Below, in pieces: positions 1 through 64,000 of a stretch of 64,000 nucleotides of DNA (position 1 is the first letter of the stretch; each line of letters starts with the position of its first letter). The notes below the pieces were generated by a model. The model was not told the origin of the DNA and ran no database searches. It saw only the letters and a list, made by a program, of their open reading frames with translations. A program made the translations under genes and the position numbers. Origin of the DNA: Alphaproteobacteria bacterium (GTDB lineage: Bacteria > Pseudomonadota > Alphaproteobacteria > Micropepsales > Micropepsaceae); the NCBI GenBank assembly GCA_021325375.1, contig JAJPHG010000039.1, positions 34,390 through 98,389 on the forward strand, in the 5' to 3' direction.

Positions 1-708
1 GGCCGTCTGCATCCGCTCGACGAGCGTGGGTGCGCGCGGCGGCGCGATGGTTTGCGCCCTGCCATAGGCAAAACCGACGCCACCGATGCGGTCGAACCAG
101 GCGGCGCGTCCGAAATCGTAGCCTCCGGGTGCTGCCGGTCCCGGCGGCGGCATCAGGACGGCGGTGACGCGGATCCAGTTGCCGGGCACGAGCGCGTCGT
201 TCGCGGCGCGGATGGAGACGCGCACCTTTGCCGGCACCGCGGCACGCAGGCGCGGCGCGTTCAGCTCCGTCAGCACCACGCGCATGCCCTTGCCGTGCGC
301 CTGCACGGATTCGACCAGGCCTTCGAGCGCTACAGGGCCGGTCTTCCTCGCCAGCACGGGTGCTGCGACGCGTTCGCTGCGGAACGCGGCATGCGCGAAG
401 CCGAGCGACAGCGCCGCCACCGCGGCGAGGAGCACCCTGAGCGCGGTATTGGCCGAGCGGATCGCGAGGGCGGCGCACAGCACGCCCGCCGCGACGCACG
501 ACGCGGCCGTCGCCGCTGAAGGCTCGAAGGGGACCGCGAAATAGACCGCGATGCCGGCGCCGAACCCCGCCGGCAGCCAGAGCGGCCAGCGCTCGCGCTC
601 GGCGAGGAAATGCGCAGGGACCGCGCGCCAGGCCGCGCGCAACGACGGCGCGAAGCGTGAAGCGCCCGGCATCGCGCGCCGGACCGTGATCGACGGACCT
701 ACCACCAT
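1..708 (-). CDS. comEC: ComEC/Rec2 family DNA-uptake channel protein, N-terminal part (runs off the left edge)
   Basis: The ORF track omits this gene because it has no stop inside the window. I read it on the minus strand from ATG at 708 to base 1, 236 codons in one open frame. The N-terminus has two hydrophobic stretches (about residues 44-58 and 66-105). After them comes the DUF4131-type segment typical of ComEC N-termini, including [12 protein letters not shown] and GGVGFAYG. ComEC forms the inner-membrane channel for single-stranded DNA during transformation. It is divergent from gltX with a 66-bp gap, an arrangement I know from other alphaproteobacteria. The competence domain and the metallo-beta-lactamase-like domain lie outside the window, so functionality cannot be judged. 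Confidence 0.8.
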
Positions 709-774
709 GGGAACGGGCCTGCTAGAAGCCCCTCGCAACCACGGCCGCCCAACGCCGGCCCATACAACCTTACC

Positions 775-2157
775 ATGACCGAGACAAAGAAACCCGTCCT
801 GCGTTTCGCGCCCTCGCCCACCGGCATGCTGCATATCGGCGGCGCGCGCACCGCGCTCTTCAACTGGCTCTATGCCCGCCATACCGGCGGCACGTTCCTG
901 CTGCGCATCGAGGACACCGACCGCGAGCGCTCCACCCCCGAAGCGGTCGCCGCGATCCTGGGCGGCCTGGAATGGATGGGCCTCGATTGGGACGGCCAGA
1001 CCGTCTACCAGTTTGCCCGCGCCGGACGGCATCGCGAGGTCGCCGAGCAGCTTCTCAGCCAAGGCAAGGCCTATCGCTGCTTCGCCAGCGCCGAAGAGCT
1101 CGAGGAGATGCGCAACAAGGCGCGCGCGGAAGGAAAGCCGCCGCGCTACGACGGCCGCTGGCGCGACCGCGATCCGAACGAGGCGCCCGCCGGCGCGCCG
1201 TTCGTCATCCGCCTGAGGGCGCCGCAAACCGGCGAGACCATCGTGCACGACGTCGTGCAGGGCGACGTGCGCTTCGGCAACGACCAGCTCGACGACATGG
1301 TGCTTTTAAGGAGCGACGGCACGCCGACCTACATGCTCGCGGTCGTGGTCGACGATTTCGACATGGGGGTCACGCACGTCATCCGCGGCGACGATCACCT
1401 GAACAACGCCGCGCGGCAGCTGCAGATCATCCGCGCGATGGGTTGGCCCGAGCCGATCTACGGCCACCTGCCGCTGATCCACGGGCCCGACGGCGCGAAG
1501 CTGTCCAAGCGCCACGGTGCGCTCGCCGTGGAGGCCTATCGCGACATGGGCTATCTGCCCGAGACGATGCGCAACTACCTGCTGCGGCTGGGCTGGAGCC
1601 ATGGCGACGACGAGATCATCCCGACGGCGCAGGCGATCGAGTGGTTCAATCTCGAGAACATCGGACGCAGCCCAGCGCGCCTCGACTTCAAGAAGCTCGA
1701 CAACCTCAACGCCCACTACATCCGCAGCCTCGACGACCGCGTGCTCGCTGAGATGATCGCGCGCACGCGCGCGCTCAGCCCGACGGCGATGACGCGCCTC
1801 GTCGCCGCGATGCCCGGATTGAAGGAGCGCGCCAAGACGATGGTCGAGCTTGGCGAGGCGGCAGAGTTCCTGTTCACCGACGGGCCGCGCGAGCTGGACG
1901 AGGCGGCGCGCAAGAACATCGCGCCGGAGACGATCGCCAGGGTGCTGCCCAAGCTCGAAGCGACGGACTGGACGGCGCCTGCCCTGGAGGCCGCCGCGCG
2001 CGCCTTCGCAGATGCGGAAGGAATCAAGCTTGGCCAGGTCGCCCAACCCCTAAGGGCGGCACTGACCGGCAAAGCCGCCTCGCCGCCGCTTTTCGACATG
2101 ATGGCAGTGCTGGGGCGGGAAGAATCTCTTGTCCGATTAAGGGCTTATGCCAAGTGA
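775..2157 (+). CDS. gltX: Glutamate--tRNA ligase
   Basis: Class I aminoacyl-tRNA synthetase that charges tRNA-Glu (some alphaproteobacterial paralogues also misacylate tRNA-Gln). The Rossmann-fold signature [14 protein letters not shown] is at residues 10-23, with HIGG as the HIGH motif. KLSKR, the KMSKS equivalent, is near residue 242. At 460 aa it has normal family length. ATG 775 follows directly on the divergent comEC promoter region and no strong Shine-Dalgarno is visible. gltA follows 105 bp downstream on the same strand. Alphaproteobacteria often carry two GluRS paralogues, so which one this is cannot be told here. Confidence 0.95.
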
Positions 2158-2196
2158 GGCCGTTGTCGCCCGGCGCACGAAAAACGCGCAAAAGTG

Positions 2197-2226
2197 ATGA
2201 CGGCGTTAACCGAACTGGCGTATGAT
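2197..2226 (+). promoter_or_regulatory. Candidate promoter of gltA
   Basis: ATGACG (2197-2202) and TATGAT (2221-2226) are separated by 18 bp and resemble sigma-70 -35 and -10 boxes. A start near 2233 would lie downstream of the GTG/ATG used in the ORF track at 2194, which supports placing the gltA start at 2263. Assigned by eye only. Confidence 0.4.
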
Positions 2227-2262
2227 TGTGCAGTGCAAAACAATGCGAGCAGGAGCACAGGG

Positions 2263-3570
2263 ATGAAGCAGAGCAAGCTGAAACCGGCAGGCAAGGCGAC
2301 GCTGATCTACGAGAACAAATCCTTCGAGCTTCCGACCTTTTCGGGCACCGAAGGACCCAACGTCCTCGACATCCGCAAGCTCTACGGCGACGCCGACGTC
2401 TTCACCTACGATCCCGGCTTCACCTCGACGGCGAGCTGCGAGAGCGACATCACCTTCATCGACGGTGACAAGGGCATCTGCCTCTATCGCGGCTATCCGG
2501 TGGACCAGCTGGCGCAGCAATCGACCTTCCTGGAGGTCTGCTATCTCCTGCTGCATGGCGAGTTGCCGAGCAAGGAGCAGTGCAAGACCTTCACCCATTC
2601 GATCACCATGCACACCATGGTGCACGACCAGATGTCGACCTTCTTCCGCGGCTTCCGCCGCGACGCGCACCCGATGGCGGTGATGTGCGGCGTGGTCGGC
2701 GCGCTCAGCGCCTTCTATCACGACTCCACCGACATCAACGATCCGCGCCAGCGCGAGATCGCGAGCCACCGCCTGATCGCCAAGATGCCGACGATCGCGG
2801 CCATGGCCTACAAGTACACGATCGGCCAGCCCTTCGTGTATCCGCTGAACAATCTCGGCTACACCGAGAACTTCATGCGCATGACGTTCTCGGTCCCGGC
2901 CGAGGAGTACAAGGTCAATCCGGTGCTCGCGCGCGCGCTGGACGCGATCTTCATCCTGCACGCCGATCACGAGCAGAACGCTTCCACGTCGACGGTGCGG
3001 CTCGCGGGCTCGTCGGGCGCCAATCCCTTCGCCTGCATCGCCGCCGGCATCGCCTGCCTGTGGGGCCCCGCGCATGGCGGCGCCAACGAGGCGGCGCTCA
3101 AGATGCTCGAGCAGATCGGCTCGGTCGACCGCATCCCGGAGTTCATCAAGCGCGCCAAGGATCCGAACGACAATTTCCGCCTGATGGGCTTCGGCCACCG
3201 CGTCTACAAGAACTACGACCCGCGCGCCAAGGCGATGCAGGCCCAGACCCATGCGGTCTTGGAAGAGGTCGGCCATGGCGACGACCCGATCCTGAAAGTG
3301 GCGATGGAGCTCGAGCGCATCGCGCTGCAGGACGACTATTTCGTCTCCAAGAAGCTCTATCCCAACATCGACTTCTATTCCGGCATCACGCTGAAGGCGC
3401 TGGGCTTCCCGACCAGCATGTTCACGGCGCTGTTCGCGCTCGCGCGCACCGTCGGCTGGATCGCGCAGTGGGGCGAGATGATCGAGGACCCGGCGCAGAA
3501 GATCGGCCGCCCGCGCCAGATCTATACGGGCGCGGCAAAGCGGGACTACGTGCCGCTGGCGAAAAGATGA
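2263..3570 (+). CDS. gltA: Citrate synthase
   Basis: Type I hexameric-type citrate synthase that condenses oxaloacetate and acetyl-CoA at entry to the TCA cycle. Motifs seen: [13 protein letters not shown] near residue 232 and [14 protein letters not shown] near residue 309, which carry active-site histidines of the family. I moved the start from the track's 2194 to ATG 2263 because AGGAG sits 7 bp upstream at 2251-2255 and [14 protein letters not shown] is a natural N-terminus. This gives 435 aa, the usual length. It follows gltX and ends in a palindromic repeat shared with the convergent lpxB. Confidence 0.95.
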
Positions 3571-3572
3571 GT

Positions 3573-3709
3573 CCACCCTCCCCTTGCGGGAGGGTCGACA
3601 ATTTGCGAGCGCAGCGAAGCAAATTTCGGGGAGGGGTATTCGCCTAGGCGTTGACCCCTCCCCGAAAAATGCTTCGCATTTTTCGACCCTCCCTCAAGGG
3701 GAGGGTCGG
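3573..3709. repeat. Intergenic palindromic element, CCCTCCCC family, copy 1
   Basis: Between convergent gltA and lpxB. Two outer arms (CCACCCTCCCCTTG... and ...CAAGGGGAGGGTCG) enclose inner arms GCAAATTTCGGGGAGGGG and CCCCTCCCCGAAAAATGC. A near-identical copy lies at 19569-19706. The lpxB stop codon (3694-3696) is inside the element, so the last lpxB codons derive from it. It could act as a bidirectional transcription stop. That is inference from position and fold. Confidence 0.85.
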
Positions 3710-4863
3710 TTCGTTCCCACAAACTCCAATATCGCCCGCGCCGCGCGCAGGCTCGGCGCCTCGCCGCCTTTGCCGAGCATCACGGCCGCCTCGTCGAGAT
3801 CGGCGCGCTCGTGGAGCGCGGCGCCTTTGTCGGTCAAGAGCTCGATGACCGCATCCGACAGATTCTGCGGCGTGCAGCGCGACTGCACGAATTCCGGCAC
3901 CGCCTCACGGCCCAGAAGCACGTTGACCAGCGTGATGTAGCGCACGTTCATGATGAGAGACGCGAGCGCGTAGGTGAGCGAGCCCACCCTGTAGCCCACC
4001 ACCATCGGCGTGCCGGCGAGCGCGAGCTCGGTCGTCACGGTCCCAGACGCCGCCAGCGCGGCATCGGCCGCATCGAAGGACGCATATTTCTCGTCGTCGT
4101 TTTCCAGAAGGACGAGCGGCGCCGGCCAGTCCTGCGTCGCCGCGCGGACGCGCGCCGCGACATGCGGCACCGTGGGCAGGACCGTGATCAATCCCGGCAC
4201 GCGCGCGGCGATCTTCGCGACCGCGTCGCGAAAGACAGGAAGGATGAAGCGAATCTCGCTGGTGCGGCTGCCGGGCAGCACCGCGAGCAGCTTCGCGTCC
4301 GCGGCGATGCCGTGCCGGACGCGAAACCCGGTGCCGCCCGTCATGCGCGCCGCGCGCTCGATCACAGGATGGCCGACGACGATGGAGCGCAGGCCGTAGC
4401 GCTCGAAGAACGGCGCCTCGAACGGCAACAGCGCGAGCACGAGGTCGAAATAGCGCGCCATCTTCCGCGCGCGATAGGCGCGGCTCGCCCAGACCTGGGG
4501 CGCGACATAGTTGATCGTGCGGATGGTGGGATCGATGCGCTTGAGGCGCTGCGCGATGCGATGCGTGAAATCCGGGCTGTCGATCAGCACCACCGCGTCG
4601 GGACGGGTCAGAAGCGCGAAATCGCTCGCCTCGCGCACACGGCGCAGGATCGCGGGAATGCGCGGCACCACCTCGCGCAGCCCCATCACCGCCGTGGTGT
4701 CGAGCGGATAGAGGCTTTTCAGGCCTTCGGCGCCCATCGCGGGGCCGCCGACGCCGGTGATCTCGACATCGCCGTCCGACGCCTGCTTCAAACCCGCCAT
4801 CAATTGCGCGCCGAGCAGGTCGCCCGACGGCTCGCCGCAGACGAGCATCAGCCTCGCCGTCAA
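3694..4863 (-). CDS. lpxB: Lipid-A-disaccharide synthase
   Basis: GT19 glycosyltransferase that joins UDP-2,3-diacylglucosamine and lipid X to form the lipid A disaccharide at the inner-membrane face. The N-terminus LMLVCGEPSGDLLGAQLM is diagnostic, and the 389-aa length is normal. The start in the track is TTG at 4863, which overlaps the lpxI stop as TTGA. An ATG five codons further in (4848) is the alternative start. Last gene of the lpx-fabZ series on the minus strand. The stop falls inside a repeat element, so the C-terminal GTNRPSP tail is probably not conserved. Confidence 0.93.
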   Translation of the reverse strand: MTARLMLVCGEPSGDLLGAQLMAGLKQASDGDVEITGVGGPAMGAEGLKSLYPLDTTAVMGLREVVPRIPAILRRVREASDFALLTRPDAVVLIDSPDFTHRIAQRLKRIDPTIRTINYVAPQVWASRAYRARKMARYFDLVLALLPFEAPFFERYGLRSIVVGHPVIERAARMTGGTGFRVRHGIAADAKLLAVLPGSRTSEIRFILPVFRDAVAKIAARVPGLITVLPTVPHVAARVRAATQDWPAPLVLLENDDEKYASFDAADAALAASGTVTTELALAGTPMVVGYRVGSLTYALASLIMNVRYITLVNVLLGREAVPEFVQSRCTPQNLSDAVIELLTDKGAALHERADLDEAAVMLGKGGEAPSLRAARAILEFVGTNRPSP

Positions 4864-5693
4864 CGCGGCACGCCCACGAGGAACAAGCCGAGCTTGTCGG
4901 CCTCTGCGACCACCGCGTCACGGTCGACGATCAGCGCGCCGCCCGCTTCGACCGCGATGCCGGCGAGCCATACCGCATGCGCATTGCGCACGGTTTGGAC
5001 GCCGACGACAGGGAGATCGGTCTTGCCGTCCTGGATCGGCTTGGGCGCCTTCACCAGCACGCCGCGCGGCTTGCCTTTCGCGCCGCGGAAATGCTCCGGC
5101 AGATGCGCCACGCGCGCGATCGTCGCGTCGGTGCCTTCCGCGGCTTCGACGGCGAGCGGGAGCCCGGCGCAGACGATGGCCGCCTGCCCCACGTCGAATT
5201 CGCCCATGGCGCGCGCGATCTCGAAGGCGAGCACGATGTCGCTCGCGTTCTCGGGATTGGGCATCACGCGTCCCATGACGCCCGGCTTGGCGATGAGATC
5301 GGGCGCGGCCTCGGCGGCACCCACGACGCGCAATCCCTCGCGCTCGAACATGTCGACCACCGCGCGCAAGAGCGCGTCGTCGCCCCTGAGCGCGGCCGCG
5401 ATCACGCGAGGTGCCGCGAGCATCGCTTTCGTGTCCAGCTTGATCTCGGAGAATTTCGGGCGCTGCACTTTGCCCGCCAGCGTCACGTCCGAGCAGCCAT
5501 GCGCCTTGAACGCCTTCATCGCTCGGCCCAGCTCGCCCAGCGCCACGCTCTCATGCGGAAACTCTTTCGCCCATTCGTCCGTCATGCCGGCGAGCACCAG
5601 CACGAAGACGACCCGCCCGCCGGCGCGCGCGCTCATCGCGATGGCGCGCGGCAGCTCGCCGCCGCCCGCGATGATGCCGAGCGCGCCGGTCAT
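4860..5693 (-). CDS. lpxI: UDP-2,3-diacylglucosamine pyrophosphatase LpxI (DUF1009)
   Basis: LpxI hydrolyses UDP-2,3-diacylglucosamine to lipid X in alphaproteobacteria, replacing the unrelated LpxH. The protein opens with [19 protein letters not shown], the family's N-terminal nucleotide-fold signature. It contains [30 protein letters not shown] near the C-terminal domain junction and ends in a [22 protein letters not shown]-like segment. I trimmed the track's 312-aa ORF to ATG 5693, which overlaps the lpxA stop as ATGA and gives 277 aa. Its position between lpxA and lpxB is the usual alphaproteobacterial order. Confidence 0.92.
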
Positions 5694-6502
5694 TCGTCCG
5701 CGTCCGCGCGCGCGCGGCGGCGGGCAAGGCAGATCGGCCGCTTGGCGGGCGCGAGGATGAAATCCGCGATCTCGCCGACTTCGGCGACGTCCGCCCATTT
5801 CGCCTTCGCGGCCCGGGCGCGATCCGCCATCGAGCCTTCGCTGTCGAGGAAGATGAGCTTGAACGCGGCGCGCAAGGCGTTGATCGAGGCGCGCGGCAGT
5901 CCGCGGCGCTTCAGCCCGATCAGGTTCAGCCCGCCGAGCTCGGCGTGGTCACCGGCCGCGATGCCGTAAGGGATCACGTCGGTGTTGACGCCGGTCACGC
6001 CGCCGATCATCGCGCCCTTGCCCACGCGGCCGAACTGCTGCACGGCGGAGAGCCCGCCCATGATCACGCCGTCGCCGATCTCGACATGGCCGCCGAGCTG
6101 GGCGCCGTTCGCGAAGGTCACGCCGTCGCCGACATGGCAGTCGTGACCGACATGGCTGTAGGCCATGAAATAGCCGCTCCGCCCGACGCTGGTGAGCCCG
6201 CCGCCGCGCGCGCTTCCCAGGTTCATCGTCACATGCTCGCGGATGACGCAATCCTCGCCGACGGTGAGCCTGGCCGCGGGCGCGTCGTCGCCGCGGATCT
6301 GCGCCACGCCGCCCAGCACCGCGCCCTGATGCAGCACGCTGCGCGCGCCGATGCTGGTGTGTCCCAGGACGCTCGCGTGGCCGAGAAGACGCACGCCGTC
6401 GCCGAGCACGGCGTTCGCGCCCACGATGCAGAACGGACCGATCTCGACGCCCGCGCCCAGCCGCGCGCCGTCCTCAACCACCGCCGTTGGATGAACTGTC
6501 AT
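5690..6502 (-). CDS. lpxA: Acyl-ACP--UDP-N-acetylglucosamine O-acyltransferase
   Basis: First committed acylation of lipid A synthesis: transfers a 3-hydroxyacyl chain from ACP to UDP-GlcNAc. It is a left-handed beta-helix protein with hexapeptide repeats (for example [19 protein letters not shown]). [13 protein letters not shown] carries the catalytic histidine region. Start chosen at ATG 6502 ([12 protein letters not shown]). The track uses GTG 6508 two codons upstream. Either start lies inside the 3' end of fabZ, so the two are translationally coupled. The stop overlaps lpxI (ATGA). 270 aa, normal length. Confidence 0.94.
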
Positions 6503-6962
6503 TTTCACCGTCGAAGATCATGGCGCTGAACTCCGCCTCCGCGCAGAGCTCGGTGCCCACGAAAGCCTGGCCCTCGAAGCGCCAGACCGGGCCGCGGTGG
6601 CGCAGCGCCTTCACCGGAAAGCGCAGCATGTCGCCGGGGCGCACGGGCTTGCGGAACCGCGCCTTGTCGATGGTCATGAAATAGACGCGCCGCGAAGGGC
6701 TCGGATGCCCCAGCGAATGGACGACGAGCGCGCCCGCGGTCTGCGCCATCGCCTCGACGATGAGCACGCCCGGCATCACCGCGAATTCGGGGAAGTGCCC
6801 CTGGAAATGCGGCTCGTTGAAGCTCACCGCCTTGTGGCCGACGGCGCTCTCGAACGGGACGATGTCGCTCAGCCGCTCGACGAACAGGAACGGCGCGCGA
6901 TGGGGGAGGAGCCTCTTGATGTCCTCCACGTCCAGCGTCAGGTCGGAGGCGGTCTTGTCCAT
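6474..6962 (-). CDS. fabZ: 3-hydroxyacyl-ACP dehydratase FabZ
   Basis: Dehydrates 3-hydroxyacyl-ACP in fatty-acid elongation and competes with LpxA for the same substrate pool. Hot-dog fold markers: [14 protein letters not shown] and [20 protein letters not shown], containing the catalytic His and Glu. I use ATG 6962 ([19 protein letters not shown]) rather than the track's 7025. It overlaps the lpxD stop as ATGA and gives 162 aa, the usual size. The 3' end overlaps lpxA by about 29 bp. The lpxD-fabZ-lpxA order is widely conserved in proteobacteria. Confidence 0.95.
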
Positions 6963-7984
6963 CACGTCTTCTTCTTGTTGTCCCGTTGCGCCAACATCTT
7001 CACCGCTGCCATCTCCCGTGCCCATTCCCTTATCGGCTTGGCCGGCATGCCGCCATAGTCCTGGCCGCCCGGAAGATAGCCGATGATGCCGGCACGCGCC
7101 GCGAGCCTTGCGCCGTCTCCGATGCGGACGTGGTCGGCGATCCCGACCTGCCCGCCCATTATCACGAAATCGCCGATCTCGCAGCTTCCCGCGATCCCGG
7201 CATGGCCGGCGATGACGGCGTGCCTGCCGATCTTGGTGTTGTGCCCAATCTGCACCAGATTATCAATCTTGGTTCCCTCGCCCACGACCGTGTCGCCGAG
7301 CGCCCCGCGGTCGATCGCGGTGCACAAGCCGATCTCGACCCGGTCCTGCACGATCACGCGGCCGAGTTGCGGGATTTTGACGTGGCCCTTGGAGCTGGAG
7401 GCGAAGCCGAAGCCCGGTCCGCCGATCTGGGCGCCGGGAAGGATCAGGATCTCGTCGCCGATATAGGCGTGACTGATCGAGACGTTGCTGCCGATCTCGC
7501 AGTCGCGCCCGATCGCGACCCCGCGCGCGATCACCGTATTGGGGCCGATCCTTGTGCGCGCGCCGATCTCGACGTCCGGGCCGAGCACGACGCCCGGCGC
7601 GAGAACGGCGTCTTCGCCGATGCGGGCCGTGGAGTGGATGGCCTCGGCTTGCGCCCACTGCGCCAGTCCGGACTGCGGATAGAAGAGCGTTGCCGCCGCC
7701 GCGAAGGCATGCTGCACCGAGGCGCAAGGAACGGCGACGCAGCCTTGCGGCGCGGCGCGCTTCTCGTTCTTCGAGACGAAGCAGAACCCGGCCTGCGTGC
7801 TCGCGAACTGCTCGGCCGCGCCCGCGCCGGTGAAGAAGCTGAGATGAGCCGGTCCCGCGCCGTCGAGGCTGGCGATGTCGTGCACCAGCGCGTCGCCGTC
7901 GGCGGGCGCGCCTGCGCCGGCGACTTCGCAGATCCGCTTTAAGCTGAACGGTCCCTTGTTGTCGTAGAAACGCGGGTCGGCCAT
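6962..7984 (-). CDS. lpxD: UDP-3-O-acylglucosamine N-acyltransferase
   Basis: Adds the second (N-linked) 3-hydroxyacyl chain in lipid A synthesis. An N-terminal uridine-binding domain (about 1-100, [18 protein letters not shown]) is followed by a long hexapeptide-repeat beta-helix (about 105-310). [20 protein letters not shown] holds the conserved histidine region. The C-terminal helix ends in a basic NKKKT tail. 340 aa. It follows skp by 25 bp and overlaps fabZ (ATGA). Confidence 0.95.
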
Positions 7985-8009
7985 GCGAGCCCTACCGGTG
8001 CTTGCGTCC

Positions 8010-8606
8010 CTATTGCTGGGGCTGCTGCTGCTGCTGCTGCTGGACCATGCCCGGCGGCGGCGGCACGAGCTCCACCTTGAGCGAGGGCAGCTTCGCGTCC
8101 AGGCGCTGCACGGCGACGCGGGTGATGTCGAGCGTGGGATCGGTGCCCATCAGGACCATCTGCTTGTCGACGAGGAGATTGGCGTGGCGCTCGACCATGA
8201 TGCCCTGAAGGATCGGGCCCAGCGTCTGCTCGATCGTCATGCGCGCCTTGATGAAGCCGCCCTGGATCAGGCTCTGCTTCTTCTGCGCCAGGCCCTGAAG
8301 GCCGGCTTCCTTGGCCTGGAAATCCTTGATCTTGCGCGACTTCACGTCGGCCGAAAGGATCGCGAGCTGCTGCTTCAGCGCGTCTCCCTCGCGGTGCAGC
8401 GCCGCACCCTGGCCCCTGAGATCGGCTTCAGCCTGCTGGCTGTAGGCGTTGACCTGACGCACCACGTCCTGGCCGACCTTGGATGCGCGCAGCACCTCGG
8501 ACCTGTCGATGACGAGGAGCCTGGGCTCCGGCGTCGCGGCATGCGCGGCGAAACCGAGCGTGAGCGCGGCGACCGCCGCAAGGAGCGAAAGCGATTGCTT
8601 AGTCAT
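8010..8606 (-). CDS. skp: OmpH/Skp-family periplasmic chaperone
   Basis: Periplasmic holdase that delivers unfolded outer-membrane proteins to BamA. I place the start at ATG 8606 ([23 protein letters not shown], a clear signal peptide cleaved near residue 24). The track's start at 8657 lies inside bamA. The middle is charged and helical, as expected for the coiled-coil tentacles. The C-terminus ends in a glutamine run ([12 protein letters not shown]) encoded by a CAG tract, unusual for the family. The start is 4 bp after the bamA stop, so the two are coupled. 198 aa, typical for alphaproteobacterial OmpH. Confidence 0.85.
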
Positions 8607-8610
8607 TGGT

Positions 8611-11013
8611 CTAGAATCCCGTGCCAGCGCTGAAGTGAATGATTTGCGGCCGATCATAGCTGGTCTTGATGAACGGCATGCCCAAATCGACCTGGATCGG
8701 TCCGAACGGCGACTTCCAGCCGACGGAGAGACCCGCCGAGGCGCGGAAGGCGAGGTTGTCCACGATCGGGCAGGTCAGATGGACTGAGATATAGCGCGCG
8801 CAGACCTGGGCCTTGTCGTCGACACGGCCCAGCGTGCCGAAGTCGCTGAACAGCGAGAGGTTGATGCCGTAATCCTCGGGCAGGAAATCCGGCAGCCTCA
8901 CCGCCGCGGTACCGATGGCGTAGACGTCGCCGCCGAGCGCGCCCACGTCCTTGTTCACGCTCAGGTCGCGCGGACCGATGCCGGCGAGCGCGAAGCCGCG
9001 GAACGTGTCGCCGCCCTTGAAGAAACGGTCGTTGATCGGAAGCGCGCTTCCGTCGAAGGGCGTGATGTAGCCCGCGTTCACGCCGAACGAGCCCACCATC
9101 GAATCCCAGAGCACGCGCTTGTAGTAGGTGGCCGTCGTCTCGGTGCGGAAATACTTCACCGAGCCGGCGATACCGGCGAAGTCCTGCGACAGCGAGAAGG
9201 CGAGGCCGTGCGTCGGCTTGATGTAGTCGTCGAGCGTGTTGTAGGCGAAGGTGAAGCCGACGCCCGAGGTCGTCGTCGTGCCTGCCGCGTCGAGCACTTC
9301 CAGCGGCGCGCCCGGATAGGGCGTGATGTCCTGGATCTGGAAGGTATAGCGCAGCCCGACGGAGCCGAACTCGGAGGTCGGGAAGCCGAGGCGCAGGTTG
9401 ATCGCGGTCACGTCGGCCTGATAGGTCGCCTGCTGGTAGTTGGTCAGCACCTTGTAGAGGTCGACGCCCGCCGAAAGCGGCCTGTCGAGGAAATAGGGCT
9501 CGGTGAAGCTGAACTGGAACTGCTTGCTGATCTCGGAGATCGAGATGCTGGCGCGCATGTACTGGCCGCGCCCGAACAGGTTGCGCTCGGTATAGCTGAA
9601 CTCGCCGACCAGCGAGCTGGTCGAGGAATAGCCGGCGCCGATCGATAGCTCGCCCGTCGACTGCTCGGTGACCTTCACGTTCAGGTTCACGCGGTCGGGC
9701 TGCGAGCCGGGCGACTGCTTGATGTCGACGTCCTTGAAGATGCCCAGGCTGCGGATGCGGGTGCGCGAACGGTCGACGAGCACGCGGTTGAACGCGTCGC
9801 CCTCGACCAGGCGGAACTCGCGGCGCACGACCTTGTCGAGCGTGCGGTTGTTGCCGGTGATGTTGATGTTCTCGACATAGACGCGCGGGCCCTGGTCGAT
9901 CTTCAGGATGACGCCGATGGTGCGCGCGTCGTGGTCGCGCTTGATGCGCGGATGGACCTCGGCGAAGGCGTAGCCGCGCGTGCCGGCGGCGTTGGTCAGC
10001 GCGTCGATCGCCTTCTGGATCTTCTCGCCGTCATAGAGCTCGCCGTCCTTGATCTTGACCAGCGGGCGCAGCGCCAGCGGGTCGAGCTCCTTGATGCTCG
10101 AATCGATCTCGACCTTGCCGAAGTGATAGAGGTCGCCCTCGTCCACCGTAAAGGTGACGAAGAAGGCGTCGTGCGAAGGCGTCAGTTCCGCCACCGCCGA
10201 GACGACGTGGAAGTCGGCATAGCCGTGGCTGATGTAGAAGCGGCGCAGCTGCTCGCGGTCGAAGGTCAACCGGTCGGGATCGTAGTTGTCGTTGCTCGCC
10301 AAGAGGCGCCACCAGCTCGACTCCTCGGTCGCGATCTGCTCGCGCAGCGTGTCGTCGTCGAACACCTTGTTGCCGATGAAGGCGATGCGCGCGACGCCGG
10401 TGGTCGGACCCTCATGGATCGAGAAGATCAGGTCGACGCGGTTCTGCGGACGCTGGATGATCTGGGGGTCGACGGTGGCGCCGAACTTGCCGTTGCGGCG
10501 ATAGACCTCGATGATGCGCTGGACGTCGGACTGGACCTTGGTGCGCGTGAACACCATGCGCGGCTTGAGCTGGACTTCCTTCTCGAGGTCCTTGGTCGAG
10601 ACCTTGCTGTTACCTTCATAGTCGATCTGGTTGATGATCGGCGCCTCGACGACGTGCACCGTGAAGGTGGACGTGCCCGCGTCCCAGTTGACGCGCACGT
10701 CGGAGAACAGCCCCGTCGCGAACAGCGCCTTCAGAGCGCGGTCGGACGCGGCCGGCGTATAGGCGTCGCCCTCGCGCAGCGAGATGTAGGAGAGCACCGT
10801 GCCTGATTCGATGCGCTGCGTGCCCTTGACCGCGATGTGCAGGATCGTCGGCGCGGGGGCCGGCGGGGGAATGTCGGTCGCGGCGGCGGGGGGCGGGGCG
10901 GCGTTCGGGCCCGAGAGCGCCTGGGCCGAAGCGGGTGCGGCGGCGGTGCAGGTGAGCAGCAGAACGACCGAAGCCGTGCGCGTCACTCGGGCGAACAGGG
11001 CTTTCACGCTCAT
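8611..11013 (-). CDS. bamA: Outer membrane protein assembly factor BamA
   Basis: Core of the BAM complex, which inserts beta-barrel proteins into the outer membrane. Signal peptide about residues 1-30 (cut after ASAQA), then a proline/alanine-rich linker. Five POTRA domains follow (about 55-410, first one ILHIAVKGTQRIESGTVLSYI). The 16-strand Omp85 barrel runs to the C-terminal phenylalanine (HFSAGTGF). FRGFALAG matches the conserved loop-6 RGF motif. 800 aa. It sits between rseP and skp, its usual neighbours. Confidence 0.96.
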   Translation of the reverse strand: MSVKALFARVTRTASVVLLLTCTAAAPASAQALSGPNAAPPPAAATDIPPPAPAPTILHIAVKGTQRIESGTVLSYISLREGDAYTPAASDRALKALFATGLFSDVRVNWDAGTSTFTVHVVEAPIINQIDYEGNSKVSTKDLEKEVQLKPRMVFTRTKVQSDVQRIIEVYRRNGKFGATVDPQIIQRPQNRVDLIFSIHEGPTTGVARIAFIGNKVFDDDTLREQIATEESSWWRLLASNDNYDPDRLTFDREQLRRFYISHGYADFHVVSAVAELTPSHDAFFVTFTVDEGDLYHFGKVEIDSSIKELDPLALRPLVKIKDGELYDGEKIQKAIDALTNAAGTRGYAFAEVHPRIKRDHDARTIGVILKIDQGPRVYVENINITGNNRTLDKVVRREFRLVEGDAFNRVLVDRSRTRIRSLGIFKDVDIKQSPGSQPDRVNLNVKVTEQSTGELSIGAGYSSTSSLVGEFSYTERNLFGRGQYMRASISISEISKQFQFSFTEPYFLDRPLSAGVDLYKVLTNYQQATYQADVTAINLRLGFPTSEFGSVGLRYTFQIQDITPYPGAPLEVLDAAGTTTTSGVGFTFAYNTLDDYIKPTHGLAFSLSQDFAGIAGSVKYFRTETTATYYKRVLWDSMVGSFGVNAGYITPFDGSALPINDRFFKGGDTFRGFALAGIGPRDLSVNKDVGALGGDVYAIGTAAVRLPDFLPEDYGINLSLFSDFGTLGRVDDKAQVCARYISVHLTCPIVDNLAFRASAGLSVGWKSPFGPIQVDLGMPFIKTSYDRPQIIHFSAGTGF

Positions 11014-11066
11014 CCACTCGTCTCTTGAGGCACGTAAGGACCCACGTGCGTTAACCAGCCGAAAAA

Positions 11067-12179
11067 TCAGAAAAGATTCAGGTGATGAGCCAAGTCGTTC
11101 CAGAGAGAGAAGAGCACCAAACCCAGAATCAACGCCAGCCCAAACCGAAATCCGACCTCCTGAGCCCGCTCACCGAGCGGCCGCCTCAGGACGGCCTCGC
11201 ATCCATAGTACAGAAGATGTCCCCCGTCGAGCACCGGAATCGGAAAAAGGTTTATCAGCCCGATGCTTACAGATAGTACAGCTATCAGTTGGATGAGAGG
11301 CAGAATCCCCAGCTCGGCGACATTCTTGGTGATTACCACGATGCTGACCGTGCCGTGAAGCTGCTGGGGCCCGGAGCGGCCGAGCAGAAGCTGTCCAAAG
11401 CCTTTCAGGGTCCCGGTTATGACCGTCCAGGTCTGGCGGCAGGCCTCGCCCAGGGCTTCCACCGGCCCGTAGCGCACGATCACGGGCTTAACCTTGTCCG
11501 ACGCGCCGACGCCCAGAAGGGGCACGGCCTCCTGGCTTCCGAATTCCTTGCGCTGGGTGATTCTGGGGGTGATGTGGATCGTGTAGTTCTCCCCGGCCCG
11601 CGCCAGGGTGATGACGTGCGTCTGGGTGCCCGATGTCTGGATGATCTCCGGGATCTGGAAGAAGTCGTTGATCGCGGTGCCGTCGATCGCGCGGATCACG
11701 TCGCCGGGGCGGATGCCGGCCTGCTGCGCGGCGCTGCCCGCCTGCACGCTGCCGATCACCGGGGGCATGACGGCACGGCCCAGGGCCAGCAGCGTCGCGG
11801 TGAAGATCACGATGGTCAGGAGGAAATTCGCGAACGGCCCGGCGGCGACCACCAGGCACCGCTGCCAGAGCGGCTTGAACTGGAGCGCGACCGCGCGCTC
11901 TTGCGGCGTCATCGATTCGCCCGCCTCGCTGTCGGGACGGCTGGCGGCATCCGCGTCGCCGAAGAAGCGCACATAGCCGCCGACCGGCAGCCAGCCGATC
12001 TTCCAGCGCGTGCCGTGCTTGTCGGTGCGGCCGATGATCTCGCGGCCGAAGCCGAGCGAGAAGGTCTCGACCCTGACGCCGAACAGCCGCGCCACGGAAT
12101 AGTGGCCGAGCTCGTGGATGAACACGATCACGGTGATGACGAACAGGATCGGCACGATCCAATAGACTGTCTCGATCAT
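11067..12179 (-). CDS. rseP: RIP metalloprotease RseP (site-2 protease)
   Basis: Inner-membrane zinc protease for regulated intramembrane proteolysis (anti-sigma factors, remnant signal peptides). HELGH is at residues 22-26 in the first membrane segment. The C-terminal zinc ligand motif is NLFPIPVLDGGHLL. One PDZ-like region is visible around GSVQAGSAAQQAGIRPGDVI, so this is the shorter alphaproteobacterial form (370 aa) rather than the two-PDZ E. coli form. ATG overlaps the dxr stop (ATGA). bamA follows after 53 bp. Confidence 0.94.
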   Translation of the reverse strand: MIETVYWIVPILFVITVIVFIHELGHYSVARLFGVRVETFSLGFGREIIGRTDKHGTRWKIGWLPVGGYVRFFGDADAASRPDSEAGESMTPQERAVALQFKPLWQRCLVVAAGPFANFLLTIVIFTATLLALGRAVMPPVIGSVQAGSAAQQAGIRPGDVIRAIDGTAINDFFQIPEIIQTSGTQTHVITLARAGENYTIHITPRITQRKEFGSQEAVPLLGVGASDKVKPVIVRYGPVEALGEACRQTWTVITGTLKGFGQLLLGRSGPQQLHGTVSIVVITKNVAELGILPLIQLIAVLSVSIGLINLFPIPVLDGGHLLYYGCEAVLRRPLGERAQEVGFRFGLALILGLVLFSLWNDLAHHLNLF

Positions 12180-13417
12180 CTGTTACTCCGCTGGCGGCAG
12201 AACTCGGCCGCCTGTGTACGCGCACGCGCGTCGGCGGCGAGGACGCCGTCAAGCGCGGCTTCCGCCGCGTTGGCGCGCTCTGCCGCGTTCAGGGTTTCTT
12301 CGTTCACCGCGGGGATATCCAAAAAGCCGATACGGCCTTCGAGGAAGGCGCCGACGGCGACCTCGTTGGCGGCATTGAGCGTGGTCGGCGCGAGCCCGCC
12401 TGCGCGCATGCAGTCGAGCGCGATGCGCAGGCACGGGAAGCGTTCGTGATCGGGTGCGAAGAAGGTGAGACCGCCCACCTTGGCGAGGTCGAGCTTGTTC
12501 GACGGCGATGAGATGCGCCTGGGCCAGGCGAGCGCGTGGGCGATGGGCGTGCGCATATCGGGCGCGGAGAGATGAGCAAGCGTCGAGCCGTCGCCATAGG
12601 TGACGAGGCAATGCACCACCGATTGCGGATGCACGATCACGTCGAGCTGGTCCGGCGGCAGCGCGAAGAGGAAATGCGCCTCGATCAGCTCGAGCCCCTT
12701 GTTCATCAGGCTGGCGCTGTCGACGGAGATCTTGGCGCCCATCGCCCAGTTGGGATGGGCGACCGCTTCCTTCGCCGTCGCCGCGCGCATGCGCTCCAGC
12801 GACCACTCCCGGAACGGGCCGCCGGACGCGGTGAGCGTCACGCGCTCGACCTGCGCCGTGTCGGCGCCGCCCAGCACCTGGAACACCGCGTTGTGCTCGG
12901 AGTCCACCGGGATCACGGAAGCGCCCGAGCGCGCGATGGCGTCGCGGAACACCGCGCCCGCCGCGACCACGCATTCCTTGTTGGCGAGCGCGACCGTCAC
13001 GCCGCGCGCGATCGCAGCCAGCGCGGGCTCGATCGCCGCGGCACCCATGATCGCCACCATCACCACGTCGGACGGACGTGACGCCGCGTCGATCACCGCC
13101 GCCCTGCCCGCCGCCGTCTCGATGCCGGTTCCGGCGAGACCTTCCTTGAGGCGCGGCAATAGCTTTTCGTCGCCGATGACGGCGAGCCTCGGCTTGAACG
13201 CGCGCGCCTGCTCGATCAGCGTCTCGACATTGCCGCCCGCGGTGAGCGCCTCGATGCCGAGCGCGTCCGGTCCGTAGATCTCGCGCGCATGCGCGATCAC
13301 GCTCAAGGTGTTGACGCCGATGGAGCCGGTCGAGCCCAGGATCGTGACGCGCCGCGCCGCCACCCGCTCGAGCGCCGGCAGCGCGAAATCCTTGCGGATG
13401 GCTGCGAGCGCGTTCAT
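12176..13417 (-). CDS. dxr: 1-deoxy-D-xylulose-5-phosphate reductoisomerase
   Basis: Second step of the MEP isoprenoid pathway: NADPH-dependent conversion of DXP to MEP. It supplies the isoprenoid used by UppS. Rossmann motif VTILGSTGSIGVNTL is near residue 29; metal/substrate motifs include PVDSEHNAVFQ and SASLMNKGLELIEAHFLF. The track's 744-aa ORF is an artefact that reads upstream through cdsA. The real start is ATG 13417, overlapping the cdsA stop as ATGA. 413 aa, slightly longer than usual owing to a short N-terminal extension (MNALAAIRKDFALPALERV). Confidence 0.95.
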   Translation of the reverse strand: MNALAAIRKDFALPALERVAARRVTILGSTGSIGVNTLSVIAHAREIYGPDALGIEALTAGGNVETLIEQARAFKPRLAVIGDEKLLPRLKEGLAGTGIETAAGRAAVIDAASRPSDVVMVAIMGAAAIEPALAAIARGVTVALANKECVVAAGAVFRDAIARSGASVIPVDSEHNAVFQVLGGADTAQVERVTLTASGGPFREWSLERMRAATAKEAVAHPNWAMGAKISVDSASLMNKGLELIEAHFLFALPPDQLDVIVHPQSVVHCLVTYGDGSTLAHLSAPDMRTPIAHALAWPRRISSPSNKLDLAKVGGLTFFAPDHERFPCLRIALDCMRAGGLAPTTLNAANEVAVGAFLEGRIGFLDIPAVNEETLNAAERANAAEAALDGVLAADARARTQAAEFCRQRSNR

Positions 13418-14289
13418 GGAGAGGCTCCGAACAGCGCGTCGACATGCAGCACGAGCACGAGCACCGCCACGCCGACCGACGCCGCGAGCATGCTGTCGAT
13501 GCGGTCGAGCACGCCGCCATGGCCCGGGATCATCGTGCCGCTGTCCTTCTTGTGGAAACGCCGCTTGACGAAGGATTCGAACAGGTCGCCGAGCTGCGCC
13601 ACGACCGACAGTCCCGCGCCGTAGAGCGCCGCGCGCCACGCACTGCCGCCGAGAAGCCCCACGAAGATCGCCTCCGCCACGGCCGCGGCGAGGATACCGC
13701 CGGCGGTTCCAGACCACGTCTTGTTCGGCGAGAGCACGGGCGCAAGCTTGGGACCTTTCAGCAGATTGCCCGCGACGAGCGCGCCCGTGTCGGTCATCCA
13801 AACGACGAGGAACAGGCCGATCACGATCGCAGCCCCCTCGGGCGGGATCGCGCGCGACGCCACCAGCGCGAGCGCGGGCCCGCCGATATAGAGAACGCCC
13901 GCGCCCTGCCAAAGCGGCATCTCGCCGCGCAGCGCCGCGAGCGCCGCGACCAGCACCACGCCCGCGCCGAGAATCCCCCAGCCGTACCAGAGATGAGGCT
14001 TGAGCGTGACGGCGGCGAGCGCCAGCGCGATGGAAAGCCCGGCCAGCACCGACTCGATCCGCATGGAGCGCGTGCCCGTCGCCACCATCCGGTGCCACTC
14101 GCGCACGGCCAGCAGCGCGCCCAGGCCGACGAACAGCGCGAAATATTGCGTCCCGCCGTAATCGGCTTCCACCGCGATGCCCGCGAGCAGAAGGCCGAAC
14201 AGCGGCCGCATGATCCAGTCGCGCGAGACCTTGACCTCGCGGCGCGCGATGTGCCGCACGTTCGAAGGCACGGGACGGGAGAGGCTCAC
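13414..14289 (-). CDS. cdsA: Phosphatidate cytidylyltransferase
   Basis: Makes CDP-diacylglycerol, the precursor of all phospholipids, in the inner membrane. Multi-span protein with the C-terminal CDS signature KRRFHKKDSGTMIPGHGGVL followed by DRIDS, and PNKTWSGTAGG upstream. I start at GTG 14289, which overlaps the uppS stop as GTGA (291 aa). An ATG 26 codons further in (MRPLFGLLLAG) is the alternative start. The extra upstream sequence in the 539-aa track ORF is uppS read in the wrong frame. Confidence 0.92.
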   Translation of the reverse strand: MSLSRPVPSNVRHIARREVKVSRDWIMRPLFGLLLAGIAVEADYGGTQYFALFVGLGALLAVREWHRMVATGTRSMRIESVLAGLSIALALAAVTLKPHLWYGWGILGAGVVLVAALAALRGEMPLWQGAGVLYIGGPALALVASRAIPPEGAAIVIGLFLVVWMTDTGALVAGNLLKGPKLAPVLSPNKTWSGTAGGILAAAVAEAIFVGLLGGSAWRAALYGAGLSVVAQLGDLFESFVKRRFHKKDSGTMIPGHGGVLDRIDSMLAASVGVAVLVLVLHVDALFGASP

Positions 14290-15023
14290 GCGACCGCTTC
14301 CGGCAGCGAGCCGAAACGGCGCTCGCGGCGGGCGAACTGGTCGAGCGCTTCGAGGAACTTCTCCGGCGTGAAGTCGGGCCACAGCGTGTCGACAAAGAGC
14401 AGCTCCGCATAAGCCGATTGCCAGAGCAGGAAATTGCTCAAGCGCCGCTCGCCGCTGGTGCGGATGAGAAGGTCGGGCTCGGGCAGCGCGCTGGTGAAGA
14501 GCCGCGTCGCGAACAGCTCCGGCGTGATCGTCTCGGGATCCAGGCGCCCTTCCTTCGCGGCGCGGGCGAGCTCGCGCGCGGCGGCGCAGATCTCCTCCTG
14601 CCCGCCGTAGTCGAAGGCGAAGGTGAGGTTGAGCCCGGTGTTGCCGACCGTGCGGCGCTCCATCTCCTCGATCATCTGGCGGATGTCGGTGGCGACGCGC
14701 GAGCGGTTGCCGATGATGCGCACGCGCACGCCACGCGCGACCATCTCCTCCAGATCGTTGCGGAAGTAGAGGCGGAACAGGCCCATCAGCGCGCCGACCT
14801 CGGTCGGTGGCCGCTTCCAGTTCTCGGAACTGAAGGCATAGAGCGTCAGGTTCTGCAGCCCCGCATCCGTCGCCGCGCGCACGATCTCGCGCACCGCGGC
14901 CACGCCCGCGACGTGCCCCGCCTGGCGCGGCAGGTGACGCTTGCGCGCCCAGCGTCCGTTGCCGTCCATGATGATGGCGACGTGACGCGGTAGGCTCGAA
15001 GCGTCTGGCGGCACAGCGGCCAT
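14286..15023 (-). CDS. uppS: Isoprenyl transferase (undecaprenyl diphosphate synthase)
   Basis: cis-prenyltransferase that makes the C55 lipid carrier for peptidoglycan and O-antigen. IIMDGNGRWAR at residues 17-27 contains the catalytic Asp20. YAFSSENWKRP and the C-terminal RTSGERRLSNFLLWQSAYAE region are both family signatures. 245 aa, normal. It is 27 bp downstream of frr and overlaps cdsA by 4 bp. Confidence 0.95.
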   Translation of the reverse strand: MAAVPPDASSLPRHVAIIMDGNGRWARKRHLPRQAGHVAGVAAVREIVRAATDAGLQNLTLYAFSSENWKRPPTEVGALMGLFRLYFRNDLEEMVARGVRVRIIGNRSRVATDIRQMIEEMERRTVGNTGLNLTFAFDYGGQEEICAAARELARAAKEGRLDPETITPELFATRLFTSALPEPDLLIRTSGERRLSNFLLWQSAYAELLFVDTLWPDFTPEKFLEALDQFARRERRFGSLPEAVA

Positions 15024-15050
15024 CGTTAACCAATCTCCGGGAGGACCAGC

Positions 15051-15611
15051 CTACACCTGCATGATTTCCTGCTCCTTGCCGTGGAGCACCTGGTCGATCT
15101 CTTTTATGTGCGCGTCGGTCATCTTCTGCAATTCGTCGCCGAGCTTGTGATGCTCGTCCTGGCCGATCTTGTGGTCCTTTTCGAGCTTTTTGAGGACCTC
15201 CATCCCGTCGCGGCGCACATTTCGCACGGCGATGCGGGCCTGCTCGGCATATTTGGAGGCGAGTTTCGCCAGTTCCTTGCGGCGCTCCTCGTTGAGCTCC
15301 GGGATCGGGATGCGCAGGAGCTGGCCGTCCATCTGCGGATTGAGGCCCAGACCCGCGTCGCGGATCGCCTTGTCCACCGCCTTGGCCAGGCCCTTGTCCC
15401 AGACCTGGACGGTGAGCAGGCGCGGCTCCGGCGTCGAGACCGTTCCCACCTGGTTGATCGGCATCTGCTGGCCGTAGGCGTCGACGCTCACGGGGTCGAG
15501 CAGGGCCGGGCTGGCGCGGCCGGTGCGCAGGCCCGCGAACTCGGATTTCAGGGTCCCGATGGCGCCGTTCATGCGCCGGTTCATTTCGTCCTTGCTATAG
15601 GTGTCAGCCAT
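15051..15611 (-). CDS. frr: Ribosome recycling factor
   Basis: Splits post-termination ribosomes together with EF-G. Full-length 186-aa protein with [14 protein letters not shown] near residue 31, [20 protein letters not shown] and the helical C-terminus [18 protein letters not shown]. It sits 14 bp after pyrH in the rpsB-tsf-pyrH-frr order that is nearly universal in bacteria. Confidence 0.97.
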
Positions 15612-15625
15612 GTCTTCCTCCGGGG

Positions 15626-16351
15626 CTAGCCCTTGCCGCCGATGATCGTGGCGCGTCCCTCGCCGCGCATGACCGCTGCGAGCGCGCCCTTGTCGTGGAT
15701 GGAGAATACCAGAATCGGGATGCCGTTCTCGCGCGAAAGGCTGATCGCCGACGCATCCATCACCTGAAGGTCGCGGGCCAAGACCTCGTGATAGCTCAAG
15801 GATTCGAAACGCTCTGCGGTGGGGTGCTTCTTGGGGTCGGCGCTGTAGACGCCGTCAACTTGGGTGCCCTTGAGCAGCGCGTCGCAGCCCATCTCGGCCG
15901 CCCGGAGCGCCGCCGCGGTGTCCGTTGTGAAGAACGGGTTGCCGGTGCCGGCGCCGAAGATGACGACCCGGCCCTTCTCCATGTGGCGGATGGCGACGCG
16001 GCGGATATAGGGCTCGCAGACCGACGCCATGGGGATGGCCGACTGGACCCGACAGGCGACCCCGATCCGCTCCAGCGCCGCCTGCATGCCGAGCGCGTTC
16101 ATGACGGTGGCCAACATGCCCATATAGTCGGCGGTCGCGCGGTCGATGCCCTGGGCCGCCGCCGACAGCCCGCGGAAGATGTTCCCGCCGCCGATCACCA
16201 TGCAGATCTGGGTGCCGGCATCGTAGGCCGCCTTCACGTCGCCCGCGATCCGGTCGACGGTCTCCAGGTCGATGCCGTAGGAGCGCTCGCCCATCAACGC
16301 CTCGCCGGAGACCTTGAGCAGGACCCGGGCGTATTTGGGCTGGTCTGGCAT
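15626..16351 (-). CDS. pyrH: Uridylate kinase
   Basis: Phosphorylates UMP to UDP in pyrimidine nucleotide synthesis; amino-acid kinase fold. N-terminal [12 protein letters not shown], then IGGGNIFRG and the acceptor-site region [22 protein letters not shown] set the start to ATG 16351 ([13 protein letters not shown]) instead of 16411 because this matches family N-termini. 241 aa. The 84-bp gap to tsf contains a partial copy of the CCCTCCCC repeat. Confidence 0.95.
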
Positions 16352-16393
16352 CGTCGCTCCGTTCCCCAAATCGTACGGACGCAGTGAGAGAAG

Positions 16394-16436
16394 ATTTCGG
16401 GGAGGGGTCAAGCCCCTTCCCCCAAACCCTCTCCCT
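16394..16436. repeat. Partial CCCTCCCC-family element between tsf and pyrH
   Basis: GATTTCGGGGAGGGGTCAAG matches the inner arm of the elements at 3573-3709 and 19569-19706. It is followed by CCCCTTCCCC and CCCTCTCCCTT, which can pair with it as a degraded hairpin. It lies inside an operon, unlike the two full copies, so it may be a decayed copy or an attenuating structure. Confidence 0.5.
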
Positions 16437-17377
16437 TAGGACGTGGGCTCGTCGTCCTTCTTCGTCAGCTTGCTCACCTCGTCGGCGAAGTCGCTGTCGA
16501 CCTTCTCGATGCCCTCGCCCACCTGGAAGCGGACGAAGCCCTCGATCTCGACCTTGGTGCCGAGATCCTTGGACGCCTTCTCGAGCACCTTGGCGATCGT
16601 GGTCTCGCCGTCGATGACGAAGGTCTGCGAGAGCAGCACCGATTCCTCGTAGAACTTGCGCATGCGGCCTTCGAGCATCTTCTCGATGACGTTCTCGGGC
16701 TTGCCGGACTGGCGCGCGATGTCGCTCTGGACGGCGCGCTCGCGCTCGACCACGTCCTTGGAAAGATGCTCGGGGGTGAGCGCCAGCGGGGCCGCGGCCG
16801 CGATGTGCATCGCGAGCTGCTTGCCGAGTGCCGCAAGCTTCGCCTTGTCGGCCGACGACTTGACGGCGACGAGCACGCCGATCTTGCCGAGCTCGGCCGC
16901 CGCGGCATTGTGGACGTAGGAGGCGACGACGCCTTCCGACACGCCCAGCATCACCGCGCGGCGCACGCTCATGTTCTCGCCGATCTTGGCGACCATCCCG
17001 GTCAGCGTCTGCTGCACCGTGGCGCCGTCGTCCATCGGCTTGGCGAGCAGCTTGTCGAGATCGCCGGCTTCCTTGAGCGCGATGTCGGCGGTCTTCTTCA
17101 CGAAGTCCTTGAACTGGTCGTTGCGCGCGACGAAGTCGGTCTCGGCGTTGACCTCGACCAGCGCGCCGGCATCGCCGCCGACCGCGACGCCGATCAGGCC
17201 TTCCGCCGCGACGCGGCCGGCCTTCTTCGCGGCCTTCGACAAACCCTTCTTGCGCAGCCAGTCGATCGCGGACTCCATGTCGCCCGCGGTCTCGGTCAGC
17301 GCCGCCTTGCAGTCCATCATGCCTGCGCCGGTCTTGTCGCGCAGGGCCTTCACCATCGGTCCGGTGATCGTCGTCAT
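16436..17377 (-). CDS. tsf: Elongation factor Ts
   Basis: Nucleotide exchange factor for EF-Tu. The N-terminal UBA-like domain (VKALRDKTGAGMMDCKAAL) is followed by NAETDFVARNDQF, the hallmark of the EF-Ts core. The start is ATG 17377, with GGAG 7 bp upstream. The track's ATG 17383 abuts that Shine-Dalgarno and is unlikely. 313 aa, normal. Cotranscribed with rpsB, 18 bp downstream. Confidence 0.96.
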   Translation of the reverse strand: MTTITGPMVKALRDKTGAGMMDCKAALTETAGDMESAIDWLRKKGLSKAAKKAGRVAAEGLIGVAVGGDAGALVEVNAETDFVARNDQFKDFVKKTADIALKEAGDLDKLLAKPMDDGATVQQTLTGMVAKIGENMSVRRAVMLGVSEGVVASYVHNAAAAELGKIGVLVAVKSSADKAKLAALGKQLAMHIAAAAPLALTPEHLSKDVVERERAVQSDIARQSGKPENVIEKMLEGRMRKFYEESVLLSQTFVIDGETTIAKVLEKASKDLGTKVEIEGFVRFQVGEGIEKVDSDFADEVSKLTKKDDEPTS

Positions 17378-17395
17378 GTGCATTCTCCGGAAAAC

Positions 17396-18184
17396 TTAGG
17401 CGCTGGCTTGGACTTCTTCCGACGCCTGATGCACGACGGGCGCAGCTTCCGACACGTCCTCGGCGGCGCCGACGTCGATGCCGGCGTCCGACTGGCCCTG
17501 GCCGATGCCGTCGATGATCGCGCGCGCGACGAGGTCGCAATACAGAACGAGCGCGCGGGCCGAGTCGTCATTGCCCGGGATCGGATAGGCGATGCCGTCC
17601 GGATCGCAGTTCGAATCCAGGATGGCGGTGACCGGGATGCCGAGCTTCTTGGCTTCCGAGATCGCGATCGCTTCCTTGTTGGTGTCGATCACGAACAGCA
17701 TGTTGGGAAGGCCGCCCATCTCGCGGATGCCGCCGAGCGAACGCTCGAGCTTGTCGCGCTCGCGAAGCAGGCCGAGCAGCTCTTTCTTCTTCAGGCCCGA
17801 GGTCTGCGCGGATTCCAGCGTCTCCTCGATCTGGCGCATGCGCTTGATCGAGTGCGAGATCGTCTGCCAGTTGGTCAGCGTGCCGCCGAGCCAGCGCTGG
17901 TTCATGTAGTACTGCGCGCAACGCTTGGCCGCGGCCGCGATCGGCTCGGACGCCTGCCGCTTGGTGCCGACGAAGAGGATGCGCCCGCCGCCGGCCGCGA
18001 CGTCGCGCAGCGCCACGAGCGCCTGGTGCAGCAGCGGCACCGTCTGGGTCAGGTCGATGATATGGATGTCGTTGCGCGAGCCGTAGATGAAGGGCGCCAT
18101 CTTCGGGTTCCAGCGCTGCTTGCGGTGGCCGAAATGCGCGCCCGCTTCCAGCAATTGGCGCATGGTGAAGTCTGGCAGAGCCAT
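17396..18184 (-). CDS. rpsB: 30S ribosomal protein S2
   Basis: Small-subunit ribosomal protein. [27 protein letters not shown] is the standard N-terminus, with [15 protein letters not shown] and the [11 protein letters not shown]-like motif (here [13 protein letters not shown]). The C-terminus (beyond about residue 225) is an acidic extension ending ASEEVQASA, common in alphaproteobacteria. First gene of the large minus-strand block. Preceded by a structured leader, see 18185-18300. Confidence 0.97.
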
Positions 18185-18300
18185 GGGGTCAGTCTCCTTT
18201 ACCGGTTAGCCAGACGCGCGGGTCATCTCCCGAGGGAGACACCGGACGGGGACGGGAGAACACCTCCTGAAACCCACCCGCGCGTGCGAGATGGCGGGGC
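18185..18300 (-). promoter_or_regulatory. Structured 5' leader of rpsB, candidate S2 autoregulatory element
   Basis: Perfect 10-bp inverted repeat arms ACGCGCGGGT (18214-18223) and ACCCGCGCGT (18276-18285) enclose TCTCCCGAGGGAGA (18226-18239). A second GGGAGA at 18254-18259 could pair alternatively with TCTCCC. AAAGGAG (18195-18201 region) lies upstream of the start codon. rpsB mRNA leaders are known to bind S2 in several bacterial groups, but whether this one matches a described motif I cannot test here. Confidence 0.55.
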
Positions 18301-18391
18301 TTATAGGGGGTCGGCCGTGACTGTGCAAGCATCACAGACCCGCGGAATGTCACAGTTCCCGGCCTTTGGGGGAATATGCTAACTGCCCTTC

Positions 18392-19564
18392 ATGAGCCCG
18401 ATCCGCCCCGCGATCCTGAACCTCGCCGTCAACGGCATCGCCCAGGTGGCGGGGCTGGGGCTGGGCGATCCCGATATCGTTCCGCTGTGGTTCGGCGAGA
18501 GCGATCTCGCCACGCCGAAATTCATCTGCGACGCCGCCAAGCAGGCGCTCGACGACGGCAAGACGTTCTATAGCGGCCAGCGCGGGACCCTGCCCCTGCG
18601 CGAGGCGATCCGCGACTTCCACAAGCGCACCATAGGCCGCGACATCGCGGTCGAGCGCATCTCGGTACCGGGTGCGGCCACGCTCGCCATCGTGACCGCG
18701 CTGCAATGCCTGGTCGAGAGCGGCGACAATGTGGTGATCGTGTCGCCGATCTGGCCCAGCGCCTTCGAGGCCGCGGCGGTGGTCGGCGCTGAGATCCGCT
18801 TCGCGCGGCTGGAGGAAGACTGGAACGCCGGGCGCTGGCGCCTCGACCTCGACAAGCTCTTCGCGCAATGCGACGCGCGCACCAAGGCGATCTTCGTCTG
18901 CTCGCCGGGCAATCCCACGGGCTGGGTGATGACGCAGGACGAGCAGCGCGCCATGCTCGACTTCGCGAGGCTGCGCGGCATCGCCATCGTCAGCGACGAG
19001 GTCTACGGCACGCTGGTCTTCGACGGAGCCAAGCACGCGCCCTCGTTCATTGAGATCGCCGGCGAGGACGACAATCTTTTCGTGATCAACAGCTTCTCCA
19101 AGCCCTGGGCGATGACGGGCTGGCGCATCGGCTGGCTGGTGCATCCCAAGAGCCTGGACGCGCAGATGAAGGTGATCTGCATCGCCAACAACACCGGGCC
19201 GACGAGCTTCGCGCAATACGGCGCGGTCGCCGCGCTGTCGCCGGAGGGCGACACGTTCCGGGCCACGATGCTCGAGCGTTGCCGCAAGGGCCGCGACGTG
19301 GTGCAGGATTTCGTCGACCGCCAGAACCGCATCCGCTGGATGCGGCCCGAAGGCGCGTTCTACGGGTTCCTGAAGATCGACGGCATGACCGACAGCCTCG
19401 CCTTTGCGGAAGATTTGTTGCTGCGAGCCCGCGTCGGCGTCGCCCCGGGCTCTGCGTTCAGTTCGCCGGGCGACGCGGCGGCGGATTCCTACATCCGCGT
19501 CTGCTTCGCCCAGGACACGGCGCGGCTGGCGGAAGGCCTGAAGCGGATCGCGGGGGCGATCTAA
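18392..19564 (+). CDS. Pyridoxal-phosphate aminotransferase, class I/II
   Basis: Fold-type I aminotransferase. WFGESDLATPKFICDAAKQAL near residue 35 is the N-terminal substrate region, SPGNPTGWV is the PLP-ring asparagine motif, and SFSKPWAMTGWRIGW contains the Schiff-base lysine. C-terminal GVAPGSAFSSPGDAAADSYIRVCFA ends in the carboxylate-binding arginine. 390 aa. It resembles aspartate/aromatic aminotransferases, but the substrate cannot be decided from sequence alone. Divergent from rpsB, convergent with dnaE. Confidence 0.88.
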   Translation: MSPIRPAILNLAVNGIAQVAGLGLGDPDIVPLWFGESDLATPKFICDAAKQALDDGKTFYSGQRGTLPLREAIRDFHKRTIGRDIAVERISVPGAATLAIVTALQCLVESGDNVVIVSPIWPSAFEAAAVVGAEIRFARLEEDWNAGRWRLDLDKLFAQCDARTKAIFVCSPGNPTGWVMTQDEQRAMLDFARLRGIAIVSDEVYGTLVFDGAKHAPSFIEIAGEDDNLFVINSFSKPWAMTGWRIGWLVHPKSLDAQMKVICIANNTGPTSFAQYGAVAALSPEGDTFRATMLERCRKGRDVVQDFVDRQNRIRWMRPEGAFYGFLKIDGMTDSLAFAEDLLLRARVGVAPGSAFSSPGDAAADSYIRVCFAQDTARLAEGLKRIAGAI

Positions 19565-19568
19565 AGCC

Positions 19569-19706
19569 CCACCCTCCCCTTGAGGGAGGGTCGACAATTT
19601 GCGCAGCGCAGCGAAGCAAATTTCGGGGAGGGGTAAAGCCGCAAGCGCCGAAACCCCTCCCCGAAAAATGCTTCGCATTTTTCGACCCTCCCTCAAGGGG
19701 AGGGTT
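19569..19706. repeat. Intergenic palindromic element, CCCTCCCC family, copy 2
   Basis: Near-identical to 3573-3709: outer arms CCACCCTCCCCTTGAGGG and CCCTCAAGGGGAGGG, inner arms GCAAATTTCGGGGAGGGG and CCCCTCCCCGAAAAATGC. Only the central spacer differs. It again lies exactly between two convergent genes (aminotransferase and dnaE), 4-6 bp from each stop. Confidence 0.88.
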
Positions 19707-19711
19707 GGATC

Positions 19712-22700
19712 TTAAACCGACTCCACCATCGCCACGCCGGGCATGGTCTTGATCGCGTTCTTCAGCGCGGGGGAGACCATGTGGCGCTTGGGGAGCGCGA
19801 TCTCGACTTCCTCGCCGCTCGCGCCGGGCACGACCAGCGTCACCAAACCCTTGCCGGGCTGCTTCAGATGCGCGGCGATGGGGCCGAGCGCGGCTTCGCT
19901 TTCGATGTGGATGCGCAGGCCCTCGCCGGCGTTCGCGGCGGCGGCGTCGAGGTCGGCGATCGAGGCGGCGCGCAGCTTGAGGTCGTCGCCGTCCCATTCG
20001 GCGCTGCAGGTGACGAGGACGGACTTGCCGGCCTCGAGCAGCGGGCGCGACGCGGCGAGCACTTCGGGGAACAGCATCACCTCGAACATGCCGCTGGCGT
20101 CGGAGAACGAGACGAACGCGTAGGATTGGTCGTTGCGGCTGCGGCGCTCATGCTTCTTGATCATGGTCCCGGCGAGCACCGCCTTGAAGCCGGAGCGGCG
20201 GCGGTCCTCGAGCAGCGAGGCGATGCTCACCGCGCCCAGGCGCTTGAGCGCGGCGGCATAAGAGTCCAGCGGATGGCCGGAGAGATAGAAGCCCATGGCG
20301 CTGAACTCCTCGCCCAGGCGCTCATGCACCGGCCAGTCGGCGGTCGCAGCCAAGCGCACGTCCTCATTCGTCTCGACCGCGCCGCCGAAGAGCGTCGTCT
20401 GTCCGCTCTCGCGCTCGCGTGCGTTGCGCTGGGCGCTGGAGAGCAGGATGTCGGACGACTCCACCATCTGGCGGCGATTGGGATTCAGCGCGTCGAACGC
20501 GCCTGCCCGCGCCAGGCTCTCGAAGGCGCGCTTGTTGACGAGCTTGGGATCGACGCGGCGCGCGAATTCGCCCGCAGAGCGGAACGGGCCGTTCTGCTCG
20601 CGCTCGGAGACGACGCTGTCCATCGCCTGGCGGCCGACGCCTTTGACGGCGGCGAGCGCGTAATAGACGACGCCCTTCTCCGCGTCGCAGGCGAACGCGG
20701 CCTCGGAGCGGTTGATGTCGGGCGGGAGCACCTTGACGCCCAGGCGCTGCGCCTCCTGGCGGAAGATGTTGAGACGGTCGGTATTGCCGATGTCGAGCGT
20801 CATCGAGGCGGCGAGGAACTCGACCGGATAGTTCGCCTTGAGATACGCCGTCTGATAGGCGACCTGGGCATAGGCCGCGGCGTGGCCCTTGTTGAAGCCG
20901 TAGCCCGCGAACTTCGCGGCCTGCTCGAAGATCTGCTCGGCGACGCTTTCCGACACGCCGTTCTTCTTCGCGCCCGCGATGAACTTCTCGCGATGCGGAT
21001 CCATTTCGGACTTGATCTTCTTGCCCATCGCGCGGCGCAGCAGATCGGCCTGGCCGAGCGAATAGCCGCCGAGCTCGCGGGCGATGTTCATGACGTCCTC
21101 CTGGTACGTCATGACGCCGAAGGTCTCCTTCAGGATCGGCTCGAGCTTGGGATGGAGGTATTCCGGCGGCTCCTTGCCGTTCTTGACGGCGATGTATTTG
21201 GGGATCGAGTCCATCGGGCCCGGGCGGTAGAGGGCGACGAGCGCGATGAGGTCGTGGATGCGGTCGGGCTTCATGCGGCGCAGCAGGTCGCGCATGCCCT
21301 GGCCTTCGAGCTGGAACACGCCGACGCTGTCGCCGCGCGCGAGCATCTCGTAAGCCGCCTTGTCGTCGAAATCGATGTTCTGGGTGTCGATCTCGATGCC
21401 GCGCCTCTTGAGCAGCTCCTCGGCCTTGGCGATGACGGTCAAGGTCTTCAGGCCGAGGAAGTCGAACTTGACGAGACCCGCCTTCTCCGCGTCCTCGTAA
21501 TCGAACTGCGTCACCGGCATCTCGGAGCGCGGGTCGCGGTAGAGCGGCAGGATCTCGTCGAGCGGCTTGTCGCCGATCACCACGCCGGCGGGATGCGTCG
21601 AGGCGTGGCGGTAGAGGCCCTCGATCTTCTCCACGATGGAGAAGAGCTTCTGCGCGATCGGCTCTGCTTCCGCGATCTGCTGCAGGCGCGGCTCGCTCTC
21701 GACCGCTTCCTTGAGCGTGACGGTCTTGCCGCCGATCGGGTTGGGCACGAGCTTGGCGATGCGGTCGACGAGGCCGAGCGGCATCTGCAGCACCCGGCCC
21801 GCGTCGCGCACCGCCGCGCGCGCCTGGAGCGAGCCCAGCGCGATGATGTGGGCTACGCGGTCCTCGCCGTATTTGTGGCGCACGTAGCGCACGACCTCGT
21901 CGCGCCGCTCCTGGCAGAAATCGATGTCGAAGTCCGGCATCGAGACGCGCTCGGGATTGAGGAAGCGCTCGAACAGCAGGCCGAAGCGGATCGGGTCGAG
22001 GTTGGTGATGTCGAGCGCCCAGGCGACGAGCGAGGTCGCGCCCGAGCCGCGCACGCCGACCGGGATGGAGTGCGCGCGCGTCCATTTCATGAAGTCGGAG
22101 ACGATGAGGAAATAGCCCGCGAACCCCATCTTCAGGATGACGCCGAGCTCGAACTCCAGCCGGTCGCGATAGACCTGCTCCTCGGCGTGGCGGCCGTGCC
22201 GCGCCAGACGCTCTGCCAGGCCCGTCTCGGCCTGGAAGCGGATCTCGTCCTCCGGCGTGCGGCCGGATTCGGGGACGAATTTCGGCAGGATCGGATCGCG
22301 CTTCTTGGGGCGGAAGGCGCAGCGGCGCGCGATCTCCAGCGTGTTCTCCAGCGCCTCGGGCAGGTCGGCGAATTGCGCCGCCATCTCGGCCGGCGTCTTG
22401 AAGCGGTGCTCGCGGGTCAGGCGGCGGCGATCGTCCTGGCTCACGAAGGTGGCATCGGCGATGCAGAGCAGCGCATCATGCGCCTCGTACATGTCGGCGC
22501 CGCCGAAATGGACGTCGTTGGTGGCGACCAGCGGCAGCGACTTCGCATAGGCGAGCTCGATCAGCTTGTCCTCCGCCGCGCGCTCTTCGGCGAGGCCGTG
22601 ACGCTGTAGCTCGACATAGAGACGATGCTGGAAAATCGCCGCGAGCCGGTCCAGCATCGCGCAAGCGGCGTCGGGCTGGCCCTCGACGATCAGGCGGTTG

Positions 22701-23152
22701 AGCGGCCCGCCGGGGCCGCCGGTCAGCGCGATCAGGCCTTCGGAATGCTCAGCCAGCATCGCGGCCTTCACATGCGGCCAGTCGCCCGGCTCGGCGCCGA
22801 GATAGGCCGCGCTGAGAAGCTTGGTCAGGTTGCGGTAGCCGGCGTCGTTCTGGACGAGCAGCGGCAGGCCCGGCGGCTTGCGCCGCGTGGCGAGCGCATT
22901 CGCGGGTGCCGCGTCCTCGAGCTCGACCGAGAGCAGGCAGCCCACGATCGGCTGGACGCCCGCCTTGGCGAGCGCATCGCTCAGCTCATAGGTGCCGAAG
23001 AGATTGTTGACGTCGGTGACCGCGACCGCGGGCATGCCCGCGTCATGCGCCAGGCTCGCGAGCTCCTTGGCCCGGATCGCGCCTTCGAGCAGCGAATAGG
23101 CGCTCTTCACCCGAAGGTGCACAAAGCCCGCCCGTTTGCGGTCCTCCGCCAT
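19712..23152 (-). CDS. dnaE: DNA polymerase III subunit alpha
   Basis: Replicative C-family polymerase catalytic subunit. The PHP domain starts at residue 9 (FVHLRVKSAYSLLEG). Catalytic palm aspartates are in PDFDIDFCQERRDEV (about 400) and the third in KFDFLGLKTL (about 560). Fingers/tandem HhH and an OB-fold (about 950-1060) follow. At 1146 aa it fits DnaE1 rather than the shorter mutagenesis polymerase DnaE2. The start is 89 bp downstream of a small membrane-peptide gene with a LexA-type box, so an SOS promoter may read into it. Confidence 0.96.
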   Translation of the reverse strand: MAEDRKRAGFVHLRVKSAYSLLEGAIRAKELASLAHDAGMPAVAVTDVNNLFGTYELSDALAKAGVQPIVGCLLSVELEDAAPANALATRRKPPGLPLLVQNDAGYRNLTKLLSAAYLGAEPGDWPHVKAAMLAEHSEGLIALTGGPGGPLNRLIVEGQPDAACAMLDRLAAIFQHRLYVELQRHGLAEERAAEDKLIELAYAKSLPLVATNDVHFGGADMYEAHDALLCIADATFVSQDDRRRLTREHRFKTPAEMAAQFADLPEALENTLEIARRCAFRPKKRDPILPKFVPESGRTPEDEIRFQAETGLAERLARHGRHAEEQVYRDRLEFELGVILKMGFAGYFLIVSDFMKWTRAHSIPVGVRGSGATSLVAWALDITNLDPIRFGLLFERFLNPERVSMPDFDIDFCQERRDEVVRYVRHKYGEDRVAHIIALGSLQARAAVRDAGRVLQMPLGLVDRIAKLVPNPIGGKTVTLKEAVESEPRLQQIAEAEPIAQKLFSIVEKIEGLYRHASTHPAGVVIGDKPLDEILPLYRDPRSEMPVTQFDYEDAEKAGLVKFDFLGLKTLTVIAKAEELLKRRGIEIDTQNIDFDDKAAYEMLARGDSVGVFQLEGQGMRDLLRRMKPDRIHDLIALVALYRPGPMDSIPKYIAVKNGKEPPEYLHPKLEPILKETFGVMTYQEDVMNIARELGGYSLGQADLLRRAMGKKIKSEMDPHREKFIAGAKKNGVSESVAEQIFEQAAKFAGYGFNKGHAAAYAQVAYQTAYLKANYPVEFLAASMTLDIGNTDRLNIFRQEAQRLGVKVLPPDINRSEAAFACDAEKGVVYYALAAVKGVGRQAMDSVVSEREQNGPFRSAGEFARRVDPKLVNKRAFESLARAGAFDALNPNRRQMVESSDILLSSAQRNARERESGQTTLFGGAVETNEDVRLAATADWPVHERLGEEFSAMGFYLSGHPLDSYAAALKRLGAVSIASLLEDRRRSGFKAVLAGTMIKKHERRSRNDQSYAFVSFSDASGMFEVMLFPEVLAASRPLLEAGKSVLVTCSAEWDGDDLKLRAASIADLDAAAANAGEGLRIHIESEAALGPIAAHLKQPGKGLVTLVVPGASGEEVEIALPKRHMVSPALKNAIKTMPGVAMVESV

Positions 23153-23241
23153 TCACGCCTCGATTCGCCGCCGACAAGGCAGCCAGTATCCCGCGCGGGG
23201 CCGCACGCGCGAGAGCCCCGCGCGCTCCATCCACAGGCCCG

Positions 23242-23343
23242 TCAGCCCGCGAAAATCGCCTGCGCCGCCGCGGTCAGGGCGAAAGACGACGCCATGAAGC
23301 ACAAAAGCCCGATCCCCGCCGCCGCATCCTTGAGCCAAGCCAT
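23242..23343 (-). CDS. 33-aa single-pass membrane peptide, predicted SOS-regulated
   Basis: Too short for the ORF track. ATG 23343 to TGA gives a 33-aa peptide starting MAWLKDAAAGIG, with one hydrophobic helix (about residues 9-31). GGGAGT sits 5 bp before the ATG. A sigma-70-like promoter (TTGACG-N17-TACGGT) contains a GTTC-N7-GTTC LexA-type box in its spacer. It is directly upstream of dnaE on the same strand. Size, single membrane helix and SOS control recall Caulobacter SidA, an SOS-induced cell-division inhibitor, but I cannot show homology. A related C-terminal sequence occurs at 24638-24790. Confidence 0.6.
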   Translation of the reverse strand: MAWLKDAAAGIGLLCFMASSFALTAAAQAIFAG

Positions 23344-23370
23344 GGTCCACTCCCGTCCAAAAGAGCGGCG

Positions 23371-23399
23371 ACCGTATTTGTTCTTGTATTGTTCGTCAA
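23371..23399 (-). promoter_or_regulatory. Promoter with LexA-type SOS box (GTTC-N7-GTTC)
   Basis: On the minus strand, -35 TTGACG (23394-23399) and -10 TACGGT (23371-23376) are spaced by 17 bp. The spacer holds the alphaproteobacterial LexA consensus as GTTC (23380-23383), 7 bp, GTTC (23391-23394) on the plus strand. An overlapping inverted repeat TTGTTC-GTCAA-GAACAA is also present. LexA bound here would block the promoter. The predicted transcription start is near 23364, 21 nt before the small ORF. Confidence 0.65.
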
Positions 23400-23474
23400 G
23401 AACAAAACGAGATCACACCGGATTGTGAGCCCCGCCCCCTTGGCGGGTGCGCTCGGAGCGAAATAGCGTCCGAT

Positions 23475-24641
23475 ATGCGCCGCTTCCGCCCCTTCGCCCT
23501 TGTCTTCGCCCTTGTGGCCGCCTCCGCCGCCCAGGCGGGCGACGACGCGCGCCAAGCCGTCAATGAGGGCCTCGCCACCTTCCGCGCCGGCGATACCGAC
23601 CATGCGATCCGCCTCCTCACCGACGCGATCAACTCCCACGAGCTGGGCGAGACGACGCTGGCGACCGTCTATTACGACCGCGGCGGGATGTATCTCGCCA
23701 AGGCCGATTACGACGACGCGATCGCGGACGCCGACAAGGCGGTCAAGCTGTGGCCGGGCTATGGCGACGCGCTGAAGCTGCGCGGCACGGCGCATTTCGC
23801 CAGGAACGACGCGGACGCAGCGATTGCGGACTTCCGCGCGGCCTCGGCCGCCCTGCCCCATGACCTGGGCGTGCATGTCGATCTCGGCAATGCGCTGCGC
23901 GTGAAGGGCCGCTTCGACGAGGCGCTCGCCGAGTTCTCTGCCGCCATCGCCATGAAGCCCAACGCGCTGGCTTACGCGGGACGAGCGGTCGTCTACATTT
24001 CCATGAACAGGAGCGAGCCCGCGATCGCCGATCTGAACGAGGCGATCCGGCTCCAGCCCGACTACGTCACCGCCTATGTCGACCGCGCCGGCGCCTACAG
24101 CACGCTCGGCAAGTTCGATCTCGCCGCGGCCGATTTCGAGACGGTGCTGAAATACCGCCCGGGCGACGCCAACGCGACGGCGGGGCTGGCGAACGCCCAT
24201 GCGAGGCTCGGCCGTGTCGACCAGGCGATGGCAGGGTACGACCAGATGCTCGCCGCCAACCCGAGCGATCCGTCGGCGCACCGCAAGCGCGGCGACGCGC
24301 TGTTCGCGGCGCGTCAGTATGCCAAGGCCATCGACGACTACACGGCGGCGCTTGCGGCCGCGCCGGACGCCTCGACGCTGATGAACCGCGGCGCGGCGTA
24401 TCATTCGCTCGGCCAGTTCGCGCGCGCGATCGACGACTACACGGCCGCATTGAAGCTCACGCCCGACGACGCGCGGATCTACAACAATCGCGGCAACGCC
24501 TATGCCGCGATGAGCAAGTTCGACCAGGCGATCGCCGACTACGACGCCGCCTTGCGCATCCAGCCCGGCTACGCCGAAGCCATGCGCAACCGCGACGGCG
24601 CGATGAAGGCCAAGACGACCGGCAAGAAGGTGCAGGGCTAG
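23475..24641 (+). CDS. Secreted tetratricopeptide repeat protein
   Basis: Signal peptide MRRFRPFALVFALVAASAAQAG, then about ten TPR units covering the rest (for example AIADADKAVKLWPGYGDALKLRGTA and AIDDYTAALKLTPDDARIYNNRGNAY). 388 aa, probably periplasmic scaffold. No enzymatic domain is visible, so the partner is unknown. It diverges from the SOS promoter and small peptide gene (132 bp apart). Its stop overlaps the stop of a convergent small ORF at 24638. Confidence 0.8.
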   Translation: MRRFRPFALVFALVAASAAQAGDDARQAVNEGLATFRAGDTDHAIRLLTDAINSHELGETTLATVYYDRGGMYLAKADYDDAIADADKAVKLWPGYGDALKLRGTAHFARNDADAAIADFRAASAALPHDLGVHVDLGNALRVKGRFDEALAEFSAAIAMKPNALAYAGRAVVYISMNRSEPAIADLNEAIRLQPDYVTAYVDRAGAYSTLGKFDLAAADFETVLKYRPGDANATAGLANAHARLGRVDQAMAGYDQMLAANPSDPSAHRKRGDALFAARQYAKAIDDYTAALAAAPDASTLMNRGAAYHSLGQFARAIDDYTAALKLTPDDARIYNNRGNAYAAMSKFDQAIADYDAALRIQPGYAEAMRNRDGAMKAKTTGKKVQG

Positions 24642-24790
24642 GAGAACAAAGCGCTCAGCGCGTCCATAAGCACGGAAGTGGACGCGATGAACGCCACAAG
24701 TCCTAACGCCGCGCCCAAATCCTTAAGCCAGAGAACAAAACGGCTTTGGGCCGTATCCTTAAGGATTTCGAAGTGATGCACCGCTGCCAT
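24638..24790 (-). CDS. Possible small membrane protein related to the 33-aa peptide
   Basis: The C-terminal part, WLKDLGAALGLVAFIASTSV and on to DALSALFS, aligns by eye with WLKDAAAGIGLLCFMASSFA of the peptide at 23242-23343. The equivalent start position is GTT, not a start codon. The nearest in-frame ATG is 24790, giving 50 aa with an unrelated N-terminal 20 residues and no clear ribosome-binding site. It may be a decayed paralogue or an N-terminally extended variant. It converges on the TPR gene with overlapping stops. Confidence 0.35.
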   Translation of the reverse strand: MAAVHHFEILKDTAQSRFVLWLKDLGAALGLVAFIASTSVLMDALSALFS

Positions 24791-24920
24791 GCGGGGGTAA
24801 CTTCGCAAAGCGCGATCGGTTCCGATGGTCCGTGTACGGTTAAACAAGGGATATGCACGCGGCGCGTGCAGGCCGCACCGATGCGATCTTTGAGATGCTT
24901 TCGGCGTCCCAAAATCTAAA

Positions 24921-25088
24921 TGTCATGGCCCGCGAATGCGGGCCACCCAGTTGGGTTCTGCATGATCTTTAGAAGATTCACGCGGAGCCGCGGAGGTCCT
25001 TTTCTTCTCAGCGACTCCGCGTCTCCGCGTGCGATTTTTTAGACCGAGCCGGTGTCCCCTGGGTGGCCCGCATTCGCGGGCCATGACA
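24921..25088. repeat. Nested palindromic element, GTCATGGCC family, copy 1
   Basis: Outer arms are a perfect 30-bp inverted repeat (24921-24950 and 25059-25088; begins TGTCATGGCCCGCGAATGCG). Each outer arm also contains its own hairpin (GGCCCGCGAATGCGGGCC). Inner arms of 17 bp, CACGCGGAGCCGCGGAG (24979-24995) and CTCCGCGTCTCCGCGTG (25015-25031), pair with one mismatch. The same inner arms recur in the element at 33593-33806. Located between the convergent TPR and methyltransferase genes. Confidence 0.88.
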
Positions 25089-25116
25089 AATGTGGTTTGA
25101 TCATCTAGGTGGCGAC

Positions 25117-25776
25117 CTAATCCGCCACCACCAGCGCGACCGCCAGGCCGTCATGGCCTTTCACGCCGACGGTCTGGAGCGCGGTCGCCGATACGCGCGG
25201 CTCGGCGGCCATGATCTCATAAAGGCGGCGGATGCCTTCGACGTTCGCATCGCCGCCCTTCGTATCGAGCACGCGGCCCTCGCGCACGACGTTGTCGACG
25301 ACGATGACGCTGCCCTTGCGCGACAGCTTCAGGCACATGCGGAAATAATCCGGATTGGATTGCTTGTCGGCGTCGATGAACGAGAAATCGAACGGACCTT
25401 TCAACCTCGGCAGCGTGTCGATCGCCGCACCCGTGATGACCGTCACCTTGTCCGCGAGCCCCGCATTCGCGACGTTCGCGCGCGCGACCTCGGCGTGCTT
25501 GGGATTGTATTCGAGCGTGACGAGCTCGCCGCCCTCGGGCAGCGCGCGCGCCAGCCAGATCGCGCTGTAGCCGCCGAGCGTGCCGACCTCGAGGATGCGT
25601 CGCGCGCCGATCATCCGCGCCATCAGGTTGAGCAGCTTGCCCTGGTTCGGCGCCACCGCGATGTCGGGAAGCCCCGCCGCCGCGGCCGCCTTGCGCGCGG
25701 CGTCCAGCGCCGGATCGTCGCCGATCAGCACGCTCTCGAAATAGGCGTCGACGTCTTCCCAAAGCTTCCGGCTCAT
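25117..25776 (-). CDS. SAM-dependent O-methyltransferase (COMT-like, family 3)
   Basis: 219-aa class I methyltransferase of the caffeoyl-CoA/catechol O-methyltransferase type. SAM-binding motif I is [19 protein letters not shown] (about 62-80). The acidic [13 protein letters not shown] follows, then [16 protein letters not shown] and [13 protein letters not shown] with the metal-binding aspartates. The start ATG overlaps the lolD stop (ATGA), so it is read with the lol operon, but the substrate is unknown and no pathway neighbour helps. It interrupts the lolD-dnaE adjacency I know from related genomes. Confidence 0.85.
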
Positions 25777-26486
25777 GATTTCGCTCCGAGTTTTCCACCA
25801 TCGAGCAACTTGCCTTCGTGCAGGATCAGCGCGCGGTCGAGGCGGGCGGCGAGTTCGAGATTGTGGGTGGCGACGAGGGCTGCGGTGCGCTCCTTGCGCA
25901 CGATGGCGATGAGCGCGTCGAACACGCCCGCCGCGGTGCGCGGATCGAGGTTGCCGGTCGGCTCGTCCGCCAGCAGCACGCGCGGATGGTTGGAAAGCGC
26001 GCGCGCGATGGCGACGCGCTGCTGCTCGCCGCCGGAGAGCTGCGCCGGGCGGTGGCTGAGCCGCGCGCTCAAGCCCATGATGTCGAGGAGCCGGCGCGCC
26101 TCGGCCTCCGCCGCGGCTTTCGATTTGCCGGCGATGAGCTGGGGCAGCACGACATTCTCGAGCGCGCTGAACTCGGGCAGCAGATGATGCGCCTGATAGA
26201 CGAAGCCGATCGTGTCGCGCCGAAGACGCGTGCGCTCGGCGTCGGAAAGGCTCGAGGCGGGCGCGCCGCCGACCATCACCTCGCCGCTCGACGGCGCTTC
26301 GAGCAGGCCGGCCATGTGCAGAAGCGACGACTTGCCGGCGCCGGACTGCCCCACCAGCGCCACGACCTCGCCCTCCTTGAGCGCGAGACTGACGTCGCGG
26401 AATATTTCGAGCGTGCTTTCGCCTTGCGCATAGCGGCGCGCAACCTTGTCGAGGCGCAACGCGGCATCGGCCAGCGCGTCACTCAT
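25773..26486 (-). CDS. lolD: Lipoprotein-releasing ABC transporter ATP-binding protein
   Basis: ATPase of the LolCDE complex that extracts lipoproteins from the inner membrane for LolA. Walker [10 protein letters not shown] (about 44-52), ABC signature [15 protein letters not shown], Walker [13 protein letters not shown] and the H-loop ATHN are all present. 237 aa. It overlaps the lolC/E gene by 8 bp and the downstream methyltransferase by 4 bp. Confidence 0.93.
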
Positions 26487-27741
26487 AGCGCAGCGCCTCC
26501 ACCGGATCGAGGCGCGACGCGCGCCAGGCGGGATAGAGCGTCGCCAGGAACGACAAGCTCAGCGCCATGATCACGACAGAGGCGACCTCGCCCGTCTCCA
26601 TGCGCGCCGGCATGCGTTCGAGAAAATAGATCGTGGGGTCGAACAGCGTCGTGCCGGTGAGCTTCGACAGGCCCTGGCGGATCGACTCGATGTTGGCGCA
26701 GAACACCACCCCGATGAGGAAGCCGATCAAGGTGCCCGCGACGCCGATGCTGGCACCCGCGATCATGAACACGCGCATCATCGCGCCGCTGGTGGCGCCC
26801 ATGGTGCGCAGGATCGCGATGTCGCGCGTCTTGTCCTTCACCAGCATGATGAGGCCGGAGATGATGTTGAGGGCCGCGACCAGCACGATCAAGGTCAGGA
26901 TCATGAACATCACGTTGCGCTCGACCTCGATGGCGTCGAAGAAGCTCGAGTCGATATCCTGCCAGGTGTAGGTGCGCGCATAGGCGCCCGCGGCCTGGCT
27001 CACCGGCGCGGCAAGTTCTTTGACGCGGTCGGGATCGACCGTCATCACCTCGATGCCGCTGACCGTGGCCCCCATGTTGAAATAGAGCTGCGCCTGCTCC
27101 AGCGGCATGAAGATGTAGCTCTGGTCGTATTCCGACATGCCGATGCTGAAGGTGCCGGCGATGCGATACGTCTTGATGCGCGGCGTGACGCCGAACGGGG
27201 TGACGTTGCCGCGCGGCGCGATCAAGGTTATGCCCATCCCGGGCGCAAGGCGCAGACGCTCCGCCAGCCGCGAGCCGATGATCACCGCGTCGTCGCCCTT
27301 GAACGCGCCGAGCGTGCGGGGATCGAGCGAGTTCGAGACGACCGTCATGCGCTTGAGATCCTCGGCCCGGATGCCGCGCACCACGACGCCGAGCGAGGCG
27401 CCGCTCGCGCTCGCCATCACCTGGCCCTCGACGACGGGGGCCGCGCTCGTCACGCCGGGGACGGCACGGACCTGTTTCACGATCTGGTCGAAATCGGGCA
27501 GCGCCCCCTGCACGCCCTGGACCATGATATGGCCCTTCAGCCCCAGGATGCGCGACAGGAGGTCGTGGCGGAACCCGTTCATCACCGCCATCACGATGAT
27601 CAAGGCCGCGACGCCGAGCGCGATGCCGAGCAGCGACAGGATCGAGATGATCGAGACGAACCCTTCCTTCCGCGTCGGCCGCAGATAGCGCCCCGCGAGC
27701 ATCCACTCGAAACGGGAAAAGGGCCGGGTCGCGGAGGCCAT
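26479..27741 (-). CDS. lolC: Lipoprotein-releasing ABC transporter permease (LolC/LolE)
   Basis: Inner-membrane subunit of the lipoprotein-releasing system, 420 aa. The N-terminal helix lies in [32 protein letters not shown] large periplasmic MacB-like domain (about 55-260) is followed by the FtsX domain with three helices near the C-terminus. Alphaproteobacteria often have one LolC/E (LolF) gene, so the subunit may be a homodimer. The start codon overlaps the stop of the antitoxin gene by one base (TGATG), so its translation is coupled to the toxin-antitoxin pair. Confidence 0.92.
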
Positions 27742-28025
27742 CAGGCGGCGAACTTGAATGTGATGCCGAGAGCGTGAACGACCTTGATGATCGTATCGAT
27801 CTTCGGGTTTCCCTTTTTGGAAAGCGCCTTGTAAAGGCTTTCCCTGCCAAGCCCGGATTTCCCCGCGATCTTGGCCATGCCTTTCGAGCGGGCGATCACA
27901 CCAAGCGCATGCGTCACCAGTGCCGGATCGCCATCTGCGAAGACAGCCTCCAGATAGTCAGTGACATCTTGTTCGGTCTTCAGATAGTCAGCGGAATCGT
28001 AAGGACGCGTCTTCAATTTCGCCAT
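27741..28025 (-). CDS. HTH antitoxin of a RelE/HigB-type toxin-antitoxin pair
   Basis: 94-aa DNA-binding protein of the addiction-module antidote type (COG3636-like). TRPYDSADYLKTEQDVTDYL at the N-terminus and a C-terminal helix-turn-helix (GLGRESLYKALSKKGNPKIDTI) are typical. It starts 2 bp after the toxin stop. The toxin-first order fits this family. It probably binds the 18-bp palindrome at 28328-28345 to repress its own operon. The stop codon shares a base with the lolC start (TGATG). Confidence 0.85.
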   Translation of the reverse strand: MAKLKTRPYDSADYLKTEQDVTDYLEAVFADGDPALVTHALGVIARSKGMAKIAGKSGLGRESLYKALSKKGNPKIDTIIKVVHALGITFKFAA

Positions 28026-28027
28026 AC

Positions 28028-28324
28028 TTACTCCTCGTCACTCTTCGCAAGCGTGATCGCCCGGGCGATATCGCGCTGCTGGGTGCGCTTGTCGCCGCCG
28101 GCCAGCAGAACGATTAGGACCCGATCGCGGCGAAAATAGTACACGCGATATCCCGGTCCATAGTCGATCCGCATCTCCGAAACACCGGCACCGACCGGCT
28201 TTACGTCGCCTGAGTTGCCGAGCGCTAAGCGGTCGATGCGCGCCAAAATCCGTGTCCGTGCCTGTCCGTCGCGTAGCCCGGAGAGCCATTTGGCGAACCC
28301 ATCGGTCTGCTCGATGCGAAACAT
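28028..28324 (-). CDS. RelE/ParE superfamily toxin (HigB-like, COG3657 type)
   Basis: 98-aa predicted toxin. TDGFAKWLSGLRDGQARTRI near the N-terminus, GDVKPVGAGVSEMRIDYGPG and YRVYYFRRDRVLIVLLAGGD are characteristic of this RelE-like family, most members of which are ribosome-dependent RNases. ATG 28324 lies 3 bp from an 18-bp perfect palindrome. The pair is inserted between proS and lolC. Activity of this copy is not shown, but nothing in the sequence looks broken. Confidence 0.85.
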   Translation of the reverse strand: MFRIEQTDGFAKWLSGLRDGQARTRILARIDRLALGNSGDVKPVGAGVSEMRIDYGPGYRVYYFRRDRVLIVLLAGGDKRTQQRDIARAITLAKSDEE

Positions 28325-28325
28325 T

Positions 28326-28353
28326 ATTGTATCCTATAGGATACATAGGTCAA
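28326..28353 (-). promoter_or_regulatory. Palindromic operator/promoter of the toxin-antitoxin pair
   Basis: TGTATCCTATAGGATACA (28328-28345) is a perfect 18-bp palindrome. On the minus strand it lies between TTGACC (28348-28353, overlapping the proS stop codon) and TACAAT (28326-28331), 16 bp apart. This suggests an autoregulated promoter. With that -10 the transcript would begin at about the toxin start codon, so a leaderless or alternative start has to be considered. Confidence 0.6.
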
Positions 28354-29672
28354 GGGCCAGTGACCTTATTCAACACTGCCTCCAGACTCATCTCCTCCTT
28401 CGCGCCGGTGGCGCGGGATTTGACTTCGACGAGGCCTTTCTCAAGCCCGCGCGGGCCGACGACGATCTGGGTCGGCAGGCCGATCAGGTCCATGCTCGCG
28501 AACTTGGCGCCGGGGCGGTCGTCGGTGTCGTCGTAGAGCACGTCCTTCCCCGCGGCGGTGAGCTTGGCATAGAGCTCGTTGCAGGCGGCGTCCGTCTTGG
28601 CGTCGCCGCTCTTGAGGTTGATCAGCGCGACGTCGAACGGCGCCACGGGCGCGGGCCACACGATCCCGGCGTCGTCGTGGCAGGCCTCGATGATCGCGCC
28701 GACGAGACGCGACACGCCCACGCCGTAGGAGCCGCCATGGATCGGCACGTCCTTGCCGTCGGAACCGGTGACGACCGCCTTCATCGGCACGGAGTACTTC
28801 GTGCCGAAATAGAAGATCTGGCCGACCTCGATGCCGCGCGCGGTGACGCGCTTCTCGGGCGGCACCTCCGCCTCGAAGCGCGCCGCGTCGTGCACGTCCG
28901 AGGTTGCGGCATAGAGCGCGGTGCGCTGGCGCACGATGGGCTCGAGGTCTGCGTTGAAATCGACGTCCTCGCCGGGCACCGGCATGTCGAGCAGGTCCTT
29001 GTGACAGAACACCTCGCTCTCGCCGGTCTCGGCCAGCACGATGAACTCGTGGGAGAGATCGCCGCCGATGGGGCCGGTCTCGGCACGCATCGGGATCGTG
29101 GTGATGCCCATGCGCGTGAACGCGCGCAGATAGGCGACATACATCCTGTTGTAGGAGCGCCGCGCCGCTTCCTGGTCGATGTCGAAGGAATAGGCGTCCT
29201 TCATCAGGAACTCGCGCCCGCGCATCACGCCGAAGCGCGGACGGACCTCGTCGCGGAACTTCCACTGCGTGTGATAGAGGTTCAGCGGCAGCGCCTTGTA
29301 GGATTTCACATAGGCGCGGAAGATCTCCGTGATCATGTCCTCGTTGGTGGGCCCGTAGAGCAGCTCGCGCTCGTGGCGATCCTTGATGCGCAGCATCTCG
29401 GGCCCGTAGGCGTCGTAGCGGCCGGTCTCCTTCCACAGGTCCGAAGGCTGGAGCGTCGGCATCAGGATCTCGATGGCGCCCGCACGGTCCATCTCCTCGC
29501 GCACGATCTGCTCGATCTTCTGCAGCACGCGGAAGCCGAGCGGCAGCCAGGCATAGATGCCGGCCGCCTCCTGGCGGATCATGCCGGCGCGCAGCATCAG
29601 CCGGTGCGACACGATCTGCGCCTCGGACGGCGTCTCCCGGAGGAGCGGCAGGAAATAGCGGGAAAGGCGCAT
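28350..29672 (-). CDS. proS: Proline--tRNA ligase, short alphaproteobacterial type
   Basis: Class II synthetase charging tRNA-Pro. Motif 1 region [32 protein letters not shown] and motif 2 [20 protein letters not shown] are clear. C-terminal anticodon-binding domain ([14 protein letters not shown] to the end). At 440 aa it lacks the editing INS domain of the E. coli enzyme, as usual in alphaproteobacteria. The gene ends 26 bp before the toxin gene. Confidence 0.95.
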
Positions 29673-29760
29673 GGGGGTTCCGCTTGTATGTCGCTGACCT
29701 TCTTACGGAAACTGGGAGACCAGGGCAATGCGAACGCGCATGGCGAATTCACGCGCGATA

Positions 29761-29789
29761 TTGACTTATGGTTGTATTCGCAATAGCCT
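29761..29789 (+). promoter_or_regulatory. Candidate promoter of the membrane-protein gene at 29817
   Basis: TTGACT (29761-29766), a 17-bp spacer and TAGCCT (29784-29789). The -35 is good, the -10 weak. Placed correctly for a short leader ahead of ATG 29817 and divergent from proS. Confidence 0.35.
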
Positions 29790-29816
29790 CGAAAAATCCA
29801 CGGCTCGGGGCGCCCG

Positions 29817-30563
29817 ATGGATTTGGACGCATTCCTTAGATCGATAAACGCATATGCCAGGGACTACATCCTGTACCTGGTCAGCTTTTTTCATTTTCGA
29901 GACAATTCGCTCGCCGCGGACAGCATCGAGGATGAGGACGGCCGGATCATCACCCACGCCCTGATCAACCTGGTGGTGGGCGTCTTCATCCAGCAGAGTT
30001 TCATCTCCAACGTGCTTTCCAGCACGAAGCAGCTCGCCAAGGCGAACCTCGCGGGCGACAGCGACAAGATACCCTGGCTGGAATTCCTCAGGAACGACAC
30101 CTTCGTCAAGCTGCTCTACAGCGAGCTGTGGATCTGGGTGCTGTTCAGCATCGTCATCTACGCATTGGCCAGCATGGCGGGGCGGGTCCGCTATCTCTCC
30201 GCGCTCTCGGTCACGTTGTCGGTGTTTCCTCCCGCCTTCGCGGTAGGCGCGGCCGGCTGCCAATTCGCCTCTCTCCTCTACTTCCTGTTCGACAGCCCCG
30301 TCCATCCCGCCAGTCCGCTTTGCACGAGCTGGACAGGATTGTTCTTCAACGCCGCGGTCGAGCTGATCCTCGTGGGTGTCGCGCTTTACTATGCGCTGAG
30401 CAGAAAGCCCGCGAAGGGCGATCCGCTGATCGCGCCGCGCCGCCGCTGGGCGCGATTGCTCGTGTCAGGCGCGGTCGTGCTGTTTCTCTTCCTCGCTCAA
30501 TTGGCCGTGTTCGGGCCAGCCAACGTGTTCGGCGTGATCGCCTATTGCGTCGCGCGACATTAG
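29817..30563 (+). CDS. Multi-pass membrane protein of unknown function
   Basis: 248 aa, not recognised. About five hydrophobic segments (around 44-62, 103-122, 126-150, 170-192 and 212-240) after a cytoplasmic-looking N-terminus. Predicted to be an inner-membrane protein. Followed 12 bp later by a small secreted protein on the same strand, so the two are probably cotranscribed. They lie in the accessory stretch between proS and DUF1467. Confidence 0.7.
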   Translation: MDLDAFLRSINAYARDYILYLVSFFHFRDNSLAADSIEDEDGRIITHALINLVVGVFIQQSFISNVLSSTKQLAKANLAGDSDKIPWLEFLRNDTFVKLLYSELWIWVLFSIVIYALASMAGRVRYLSALSVTLSVFPPAFAVGAAGCQFASLLYFLFDSPVHPASPLCTSWTGLFFNAAVELILVGVALYYALSRKPAKGDPLIAPRRRWARLLVSGAVVLFLFLAQLAVFGPANVFGVIAYCVARH

Positions 30564-30575
30564 ATGGAGTGACAA

Positions 30576-30908
30576 ATGCGCGAAGTCTCCAGCGTGCCGA
30601 TGCGCAAGGCGGCGAGAGGGCGCATTCCCGCCGCCCTTTGCGCCGCGAGCGCGATCCTCCTCCTCGCGGCAAATCCGGCGCAGGCGCAGGGCAAGCCTCT
30701 TCCGAGATGCTTCCAGGTCGATGGCGACCAGTCGGTGGCGGATCAGATGGGCAGCGCCTTTCTCGGAGTGCTGCGGTTCACGACAACCTGGTGGTCGGGC
30801 CATTGCACGCTCGACGGCGCGGACGCTCCGACTCTTCCGGGAGGGTTCCCTATTCCGCCGCCGCCGGTACGGCAAGCGCCACCGGCGCCGACACCGCACC
30901 TTCCGTAA
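30576..30908 (+). CDS. Small secreted proline-rich protein, unknown function
   Basis: 110 aa. Signal peptide ending near residue 38 (LLLAANPAQAQG), then a short domain with two cysteines (RCFQVDG and GHCTLDG) that could form a disulfide, and a proline-rich tail (PIPPPPVRQAPPAPTPHLP). GGAG is 7 bp before ATG 30576. No family recognised. Probably in an operon with the membrane protein upstream. Confidence 0.6.
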   Translation: MREVSSVPMRKAARGRIPAALCAASAILLLAANPAQAQGKPLPRCFQVDGDQSVADQMGSAFLGVLRFTTTWWSGHCTLDGADAPTLPGGFPIPPPPVRQAPPAPTPHLP

Positions 30909-30945
30909 ACGCGGCTGATGGGGCCGCCCCGCACGGCCGGCTCAA

Positions 30946-31005
30946 CCTGTCCCCCGGCTTCATCGGGGTGAAGGCGACTTGGTCGGGCATGGCGTCGATC
31001 AGCGC
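30946..31005 (-). pseudogene. Duplicated 3'-end fragment of the NlpC/P60-like gene
   Basis: 60 bp matching 31851-31910 with 4 differences. It encodes the same ALIDAMPDQVAFTPMKPGDR C-terminus in the same orientation, here without the rest of the gene and without the stop. The track ORF 30850-31047 only reads through this fragment. It marks a duplication or recombination boundary enclosing the VapB-like gene and the 175-aa gene. Confidence 0.75.
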
Positions 31006-31039
31006 CCAAGGGTAAACGCACACGCTATCCGTTGATCCA

Positions 31040-31246
31040 TTACTCATCGCTGCTGGTCGAGCTTTTGCCGGACCCAGTTTGAGTTGGATGCCTTATCGGA
31101 TGGATGGTGATGACATCGCCAGAGCGTAGGATTGTGAGTTCAGTTCCATCGGGATAAGCGAACTCGTCAGGGATATAGACAGCCAAACCCTCTTCGTCGC
31201 GGAAGACTCGCGTCGTTTTCGAAACAGATTCACCGACATCTTGCAT
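31040..31246 (-). CDS. VapB/AbrB-like antitoxin, orphan
   Basis: 68 aa with a SpoVT-AbrB (swapped-hairpin) pattern: VFRDEEGLAVYIPDEFAYPDGT then LTILRSGDVITIHPIR. This matches VapB-type antitoxins. Start may be the track's ATG or the GTG at residue 8. No PIN-domain toxin lies on either side. The downstream space (minus strand) holds only the duplicated gene fragment, so the partner seems lost. The C-terminal tail is serine-rich and unstructured. Confidence 0.6.
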   Translation of the reverse strand: MQDVGESVSKTTRVFRDEEGLAVYIPDEFAYPDGTELTILRSGDVITIHPIRHPTQTGSGKSSTSSDE

Positions 31247-31323
31247 ACCAACAGTATGTAAAGCAATTTCGCTCCGACGTCAAAGCGGTCGCTCGACTTC
31301 GTTGGGGTTAGCCGCGATCCCGT

Positions 31324-31851
31324 TCAAAGGCATTCGGCGCTGTAATAACCTTCTATAGTTGTGAGGCGGCCCCTGCGATCAGCGACCCAGCGCACCGCGA
31401 GCCGCATGTCGCAGGGTGCGCCGCCCCAATCGTAGCGCAGCGCTTGCGTATCTTCGCGAACCTGGCACCGATGTTTGTCGGTTTGGGTTGCGACCACACC
31501 ATTTCCTTGGCCGCAATCGGCAATTTTCTCGGGCTTGAACCCCTGTGAAATCAGAGCGACTTTCATGGCTTGCTCGTCGGAGCCCGGTGGAAAATTCCGG
31601 CGGAGAATCGCCGTGAATTTCGTGCTGGCCGGTTCCGGCATCATCCAGTCGCTGCCACTCGAAATCACGCCGGATGCAGCAATCGGCGGCGGATGGCGAT
31701 TGGCCATGATGGCGGCATAGAAAAGATCAAGGCGGCCGCGCGCATCTTCCGAGCCGAAGAAATACACGACGGCGACGTAGGCAGCGCAAACGACCAGCAG
31801 AGCTGCTAGCACGAACGCGGTGCGCTTCAGCCAACGCATCACGGCAGTCAC
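31324..31851 (-). CDS. Membrane-anchored protein of unknown function
   Basis: 175 aa. One N-terminal membrane helix (about residues 10-32, FVLAALLVVCAAYVAVVYFF), then a periplasmic domain with cysteines at ADCGQG, HRCQVR, APCDMR and AECL that could form two disulfides. No family recognised. GTG 31851 overlaps the stop of the NlpC/P60-like gene as GTGA. ATG at residue 5 is the alternative. Translational coupling suggests a shared role with that gene. Confidence 0.65.
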   Translation of the reverse strand: MTAVMRWLKRTAFVLAALLVVCAAYVAVVYFFGSEDARGRLDLFYAAIMANRHPPPIAASGVISSGSDWMMPEPASTKFTAILRRNFPPGSDEQAMKVALISQGFKPEKIADCGQGNGVVATQTDKHRCQVREDTQALRYDWGGAPCDMRLAVRWVADRRGRLTTIEGYYSAECL

Positions 31852-33491
31852 CTATCCCCTGGCTTCATCGGGGTGAAGGCCACCTGGTCGGGCATGGCGT
31901 CGATCAGCGCTTTGATGTCGATGGGAGGCGGGGTGTCGAGGCCGCTGCCCTTCACACGATGGTTCAGCTCGTCGATGTCGAAGCCCATCTGCAGGTCGTA
32001 GGTGCGGTCGGGCTGGTTCCTCAAGCGCTGCTCGGCCTCGTACCATTTGAGCTTCACCTTCGGGTCGGGACAGCTGGCGCGCTCGGCGCCTTCCGCGCCC
32101 CAGCGCAGCTCGATGCAGTGATAGGGATCGAAGGAGAGCTTGAACAGGCGGCGCATCATGTCGTCGAAAGTCATCGCCACCGGCTGCTTGGCGGAGTTGA
32201 GATAGGTGATGGTGCAGGCCTTGGACTGCGCCTCGTAGGTCTCGCGCAGATCCTTCTGCAGGAAATTGCCGTCATAGACGATGCGCGGGTCGCGGCGGAC
32301 CCACAACCCGATCATCTCCTGGAGGTCCTTGTAGAACTGCGCGAACGCCGTCTTGATGCGCGCGTCGCGCGACGGCGTGGAATAGGTCTCCCACTCCTTG
32401 TCGTCGGAGCCGTAGATGTTGTCGGGCAGGCGGTGGGGGTGATCCTTGGCGGCGATGCCGTCCTTGATGTCGAGGTCGACGTACTGCGCGCGGTCGTTGA
32501 GGTCGTTGCACAGCGTTTTCATCGTCGCCTGCAGCTCGTAGAGCGGCGTCAGCGAGGTCTTGCCGCCCGACACCGCGACGCGCACATATTCATAGAAGCC
32601 GAGCGGCGCGCCGTTATAGGCGAAGCGCGCCTTCTTCACGTCCTGCTTCGGATTGGGCTCGGTGCCGACGTACTGGACGAGCGAGAAATCGGCGATCTGG
32701 TCGTTCTGCGCGAACGCCATGTGGCCGCCGAGAAGATGCCCGCCCGCGTCGCGATGCGCACCCACGAGCTTGAACGGCCGCCAGTTCTTCAAGCCGCCGC
32801 CGAGCCTCGCCGGGCTCTGGCCGAACTGCGCGCCGTAGACGCTGCGCGTGATGGTGAAGTCGGGATGGGCGTCCATGTAGAATATACGTCCGTCCTCGTC
32901 GACCTTGTAGACGATGGCGACGTGGCCGTTCACGTCGTAGACGAGCGAGCCCGGCCGCACGCTGCCCGGCTGCAGCGCGGGCGAGTAGAAATCCGACTGC
33001 ACGCCGCGCGTCTCCGACGCATCGGTGCGATAGGTGCCGGAGAAGACCGTGTCCAGCATCTGCATGATCGCGGGCGTGGGTTCGATGCCGCCGCCGCGGT
33101 CTATGATGTCGTGGCGCCCGGTCGGGCGGTTGGCCGATTTGGTGAAGCGCAGGTCGCCGCCCTCGCCGCTCACCCCGTCGACATAGGAGAACGGCAGGTT
33201 GTTCTTCCACGCGTAATAGGCACGCAGGAGATAGGGCCACTTCGCGCAATCGACGTCGATGTCGAGAAAATGCTGGTCGGTCTTGCGGAACGGGTTGGAG
33301 GTATCGCGCAGGCAGCTCTCCGACGAGCTGCAATTGCTTTCGCCCAGCGCCGTGACGAAGCGCCCGAAGCCGGCCTCGTCCTCCGCGCTCCAATGATCCT
33401 TGAGGATGCGCCATGACGAGGCCTGCGCGCCCGCCACGGACGCGCAAAACAGTGCCGCGGCCAGCGCCGCTATCGTCCATTTCCCCACCAC
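31848..33491 (-). CDS. Secreted protein with NlpC/P60-like cysteine-peptidase features
   Basis: 547 aa with signal peptide MVGKWTIAALAAALFCASVAGAQA. The region 80-210 has the spacing of a papain-like NlpC/P60 fold: Cys82 at the start of a helix (DCAKWPYLLRAYYAWK), His190 in VNGHVAIVYKVDEDG, and Asp207/His209 in IFYMDAHPD. A role in peptidoglycan hydrolysis or another amide cleavage is inferred from this only. The C-terminal 300 residues are not recognised. Its last 20 codons are duplicated at 30946-31005. Overlaps the next gene (GTGA). Confidence 0.6.
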   Translation of the reverse strand: MVGKWTIAALAAALFCASVAGAQASSWRILKDHWSAEDEAGFGRFVTALGESNCSSSESCLRDTSNPFRKTDQHFLDIDVDCAKWPYLLRAYYAWKNNLPFSYVDGVSGEGGDLRFTKSANRPTGRHDIIDRGGGIEPTPAIMQMLDTVFSGTYRTDASETRGVQSDFYSPALQPGSVRPGSLVYDVNGHVAIVYKVDEDGRIFYMDAHPDFTITRSVYGAQFGQSPARLGGGLKNWRPFKLVGAHRDAGGHLLGGHMAFAQNDQIADFSLVQYVGTEPNPKQDVKKARFAYNGAPLGFYEYVRVAVSGGKTSLTPLYELQATMKTLCNDLNDRAQYVDLDIKDGIAAKDHPHRLPDNIYGSDDKEWETYSTPSRDARIKTAFAQFYKDLQEMIGLWVRRDPRIVYDGNFLQKDLRETYEAQSKACTITYLNSAKQPVAMTFDDMMRRLFKLSFDPYHCIELRWGAEGAERASCPDPKVKLKWYEAEQRLRNQPDRTYDLQMGFDIDELNHRVKGSGLDTPPPIDIKALIDAMPDQVAFTPMKPGDR

Positions 33492-33592
33492 GCACCCACG
33501 GTCGTGAGCGGGCGGGGAGGAGTCAAGGCGGTTGGAGGCAGGATGGTTTCCTCGCCGAGTTTTTCCAATTGATTCAAAACCTTACAGAACTC

Positions 33593-33806
33593 GTCATGGC
33601 CCGGTCCATAGCGACAGCGTATGGACGCGGGCCACCCAGGCGACGTCTGCAACTCTTTCGCCAATGGATCACGCGGAGCCGCGGAGTTCGCGCAGACAAA
33701 CTTGATCGCCGCGCACTCCGCGTCTCCGCGTGCGAATCCTTTTATCGTGCAGAACCTAACTGGGTGGCCCGCGTCCATACGCTGTCGCTATGGACCGGGC
33801 CGTGAC
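33593..33806. repeat. Nested palindromic element, GTCATGGCC family, copy 2
   Basis: Outer arms of 47 bp (33593-33639 and 33760-33806) match with one mismatch. Each contains its own hairpin (GGTCCATAGCGACAGCGTATGGAC). Inner arms CACGCGGAGCCGCGGAG (33670-33686) and CTCCGCGTCTCCGCGTG (33716-33732) are identical to those at 24979/25015. The right arm ends 17 bp before the start codon of the purine permease, so the element may be in that gene's leader. Confidence 0.88.
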
Positions 33807-33823
33807 ATTTGAGGGGGCGGGGA

Positions 33824-35113
33824 ATGTTGGAGAAACTTTTCGCGCTCGGCGCACACGGCACAACCGTCCGCCGCGAGATGGTCGCGGGCGCGACCACGTT
33901 CCTCACCCTCGCCTACATCATGTTCGTGAACCCGAAGATCCTGGGGGCCGCGGGGCTCGACCAGGGCGCGGTGTTCGTCGCGACCTGCGCCGCGTCGGCG
34001 CTGACGACGGCGCTGATGGGGCTCTATGCGCGGCTTCCCGTGGCGCTGGCGCCGGGCATGGGGCTGAACGCCTATTTCGCCTTCACCGTCGTCCCCGCGC
34101 TCAAGGGCGATTGGCGGCTGGCGCTCGGCTGCGTGTTCCTGTCGGGCATCCTCTTCGTCGTGCTGTCGCTGACGCCGGCGCGCGAATGGCTGATCAACGC
34201 GATCCCGAAGAGCCTCAAGCTCGCCATCGCCGCGGGCATCGGCTTCTTCCTCGCGCTGATCGGCTTCGAGGCCGCGGGCCTTGTCGCCGCCGACCCGGTG
34301 ACGCTGCTGCGCGAGGGCACGCTCACCGATCCCAAGGTGCTGATCGCGGCGGGCGCGTTCGTCCTGATGTTCGCGCTCGCGGCCCGCGGCGTGGTCGGCG
34401 CCGTGCTGATCGGCATCGTCGTGGCGACGGTCCTGGGCGAGGCGATGCCGCCCAATGCCATCAGCGGCGCCGTCAGCCTGCCGCCGCCCATCGCGCCGAC
34501 GTTCCTTCAGATGCATTTCACCGGCGCGCCGGCCGCCGCCGTCGCCACGATCGTGTTCGTGTTCCTCTTGATCGACATGCTGGACACCTCCGGCACGCTG
34601 ACCGCCGTCGCCCATCAGGCGAACATGCTCGACGCCGAGGGCCGCCTGCCCCATGCGCGCCGCGCGCTCGCCGTGGACGCGCTGGGCACGATGCTGGGTG
34701 CCGCGCTCGGGACATCGCCCGTCACCGCCTATATCGAGAGCGCGACCGGCATCCAGGCCGGCGGCCGCACCGGCCTGACCGCGCTCGTCGTCGCCGCGCT
34801 CTTTGTCTTGAGCCTGTTCTTCGCGCCGCTCGCCGCCGCGGTTCCCGCCTACGCGACCGCGCCCGCGCTGATCTTCGTCGCGGCCCTGATGGCGAAGGGC
34901 CTGAAGGAGATCGACTGGGACGACCTGACCGAGGCCGCGCCGGCGCTGCTTACCGCGCTCGCGATCCCCTTCACCTATTCCATCGCCGCCGGCATGGGGA
35001 TCGGGTTCATCTCTTACGTCGCGATCAAGCTCGTGTCAGGCCGCTGGCGCGAGGTGAACGCCGCAGTCGCGATCATCGCGCTGGCGTTCGCGGCGAAGAT
35101 CGCGGTGGGGTGA
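33824..35113 (+). CDS. NCS2/AzgA-family purine permease
   Basis: 429 aa, 12-14 membrane segments. REMVAGATTFLTLAYIMFVNP at the N-terminus, the TM3 motif APGMGLNAYFAF and the TM10 region ATAPALIFVAALMAKGL mark the adenine/guanine/hypoxanthine branch of nucleobase-ascorbate transporters. Imports purines by proton symport in characterised homologues. I use ATG 33824 (MLEKLFALGAHGTTVRREM) instead of the track's 33809. Substrate among purines is not decidable. Confidence 0.85.
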   Translation: MLEKLFALGAHGTTVRREMVAGATTFLTLAYIMFVNPKILGAAGLDQGAVFVATCAASALTTALMGLYARLPVALAPGMGLNAYFAFTVVPALKGDWRLALGCVFLSGILFVVLSLTPAREWLINAIPKSLKLAIAAGIGFFLALIGFEAAGLVAADPVTLLREGTLTDPKVLIAAGAFVLMFALAARGVVGAVLIGIVVATVLGEAMPPNAISGAVSLPPPIAPTFLQMHFTGAPAAAVATIVFVFLLIDMLDTSGTLTAVAHQANMLDAEGRLPHARRALAVDALGTMLGAALGTSPVTAYIESATGIQAGGRTGLTALVVAALFVLSLFFAPLAAAVPAYATAPALIFVAALMAKGLKEIDWDDLTEAAPALLTALAIPFTYSIAAGMGIGFISYVAIKLVSGRWREVNAAVAIIALAFAAKIAVG

Positions 35114-35120
35114 ACCACGC

Positions 35121-35174
35121 TTGTCATCCCCTTCCCTCGCGATGCCGACGGCATCGTTCGGCCGGGGATGACAA
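35121..35174. terminator. Nested hairpin between convergent genes, probable bidirectional terminator
   Basis: Perfect 11-bp arms TTGTCATCCCC (35121-35131) and GGGGATGACAA (35164-35174). A second perfect hairpin CGATGCC-GAC-GGCATCG (35140-35156) lies inside. It is followed by ATTTTG on the plus strand. Located between the permease (plus) and DUF1467 (minus), 7 bp from each stop. Confidence 0.6.
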
Positions 35175-35181
35175 ATTTTGC

Positions 35182-35409
35182 TTAGAGATCCAGCACACCG
35201 AACAGGATCAACGCATAGAACACGATCCACAACACCGCCGCCACGCCCGTCGCGATCAGCGCCTTGCGGCCGAGCATCGGGTTGAGCGGCGCGCCCGTCT
35301 CCGGGTCGACGTCGCCGAGCCCAACGGGCAGCAGGCAGAACAGCGCCAGGAACCAGAAGATCAGGAACGCGCTGACCAGGACCGCCCAATGGACGATGAG
35401 GATCGTCAC
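35182..35409 (-). CDS. DUF1467 family small membrane protein
   Basis: 75 aa with two membrane helices (about 4-27 and 49-72) joined by a loop DVDPETGAPLNPMLGRKAL. The pattern fits DUF1467, a family that in alphaproteobacteria follows the epimerase gene and precedes proS. GTG start overlaps the mce stop (GTGA). Function unknown. Confidence 0.75.
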   Translation of the reverse strand: MTILIVHWAVLVSAFLIFWFLALFCLLPVGLGDVDPETGAPLNPMLGRKALIATGVAAVLWIVFYALILFGVLDL

Positions 35410-35810
35410 GCCTGTTCGAGCTCGACGAGGGTGCCGACGAAATCCTTCGGATGCAGGAAGATCACGGGCTTGCCATGCGCGCCGATGCGCGGCTCGCCGG
35501 TGCCGGTGATGGTCGCACCTTCCGCGCGCATGCGGTCGCGCGCGGCGATGATGTCTTCGACCTCGTAGCAGACGTGATGCACGCCGCCGGACGGGTTCTT
35601 CTTGAGGAAGTTCGCGATGGGCGAGTTCTCGCCCAGGGGCTCCAGCAGCTCGATCTTGGTGTTGCCGAGATCGACGAACACCGTGGTCACGCCGTGGTCC
35701 GGCTGCGGCACCTCGCCCGAGACCTCGGCGCCCAGCGTGTCGCGATAGATCTTCGCGGCCTTCTTGATGTCGCTGGTCGCGATGGCGACGTGGTTCAGGC
35801 GTCCGATCAT
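35406..35810 (-). CDS. mce: Methylmalonyl-CoA epimerase
   Basis: VOC-superfamily enzyme that interconverts (R)- and (S)-methylmalonyl-CoA in propionate metabolism. 134 aa, usual length. RLNHVAIATSDIKKAAKIYRDTLGAEVS opens the fold. GGVHHVCYEVEDI and LVELEQA carry expected metal-ligand His and Glu positions. The start ATG 35810 overlaps the upstream gene (ATGA). The track's 329-aa ORF reads back through that gene in the wrong frame. Confidence 0.92.
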   Translation of the reverse strand: MIGRLNHVAIATSDIKKAAKIYRDTLGAEVSGEVPQPDHGVTTVFVDLGNTKIELLEPLGENSPIANFLKKNPSGGVHHVCYEVEDIIAARDRMRAEGATITGTGEPRIGAHGKPVIFLHPKDFVGTLVELEQA

Positions 35811-36463
35811 TTCTTCACTCCGAGCTCGTCGAGCAATTGCGCGTCCACAAGATACGGCTTCAGCTTCGCCGCCGGCAATGCGACTTCTTCGGCGCAGGCC
35901 TGGGTGGCGTGGGCGAGCTCGGGCGCGACCACGAGCCCCTTGCCCGACTGCAGGCGGAAGATCGCGTCGTCGGCGCTCTCGAACGGGTCCTGCGCCATCG
36001 TCAGCTTGCGGCAGTCGGGATCGGCATCCCTGGGATAGTGCGCGCGGTAAAGCTTTGTCAGGCCCTCGAGCATGAAGCCCGGCTTGAATACCGTCTTCCA
36101 GTCGACCTCGCGGCCGGTCGTGAGATCGAAGGTGACCGGCGTCTCTATGCCGTTGTTGGGATAGGCGCCGCCGCAATAGTTGGAGCTCGTCACCTGGAGC
36201 GAGAAGTAGCGCTGCGAGAGATAGCCGACCTTGACGGTCACCGACCACGTGTCGTCGTCGGGCTTCTCGCCCGCATGCCGCAAATCGCTCAAACATTCCT
36301 GATAGTCGGCGTGGTTCTGATCCTCTTTCGCGGCAATGGCGGCGTTGACGCGCGCCATCACCGCGGCGTCCGGAAACTGCGTGAGACGCGGCCAACGCGG
36401 CTCGACGCCTGAGGCCTGCATCGGAACAGCCAGAACCGCGGCGGCGATCAAACTCACAGCCAT
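35807..36463 (-). CDS. Periplasmic DUF3298/RsiV-like protein
   Basis: 218 aa when started at MAVSLIAAAVLAVPMQASG (ATG 36463), a signal peptide. The core matches the DUF4163-DUF3298 arrangement: YFSLQVTSSNYCGGAYPNNG then FDLTTGREVDWKTVFKPG. Such domains occur in RsiV-like anti-sigma factors and in peptidoglycan-linked proteins. A lysozyme-type inhibitor role is possible but not shown. Overlaps mce by 4 bp (ATGA). It appears inserted between rnj and mce. Confidence 0.65.
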   Translation of the reverse strand: MAVSLIAAAVLAVPMQASGVEPRWPRLTQFPDAAVMARVNAAIAAKEDQNHADYQECLSDLRHAGEKPDDDTWSVTVKVGYLSQRYFSLQVTSSNYCGGAYPNNGIETPVTFDLTTGREVDWKTVFKPGFMLEGLTKLYRAHYPRDADPDCRKLTMAQDPFESADDAIFRLQSGKGLVVAPELAHATQACAEEVALPAAKLKPYLVDAQLLDELGVKK

Positions 36464-36550
36464 ATCAACTCCACTGGGGCCAACGTCCAACTGACGGGCC
36501 CGTCATGATATAGCGCCTGGGCCGATCTTGGAAAACGGCGGCGAGCGCGG

Positions 36551-37786
36551 CTACTTCTCGACCTCGAACACCGCTCCCCCGCTGTTGGCGCCGCCGAATT
36601 GCGTGGCGCCATAGAGATTTCCGTCGTTGCCGAGAACAAGACCTGCTTGCGGGAAAGAGCCGCCGTCCTCGCTCAGGAAGAAAAAATAGAGAATCTTCGC
36701 CTGGCCAGACGGCGTGACCTCGAACACGTTGGTGCCGTCGCCCTCCGACGTACAATTCGCAGAGACGGCCTTGCCGTAGAAGTTTCCCGCCTTGTCCATG
36801 ACGAGATTGCCTTCGGGAAGGCAAAGCCCGTCGCTCCGATCGAACGCATATACGACGCTTTCCTTGCCCTTCGACGTCAGCTTGAAGAGCGTGCCGATCT
36901 CCGACGCGCCGCCGCCTATCGTCTGGCCGAAAAACGTCTTCTTGCCCGAGGCCACCAGACTGCCGTTCGGCGTGATGCCGTCGGTGCAGTTCTTCTCGGC
37001 GCAGAAGGCGTGCAGGACCGTTTCCTGGCCGCTCTTGGAAAGCTTGAAGGCCACGCCGTCTCCGCTGAACACGTTCAGGCTGCCGTTTCCGCCGAAGAGC
37101 GTATCCCCATAGAGGTTGCCTTTGCTGTCGGCGATCGGTGCCGCCGCGGGGCCGGCGCCGTCTGCGCAGTTCTTGAGCTTGCAGAACGCGTACAGCACCG
37201 TCTCCTTTCCAGTGGAGGACAGGCTGAACACGGTCCCGCAACCGAACGAATTGCCGCAGCTCGCCCCGGCGCCGCCTTCATAGGTCGTTCCGTACAGCGT
37301 GCCGCCGGACCCGATGAACGGCGCGGCCAGCGGCCCCTCGCCGTCTTTCCCGCCGGCGAAGGAATAGAGCACCGTCAGCACGCCTGTCGGCGAAAGCGCG
37401 AAAACCGTGCCGTTGCCCGAAGCGCCGCCGCCGCTGGTGGTCCCCAGCAGGTTTCCGGCGCTGTCGAAGACAACGCCGCCGGTCGGCTGTTTCCCATCCG
37501 TGCAATTCGTCTTTGTACAGAACGAATACAGCACCGTCTCTTTACCGGCGGACGATACGCGGAAGACGGCGCCGCCCGCGTGCGCGCCGCCGCCGGACGT
37601 CGTCCCGTATATGTTGCCCGCGCTGTCCATCGCCAGCACGCCTTGGGGCTCGATCCCGTCCGCGCAGCTGGCGGCGGCGCAGAACGAGTAGAGGAGCTTG
37701 CCGCTCGACGCCTGCGCGCTCCCGGCGGATAGAACCACGCACAGCGCGAATGCGGCGGCGGCCAAGCCCAACATCCGATTTACCAT
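36551..37786 (-). CDS. Secreted GloVer-repeat protein (TIGR03803-type)
   Basis: 411 aa starting at ATG 37786 (MVNRMLGLAAAAFALC), with a signal peptide to about residue 27 (GSAQA). About eight repeats of roughly 45 residues follow the scheme GNLLGTTSGGGASGNGTVF ... LYSF, the tandem repeat called GloVer, predicted to form a beta-propeller or related beta array. Cysteine pairs such as SFCTKTNCTDG suggest disulfides in the periplasm or outside the cell. Function unknown; monocistronic and 62 bp downstream of rnj. Confidence 0.75.
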   Translation of the reverse strand: MVNRMLGLAAAAFALCVVLSAGSAQASSGKLLYSFCAAASCADGIEPQGVLAMDSAGNIYGTTSGGGAHAGGAVFRVSSAGKETVLYSFCTKTNCTDGKQPTGGVVFDSAGNLLGTTSGGGASGNGTVFALSPTGVLTVLYSFAGGKDGEGPLAAPFIGSGGTLYGTTYEGGAGASCGNSFGCGTVFSLSSTGKETVLYAFCKLKNCADGAGPAAAPIADSKGNLYGDTLFGGNGSLNVFSGDGVAFKLSKSGQETVLHAFCAEKNCTDGITPNGSLVASGKKTFFGQTIGGGASEIGTLFKLTSKGKESVVYAFDRSDGLCLPEGNLVMDKAGNFYGKAVSANCTSEGDGTNVFEVTPSGQAKILYFFFLSEDGGSFPQAGLVLGNDGNLYGATQFGGANSGGAVFEVEK

Positions 37787-37848
37787 ATGGTCTTCCCTCA
37801 TTGGAACGATACACGGCCGAGCGCCAACGTATCACGAGAAACGCGACA

Positions 37849-39495
37849 CTACACCCAGACGATCTCGACCCGCGTCACCGGCTTCTTGCCCCAGGCGTCG
37901 GACGCGGCGCGGCGCGCCGCGCGGCGGACGCTCTCGCGCAGCGCTTCCTCGTCGCCTTTCTTGTGACGCTTGATCGCCTCCGCCGCCGCGTCGCGGATCG
38001 CGGCATGGACGGGCTCCGGGATGCCATCGATCACAAACGCGGGGTCGGTCGCGACGCGGCCTTTGGAGTCCAGCACCAGCGTGATCGCGATGATGCCCGC
38101 GAAGCCGAGCGCGCGGCGCGCGCGCGCGAGCCCCGCGCCTTCTTCCACCAGCACCTTGCCGTCGAGATGGACGCGGCCCGACGGCACTTCGTCGACGATC
38201 ATGGCCTTGCCGGGCGCAAGCCTGAGCATGTGGCCGTTCTCGACCACGACCGCCTCGGGCACCTGAAGCTCGCGCGCGAGCCTGGCGTGCTCGCTCATGT
38301 GGCGCAACTCGCCATGCACGGGCACGGCAATGCGCGGGCGCGTCCAGCGATACATCTCGGCCAGCTCGTCGCGGCAGGGATGACCGCTGACATGGACGAA
38401 ATGGTCCTGCTCGGTCAGCACTTCCACGCCCAGCGCCGAGAGCTTGTTGTGCAGCTCGAAGATCGCAAGCTCGTTGCCCGGGATGATGCGCGAGGAGAAG
38501 ATCACCGCGTCGCCGGAGCCCAGCGCGACGTTGGGATGATCGCCGGCCGCGATGCGCGCCAGGGCCGCGCGCGGCTCGCCCTGACTGCCGGTGCAGATGT
38601 AGCAGACGCGGCGCGGCGGAAGCTGGGCTGCGTCCGCCTCATCGAGCGTCGGCGGGAAATCGGCGAGATAGCCCGTCTCCTTTGCGGCGGCGACGAGCTT
38701 GTGCATCGAGCGTCCGACGAGCGCGATCTCGCGGCCGTGCTCGCGCGCCGCCTTGGCGACGGAGTCGATGCGCGCGATGTTGGAGGCGAACGCCGTCACC
38801 GCGACGCGGCCCTTGAGCGATCCGATGAGCGCGGACAGCGCCTGGCGCACCCGCGCCTCGGAGCCCGAATGGCCCTGCACCAGCGCGTTGGTGGAGTCGC
38901 AGACCGTCGCCAGCACGCCCTCGTCGCCCAGCTTGCGCAGCGCGTTGATGTCGGCCGTCGTGCCCAGCATCGGATCGGGGTCGATCTTCCAGTCACCGGT
39001 ATGCACGACCGTTCCGAGCGGCGTCTTGATCGCGAGCGCGTTGGGTTCCGGGATCGAATGGGTGATGGAGACGAAATCGATCCCGAACGGCCCGATATCG
39101 ATATGGCCGCCAAGCGGAACGCTGCGCACGCGGACGCGGTCGCGAAGCCCGGCCTCTTCCAGCTTGCCTTCGATCAGCCGCGCTGTGAACGGCGTCGCAT
39201 AGAGGGGACAGCGCAGCATCGGCCACAGATGGCCGATGGCGCCGATATGGTCCTCATGCGCGTGGGTGAGCACGATGGCGAGGACGTCGCCGCGGCGCTC
39301 GGCCAGATAGCGGATGTCGGGCATGATGACGTCGACGCCGGGCGACGTCGTCTCGCGCCCGAACAGAACGCCGCAATCGACGACGATCCACTTGCGCGCG
39401 TCCGGCGGCCCGAAGCCATAGGCGTTGAAGTTCATGCCGATCTCGCCCGCGCCGCCGAGCGGGAGAAGGACCAACTCGTCGTCGCGCGCCGTCAC
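37849..39495 (-). CDS. rnj: Ribonuclease J
   Basis: Metallo-beta-lactamase/beta-CASP ribonuclease with endo- and 5'-3' exonuclease activity. HAHEDHIGAIGHLWPML near residue 80 is the zinc-binding HxHxDH motif. SITHSIPEPNALAI, VHTGDWKIDPDP and VHVSGHPCRDEL complete the active site. GTG 39495 overlaps the coaX stop as GTGA, giving 548 aa. The track's 614-aa version extends into coaX. It follows coaX in the usual alphaproteobacterial nuoN-birA-coaX-rnj-mce order. Confidence 0.94.
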   Translation of the reverse strand: MTARDDELVLLPLGGAGEIGMNFNAYGFGPPDARKWIVVDCGVLFGRETTSPGVDVIMPDIRYLAERRGDVLAIVLTHAHEDHIGAIGHLWPMLRCPLYATPFTARLIEGKLEEAGLRDRVRVRSVPLGGHIDIGPFGIDFVSITHSIPEPNALAIKTPLGTVVHTGDWKIDPDPMLGTTADINALRKLGDEGVLATVCDSTNALVQGHSGSEARVRQALSALIGSLKGRVAVTAFASNIARIDSVAKAAREHGREIALVGRSMHKLVAAAKETGYLADFPPTLDEADAAQLPPRRVCYICTGSQGEPRAALARIAAGDHPNVALGSGDAVIFSSRIIPGNELAIFELHNKLSALGVEVLTEQDHFVHVSGHPCRDELAEMYRWTRPRIAVPVHGELRHMSEHARLARELQVPEAVVVENGHMLRLAPGKAMIVDEVPSGRVHLDGKVLVEEGAGLARARRALGFAGIIAITLVLDSKGRVATDPAFVIDGIPEPVHAAIRDAAAEAIKRHKKGDEEALRESVRRAARRAASDAWGKKPVTRVEIVWV

Positions 39496-40268
39496 GCCGG
39501 GGGCTTCCTCGCGTTGCGCTTGTAGATCAGCACCAGCCCGCGGATCGTCAGGTCCGGATCGATGTGCTCTATCGCCGGGATGTCGGGCTGGAAGAGATGC
39601 GCCAGGCCTCCCGTCGCCACCACGGTCATGGGCTTTGCATATTCCTGCTTGATGCGATCGATCAGCCCGCCGATGAGGCCGACATAGCCCCAATAGATGC
39701 CCGACTGCATCGCAGGCACGGTATCGCGGCCGATCACCTTCGTTGCGCGGTGGATGGCGACGCGCGGCAGCATCGCGGCCGCCTGATGCAGCGCCTCGAT
39801 GGAGAGATTGGCGCCGGGCGCGAGCACGCTGCCGTCGAAATCGCCGTTCCCGGCCACGATGTCGAAATTGGTCGTGGTGCCGAAATCGACGACGATCACT
39901 GCGCCGTGATAGCGCTCATGCGCCGCGACCGCATTGCACAGCCGGTCGGCGCCGACGGCCGCCGGCCGGTCGGCATTGATGCCGATGCCGACGATGGTGT
40001 TGTCGACGATCAGAGGCTCGCATTTGAGATAGGTGCGGCACAGCGCGCGCAGGTCGAACAGCGTCGCGGGCACGACGGTGGCGATGATGGCGTCGTCGAG
40101 GTCGGCGAAGGATAGGCCTTCGAGCATGAGAAGTTGGGAGAGCCACACCGCGTATTCGTCCGCCGTGCGCGCGGTCTTGGTGACGGCCCGCCACTCGGCG
40201 CGGAACTTCTCGCCGTCATGGACCGCGAAGACGATGTTGGTGTTGCCGGCGTCGATGGCGAGGAGCAT
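39492..40268 (-). CDS. coaX: Type III pantothenate kinase
   Basis: First step of CoA synthesis. MLLAIDAGNTNIVFAVHDG is the N-terminal phosphate-binding loop, GADRLCNAVAAHERYHGAVI and VDFGTTTNFD hold the conserved catalytic/metal aspartates, and ALHQAAAMLPRV is also conserved. 258 aa, standard. Starts immediately after the birA stop codon (TAGATG) and overlaps rnj (GTGA). Confidence 0.94.
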   Translation of the reverse strand: MLLAIDAGNTNIVFAVHDGEKFRAEWRAVTKTARTADEYAVWLSQLLMLEGLSFADLDDAIIATVVPATLFDLRALCRTYLKCEPLIVDNTIVGIGINADRPAAVGADRLCNAVAAHERYHGAVIVVDFGTTTNFDIVAGNGDFDGSVLAPGANLSIEALHQAAAMLPRVAIHRATKVIGRDTVPAMQSGIYWGYVGLIGGLIDRIKQEYAKPMTVVATGGLAHLFQPDIPAIEHIDPDLTIRGLVLIYKRNARKPPA

Positions 40269-41000
40269 CTAGAAGAACACCTCTCCCGCCGCGATCGTGC
40301 GCACGCGGTCCTGCGTCTCGCGCAGGAGCAGCGCGCCGTTCGCGTCTATGCCTTCGAAGACACCCATCGTCTCTCCGTTCGTGAGCCGCGCGCGGATGCG
40401 CGTGCCCAGTCCCGCCGCGCGCGCGAGCCAGGCGTCGCGGATCGGCGCGAAGCCCTGCGCCCGCCAGATGTCATACCATTTCGCGAAGGAGGCGGCGAGG
40501 CGCAGGAGCGCCTCGCGCGGCTCGGGCGCGGCGAGGCCGATGGCGGCGAGCGATGTCGCGGGGAATTCCGTATCGGACGGGTGGTGCTTGAGGTTGATCC
40601 CGATGCCGACGGCGAGCCAAGCCGGATCGGCGCCGCTCTGGCTGGCGGATTCGAGCAGGATGCCCGCGAGCTTGGCGCCGTTCACGAGCACGTCGTTGGG
40701 CCATTTCACGCGCGCCTCAGTACCGAAGCTCAGCACCACATCCGACGCAGCAAGTGCCGCCGCGAAGGAAAGCTGCGCGCATTCGTTCGCGGGCCGTCCC
40801 GGCGCGATGAGCAGCGTGGCGGAGAGATTCCCCGCGGGCGACACCCACGCACGTCCGCGCCGTCCCCGTCCCGCGTTCTGACGCGCGGCGGTGATCCACA
40901 AGGGTCCGCGTTCGCCGGCGAGCGCCAGGCGGCGCGCCTCCTCGTTCGTCGAGTCGATCTCGTCGAGCTCCTTCAAGGCATAGCCCTTGGGCCAGTTCAC
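40269..41000 (-). CDS. birA: Biotin--[acetyl-CoA-carboxylase] ligase, without DNA-binding domain
   Basis: Attaches biotin to the BCCP subunit. DEIDSTNEEARRLA, the biotin/AMP loop NAGRGRRGRAWVSPAGNL and VKWPNDVLVNGAKLAGILLE are typical. GTG 41000 overlaps the nuoN stop (GTGA), giving 243 aa. There is no N-terminal HTH, so it is a group I ligase and not a repressor. The long track ORF (640 aa) is nuoN read out of frame. Confidence 0.93.
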   Translation of the reverse strand: MNWPKGYALKELDEIDSTNEEARRLALAGERGPLWITAARQNAGRGRRGRAWVSPAGNLSATLLIAPGRPANECAQLSFAAALAASDVVLSFGTEARVKWPNDVLVNGAKLAGILLESASQSGADPAWLAVGIGINLKHHPSDTEFPATSLAAIGLAAPEPREALLRLAASFAKWYDIWRAQGFAPIRDAWLARAAGLGTRIRARLTNGETMGVFEGIDANGALLLRETQDRVRTIAAGEVFF

Positions 41001-42430
41001 TTGAGAAGGGCCTGCGCCGCCGTGCCGGCATAGTTCATGAGCAGGTCGATGCGCAGCACGAAGGCCACGGTGAACACCGTCGCGATGGTGGCGATGGCGC
41101 CCACGGCCCAGCCCATGTCGCGGTCGAACGGCTCCGCCGGCTCGTCGAAATACATCACCTTGACGATGCGCAGGTAGTAATAGGCGCCGACGACGCTGGT
41201 CAGCACGCCGAACACGGCGAGGACGTAGAGATGCGCCTCGAGCGCGGCCAGGAAGATGAACGCCTTGGCGAGGATACCCGCGAGCGGCGGCAGGCCCGAC
41301 AGGCTCAGCATCATCGCCATGAAGGCGAAGGCGAGCGCGGGCCGCGTACGCGCCAGGCCCGCCAGGTCGGAGATGTTCTCCACCGGCTTGCCGCCGCGCC
41401 GCATCGCCTGGATGCAGGCGAAGACGCCGATATTGGTGAGCGAGTAGAACGCCAGATAGAACAGCACGCCACGCAGGCCCGCCTGCGTGCCCGCGGCCAG
41501 GCCCAAAAGCGCGTAGCCCATATGGCCGATGGAGCTGTAGGCCATCAGGCGCTTGATGTTGCTCTGGCCGATGGCCGCGAAGGCGCCGAGCGCCATGGAT
41601 GCGGCCGAGATCACGATGATGATCTGCTGCCATTGATGGATCGCGCCGGGGAACGGCACCACGACGGCGCGCAGCACCAGCGCGAGCGAGGCGACCTTGG
41701 ACGCCGTCGCCAAAAATGCCGTGATCGGCGTCGGCGAGCCCTCGTAGACGTCGGGCGTCCACATGTGGAACGGCACGGCGGAGATCTTGAACGCCAGCCC
41801 CGCGAGCAGGAAGACGAGGCCGAAGATGAGGCCGATCGACACGCCGTTCTGCACGATCACATGCGCCACGCCCTGGAAATCGAGCGTGCCGGTGAAGCCG
41901 TAGATCATCGAGATGCCGTACAGCATCATGCCCGAGGACAGCGAGCCGAGGACGAAGTATTTCAAGCCCGCTTCCGACGAGCGCACCGATTCGCGGTTGA
42001 ACGCGGCGAGCACGTAGAGCGCCAGGCTCTGCAGCTCCAGCCCCATATAGAGCGCGATGAAATTGTTCGCCGACACCATCAGCGACATCCCCAGGCTGGC
42101 GAGGACGATCAGCACCGGAAGCTCGAAGCGCTCGCTCTTCTCGAGGCTGAAGAACTGGTGCGCCATCAGCACGCAGGCGGCGGACGACCACAGGATCACC
42201 GCTTTGGTGAAGCGCGCGAAGCTATCCATCACGAAGGCGCCGTGAAACGCGCCGCCGTCGCCGGTCACCATCGTCACGTAAGCCGACGCGGCGATCAGCA
42301 CGACGGAGAGCATCGTCAGCGTGCCCGCGCTCTTGTCGCCGCGCACCGCGCCGACGAGCAGAAGCGCCATCGCGCCGACGGCCAGGATCAGCTCGGGCAG
42401 GAGGACGTAGAGGTCGTTCTGGATGCTCAC
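40997..42430 (-). CDS. nuoN: NADH-quinone oxidoreductase subunit N
   Basis: Antiporter-like proton-pumping subunit of complex I, 477 aa, about 14 membrane helices. The conserved [16 protein letters not shown] and [21 protein letters not shown] segments carry the key lysines. GTG start overlaps the nuoM stop (GTGA), and birA overlaps its end. Last subunit gene of the cluster. Confidence 0.95.
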
Positions 42431-43929
42431 CGTCTCACCCCCGATGCGAGCTTGGCCGGCGCGCCGTGGTCATAGGCGATTGCGGCGCGATGCTGGCTGA
42501 CCAGGTTGGCGACCGAGGCGCCGGTGACGTCGAAGATCGGCTTGGGGTACACGCCCATGACGATGGTGATAACGACGAGCGGCGCCAGGATCGCGACCTC
42601 GCGCGGCGACAGGTCCTTGATCGTCTGCAGCGCGGGCTTGACCAGATCGCCGAAGATGATGCGGCGGTAGAGATAAAGCGCATAGGCCGCCGACAGGATC
42701 ACGCCCGTCGCCGCGAAGATCGCGATCCAGGTGTTGTGGATGAAAGCGCCCAGCATCGTCAGGAACTCGCCCACGAAGCCGCCCGTTCCCGGAAGTCCCA
42801 CATTGGCCAGCGTGAACACCATGAAGCACGCCGCATACATCGGCATGCGGTTGACGAGGCCGCCATAGGCCGCGATCTCGCGCGTGTGCATGCGGTCGTA
42901 GACGACGCCGACGCAGAGGAACAGCGCGCCCGAGACGATGCCGTGACTGAGCATCTGGTAAATGCCGCCCTCGATGCCCTGATGGGTGATCGTGAAGATG
43001 CCCATGGTCACGAAGCCCATATGGGCGACCGACGAATAGGCGATCAGCTTCTTCATGTCCTCCTGCGCCAGCGCCACGAGCGAGGCCCAGATGATCGCGA
43101 CGATGGAGAGCACGAAGACGAGCGTGCCGAAATGCACCGAGGCGCTCGCGAACATCGGCAGCGAGAAGCGCAGGAAACCGTAGCCGCCCATCTTCAAGAG
43201 GATTCCGGCGAGGATGACCGATCCCGCCGTCGGCGCCTCGACATGCGCGTCGGGCAGCCAGGTATGCACCGGCCACATCGGCATCTTGACCGCGAAGCTC
43301 GCGAAGAAGGCGAGCCACAGCCAGGTCTGCATCGCCACCGGGAAATGCGCGGTGTTGATGATCGTCTCGATGTCGGTCGTGCCGGTGTACTGGTACATCG
43401 CCAGGATCGCGAGCAGCATCAGCACGGAGCCGAGCAGCGTGTAGAGGAAGAACTTGTAGCTCGCATAGACACGCCGCTTGCCGCCCCACACTCCGATGAT
43501 CAGGAACATCGGGATCAGCCCGCCCTCGAAGAACAGGTAGAACAGGAACAGGTCGAGCGACGTGAAGACACCCATCATCAGCGTCTCGAGCGCCAGGAAC
43601 GCGATCATGTATTCGGGGATGCGGGTCTCGATCGATTTCCAGCTCGCCAGGATGCAGAACGGCATCAGAAGGCCCGTCAGCACCACGAACAGCATCGAGA
43701 TGCCGTCGACGCCCATGTGGTAGGAGATGCCGCTCGCCAGCCACTGCGCGTGCTCGACGAACTGGAACGCCGGCGTCGAGCCGTCGAACTTCGCCCACAA
43801 AACCACGGTGAGCAGGAAATCCGCGATCGTGAAGATGAGCGCGATCCAGCGCGCATTGTCGCGCGCGAACAGGATCAGCAGCGCGCCGATCAGCGGCAGG
43901 AAGGTGATGATGCTCAGCAGATGGCTCAC
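42427..43929 (-). CDS. nuoM: NADH-quinone oxidoreductase subunit M
   Basis: Antiporter-like membrane subunit, 500 aa from GTG 43929, which overlaps the nuoL stop (GTGA). [58 protein letters not shown] and [18 protein letters not shown] are NuoM signatures. The extra 61 residues in the track ORF are out-of-frame nuoL. About 14 membrane helices. Confidence 0.95.
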
Positions 43930-45944
43930 GGCGCGCCTCCCGCGACGATGAACCAGGTCGCCAAGGCGAGGACGCCGATCAGCATCGCGAACGCGTAGTG
44001 ATAGACGTAGCCCGATTGCAGCCTGACCGCGCCGCGCGTCACGTCGAGCACGCGCGCGGAGATGCCGTCGGGCCCGAAGCCGTCGATCAGGAATCCGTCG
44101 CCGAACTTCCACAGGAAGCGGCCGAGGCGCAGCGCCGGGCGGACGAACAGGACGTCATAGAGCTCGTCGAAATACCATTTGTTGTACAGGAAGGTGTAGA
44201 GCAGGCCCTTCTTCGCGGCCATCTTCGCGGGCAGCTCCGGCCGCATGATGTAGTAGTAATAGGCGATTCCGAAGCCGATCAGCGTCAGCACGAACGGCGC
44301 GACCTCGACCCATTTGGGGAAGTCCTCGACCTGCGGCTCCAGCCCGCGGCCGGCGATGGCGCCCAGCGCGCCGTGCCAGAAGCCCCTCGAATCCGGACCG
44401 ATGAAGGAGGAGTCGAAGACGATGCCGGCGAGCACCGCGCCGGCCGCCAAAACGCCAAGCGGTATCAGCATGGTCAGCGGCGAGTCGTGCACTTCGCTGA
44501 GCGCGGGCGCGTGGTGGTCGTCGTGGCCGGGCTCGTCATGGGTGTGTTCGTCGGAATGCGAAAGCTGCGTGCTATCCTGTCCGCGATAGCGGCCGTGGAA
44601 CGTCATCAGGAACTGGCGCCAGGAATAGAACGAGGTCATCGCGGCAGCGACCAAGGTCATAAAGAACGCGTAGTGGCCCATGCCGGTCGTCGACTCATAG
44701 GCGGCGTCGATGACCGAATCCTTGGAATAGAAGCCGGCCAGGCCGATATGCAGGACCGGAATGCCGACGCCGGTGAGCGCCAGGTTTCCGATCAGCATCA
44801 TCGCCCAGGTGAAGGGGATGGCTTTCGCCAGCCCGCCCATCTTGCGCATGTCCTGCTCGTGATGCATCGCGGTGATCACCGAGCCGGCGCTGAGGAACAG
44901 CAGCGCCTTGAAGAAGGCATGCGTGAACAGGTGGAACATCGCGCCGCCATAGGCCGACACGCCCGCCGCGACGAACATGTAGCCGAGCTGCGAGCAGGTC
45001 GAATAGGCGATCACGCGCTTGATGTCGTTCTGGAACAGGCCGACCGAGGCCGCGAAGAAGGCGGTGGTGGCGCCGATGAAGGTCACGAACTCGCGCGCCG
45101 CGGGGGCCAGCTCGTACATCGGCGAGCAGCGGCAGACCAGGAACACGCCCGCCGTCACCATGGTCGCGGCGTGGATCAGCGCGGAGACCGGGGTCGGGCC
45201 CTCCATCGCGTCCGGCAACCAGGTGTGGAGTCCGAGCTGCGCCGACTTGCCCATCGCGCCGATGAAGAGCAGCAGGCAGAGCGTGGTGAGGATGTCGACA
45301 TGCCAGCTTCCGAACAGGAAGGTCTTGCCTACCATCGCGGACGCCGCCGCGAACACCGCGTCGAAATCCAGCGTGCGGAAGATGTACCACACCCCGAAGA
45401 TGCCGAGCGCGAAGCCGAAATCGCCGATGCGGTTGACGATGAAGGCCTTCATCGCGGCCGCGTTGGCCTCGGGCTTCTTGTACCAGAAGCCGATCAGCAG
45501 GTAGGACGCCAAGCCCACGCCTTCCCAGCCGAAGAACATCTGCAGGAAATTGTTCGCCGTCACCAGCATCAGCATGGCGAAGGTGAAGAGCGACAGGTAC
45601 GAGAAGAACCGCGGCCGGCCGTCGTCCTCTTCCATGTAGCCGATGGAGTAGAGATGCACGAGCGAGGAGACGCCTGTCACCACGACCAGCATCACCGCGG
45701 TCAGGCTGTCGACGCGGATCGTCCAGTCCGCCGCGAAATCGCCGGAATGGATCCACGGCGCGACCTGGACGATGACGGAATGGCCGAGCCAGCAGACGTC
45801 GTAAAAGACATAGATGGACAGCGCCGCCGAGACGAACAGCGCGCCGGTCGTCACGAGCTCCGACGCGCGCGCGCCGATGACGCGGCCGAACAGGCCCGCG
45901 ATGGCCGACGCGATGATGGGGAGGAAGACGATCGCCTGATACAT
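43926..45944 (-). CDS. nuoL: NADH-quinone oxidoreductase subunit L
   Basis: Largest antiporter-like subunit with the long lateral C-terminal helix, 672 aa. [20 protein letters not shown]-type region (here [10 protein letters not shown]), [37 protein letters not shown] and [18 protein letters not shown] histidine/aspartate-rich loop ([14 protein letters not shown] near residue 475) faces a membrane surface and is lineage-specific. One base separates it from nuoK. Confidence 0.96.
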
Positions 45945-45945
45945 C

Positions 45946-46254
45946 CTAGCCCTTCATCACGTTGACGTCTTCGACGGCGATGGAGCCGCGGTTGCGGAAA
46001 TAGACGACGAGGATCGCAAGCCCGATCGCGGCTTCGGCGGCGGCGACGGTCAGCACGAACATCGCCATCACCTGCCCCACCAGGTCGTGCAGGAACGCCG
46101 AGAACGCCACGAAATTGATGTTGACCGCCAGCAGGATCAGCTCGATCGACATCAGGATGACGATCACGTTCTTGCGGTTCAGGAAGATGCCGAACACGCC
46201 GATGGTGAAGAGCAGCGCCGCGACAGTCAGGTACTGTGCAAGACCCACTTCCAT
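45946..46254 (-). CDS. nuoK: NADH-quinone oxidoreductase subunit K
   Basis: 102-aa membrane subunit with three helices: [40 protein letters not shown] and [21 protein letters not shown], including the two conserved membrane glutamates. ATG 46254 shares a base with the nuoJ stop (TGATG). The GTG one codon earlier is the alternative start used in the track. Confidence 0.95.
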
Positions 46255-46859
46255 CACGCACCCTCCCCGGGCTTGGCGTCGACCAGCTCCATCGCCATCT
46301 CAGGCGTGCGCGCGTTCTGCACCGGGATCGACTGGCGCCGCACGCCGGGCCGGTGGCGCAGGGTCAGCACGATGGCGCCGATCATCGCGACCAGCAGGAC
46401 CAGCCCCGCGATCTGGAAGTAGTAGATGTAGTCCGTATAGAGGATGCGGCCGAGCGCCTGGGTGTTGCTCAGCCCGGCGGGCGTCGCGCTCTGCAGCGCC
46501 GCATGCGACGCGGGCGCCATCCTCCACACGCCGGCGACGATCACCAGCTCGGTCAGCAGCGCCAGCCCCAGCAATCCGCCCGTCGGCAGATAGGACAGCG
46601 CGCCCTTCTTCAGCTCCACGAAATCGACGTCGAGCATCATCACCACGAACAGGAACAGCACGGCCACGGCGCCGACATAGACGACGACCAGGATCATCGC
46701 CAGGAACTCCGCGCCCGTCAGCACGAACAGGCCCGCGGCGTTGAAGAAAGCGAGGATCAGGAACAGCACCGAATGCACGGGATTGCGCGACGCGATCACC
46801 ATGAAGGCGGCGACGAGCATCACGGCCGAGAAAAGGTAGAAGGCGATGGTCTGGAACAT
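46254..46859 (-). CDS. nuoJ: NADH-quinone oxidoreductase subunit J
   Basis: 201-aa membrane subunit, five helices. The start is ATG 46859 ([18 protein letters not shown]), since the track's N-terminal 23 residues do not resemble Nuo[23 protein letters not shown] carries the conserved pi-bulge helix. The C-terminal cytoplasmic tail [20 protein letters not shown] ends the protein. 43 bp after nuoI. Confidence 0.94.
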
Positions 46860-46902
46860 CAGCGCCACCTCGCCACAAAGCAGTGATTGTTCGTTTGCGC
46901 TC

Positions 46903-47394
46903 TCATCTGTACGGCGCGTCCAGCTCAAGGTTCTTGGCGATCTCGCGTTCCCAGCGGTCGCCGTTCGCGAGCAGCTTGTCCTTGTTGTAGTAGAGCTCCT
47001 CGCGCGTCTCGGTCGAATATTCGAAGTTCGGGCCCTCGACGATGGCGTCGACCGGGCAAGCCTCCTGGCAGAAGCCGCAATAGATGCACTTGACCATGTC
47101 GATGTCGTAGCGCGTGGTGCGGCGCGAGCCGTCGTCGCGCGGCTCGGCTTCGATGGTGATGGCCTGCGCAGGGCAGATCGCCTCGCACAGCTTGCAGGCG
47201 ATGCAGCGTTCCTCGCCGTTGGGATAGCGGCGCAGCGCGTGCTCGCCGCGGAAGCGCGGGGACAGCGGCCCCTTCTCGAACGGATAGTTCAGCGTCGCCT
47301 TCTTGCCGAAGAAATAGCGCATCGACAGGGAAAAGCTCTTCAGGAACTCCCAGAAGAAGATCGAGCGCGCGGTGCGGTCCAGGAATGCCATCAT
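46903..47394 (-). CDS. nuoI: NADH-quinone oxidoreductase subunit I
   Basis: 163-aa ferredoxin-like subunit with two [4Fe-4S] clusters (N6a/N6b): [12 protein letters not shown] and [12 protein letters not shown]. The N-terminal amphipathic stretch [18 protein letters not shown] binds the membrane. ATG 47394 overlaps the nuoH stop (ATGA). The track's longer ORF extends into nuoH out of frame. Near the C-terminus [22 protein letters not shown] is typical of alphaproteobacterial and mitochondrial forms. Confidence 0.96.
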
Positions 47395-48443
47395 GCGCCT
47401 CCGTGGCGGACAAAGATCACCCAGGCGGCGGTGACCAGGACCCACAACAGCGAGGTGGGCAGGAACACTTTCCATCCCAGCCGCATCAGCTGGTCGTAGC
47501 GGTAGCGCGGCACGAAGGCGCGCACGACCGCGAACAGGAAGAAGAAGAACCAGATCTTGGCGATCAGCCAGATCACGCCGGGGATCGCGTTCAGCGGCCA
47601 GATGTCGATGGGCGACAGCCACCCGCCGAAGAACAGGATCGCCACCATCGCGCTCATCAGGCAGATGTTGAGGAACTCGGCCAGATAGAAGAGCAGGAAC
47701 GGCGTCGAGGAATACTCGACGAAATAGCCCGCGACCAGCTCGCTCTCGGCCTCCACCAGGTCGAAGGGCGGGCGGTTGGTCTCGGCGATGGCCGAGACGA
47801 AGAAGATCGGCAGCATCGGGAACAGGATCGAGAACACGTTCCAATGCAGGATCGAGAACGCGCCCACACCCTGCTGCGCGCGCACGATGTCGGAGAGGTT
47901 CAGTGAGCCCGCGAACAGCAGCACGGTCACCAGCACGAAGCCGATGGAGACCTCATAGGACACCATCTGCGCCGCGGCGCGGCAGGCCGACAGGAACGCG
48001 TATTTCGAGTTCGACGCCCAGCCCGCCATGATGATGCCGTAGACGCCGAGCGACGACACGGCGAACAGGTAGAGGATGCCGACATTGATGTCGGCGAAGA
48101 CCCAGTGATTGTCGAGCGGGATCACGACCCAGGCGGCGAAGGCGAGCGTGGCGCTGACGAGCGGCGCGAGCAGGAAGACCACCTTGTTGGCGCCCGCGGG
48201 GATGATCACTTCCTTGATCAGGTACTTGCCGAGATCGGCGAAGCTCTGCAGCAGGCCGAAGATGCCGACCACATTGGGCCCGCGCCGCATCTGCACCGCC
48301 GCGAATATCTTGCGGTCGTAGAGCAGGATGAACGCGACCATCACCAGCAGGCAGACAAGGAAGACCACGATCAGGATGACCTGGCTCAGCACCCAGGCCC
48401 AGGCGTAGGGCATATGCTTGGCGAAGGCGTCGACGAAGAACAT
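47391..48443 (-). CDS. nuoH: NADH-quinone oxidoreductase subunit H
   Basis: 350-aa membrane subunit at the quinone-binding junction, eight helices. [29 protein letters not shown] is the matrix-loop signature, and [21 protein letters not shown] is the hallmark quinone-site loop. Starts 3 bp after nuoG and overlaps nuoI by 4 bp. Confidence 0.97.
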
Positions 48444-48446
48444 GCC

Positions 48447-50552
48447 CTACTCCGCCGCCATCTTGTGCGAGCCGCCGGCGAACTCGCGCGAGCACAGCGC
48501 CATGGTCTCGCTCGCCCGCGCGATCGGGTTGGTGAGATAGTAGTCCGAAATCGCAGGCGCGAGCTTCCGGCTGACGTCCAGCGGCCCGTCGGCGCCGACA
48601 TTGCTCCACACCGCCGCGTCCGCGCCCTGATGCGCGTGCGGCTTGCCGAGTTCGCCGAAAAGCGGCGCCTCGGCGACCAGCGCCTTGCGCAGCGCGTCGA
48701 GACTGTCATAAGGCAAGCGCTTGCCCAGCACGTCCGAAAGCGCGCGCAGGATCGCCCAATCCTCCTTTGCCTCGCCAGGCGGGAAAGTGGCGCGGCGTGC
48801 CATCTGCACCCTGCCCTCGAAATTCGCGTAAAGGCCGTCCTTCTCGGTATAGGCGGCGCCCGGCAGCACGACGTCGGCGTTGTGCGCGCCCGCATCGCCA
48901 TGGCTGCCCTGATAGACGACGAAAGCGCGGCCGAGATGGCCGACGTCGAACTCGTCGGCGCCGAGAAGATAAATAAAGTCGATCTCGCCCTTCTGCGCGC
49001 CGTCGACGATGCCGGAGACGTCGCGGCCTTTCACGAAGCCGAGGTCCAGCGCCGCGACACGCGACGCCGCGGTGTGCAGCACGTTGAAGCCGTTCCAGCC
49101 GCCCTCGGCCGCGCTGCCCGCGGGCCCGATCATGCCGCTGTCGGCCGCGATCTTCGCCGCGCGCTTGAGGATCGCCGCGCCATCGGGCCGCGAAAGCGCG
49201 CCGGTGCCGACGATGATCATCGGCCGCTTGGCGTCGGCGAGGACTTTCAGGAACGGATTGCTCTCCAGCGCCTCGATGCCGCCGAGCTGCTCGACGGGAT
49301 ATGTCAGATCGATCGCCTCGCCGATATTGGCGATCTTGAGATTGCCGTTCGCCCACGCCTTGCGGATGCGCGCGTTCAGCACCGGCGCTTCCCAGCGCGG
49401 ATTGCAGCCGATGAGCAGCAGCGCATCCGCCGCCTCGACGCCCGCGATGGTCGTGTTGAAGAGATAGGTGGGACGCGGTCCCGGCGCGAGCTTCGATCCA
49501 TCCTGGCGGCAATCGAGATGCGCCGCCCCGAGCGCGGTCATCAGGTCCTTGAGCGCCTTGATCTCCTCCGCCGCGGCGAGGTCGCCGACGATGGCCGCCA
49601 TGCGCTCCGGCGCGGTCTGCGCCACGCGCGCAGCGATGGCGGCGAAGGCTTCACCCCAGCTCGCGGGCTGGAGCTTGCCGCTCTTGCGCACATAAGGCTT
49701 GTCGAGACGCTGGCGCATCAGCCCGTCGCAGGCATGGCGCGCCTTGTCGCTGATCCATTCCTCGTTGATCTCTTCGTTGAGGCGCGGCAGCACGCGCAGC
49801 ACCGCCGGCCCGCGCGTGTCGACGCGGATGTTGCAGCCTTGCGCGTCCATCACGTCGATGGACTCGGTTTTGCGAAGCTCCCAGGGCCGCGCGTTGAACG
49901 CATAGGGTTTCGAGGTCAAAGCGCCCACGGGGCAGAGGTCGACCACGTTGCCGGAGAGCTCGCTCGCGAACGCTTTCTCCAGATAGGTCGTGATCTCCAT
50001 GTCCTCGCCGCGGCCGGTGGCGCCGAGATCGGGCACGCCCGCGACCTCGGTCGCGAAGCGCACGCAGCGGGTGCACTGGATGCAGCGGGTCATGATCGTC
50101 TTGACCAGCGGGCCCATATACTTGTCTTCGACCGCGCGCTTGTTCTCGTTGAAGCGGTGGAACGCGGCGCGGCCATAGCCCATCGCCTGGTCCTGCAGGT
50201 CGCACTCGCCGCCCTGGTCGCAGATCGGGCAGTCGAGCGGATGGTTGATGAGCAGGAATTCCATCACGCCCTCGCGCGCCTTGCGCACGTAGGGGCCCTT
50301 GGTGTTGATCTTGGCGGGCGTGCCGTCCTTGTTGGGGAAGATGTCGCGGACCTGCAAGGCACAAGAAGCCTGCGGCTTCGGCGCCCCGACCCATTCGACC
50401 AGGCACATGCGGCAATTGCCGGCGACCGACAGCCGCTCGTGATAGCAGAAGCGCGGGATCTCCGCCCCCGCCATCTCGCAGGCCTGCAGCAGGGTCAGGC
50501 CGTCCTCCGCCTCGATCTCCTTGCCGTCGACGATGAGTTTGCGGCTGGGCAT
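48447..50552 (-). CDS. nuoG: NADH-quinone oxidoreductase subunit G
   Basis: 701-aa peripheral-arm subunit. The N-terminal [2Fe-2S] domain has CYHERLSVAGNCRMC (about 36-50). The His/Cys-rich [4Fe-4S] region includes DCPICDQGGECDLQDQAMGYG. Then comes CIQCTRCVRFATEVAG with the second [4Fe-4S] cluster, and a degenerate molybdopterin-oxidoreductase-like domain to the C-terminus. Alphaproteobacterial length, shorter than the E. coli protein. 4 bp after nuoF. Confidence 0.96.
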   Translation of the reverse strand: MPSRKLIVDGKEIEAEDGLTLLQACEMAGAEIPRFCYHERLSVAGNCRMCLVEWVGAPKPQASCALQVRDIFPNKDGTPAKINTKGPYVRKAREGVMEFLLINHPLDCPICDQGGECDLQDQAMGYGRAAFHRFNENKRAVEDKYMGPLVKTIMTRCIQCTRCVRFATEVAGVPDLGATGRGEDMEITTYLEKAFASELSGNVVDLCPVGALTSKPYAFNARPWELRKTESIDVMDAQGCNIRVDTRGPAVLRVLPRLNEEINEEWISDKARHACDGLMRQRLDKPYVRKSGKLQPASWGEAFAAIAARVAQTAPERMAAIVGDLAAAEEIKALKDLMTALGAAHLDCRQDGSKLAPGPRPTYLFNTTIAGVEAADALLLIGCNPRWEAPVLNARIRKAWANGNLKIANIGEAIDLTYPVEQLGGIEALESNPFLKVLADAKRPMIIVGTGALSRPDGAAILKRAAKIAADSGMIGPAGSAAEGGWNGFNVLHTAASRVAALDLGFVKGRDVSGIVDGAQKGEIDFIYLLGADEFDVGHLGRAFVVYQGSHGDAGAHNADVVLPGAAYTEKDGLYANFEGRVQMARRATFPPGEAKEDWAILRALSDVLGKRLPYDSLDALRKALVAEAPLFGELGKPHAHQGADAAVWSNVGADGPLDVSRKLAPAISDYYLTNPIARASETMALCSREFAGGSHKMAAE

Positions 50553-50556
50553 CGCG

Positions 50557-51831
50557 CTACTCCGCCGCCTGCTTGAACGCCGCCATGCGGCGCTCGAGCT
50601 CGGGGCGGAAGTGGCGGATCAGGCCCTGGATCGGCCACGCGGCGGCGTCGCCGAGCGCGCAGATCGTGTGGCCTTCCACTTCCTTAGTCACTTCCTGGAG
50701 GAGATCGATCTCCTCGGGGCGCGAATTGCCCTGCTGCATGCGGGTGAGCACGCGCCACATCCAGCCCGTGCCCTCGCGGCAGGGCGTGCACTGGCCGCAG
50801 CTCTCATGCTTGTAGAAATAGGCAAGACGCTGGATCGCCTTCACGACGTCGGTCGACTTGTCCATCACAATCACGGCCGCGGTGCCGAGGCCGGACTGGA
50901 CGTTCTTCAAGGAGTCGAAATCCATCAGCACGTCGTCGCAGATCGATTTCGGCAACAGCGGCACCGAGGCGCCGCCGGGAATGATCGCGAGCAGATTGTC
51001 CCAGCCGCCGCGCACGCCGCCGGCGTGCCGCTCGATGAGCTCGCGCAGCGGGATGCCCATCTCCTCTTCCACGTTGCACGGCTTGTTGACGTGGCCCGAG
51101 ATGCAGAAGACCTTTGTGCCGGTGTTGTTCGGACGGCCGATCGCCGCGAACCACTCCGCGCCGCGGCGCAGGATGGTGGGCGCGACCGCGATGCTCTCGA
51201 CATTGTTGACGGTGGTGGGACAGCCATAGAGCCCGACATTCGCCGGGAACGGCAGCTTCAGGCGCGGCTGACCCTTCTTGCCTTCGAGGCTTTCGAGCAG
51301 CGCCGTCTCCTCGCCGCAGATATAGGCGCCTGCGCCGTGATGGACGTAGAGGTCGAACGGATAGCCGAAGATGTTGTCCTTGCCGATCAGCTTGGCCTCA
51401 TAGGCCTCGTCGACGGCGCGCTGCAGCGCCTCGCGCTCGCGGATGAACTCGCCGCGCACATAGACGTAACAGGCGTTCGCGCGCATCGCGAAGCTCGCGA
51501 TCAGGCAGCCTTCGACGAGCGTATGCGGATCGTGGCGCAGGATGTCGCGGTCCTTGCACGTGCCGGGCTCGGACTCGTCGGCGTTGACGACGAGATAGTG
51601 CGGCCGCTCCTTCACTTCCTTGGGCATGAACGACCACTTCATGCCGGTCGGGAAGCCCGCGCCGCCGCGGCCGCGCAGGCCGGATTTTTTCATAATGTCG
51701 ACGATGGCCTCAGGCCCGAGATCGATGATGGCCTTCGTGCCGTCCCAATTGCCGCGCTTCCTCGCCGCGTCGAGGCCCGGGCTCTCGAAGCCGTAGAGAT
51801 TGGTGAAGATGCGGTCCTTGTCGGCGAGCAT
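50557..51831 (-). CDS. nuoF: NADH-quinone oxidoreductase subunit F
   Basis: 424-aa subunit carrying FMN, the NADH site and cluster N3. [15 protein letters not shown] (about 52-66) is the NADH/FMN glycine-rich loop. [14 protein letters not shown] and [19 protein letters not shown] bind [19 protein letters not shown] binds the [4Fe-4S] cluster. Its ATG shares one base with the nuoE stop (TGATG). Confidence 0.97.
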
Positions 51832-52469
51832 CAGGGTGCTTCCGGTTTGCGGTTGTAGCCGCCGTTATAGAGTTGCGGGTCTTTCAGCGTCAGCGCGCCG
51901 CCTTCGGGCTCCGAGGTGTGTCTGCCGTTGCCGGCGCCGGGCTTGGGCGTCTGGCCGGAGCGGAAAGCTTCCAGCAGCGCCTCGGTCTTCGGCCCGTCGA
52001 GGTCTTCGTAGAAATCTTTGCCGATCTGCAGCATCGGCGCGTTGACGCAGGCGCCGAGGCATTCGACCTCCATCCACGAGAACTTGCCGTCGGCGGAGAC
52101 GGTGTGCGGCGCCGCCGCGATGTGCTTCTTGCAGGCGGCGACGACGTCGTCCGAGCCGCGCAGCCAGCACGGCGTCGTGGTGCAGACCTGCACCAGATGC
52201 TCGCCGACGGGCTCGAGGTTGAACATGGTGTAGAACGTCGCGACCTCGAGCACGCGGATGTACGGCATCGCGAGCATCTTCGCGACGGCCTCGATCATCG
52301 GCTTGGTGACCCAGCCTTCCTGCTCCTGCCCGATCCAGAGCAGCGCGATCACCGCGCTCGCTTGGCGGCCTTGCGGATATTTCGCGATCTCGCGCTCGCA
52401 ACGCACCGCGTTCGCGTCGTTGAACGCGAAGCTCGCGGGCTGATCGGCGCTGAGGCGGCGCACGGACAT
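51831..52469 (-). CDS. nuoE: NADH-quinone oxidoreductase subunit E
   Basis: 212-aa thioredoxin-fold subunit with the N1a [2Fe-2S] cluster; ligands in [13 protein letters not shown] and [12 protein letters not shown]. Start at ATG 52469 ([17 protein letters not shown]). It shares one base with the stop of the upstream small zinc-binding ORF (TGATG), which proves tight spacing but also raises the question why that ORF is there. The C-terminal tail ([14 protein letters not shown] onward) is low-complexity. Confidence 0.95.
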
Positions 52470-52747
52470 CAGTTCAAAACTCCGTTCAGTCTCGCGGCTT
52501 GCAGAAAGCACTGATAGCAGAGCAATTTGATATCAGCGCTCTTCTCCAGCTCTTCTGTCCATTCGCCGCCATTTGCATTCAACATTTCGTCGCATTCACT
52601 GCAATAGGCGCTGGGCTCGTCAGCGGCATCGAGTGACGAATAGATAAATCCCCGAGGAATGCCATCATGGAGAGAGTCGAGAACGTGCGAGCAAACAAAC
52701 GTCTCACTCGACGCGCCATGCTCATCACATTGCACCGCGTCGCTCAT
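52469..52747 (-). CDS. Small cysteine-rich, probably zinc-binding protein inside the nuo operon
   Basis: 92 aa, read from the tail of track ORF 52469-53398. Metal-ligand candidates: Cys7/His10 ([18 protein letters not shown]), Cys19/His21, Cys49-x2-Cys52 (YCSECDEML) and Cys77-x2-Cys80 ([13 protein letters not shown]). ATG 52747 overlaps the nuoD stop as ATGA and its stop shares a base with the nuoE start, so translation is coupled on both sides. It resembles small bacterial proteins of unknown function with a CDxHG...CxH...WCxxCE pattern. Not a complex I subunit I recognise; an assembly or regulatory role is speculation. Confidence 0.7.
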
Positions 52748-53931
52748 CGGTCGACCTCCCCGAACACGATGTCGAGGGAGCCCAGGATGGCGGAGACGTC
52801 GGCGAGCATGTAGCCGCGGCCCATATAGTCCATCGCCGCCAGATGCGCGAAGGACGGCGCGCGCAGCTTGCAGCGGTAGGGCTTGTTGGTGCCGTCGGCG
52901 ATGAGATAGACGCCGAACTCGCCCTTGGGCGCTTCCACAGCGGCATAGACCTCGCCCGCGGGCACGTGGAAGCCCTCGGTGTAGAGCTTGAAGTGGTGGA
53001 TCAGCGCCTCCATCGAGGTCTTCATCTCGGCGCGCTTGGGCGGCACGACCTTGTTGTCCGTCGAGGACACCGGCCCGGAAGGCATCCTCTCGATGCACTG
53101 TCTCATGATGTGCACCGCCTGGCGCATCTCTTCCATGCGCATCAGGTAGCGGTCGTAATTGTCGCCGTTCTTGCCGATGGGGATCTGGAAATCGAGATCG
53201 CTGTAGCATTCGTAGGGCTGCGCGCGGCGCAGGTCCCAACCCACGCCCGTCGAGCGCAGCATCACGCCGGAGAAGCCCCACTCCTCCGCCTCCTTGCGGT
53301 TCACCACGCCGATGTCGACGTTGCGCTGCTTGAAGATGCGGCTCTCGGTGAGCAGGCCCGCGATGTCGTCGAGCACCTTGGGGAACGCGTCGCACCATGC
53401 GCCGATGTCGTCGATGAGCGCGGGCGGCAGGTCCTGGTGCACGCCGCCGGCGCGGAAATAGGCCGCGTGCATGCGGCTGCCGCTGGCGCGCTCATAGAAC
53501 ACCATCAGCTTCTCGCGCTCCTCGAAGCCCCAGAGCGGCGGGGTGAGCGCGCCGCAGTCCATCGCCTGCGTCGTGACGTTCATCAGATGGTTGAGGACGC
53601 GGCCGATCTCGCAATAGAGCACGCGGATGTATTGGCCGCGCGGCGGCACCTGGAGGCCGAGCAGCTTCTCGATGGCGAGCGCGAAGGCGTGCTCCTGGTT
53701 CATCGGGGCGACGTAGTCCAGCCGGTCGAAATACGGGATCGCCTGGAGATAGGTCTTGTGCTCGATCAGCTTCTCGGTGCCGCGATGCAGGAGACCGATA
53801 TGCGGATCGACGCGGGTGACGATCTCGCCGTCGAGGTCGAGGATCATGCGCAGCACGCCGTGGGCCGCAGGATGCTGCGGGCCAAAGTTGACCGTCATCT
53901 TGGGATCGTCGTGCGGAGCGGGCTGGTCCAT
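52744..53931 (-). CDS. nuoD: NADH-quinone oxidoreductase subunit D
   Basis: 395-aa 49-kDa-type subunit forming the quinone site. [43 protein letters not shown] and [25 protein letters not shown] are diagnostic. Start at ATG 53931 ([11 protein letters not shown]), with GGAG 8 bp upstream. The track ORF runs further into the four-helix-bundle cassette. nuoC and nuoD are separate genes, as is usual in alphaproteobacteria, but here 483 bp apart because of the cassette. Confidence 0.96.
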
Positions 53932-53947
53932 CAGGCCGTCTCCGGAC

Positions 53948-53975
53948 GCGAATGGCGAATAGCGAATAGCGAATA
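53948..53975. repeat. Left heptamer array, four GCGAATR units
   Basis: GCGAATG once then GCGAATA three times, uninterrupted. Inverted relative to the array at 54387-54414. Confidence 0.9.
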
Positions 53976-53992
53976 GCGGTTCGGCGGCGAAG

Positions 53993-54376
53993 TCATGACC
54001 CCTCGTCCCGATTTTGAAGCGATCGAATAAGGCTTCGTACCATTTTGCCCAGAGTTTGACACTGCTCGACAAGTGGCGCGAGCTTCTTCTCGTCCAGAAG
54101 CCCAACTCTCGCGGCGAGAAGCAGGTGAGTTTCCAATTCCTTCAGCGACCCCTGCGCTATACGCAAATACTGAATGAAGCTCTGCGTACTCTCTCGTCCA
54201 TGACCTTCCGCGATATTTGCCGGAATTGAAGCGGCTGCTCTCCTGATCTGGGAGGTAAGGCCGAACATCTCCTCTTTGGGAAATGCCCGCGTCAGCAGAT
54301 AGCAATTCTCCGCAAGCGCCATGGCGTCCTGCCAAACACGCAAGTCCCGAAAAGAATTGATCTGCTGCTCCGTCAA
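53993..54376 (-). CDS. Four helix bundle protein (S23 / rRNA intervening-sequence protein family)
   Basis: 127 aa, TTG start at 54376. [54 protein letters not shown] and [17 protein letters not shown] follow the family pattern closely. The family was named from ORFs in intervening sequences of 23S rRNA and is also seen as single genes; its biochemical role is not established, and it is related to the Avd accessory protein of diversity-generating retroelements. No reverse transcriptase or rRNA lies here. It is the only gene of the heptamer-flanked cassette and is oriented with the nuo operon. Confidence 0.9.
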
Positions 54377-54386
54377 AACTCATCCC

Positions 54387-54414
54387 TATTCGCCACTCGC
54401 CATTCGCTATTCGC
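54387..54414. repeat. Right heptamer array, four YAYTCGC units
   Basis: TATTCGC, CACTCGC, CATTCGC, TATTCGC in tandem, ending exactly at the nuoC stop codon. Reverse complement of the left-array unit. Confidence 0.9.
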
Positions 54415-55044
54415 CTATTTCTTCTCCGTGCCGCCCGACGCCACGCCCGGCGCCATCGCGGCCTTCTCGTCGCCCGGCAGGATGTGCGGCGCGCCTTCCC
54501 ACGGGCTCATGAAGTCGAAGTCGCGGAATTCCTGGACGAGCTGCACCGGCTGATAGACCACGCGCTTGAGCTCGTCGTCGTAACGCAGCTCGACATAGCC
54601 GGTCAGCGGGAAATCCTTGCGCAGCGGATGGCCGGAGAAACCGTAATCGGTGAGCAGGCGGCGCAGGTCGGGATGATCCGAGAACGACACGCCGTACATG
54701 TCGAAGGTCTCGCGCTCGAACCAGTTGGCGCAAGGATGCAGGCCTACGACGGACGGCACTGTCTCGTCCTCGGCCACCGCGAGCGTCACGCGCAGGCGCA
54801 GGTTCCGCCGCAGCGACAGCAGGTGATAGACGACGTCGAAGCGCTTCGCCCGCTCCGGCCAGTCGACGCCGCAGATGTCGATCAGAAGGCGGAATTCCTC
54901 GGCATCGCGCAGATAGGTCAGCACACGGACGATCTCGGCAGGCGCCACGTCGAGCGTCAGCTCGCCCAGCGCCATGCGGGTTCCCAAGACCGCGCCGGCC
55001 AAGGCGCCTGCGATCTTCTCGCCGAGCTGTTCCAGCGGTTCCAT
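54415..55044 (-). CDS. nuoC: NADH-quinone oxidoreductase subunit C
   Basis: 209-aa 30-kDa-type subunit of the Q module. [42 protein letters not shown] and [23 protein letters not shown] are the family signature. Starts 3 bp after nuoB. The last codons (ASGGTEKK) and stop directly border the heptamer array of the inserted cassette. Confidence 0.96.
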
Positions 55045-55047
55045 GTC

Positions 55048-55569
55048 TCAGCGCTCGATCGTTCCGGTGCGGCGGATCTTGCGCTGCAGCAGCATCACGC
55101 CGTAGAGCAGCGCCTCGGCCGTGGGCGGGCAGCCGGGCACGTAGACGTCCACCGGCACGATGCGGTCGCAGCCGCGCACCACGGCATAGGAATAGTGATA
55201 ATAGCCGCCGCCGTTCGCGCACGACCCCATCGAGATCACATAGCGCGGCTCGGGCATCTGGTCGTAGACCTTGCGCAGCGCCGGCGCCATCTTGTTGGTC
55301 AGCGTGCCCGCCACGATCATCACGTCGGACTGGCGCGGAGAGGCGCGGGGTGCTGCGCCGAAACGCTCCAAATCGTAGCGCGGCATGTTGACCTGCATCA
55401 TCTCGACGGCGCAGCAGGCCAGCCCGAACGTCATCCAGTGCAGCGAGCCGGTGCGCGCCCAGTTGATGAGCGAATCCAGATTGGCCGTGACGAAGCCCTT
55501 GTCCGTGATCTCGGCCTTGGCGGCCTTGAAATAGGGATCGTTGTCGGTGAGCGCCGGGTTCACTCCCAT
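55048..55569 (-). CDS. nuoB: NADH-quinone oxidoreductase subunit B
   Basis: 173-aa subunit carrying cluster N2, which passes electrons to quinone. Ligands: [27 protein letters not shown] and [15 protein letters not shown]. Started at ATG 55569 ([14 protein letters not shown]), overlapping nuoA by 10 bp. GTG 55563, overlapping the nuoA stop as GTGA, is the alternative. The track start at 55590 is less likely. Confidence 0.96.
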
Positions 55570-55925
55570 TCGAGCGCCCCCTTCTTCCATTCATAGATGA
55601 AGCCGACGGTCAGCACGCCCAGGAACACGACCATCGACCAGAAGCCGAAGACGCCGATCTTCCCGAGCGAGATCGCCCAGGGGAACAGGAACGCGACCTC
55701 GAGGTCGAAGATGATGAAGAGGATCGAGACCAGATAGAACCGCACGTCGAACTTCATGCGGGAATCGCCGAAGGCGTTGAAGCCGCACTCATAGGCCGAG
55801 AGCTTCTCGGGGTCCGGCTTGGACGGCGCGATGATGAAGGGGACGACCAGGAGGGCGGTGGCGATGACGCCTGAGATGGCGATGAAGAGCAGGATCGGCA
55901 GGTATTCGAGGAGTAGCCGTTCCAT
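55560..55925 (-). CDS. nuoA: NADH-quinone oxidoreductase subunit A
   Basis: 121-aa membrane subunit, three helices, first gene of the nuo operon. [30 protein letters not shown] is the family signature with the conserved loop cysteine. [12 protein letters not shown] follows. Started at ATG 55925 ([16 protein letters not shown]). The track's upstream 19 residues are basic and non-homologous. About 280 bp of non-coding DNA separate it from tRNA-Asp; the operon promoter must lie there, but I see no convincing boxes. Confidence 0.95.
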
Positions 55926-56100
55926 TGCCCGTCTCGCCGCCTTTTTTGGGTCATTTCGCGGGTGCAAAAACGGAGGCGTCACCCGCGCGCCACGGGGGGT
56001 TTAGAGCAAGATTCGTCCGGGGAAAACAGGATTCTTTAAGGGTTTTTAAGAATGAGTCGCAGGTCACGACATGGTGAGAAAGAGTGCGATTTTTGCAGGC

Positions 56101-56202
56101 GAAGACTGGCCTGCCAAGGCGTAGCCGCGCGAACCGATTCACGGCCCGGCTTCGCGCTGACGCGCTTCGCCGTGGCAGTCTCCGCCGCTGCGCGGCGTAG
56201 AC
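56101..56202 (-). repeat. tRNA-trailing repeat, copy behind tRNA-Asp
   Basis: Directly adjoins the CCA end of tRNA-Asp and aligns without gaps to 60411-60512 behind tRNA-Val (about 90% identity over 105 bp by eye). It begins on the minus strand with a hairpin GTCTACGCCGC-GCA-GCGGCGGAGAC. It could be a terminator or 3'-processing element. The track ORF at 55951-56142 (MNRFARLRLG...) is only this repeat read through. Confidence 0.8.
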
Positions 56203-56279
56203 TGGCGGGAGCGACGGGGCTCGAACCCGCGACCTACGGCGTGACAGGCCGTCACTCTAACCAACTGAGCTACGCCCCC
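56203..56279 (-). tRNA. tRNA-Asp (anticodon GTC)
   Basis: 77-nt cloverleaf including encoded CCA. The acceptor stem GGGGGCG/CGCTCCC has one G-U pair. D-arm GCTCAGTTGGTTAGAGT; anticodon arm ACGGC-CTGTCAC-GCCGT with GTC at 34-36; T-arm CGGGTTCGAGCCCCG-type. Lies upstream of nuoA on the same strand. Confidence 0.95.
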
Positions 56280-56378
56280 GCGGGCGCTCGCGGGGCCTTT
56301 GGGCCTGCGCGAAGGAGGGCCGATGTACGGCCCACCTTGGGGCGTGTCAAGGAAGAACGCGCTATACCCTCCCCTTCC

Positions 56379-56529
56379 TGTCATGGCCCGCGAATGCGGG
56401 CCACCCGGGTGACGTCTTCCCTATCTTCTCAAACAAAATCGTCATCGTCTGGACCCTTTCGGGCCAGCGATGACGGCGCTGAAAGTGTGCAGAACCCACC
56501 TGGGTAGCCCGCATTCGCGGGCCATGACA
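56379..56529. repeat. Nested palindromic element, GTCATGGCC family, copy 3
   Basis: Outer arms 56379-56408 (TGTCATGGCCCGCGAATGCG...) and 56500-56529 pair almost perfectly and match the arms at 24921/25059. The inner hairpin differs from copies 1 and 2: GTCATCGTCTGGACCC-TTTC-GGGCCAGCGATGAC. The right end runs into GGGTTTTTTTT on the plus strand; on the minus strand it lies just downstream of the EF-hand lipoprotein gene. Confidence 0.85.
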
Positions 56530-56557
56530 CGGGTTTTTTTTGATTGGGGGCTGAGCC

Positions 56558-57034
56558 CTAGTTCCCCCCGCCATCCTGCCGATTGCGCGTGTCGTCCTGC
56601 GGGTTCTTCACCTTGGGCTTCTTCCCATGCAGTTCCTCCGGCGTCAGCTTGCCGTCGTTGTTCTTGTCGAACTCGTCGAAGAGCGAGCGCACCGTGTTCG
56701 AGAACTCCTTGAAATCCACGCAGCCGTCATGGTTCCAGTCGACGATGGTGGAGGTCGTCGAAAGCCCCTCGGCCCAGCGCGCCTCGTTCACGGCGTCGGT
56801 CTCGTCCGCGTCCAGACAGCCATTGTGCTTCTTGTCGGCGGCATCGAACTCGGCCTTGAGCCCCGCCTCCATCTCGGCGCGCGTGACCGTGCCGTCGTGA
56901 TCGGCGTCGTAGCGCTCGAGCAACTCGACCACGGGATGGAACGGCTTGGCCGGCTTTTGCGGCTCGGGCGGCGGGCCGTCGTCGGCGCAGGCCGTGAGCA
57001 TCAAGACGGTCGCGAGAATGAGACGGCTCTGCAC
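56558..57034 (-). CDS. EF-hand calcium-binding lipoprotein
   Basis: 158 aa from GTG 57034, chosen because GGGAGG lies 5 bp upstream and a lipoprotein signal follows (VLMLTAC, lipobox cysteine at 16). Four EF-hand-like loops: DADHDGTVTRAE, DAADKKHNGCLDADE, DWNHDGCVDFKE and DKNNDGKLTPEE. Probably periplasmic or outer-membrane anchored; the partner is unknown. Starts 20 bp after the TPR gene stop on the same strand. Confidence 0.8.
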   Translation of the reverse strand: MQSRLILATVLMLTACADDGPPPEPQKPAKPFHPVVELLERYDADHDGTVTRAEMEAGLKAEFDAADKKHNGCLDADETDAVNEARWAEGLSTTSTIVDWNHDGCVDFKEFSNTVRSLFDEFDKNNDGKLTPEELHGKKPKVKNPQDDTRNRQDGGGN

Positions 57035-57054
57035 GCGGTCCTCCCAAAAGGCGT

Positions 57055-58296
57055 TCAACGCTCCGGCGGTGCGCCTTCCGGCGGCAGGAGCGCGCTGCGT
57101 TCGCGCTTGACGCCCTCGCCGCTCCAATAGCCGCCGCAGGCGGCATCCGTCTTGGCATGCGGGTCCTTGAGCGCGCGCAGCCGGGCGAGCACGTCCGCGG
57201 CATGAGCGCGGTTGAACGTCTCGTTCTGCGTCACCGCCGCGCCGCCCTGCTCCAGCAGCTTCACCGCCGTCTCCTGATCGGCGACGGCCTGCGCGACGTC
57301 ACCGGTCTTGCCGTAAGAGCAGGCGCGCTTGACATGGGCCCAGACGTAGTCCGGCTGCGCCTGCAATCCCGTCGTGAATTCCGCGATCGCTTCGCCGTCG
57401 CGGCCCAGCGCGCTCAAGACCCAGCCGCGATGATAGTGGTACGGCATCCCCTGCGGCGCGGCGCCGGCGGCCTTGGCCGCGTCGTCGAGGGCCGCGAGCG
57501 CCTTGTCGTAATTGCCCCGCGTGAGCTCGATCGCCTCGATCTGCATATAGGTCACGGGCCTGGCGCGCGGCCATTTGTCGAGCATCGCCTGGAACTCGGC
57601 GAGCGCGTCGTCATAGGCGCCGAGCGCGGCCTTGGCGTTGGCCACGGCGGCGCGCGCGTTGCCGCTGTCGGGCGCGAGCGCGTGCCATGCCATGTCGTCG
57701 ACGAGGGCCGCGCGCAAAAGCTTGTCGCGATCGCCGCCCGGCGGATGATCGGAGAACCCGTCCAGGCGGTTGAGGTCGGCACGCGTCTTGAGCGCGTTGG
57801 GCCGCAGATCCGCGCCGAGCGCGCTGTTCATCACGGCCGCGTCGAGGGCCGCATGCGCGCCGGCGAAATCCTCGGCCGCGAGCAGTGCTGCGCCTTTGGC
57901 GAGATCGGCGGCCGCCTTGTCGCCGCCCGCCTTCGCGTTCGCCTGCGGCGGCGCCGCCTCGCCCTTGATCGTCTTGCCGCCATATTCGACGTCGCGCACG
58001 GCGAAAGTCGGGACGCCGCCCTCGAACCGCCCGCTGTCGACATAGAGATGGACGGTGACGTTCTTCCCGGTCTTGTCGGAATCGTCGAGCGCTTGGAGCA
58101 GCGCGTCCGTGGACGCAACGTGCTTGGCGTCGAGCACGAAGCGCTCGCCCGTCTCGAACAGCGCGAAGGAGACGCGGCCGTCCCTCATCACGACCTGGCG
58201 CGCGACGCCGCTCGCGCTCAGCACGGGCGCCTCGGCGAGAGCGGGCGCGGCGGCGGCCAATATGGTTAGCGAGAGAAGAGCCGATTTGAGGTGCAT
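57055..58296 (-). CDS. Secreted tetratricopeptide-repeat protein
   Basis: 413 aa from ATG 58296 (MHLKSALLSLTILAAAAPALAEA, signal peptide). An N-terminal domain of unknown type (about 25-140) is followed by degenerate TPR units (about 145-370), clearest at YDKALAALDDAAKAAGAAPQG and GEAIAEFTTGLQAQPDYVWAH. Function unknown. Probably cotranscribed with the EF-hand lipoprotein. Confidence 0.72.
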   Translation of the reverse strand: MHLKSALLSLTILAAAAPALAEAPVLSASGVARQVVMRDGRVSFALFETGERFVLDAKHVASTDALLQALDDSDKTGKNVTVHLYVDSGRFEGGVPTFAVRDVEYGGKTIKGEAAPPQANAKAGGDKAAADLAKGAALLAAEDFAGAHAALDAAVMNSALGADLRPNALKTRADLNRLDGFSDHPPGGDRDKLLRAALVDDMAWHALAPDSGNARAAVANAKAALGAYDDALAEFQAMLDKWPRARPVTYMQIEAIELTRGNYDKALAALDDAAKAAGAAPQGMPYHYHRGWVLSALGRDGEAIAEFTTGLQAQPDYVWAHVKRACSYGKTGDVAQAVADQETAVKLLEQGGAAVTQNETFNRAHAADVLARLRALKDPHAKTDAACGGYWSGEGVKRERSALLPPEGAPPER

Positions 58297-58382
58297 GGCC
58301 GCCACTCTCCAATGGCGCCCGGGGATCGTCAACATGCTGATAGCGGAGCCTAGCGGCACGTCGCTACGCTGTCGCTTGCGAC

Positions 58383-58482
58383 CCCTTCGAGGCTCGCCCT
58401 GCGGGCTCGCACCTCAGGGTGACGTGCCTACTGCTACAGTAGCGTCATCCTGAGGTGCGAGCGCAGCGAGCCTCGAAGGATG
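58383..58482. repeat. Palindromic element, CCTTCGAGGCTCGC family
   Basis: Left arm 58383-58424 (CCCTTCGAGGCTCGCCCTGC...CAGGGTGACG) and right arm 58443-58482 (CGTCATCCTGAGGTGCGAGC...) form a long imperfect hairpin. The sequence type is familiar from intergenic regions of other alphaproteobacteria. It lies just downstream of the amidohydrolase stop (58494). Confidence 0.82.
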
Positions 58483-58493
58483 GCGCTCCGCCC

Positions 58494-59933
58494 CTAATAC
58501 AGCCCAACCTGCCCCTTCAGCGCGTCGAAGATCGCGTCGCTGCGGTAGCCCACGCCTTTCTTGAAGACCAGCGGCATCGCCTCGACGGATGACGGATCTT
58601 TCATCGGGTCGCCCTCGATCACCGCGATGTCCGCGCGCTTGCCCGGGCCAAGCGAGCCCACCTCGCCGTCGCGGCCCAGGAACCGCGCGCCGTTGAGCGT
58701 CGCGATCTTGAGCGCCTGCGGGAAGCTGAACCCCGCCTCGACCAGGAGCTCGACCTCGCGCTTGCCGGAGAAGCCCGGGATCACGCCGCCATAGCCGGTC
58801 GGGTCGGTGCCCGAGATCAGCGTGCCGCCGGCGTCGACGAACATCTTCTCGAGCTTCATCAGCTTGGGGAAGATGACCGTGTAAGGCTTCATCCGGTCGT
58901 TGCCCGCGGTCTTGGACCAGGTGTCCTCGTATTGCTTGCGCAGTTGCGGGATGAGCATGTCGAGCGCGCGCTCGGGCGCCTTAGGACGGCCGGGCGTGAA
59001 GGTCTCGAACACGGTCAGCGTCGAGGTGAGCGCGACGTGCTTTGCGACCAGCAGATCGATCAGCGATTTCATCTCGGGACCGTTCTCGTCCAGGCTCGCA
59101 AGCGATTGCTGCGAGCCGTCGGGGCAGAAATCCGGCTTCTTGTCCTTGATGAAATCCGTCATCACCGCGAAGCCGTGCTCGAGATTGTCGATGCCGAGCT
59201 CGGCCGCCTCGCGATAGGTGACCGAGCACAGATGGCCGGTGATCTTCATGCCGTGCGCGTGCGCGGCCTGGATCGCGGCCGCGAGCTCCGCGCGCGTGAT
59301 GTTGATATAGGCCTTGAACGAGGTCGAGCCCTCGCCCGCCCAGTAGTCGACCGTCTTCGTCGCATCCTCGGGGCCGGTGAGCACATGGACCTTGAGCACG
59401 GGAAAGCCCGCGCCGTTCAGATAGGGACCGGTCGTGTCCAGATCGGGCCCGATGGCGTCGCCCTTCTCGATGGCGAGCCTCAGATTGACGTCGCCATAGG
59501 GCGACATCGAGCCGCCCGTGCGCGCCGTCGTCGTGCCGCCCGCGAGATAGAGCCGCGGGAAGCTGTAGAGCAGCGAGCCGTAGTTGCGCTGCCCCATGGG
59601 ATAGAAGAGATGCTCATGCACCATCACGAAGCCCGGCAGCAGCGTCTTGCCGTGCGCGTCGATCACGATTGCGCCTTTCGGCACGCTCACATGTGCGCCG
59701 ATCGCGGCGATGCGCCCGTCCTTCACGATCAGCGTCTGATCGTAGCGCGGCGCGGCGCCGGTGCCGTCGACGATCTCAGCATGCGTGAAGGCGATCACGG
59801 GCTGGTCGTAGGCCACGAACTTCGCATCCGGATTGGGCTGCGCGGCCGAAGGCGGCGGCGCCAGGTCGTCGTCCTGGGCAAGCGCGGGTGTGGCAAACGC
59901 GGCCAGCGCCGCGAGAAGAAATACAAAACGCAT
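58494..59933 (-). CDS. Secreted amidohydrolase-family metal hydrolase
   Basis: 479 aa from ATG 59933; signal peptide MRFVFLLAALAAFATPALAQ. Amidohydrolase (imidazolonepropionase/prolidase-like) features: the ATG-barrel entry GKTLLPGFVMVHEHLF with the HxH metal pair, STSFKAYINITRAEL (candidate bridging lysine), HAHGMKITGHL and DNLEHGF histidines, and the aspartate in LISGTDPTGYGG. Substrate unknown, secreted dipeptidase- or lactonase-like roles are possible. The 652-aa track ORF adds out-of-frame upstream DNA. Confidence 0.85.
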   Translation of the reverse strand: MRFVFLLAALAAFATPALAQDDDLAPPPSAAQPNPDAKFVAYDQPVIAFTHAEIVDGTGAAPRYDQTLIVKDGRIAAIGAHVSVPKGAIVIDAHGKTLLPGFVMVHEHLFYPMGQRNYGSLLYSFPRLYLAGGTTTARTGGSMSPYGDVNLRLAIEKGDAIGPDLDTTGPYLNGAGFPVLKVHVLTGPEDATKTVDYWAGEGSTSFKAYINITRAELAAAIQAAHAHGMKITGHLCSVTYREAAELGIDNLEHGFAVMTDFIKDKKPDFCPDGSQQSLASLDENGPEMKSLIDLLVAKHVALTSTLTVFETFTPGRPKAPERALDMLIPQLRKQYEDTWSKTAGNDRMKPYTVIFPKLMKLEKMFVDAGGTLISGTDPTGYGGVIPGFSGKREVELLVEAGFSFPQALKIATLNGARFLGRDGEVGSLGPGKRADIAVIEGDPMKDPSSVEAMPLVFKKGVGYRSDAIFDALKGQVGLY

Positions 59934-60004
59934 GAGCCCCTCCGGATCGAGGTGCCAACCCTGCCGTACCGCACGAAGCCGCGCAATGCATAGGCGCGGC
60001 GCGC

Positions 60005-60394
60005 TCAGTCCGCCGTCCCGTGGCGGCCCGCAAGCACGACGGTGTAGCCGTCCGGATCGCGCAGCCAGCATTCGTAATGGGCGTTTTCGCTGCGGTGGCG
60101 CGGCTTGAGGATGTCCGCGCCCATCTCGTCCGCGCGGACGACAGCCTCCTCGAAATCGTCGAGCTCGAACCACAGAAGCACGCCGTTGCCGTGAGGCTGG
60201 CCGGGATCGCCGAGCGGTCCGTGGTGGTGCTCGACGTCCCAGCGGTGAAGCTGGAGGGCGAGAGCGCCGTCGAGCGTGAGCCGCTCGTAATTCGGTCCGC
60301 CATGATCGCTCTCGTATCCCAACAGGCGCCGGTACCAGCGGCTGGAGTGCTCGACATCGCGCACGCAGATGAGCGGTTGAAGGTCGATGCGCAT
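60005..60394 (-). CDS. VOC-family protein (glyoxalase/bleomycin resistance fold)
   Basis: 129 aa. DLQPLICVRDVEHSSRWYRRLLG opens the fold. VLLWFELDDFEEAVVRADEMGA and HYECWLRDPDGYTVVLAG give the second beta-alpha-beta unit with a metal-ligand-like pattern. Specific function unknown. Transcribed away from tRNA-Val's trailing repeat, which ends just before its start codon. Confidence 0.8.
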   Translation of the reverse strand: MRIDLQPLICVRDVEHSSRWYRRLLGYESDHGGPNYERLTLDGALALQLHRWDVEHHHGPLGDPGQPHGNGVLLWFELDDFEEAVVRADEMGADILKPRHRSENAHYECWLRDPDGYTVVLAGRHGTAD

Positions 60395-60410
60395 GTGGAT
60401 CTCCTAAATC

Positions 60411-60512
60411 AAAGCCTGGCTTGCCAAGGCGAAGCCGCGCTAACCGATTCACAGCCCGGCTTCGCGCTGACGCGCTACGCCGTGGCGGTCTCCACCGCTG
60501 CGCGGCGGAGAC
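60411..60512 (-). repeat. tRNA-trailing repeat, copy behind tRNA-Val
   Basis: Follows the CCA of tRNA-Val with no gap. Begins (minus strand) with hairpin GTCTCCGCCGC-GCA-GCGGTGGAGAC, then GCGAAGCCGGGCTGTGAATC and GGCTTCGCCTTGGCAAGCC. Ungapped alignment to 56101-56202. Confidence 0.8.
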
Positions 60513-60588
60513 TGGTGGGCGGTGACGGGCTCGAACCGCCGACCCTATCGGTGTAAACGATATGCTCTGCCAGCTGAGCTAACCGCCC
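60513..60588 (-). tRNA. tRNA-Val (anticodon TAC)
   Basis: 76 nt including CCA. Acceptor GGGCGGT/ACCGCCC fully paired, D-arm GCTCAGCTGGCAGAGC, anticodon arm TATCG-TTTACAC-CGATA with TAC at 34-36, T-arm GGCGGTTCGAGCCCGTC. Confidence 0.95.
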
Positions 60589-60625
60589 TGGTCAGGGCGG
60601 CTTATAGAGCCGCGCGGCCCGGCGC

Positions 60626-60991
60626 TCAATCGGAGCTGAGGACGAAAGCGTTGCCTTCGGAATCCTTCATGATCGCGAAGGTGCCCCAGGGCTGCTTCTG
60701 GGGGGCGGTCTCGAATTCGACGCCGCGCTCGGAAAGCTGGCGATAGGTGGCCTCGACGTCGTCGCAGCCGATCGAGCAGTTCATCCGCGTGCCGACGCGG
60801 CCCTCCTCGCCGTCCATGGTGAAGAGCACCACGCGGGTCTCGGCCTTGCCGATGCGCAGCTCGATCCAGCGCTTGCCGGGGCCCATCTCCTGGTCGGTCG
60901 CGACCTTGAAGCCGAGCTTCTCGGTGTAGAATTTCAGCGCGCGCTCCTGGTCGGCGACCGGGATGCTCATGAATTTGAGATGGGTGATCAT
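60626..60991 (-). CDS. VOC-family protein
   Basis: 121 aa from ATG 60991 (MITHLKFMSIPVADQERALKF). The track's earlier start lacks family similarity. FYTEKLGFKVATDQEMGPG and WGTFAIMKDSEGNAFVLSS complete a single VOC domain of the PhnB/glyoxalase-like type. 37 bp upstream of tRNA-Val on the same strand. Substrate unknown. Confidence 0.8.
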   Translation of the reverse strand: MITHLKFMSIPVADQERALKFYTEKLGFKVATDQEMGPGKRWIELRIGKAETRVVLFTMDGEEGRVGTRMNCSIGCDDVEATYRQLSERGVEFETAPQKQPWGTFAIMKDSEGNAFVLSSD

Positions 60992-61071
60992 GGCGGCCTC
61001 TCTCTTTCGGACCGCCATTTGCTAGGCGAGCGAGGGTTGCGCGCTCAAGCCTCACAATGCTTACTATAGCA

Positions 61072-61368
61072 ATGGTTCGCAGAGCAGCCCTGGACGACTA
61101 CGTCGTCGAGACCCTGATGCCCGACCTGATCGGCCACGACCGCGCGCCATCGGCCTTCATCGTCTATGTGAAGCTGTGGCACGACGCAGGCGGCGCGGAA
61201 GGCCGCATCCAGGCGAGCCTTTCGACGCTCGCGGTCGAGACCGGTCTGTCGAAATCCTCCGTGCAGGCCGCGCTCAGGCGGCTGCGCAAGCGCGGCTATA
61301 TCGCGACCAAGCGCAGCGCGCCGACGGCTGTGCCGGTGCATACGGTCGTCGCGCCGTGGCGGCGCTAA
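61072..61368 (+). CDS. Small winged-helix DNA-binding protein
   Basis: 98 aa from ATG 61072 (MVRRAALDDYVVETLMPDLIG). GRIQASLSTLAVETGLSKSSVQAALRRLRKRGYI is a helix-turn-helix with wing, like GntR/MarR or replication-initiator-type HTH domains used for single-domain regulators. No effector domain. Target unknown. Divergent from the VOC gene at 60626. Confidence 0.75.
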   Translation: MVRRAALDDYVVETLMPDLIGHDRAPSAFIVYVKLWHDAGGAEGRIQASLSTLAVETGLSKSSVQAALRRLRKRGYIATKRSAPTAVPVHTVVAPWRR

Positions 61369-61377
61369 AACCTACCC

Positions 61378-61492
61378 GTCATGGCCGGGCTTGACCCGGC
61401 CACCCAGCTAGCGAGCGTCAGCGAGCGAGACGGCTCCTTTGCGCCCACCGATGCGGGCGCACTGGGTGGCCGCCTCAAGGGCGGCCATGACG
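61378..61492. repeat. Palindromic element, GTCATGGCC family, variant copy
   Basis: Outer arms CGTCATGGCCGGGCTTGACC (61378 onward) and ...GGGCGGCCATGACG (to 61492) share the ends CGTCATGGCC and the CCACCCAG/CTGGGTGG boundary with the other copies. Each arm forms its own hairpin (GGCCGGGCTTGACCCGGCC; GGCCGCCTCAAGGGCGGCC). Between the convergent HTH gene and HU gene, 7 bp from the HU stop. Confidence 0.82.
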
Positions 61493-61499
61493 ACTGAGC

Positions 61500-61772
61500 T
61501 TAGTTCAACGCGTCCTTCAGCTGCTTGCCGGGGCGGAAGCGGGGCTGCTTGGACGGCTTGATGGTGATCTCTTCGCCGGTCTGCGGGTTGCGGCCCTTGC
61601 CGCCGGCGCGCTGGGCGACGACGAACACGCCGAAGCCGGTGAGGCGGACCTCTTCGCCGGCCTTCAGCGAAGCCTCGATCAAATTGAAAACGCCCTCGAC
61701 CGCCTTGGCCGCGTCGTTCTTCGCCAGACCCGTGGTGTCGGCCAGTTTCTGGATCAAATCGTTTTTGTTCAT
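61500..61772 (-). CDS. hup: DNA-binding protein HU
   Basis: 90-aa nucleoid protein. MNKNDLIQKLADTTGLAKNDA, LTGFGVFVVAQRAGGKGRNPQTGEEI (the DNA-binding arm) and KPSKQPRFRPGKQLKDALN are fully conserved. It follows lon by 192 bp in the same direction, the usual alphaproteobacterial pairing. The spacer holds a lon terminator candidate and must hold the HU promoter. Confidence 0.96.
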   Translation of the reverse strand: MNKNDLIQKLADTTGLAKNDAAKAVEGVFNLIEASLKAGEEVRLTGFGVFVVAQRAGGKGRNPQTGEEITIKPSKQPRFRPGKQLKDALN

Positions 61773-61907
61773 CTCGAGCTCTCCTGTTGTGCCGGACGCC
61801 AGCCAAAATTCGCCGGGGGACGATTCGCCCCCTACTCAACGAACATTAGGGCCTGAAGGAACCGCGCCCAAGCGAAAAAACCAAGGGAATCGCCGGTTTT
61901 TGTGGTG

Positions 61908-61941
61908 AAAACGGGCCCGAATCGGAAACGACCCGGGCCCG
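61908..61941 (-). terminator. Rho-independent terminator candidate behind lon
   Basis: Minus strand: CGGGCCC (61934-61940), a 15-nt loop, GGGCCCG (61912-61918) and then TTTT. Lies 23 bp after the lon stop and before the HU gene. Confidence 0.5.
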
Positions 61942-61964
61942 GATTCAACTCCGCAGTGCAGCAA

Positions 61965-64000
61965 TCAGTGCGTCATGACCGCGTCGGCGTCGCCGTCCGC
62001 AAGGACCGGAGCCACGACTTCGGGCGGCTCGACCCAGTCGATGGCCACGGGCTGGCGCACCAGCGCCACCTTCAGCACCTCGCCCATGGTCTTGACGGGG
62101 ACGATGGTCATGCCGGACTTCACGTTGTCCGGGATCTCGGCCAGGTCCTTCTCGTTCTCCTCGGGGATCAGCACCGTCTTGATGCCGGCCCGAAGGGCTG
62201 CGAGCAGCTTCTCCTTGAGGCCGCCGATCGGCAGCACGCGGCCGCGAAGCGTGACCTCCCCGGTCATCGCCACGTCGCGGCGCACCGGGATCTGGGTCAG
62301 GACCGAGATGATCGACGTCGCCATGCCCACGCCGGCCGAGGGGCCGTCCTTGGGTGTCGCGCCCTCCGGCACGTGGACGTGGATGTCCACCTTGTCGAAG
62401 GTGGGAGGCTTGATGCCGAAGCTCGTCGCCTTGGAGCGCACATAGGAGCGCGCCGCGTCGATCGATTCCTTCATCACCTCGCCGAGCTTGCCGGTGGTCT
62501 GCATGCGGCCCTTGCCGGGCAGCATCACGGACTCGATCTGCAGCGTCTCGCCGCCGACCTCGGTCCAGGCGAGCCCCGTCACGACGCCTACCTGGTCCTC
62601 GCCCTCGATCTCGCCGAAGCGGAACTTGCGCACGCCGGCGAAGGTGCCGAGGTTCTCGGGCGTGACCTCGATCTTCGTGGCCTTGCCCGAGACGATCTCC
62701 TTCACCGCCTTGCGGGTGAGGTTGGCGATCTCGCGCTCGAGGTTGCGCACGCCCGCTTCGCGCGAATAGTAGCGGATCAGGTCGCGCAGTCCGTCATCGG
62801 TGATGGACCACTCTTCGTCCTTCAGGCCGTGCGCCTTCTTCTCCTTGTCGATGAGATGGCGCTTGGCGATCTCGACCTTCTCGTCCTCGGTGTAGCCGGG
62901 GATGCGGATGATCTCCATGCGATCCATCAAGGGCTGCGGCATGCGCAGCGTGTTGGCCGTGGTGATGAACATCACGTCCGACAGGTCGAAATCGACCTCG
63001 AGATAGTGGTCGTTGAAGGTCGAGTTCTGCTCCGGGTCCAGCACCTCGAGCAGCGCGGACGACGGGTCGCCGCGCCAATCGGCGCCGAGCTTGTCGATCT
63101 CGTCCAAGAGGAAGAGCGGGTTGGCCGTCTTCGCCTTCTTCATCGACTGGATGATCTTGCCGGGCATCGAGCCGATGTAAGTGCGGCGATGGCCGCGGAT
63201 CTCCGCCTCGTCGCGCACGCCGCCAAGCGACATGCGCACGAACTCGCGGCCCGTGGCCTTGGCGATCGACTTGCCGAGCGAGGTCTTGCCGACGCCCGGA
63301 GGCCCGACGAGACACAGGATCGGCCCCTTCATCTTGCCCGCACGCTGCTGCACCGCGAGGTACTCAAGGATACGCTCCTTGACCTTCTCGAGGCCGTAAT
63401 GGTCGTCATGCAGCACCGCTTCGGCAGCGGCGATGTCCTTCTTGACCTTGGACTTCTTGCCCCAGGGGAGCGAGAGCATCCAGTCGAGATAGTTGCGCAC
63501 GACGGTGGCCTCGGCCGACATCGGCGACATGGAGCGAAGCTTCTTCACCTCCTGCATGGCCTTCTCGCGCGCTTCCTTCGACAGCTTGGTCTTGCGGATG
63601 CGCACTTCCAGCTCGTTCATCTCGTCGCGGCCTTCCTCGCCTTCGCCGAGCTCCTTCTGGATCGCCTTGAGCTGTTCGTTGAGATAGTACTCGCGCTGCG
63701 TCTTCTCCATCTGGCGCTTCACGCGCGAGCGGATTTTCCGCTCCACTTGCAACACGCCGATCTCGGCCTCGATGAGCGAGAGCACCTTCTCCAGCCGCTC
63801 GGCCGTGTTCAGCGTCTCGAGCAGCGCCTGGCGGTCGGAGATCTTGACCGACAGATGCGAGGAGACGATGTCGGCGAGCTTCGCGGGCTCGTCGATCTGC
63901 GCGACCGAGGCCAGCGTCTCGGCCGGGATCTTCTTGTTGAGCTTGATGTACTGCTCGAAGTTCGTCTTGACCGTGCGGATCAGCGCCTCGGTCTCGCGCG
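61965..64000 (-). CDS. lon: ATP-dependent protease Lon, C-terminal two-thirds (runs off the right edge)
   Basis: The frame is open from base 64000 to the stop at 61965 (about 678 residues), so the track's ATG at 63785 is not a real start. The helical part of the N-domain ([21 protein letters not shown]) is followed by the AAA+ module with Walker [23 protein letters not shown] (Walker B), then the protease domain with catalytic Ser in [13 protein letters not shown] and Lys in [14 protein letters not shown]. Degrades damaged and regulatory proteins. The N-terminal substrate-binding domain lies outside the window. Confidence 0.97.

Follow-up and report, generated by a model that had tools for sequence, protein, structure and literature searches.

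A 467-bp unit that separates nuoC from nuoD in the 64-kb stretch of DNA analyzed here (the window) is probably best read as a mobile unit that carries no transposase, that ends in inverted heptamer arrays, and whose only gene encodes an S23-family protein that would recognize those arrays. Judged from sequence comparisons, the mobility of the array-bounded family to which this unit belongs is well supported, and participation of the S23 protein in that movement is our best guess. An earlier sequence-only reading of this DNA had proposed that the unit is small and mobile, lacks a transposase of its own, and has the heptamer arrays as its ends. These proposals agree with arrays that flank most family members and whose arms match one another within a locus, with the patchy occurrence of the insertion at the nuo site, with the existence of empty sites, and with gene-less copies that have the same ends. 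In what follows, G-numbers denote genomes and L-numbers denote loci; the source genome, G000, is a 4.77-Mb assembly that is 100% complete.

The whole unit occupies positions 53948..54414 on the minus strand, in the sense of the nuo operon, and an S23 unit is also found in G041 and G439. Its left, gene-distal array (53948..53975, plus strand) consists of four GCGAATR heptamers that run 5' to 3' inward, namely GCGAATG GCGAATA GCGAATA GCGAATA. The right, gene-proximal array (54387..54414, minus strand) is inverted relative to the left and reads GCGAATA GCGAATG GCGAGTG GCGAATA on the minus strand. Thus, the claim of four GCGAATR heptamers on each side holds for all four units on the left and for three of the four on the right, where the remaining unit, GCGAGTG, departs by a single A to G change. 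The 29-nt arms are 86% complementary to one another, and their period-7 scores, 21.5 and 13, are the top two within the window; the maximum among 3000 shuffled 220-mers was 12. The upstream host gene, nuoC (54415..55044, minus strand), ends in a TAG stop codon (54417-54415) that directly abuts the unit on its right. On the left, 16 nt separate the unit from the start codon (53931) of the downstream host gene, nuoD (52744..53931, minus strand), with a GGAG at 53940-53943 just outside the unit, in agreement with the placement first described, between the nuoC stop codon and the nuoD ribosome-binding site. The flank at 53932..53947 (minus strand) contains GGAG(ACGG) and resembles GGAGAAGAA at the nuoC end across the unit, a resemblance that is ambiguous: the GGAGAAG and GGAGACG that flank the unit may represent a target duplication that is not exact, or nuoD may have had its ribosome-binding site formed anew. 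No transposase gene is present within the 467 bp.

The gene carried by the unit (53993..54376, minus strand) belongs to the S23 or 23S_rRNA_IVP family, encodes a protein of 127 amino acids and begins with a TTG codon; the AGGGA upstream of it is created by the junction between array and gene. The protein scores 136 bits against Pfam PF05635 (cut-off 33.8) and 133 against TIGR02436, "four helix bundle protein" (cut-off 24, E 4e-39), which bears out the single S23-family gene ascribed to the unit, and it is the sole PF05635 match in G000. An AlphaFold model of the protein (pLDDT 92) superimposes with a TM score of 0.82 on 2GSC, the pentameric XCC0516 fold, and, more distantly, on Avd, an accessory protein of diversity-generating retroelements, in its reverse-transcriptase complex (TM score 0.75 to 4DWL and 8UB7); the match to the Avd profile itself is weak and under the cut-off (E 3e-6). 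The protein therefore has both a profile score above the curated cut-off and the four-helix bundle expected of its family. None of the PADLOC defence models matched. Probing for relatives gave no match in E. coli genomes and one weak match in phages.

We matched the nuo region in 67 of 69 genomes of the genus, and among these 67 congeners an S23 unit lies between nuoC and nuoD in only three (G000, G041 and G439), which are not united as a clade. In most of the others the two nuo flanks match separately, with no S23 unit between them, and at the empty junctions that were examined the nuoC stop codon overlaps the nuoD start codon or nearly does so. The gap in G007 holds a gene-less element with the heptamer word of G000. 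On a tree of nuoC and nuoD together the three carriers require three changes, with G000 branching apart and with the empty G438 and G440 nested in a clade with G041 and G439. A single vertical insertion was rejected for the trio given these three changes and an S23 tree that does not unite the three; independent insertions and losses are both possible explanations of these trees. Comparison of this junction among relatives had been suggested at the outset, and the empty junctions in congeners, together with other empty sites on plasmids, are of the kind that was sought. Vertical presence across a whole order, named there as evidence to the contrary, was not seen.

This distribution makes it extremely unlikely that the S23 gene is an immobile host gene belonging to the nuo operon, with repeats beside it by chance. 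Between G041 and G439 the S23 frame at this site shows purifying selection (dS 1.29, dN 0.14), as would suit a host gene, but the patchiness and the absence of a clade on the nuo tree count against one, as do the known empty sites, a nested copy described below, and the S23 copies of the genus that sit elsewhere. G417 has its copy at a different site, with the word GTGARTA, and G421 and G431 have copies at a shared third site, where both frames are broken. A gene-less element on contig C43 of G000 likewise corresponds to a precise 81-nt gap with contiguous flanks in G438, G440 and G439.

Gene-less elements of this kind are numerous in the source genome. The G000 assembly contains 67 matches to the pattern GCGAATRGCGAATR and none to its reversed control, and these sites resolve into about 24 two-armed gene-less elements of the form (GCGARTR)3-5, a loop of 5-60 nt, and (YAYTCGC)3-5. 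In nearly all of them the outer edges are a GCGA start and a TCGC end. They are intergenic, and most lie 0-17 nt from a predicted gene end. Given that they share their heptamers with the nuo unit, the S23 unit is the long form, equipped with a gene, of a palindrome family dispersed in the genome. Trimer arrays of the GNNARTN type outnumber matches to the reversed pattern by 108:1 in G000, 97:1 in Bosea and 32:1 in Chloroflexus, and those of Chloroflexus carry the word of its own S23 locus. Across the genus, at least 9 array matches are found in all six carriers of the S23 unit and in 2 of 27 HMM-tested non-carriers, the carrier status of four genomes in this comparison having been taken from DNA matches. 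G007 has 22 array matches and no S23 hit at 96% completeness, indicating that a genome can have gene-less arrays while lacking the gene itself. On contig C4 of the same genome, a short coding stretch lies between two gene-less heptamer elements, both complete and separated by about 500 nt (L173:787-1426), a possible composite arrangement. A separate palindromic repeat of about 135 bp, unrelated to the heptamers and matched on both strands, is present in at least 25 copies in G000 and in more in congeners (L021:1973-2108, corresponding to G000:C43:165572-165707).

The dispersed short palindromes of G000 are a feature shared with REP/REPIN-RAYT systems, and the terminal inverted repeats, together with gene-less derivatives that keep the ends of the gene-bearing form, are features shared with MITEs and insertion sequences. 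In each case the likeness is to short, palindromic, non-autonomous elements accompanied, within one genome, by a less common form that carries a gene. The nuo-type arms differ from REP elements and MITEs in being tandem 7-mers whose word depends on the locus, and the only gene of the S23 unit encodes a four-helix bundle without a known catalytic site. The resemblance of the gene-less palindromes to REP/BIME elements would suit a REP-like system on which a Y1 (RAYT) transposase acts in trans, and the fold that S23 shares with Avd, which serves a reverse transcriptase, would suit a retroelement. The genome-wide enzyme search, made in 18 genomes, covered these two families, as PF01797 and PF00078, respectively, and neither is found in G000, which also sets the nuo unit apart from the diversity-generating retroelements to which Avd belongs, despite the similar fold and the weak profile match. 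Nor does either family match in G041, G375 (with 11 S23 copies), G129, G085, G326 or the single-contig G332. We therefore rejected a Y1 transposase or a reverse transcriptase acting in trans as the mover, and we consider a REP-like or retroelement system of this type to be highly unlikely.

The survey of S23 flanks spanned many phyla, with 80 loci taken from named genomes and 31 found by HMM in the same class. Of 107 flanks of 220 bp on each side, 72 upstream and 71 downstream had 7 or 14 as their best tandem period and 13-14 had 8, compared with 7 or 14 in 43 of 319 control windows from the same loci. The words vary from locus to locus (for example, GGCAGTC, GGGAGTC, GGTGTAG and AGGATTG, with 8-mers in Brucella), but within a locus one arm agrees with the other: an arm match score of at least 14 was reached at 73 of 106 S23 loci, against 9 of 636 cross-locus arm pairs (p about 1e-42) and 1 of 184 control windows (p about 4e-30). 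Short arms are visible by eye at the weak-scoring loci L022, L024, L042 and L053. Among 150 sampled genomes of Xanthomonadaceae, 65 contain S23, and in this family the arms match at 28 of 30 S23 loci against 25 of 150 crossed pairs, words often being common to several loci. The flanks of L117-L119, which are weak family matches (15-34 bits), contain no arrays. Comparable arrays around other family members had been called for by the sequence-only reading, and inverted arrays of 7- or 8-mers with arms that match within the locus do surround most of them.

The array word also co-varies with the protein, which that reading had put forward as a check. Words become more alike as protein identity increases (Mantel r 0.25, p 0.001), independently of G+C content, from a mean similarity of 0.45 below 30% identity to a mean of 0.81 above 70%. 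This modest correlation fits recognition of the word by the protein, and co-inheritance of a gene and its ends would produce one as well.

Several loci show how the arrays themselves may change. At what is apparently one site in two Brucella species (L043:2925-2975 and L044:2930-2975), the four 8-mer repeats of the left array read TAGGGGAG in one and TAAGGGAG in the other, as if homogenized by slippage. Very long arrays of tens of units are found at L070, L041, L052, L094 and L098, several of them unequal between the two sides, pointing to slippage expansion of each arm separately. The inverted repeats at an acidobacterial locus, L089, recur every 11 nt and not every 7 or 8. In G375 there are 11 S23 matches within 1.5 Mb, with 7- or 8-mer words that differ among the copies, and most of the loci examined there (among L113 and L122-L130) have an upstream array only.

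These observations bear on a reading in which the arrays alone are mobile, or arise by slippage, and the S23 gene is a passenger spread by homologous recombination that plays no role in movement. Gene-less arrays are more numerous than S23 genes, some genomes have arrays and no S23, a gene-less element occupies the nuoC-nuoD gap of G007, and a Nostoc plasmid (L210) has array-like sequence without S23 where its relatives hold S23, all of which would follow if S23 were dispensable. However, S23 sits between matching arms at most loci, in many phyla and with very different words; the copies within G375 bear different words in a single genome; the genomes of the genus that have S23 are the array-rich ones; and a passenger would not so consistently be one and the same gene. 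We therefore regard a passenger role for S23 as unlikely, and favor a mobile unit in which S23 reads the arrays.

Filled and empty sites on plasmids provide a closer view of insertion. Flank identity in these pairs is 92-98%, and the cleanest comparison is that of Trichormus L201 with Nostoc linckia L205 and Fremyella L206 (97-98.5% identity). The Trichormus unit lies after the upstream stop codon, with GTAAT on both sides or, allowing one mismatch, 8 nt. On the Nostoc N6 plasmid (L213), the S23 gene is split by a 175-bp gene-less element that has TTGA on both sides and whose arrays and adjoining inner sequence match the S23 element of related plasmids. Two other plasmid sites show a few missing target bases and no duplication; in G000, about 10 nt are imperfectly repeated around one element, and another element shows no repeat. 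Target duplications, which had been put forward as a check, were thus observed at some sites in short or imperfect form (GTAAT, of 5 nt or of 8 with one mismatch; TTGA, of 4; about 10 nt, imperfect) and were absent from others, some with a small deletion. No single duplication length emerged from these sites: lengths vary, and two plasmid sites have small deletions.

The S23 reading frame is also carried by intervening sequences (IVSs) of 23S rRNA. A quarter of a century (25 years) after IVSs were discovered, their origin and function were still called unclear (PMC4990558). In Coxiella, tandem GACAGAT heptamers mark the 5' end of the IVS, which also has a terminal stem of 28 bp and is cleaved by RNase III (PMC4990558). 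Three S23 loci in our survey lie inside 23S (LSU) rRNA and have inverted heptamer arms, in keeping with the history as an rRNA intervening sequence that the sequence-only reading had mentioned for the family. The nuo unit resembles the IVSs of Leptospira and Coxiella in its PF05635/TIGR02436 gene, in the inverted terminal repeats between which that reading frame lies, and in the heptameric repeats; it differs in being located between two protein genes, nuoC and nuoD, and not inside a 23S rRNA gene, and in the presence of gene-less copies of its word in G000.

RNase III cleavage of the Coxiella IVS invites a reading at the RNA level, in which the arms form a hairpin in the sense transcript that serves as an RNase III site or in mRNA processing or regulation. 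The orientation of S23 units in operon gaps would favor this: in the broad set, 58 units have the same sense as both neighbors and 2 the opposite sense, and the upstream neighbor has the sense of S23 in 80 of 84 cases. In Xanthomonadaceae, however, 5 of 23 S23 loci with two neighbors are antisense, and ordinary small genes at the S23 loci of this family are themselves co-oriented in 19 of 29 cases. Orientation was therefore rejected as proof of an RNA-level mechanism, being weaker in Xanthomonadaceae and in part normal for small genes. More directly, arm mismatches comprise 107 G:U, which pair in sense RNA, and 101 A:C, which do not. Given this near equality, the symmetry of the arms is one of DNA and is not kept as a sense-RNA hairpin, and selection for such a hairpin was rejected. 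We judge the RNA-hairpin explanation to be very unlikely; the sense orientation of S23 units probably reflects dependence on read-through transcription.

Returning to a transposase-less mobile unit, we propose the following mechanism. A family member consists of two inverted arrays, each of about four 7-nt words (8-nt in some lineages) with the G-rich strand directed inward, and between them either a single S23 four-helix-bundle gene or a short loop alone. The arrays would be the recognition ends of the unit. An S23 pentamer, with the fold of XCC0516 and Avd, would bind the arrays and marshal strand exchange by a host enzyme or by one not yet recognized, and gene-less copies would move in trans. 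The unit would tend to settle in gaps of transcribed operons because its S23 gene has no obvious promoter and would survive by read-through.

Elements of this kind are known in part, as rRNA IVSs and as MITE-like palindromes; the open-access literature was searched, and an earlier description elsewhere is possible. In the papers cited here IVSs are treated as a feature of rRNA, with no link to genome-wide heptamer palindromes. Heptamer arrays have been described separately in Xanthomonas (GGGAATC) and Nostoc (GGGGA(C/T)T), usually with four units, often as convergent inverted pairs, and in intergenic positions, with 70-75 convergent pairs of GGGAATC per Xanthomonas genome (PMC4692102). They were discussed as G-quadruplex-forming repeats, and the terms "four helix" and "S23" are absent from that report (PMC4692102). 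The likeness to the arrays described here lies in their tandem, inverted heptamers and in S23 genes of Xanthomonadaceae, similar to XCC0516, that lie between GGGAATC-type arrays; the gene at L235, for example, is very close to XCC0516 (E 9e-54). The family thus ties together repeats and genes that had been described apart. If all are one mobile unit, the rRNA IVS would gain a source, and the heptamer arrays of Xanthomonas and Nostoc, which were described without connection to any protein, would gain a mover. We suggest tentatively, and with somewhat less than even confidence, that S23 is the sequence-reading subunit of a transposition system without a recognizable transposase, in which each pentamer recognizes a 7- or 8-nt word specific to it, protein and word diverge in step, and rRNA IVSs, the Xanthomonas and Nostoc arrays, and many PF05635 genes of CRISPR loci are products of the system.

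PF05635 genes beside cas4 and cas6 have been reported among the functions of interest that accompany CRISPR loci (PMC3936711), and PF05635 genes in cas loci have been interpreted as Avd-like components of immunity in prokaryotes (PMC10053308). If the mobile unit described here accounts for them, these associations may be insertions, since plasmids with a cas6-S23-cas4 order have near-identical relatives without the unit. We found this order in Anabaena sp. 90 and Pseudanabaena, with long 7-mer arrays whose word differs between the two. A Dolichospermum plasmid with 98-99% flank identity has no S23 unit in the cas6-cas4 gap and has another insert instead. In type I-D CRISPR plasmids the cas6-cas4 gap is a recurrent insertion site, occupied by S23 units of different words in two cyanobacterial genera and by a different insert in a third plasmid (L202:2600-3500, L203:1300-1640 and L204:2760-3500).
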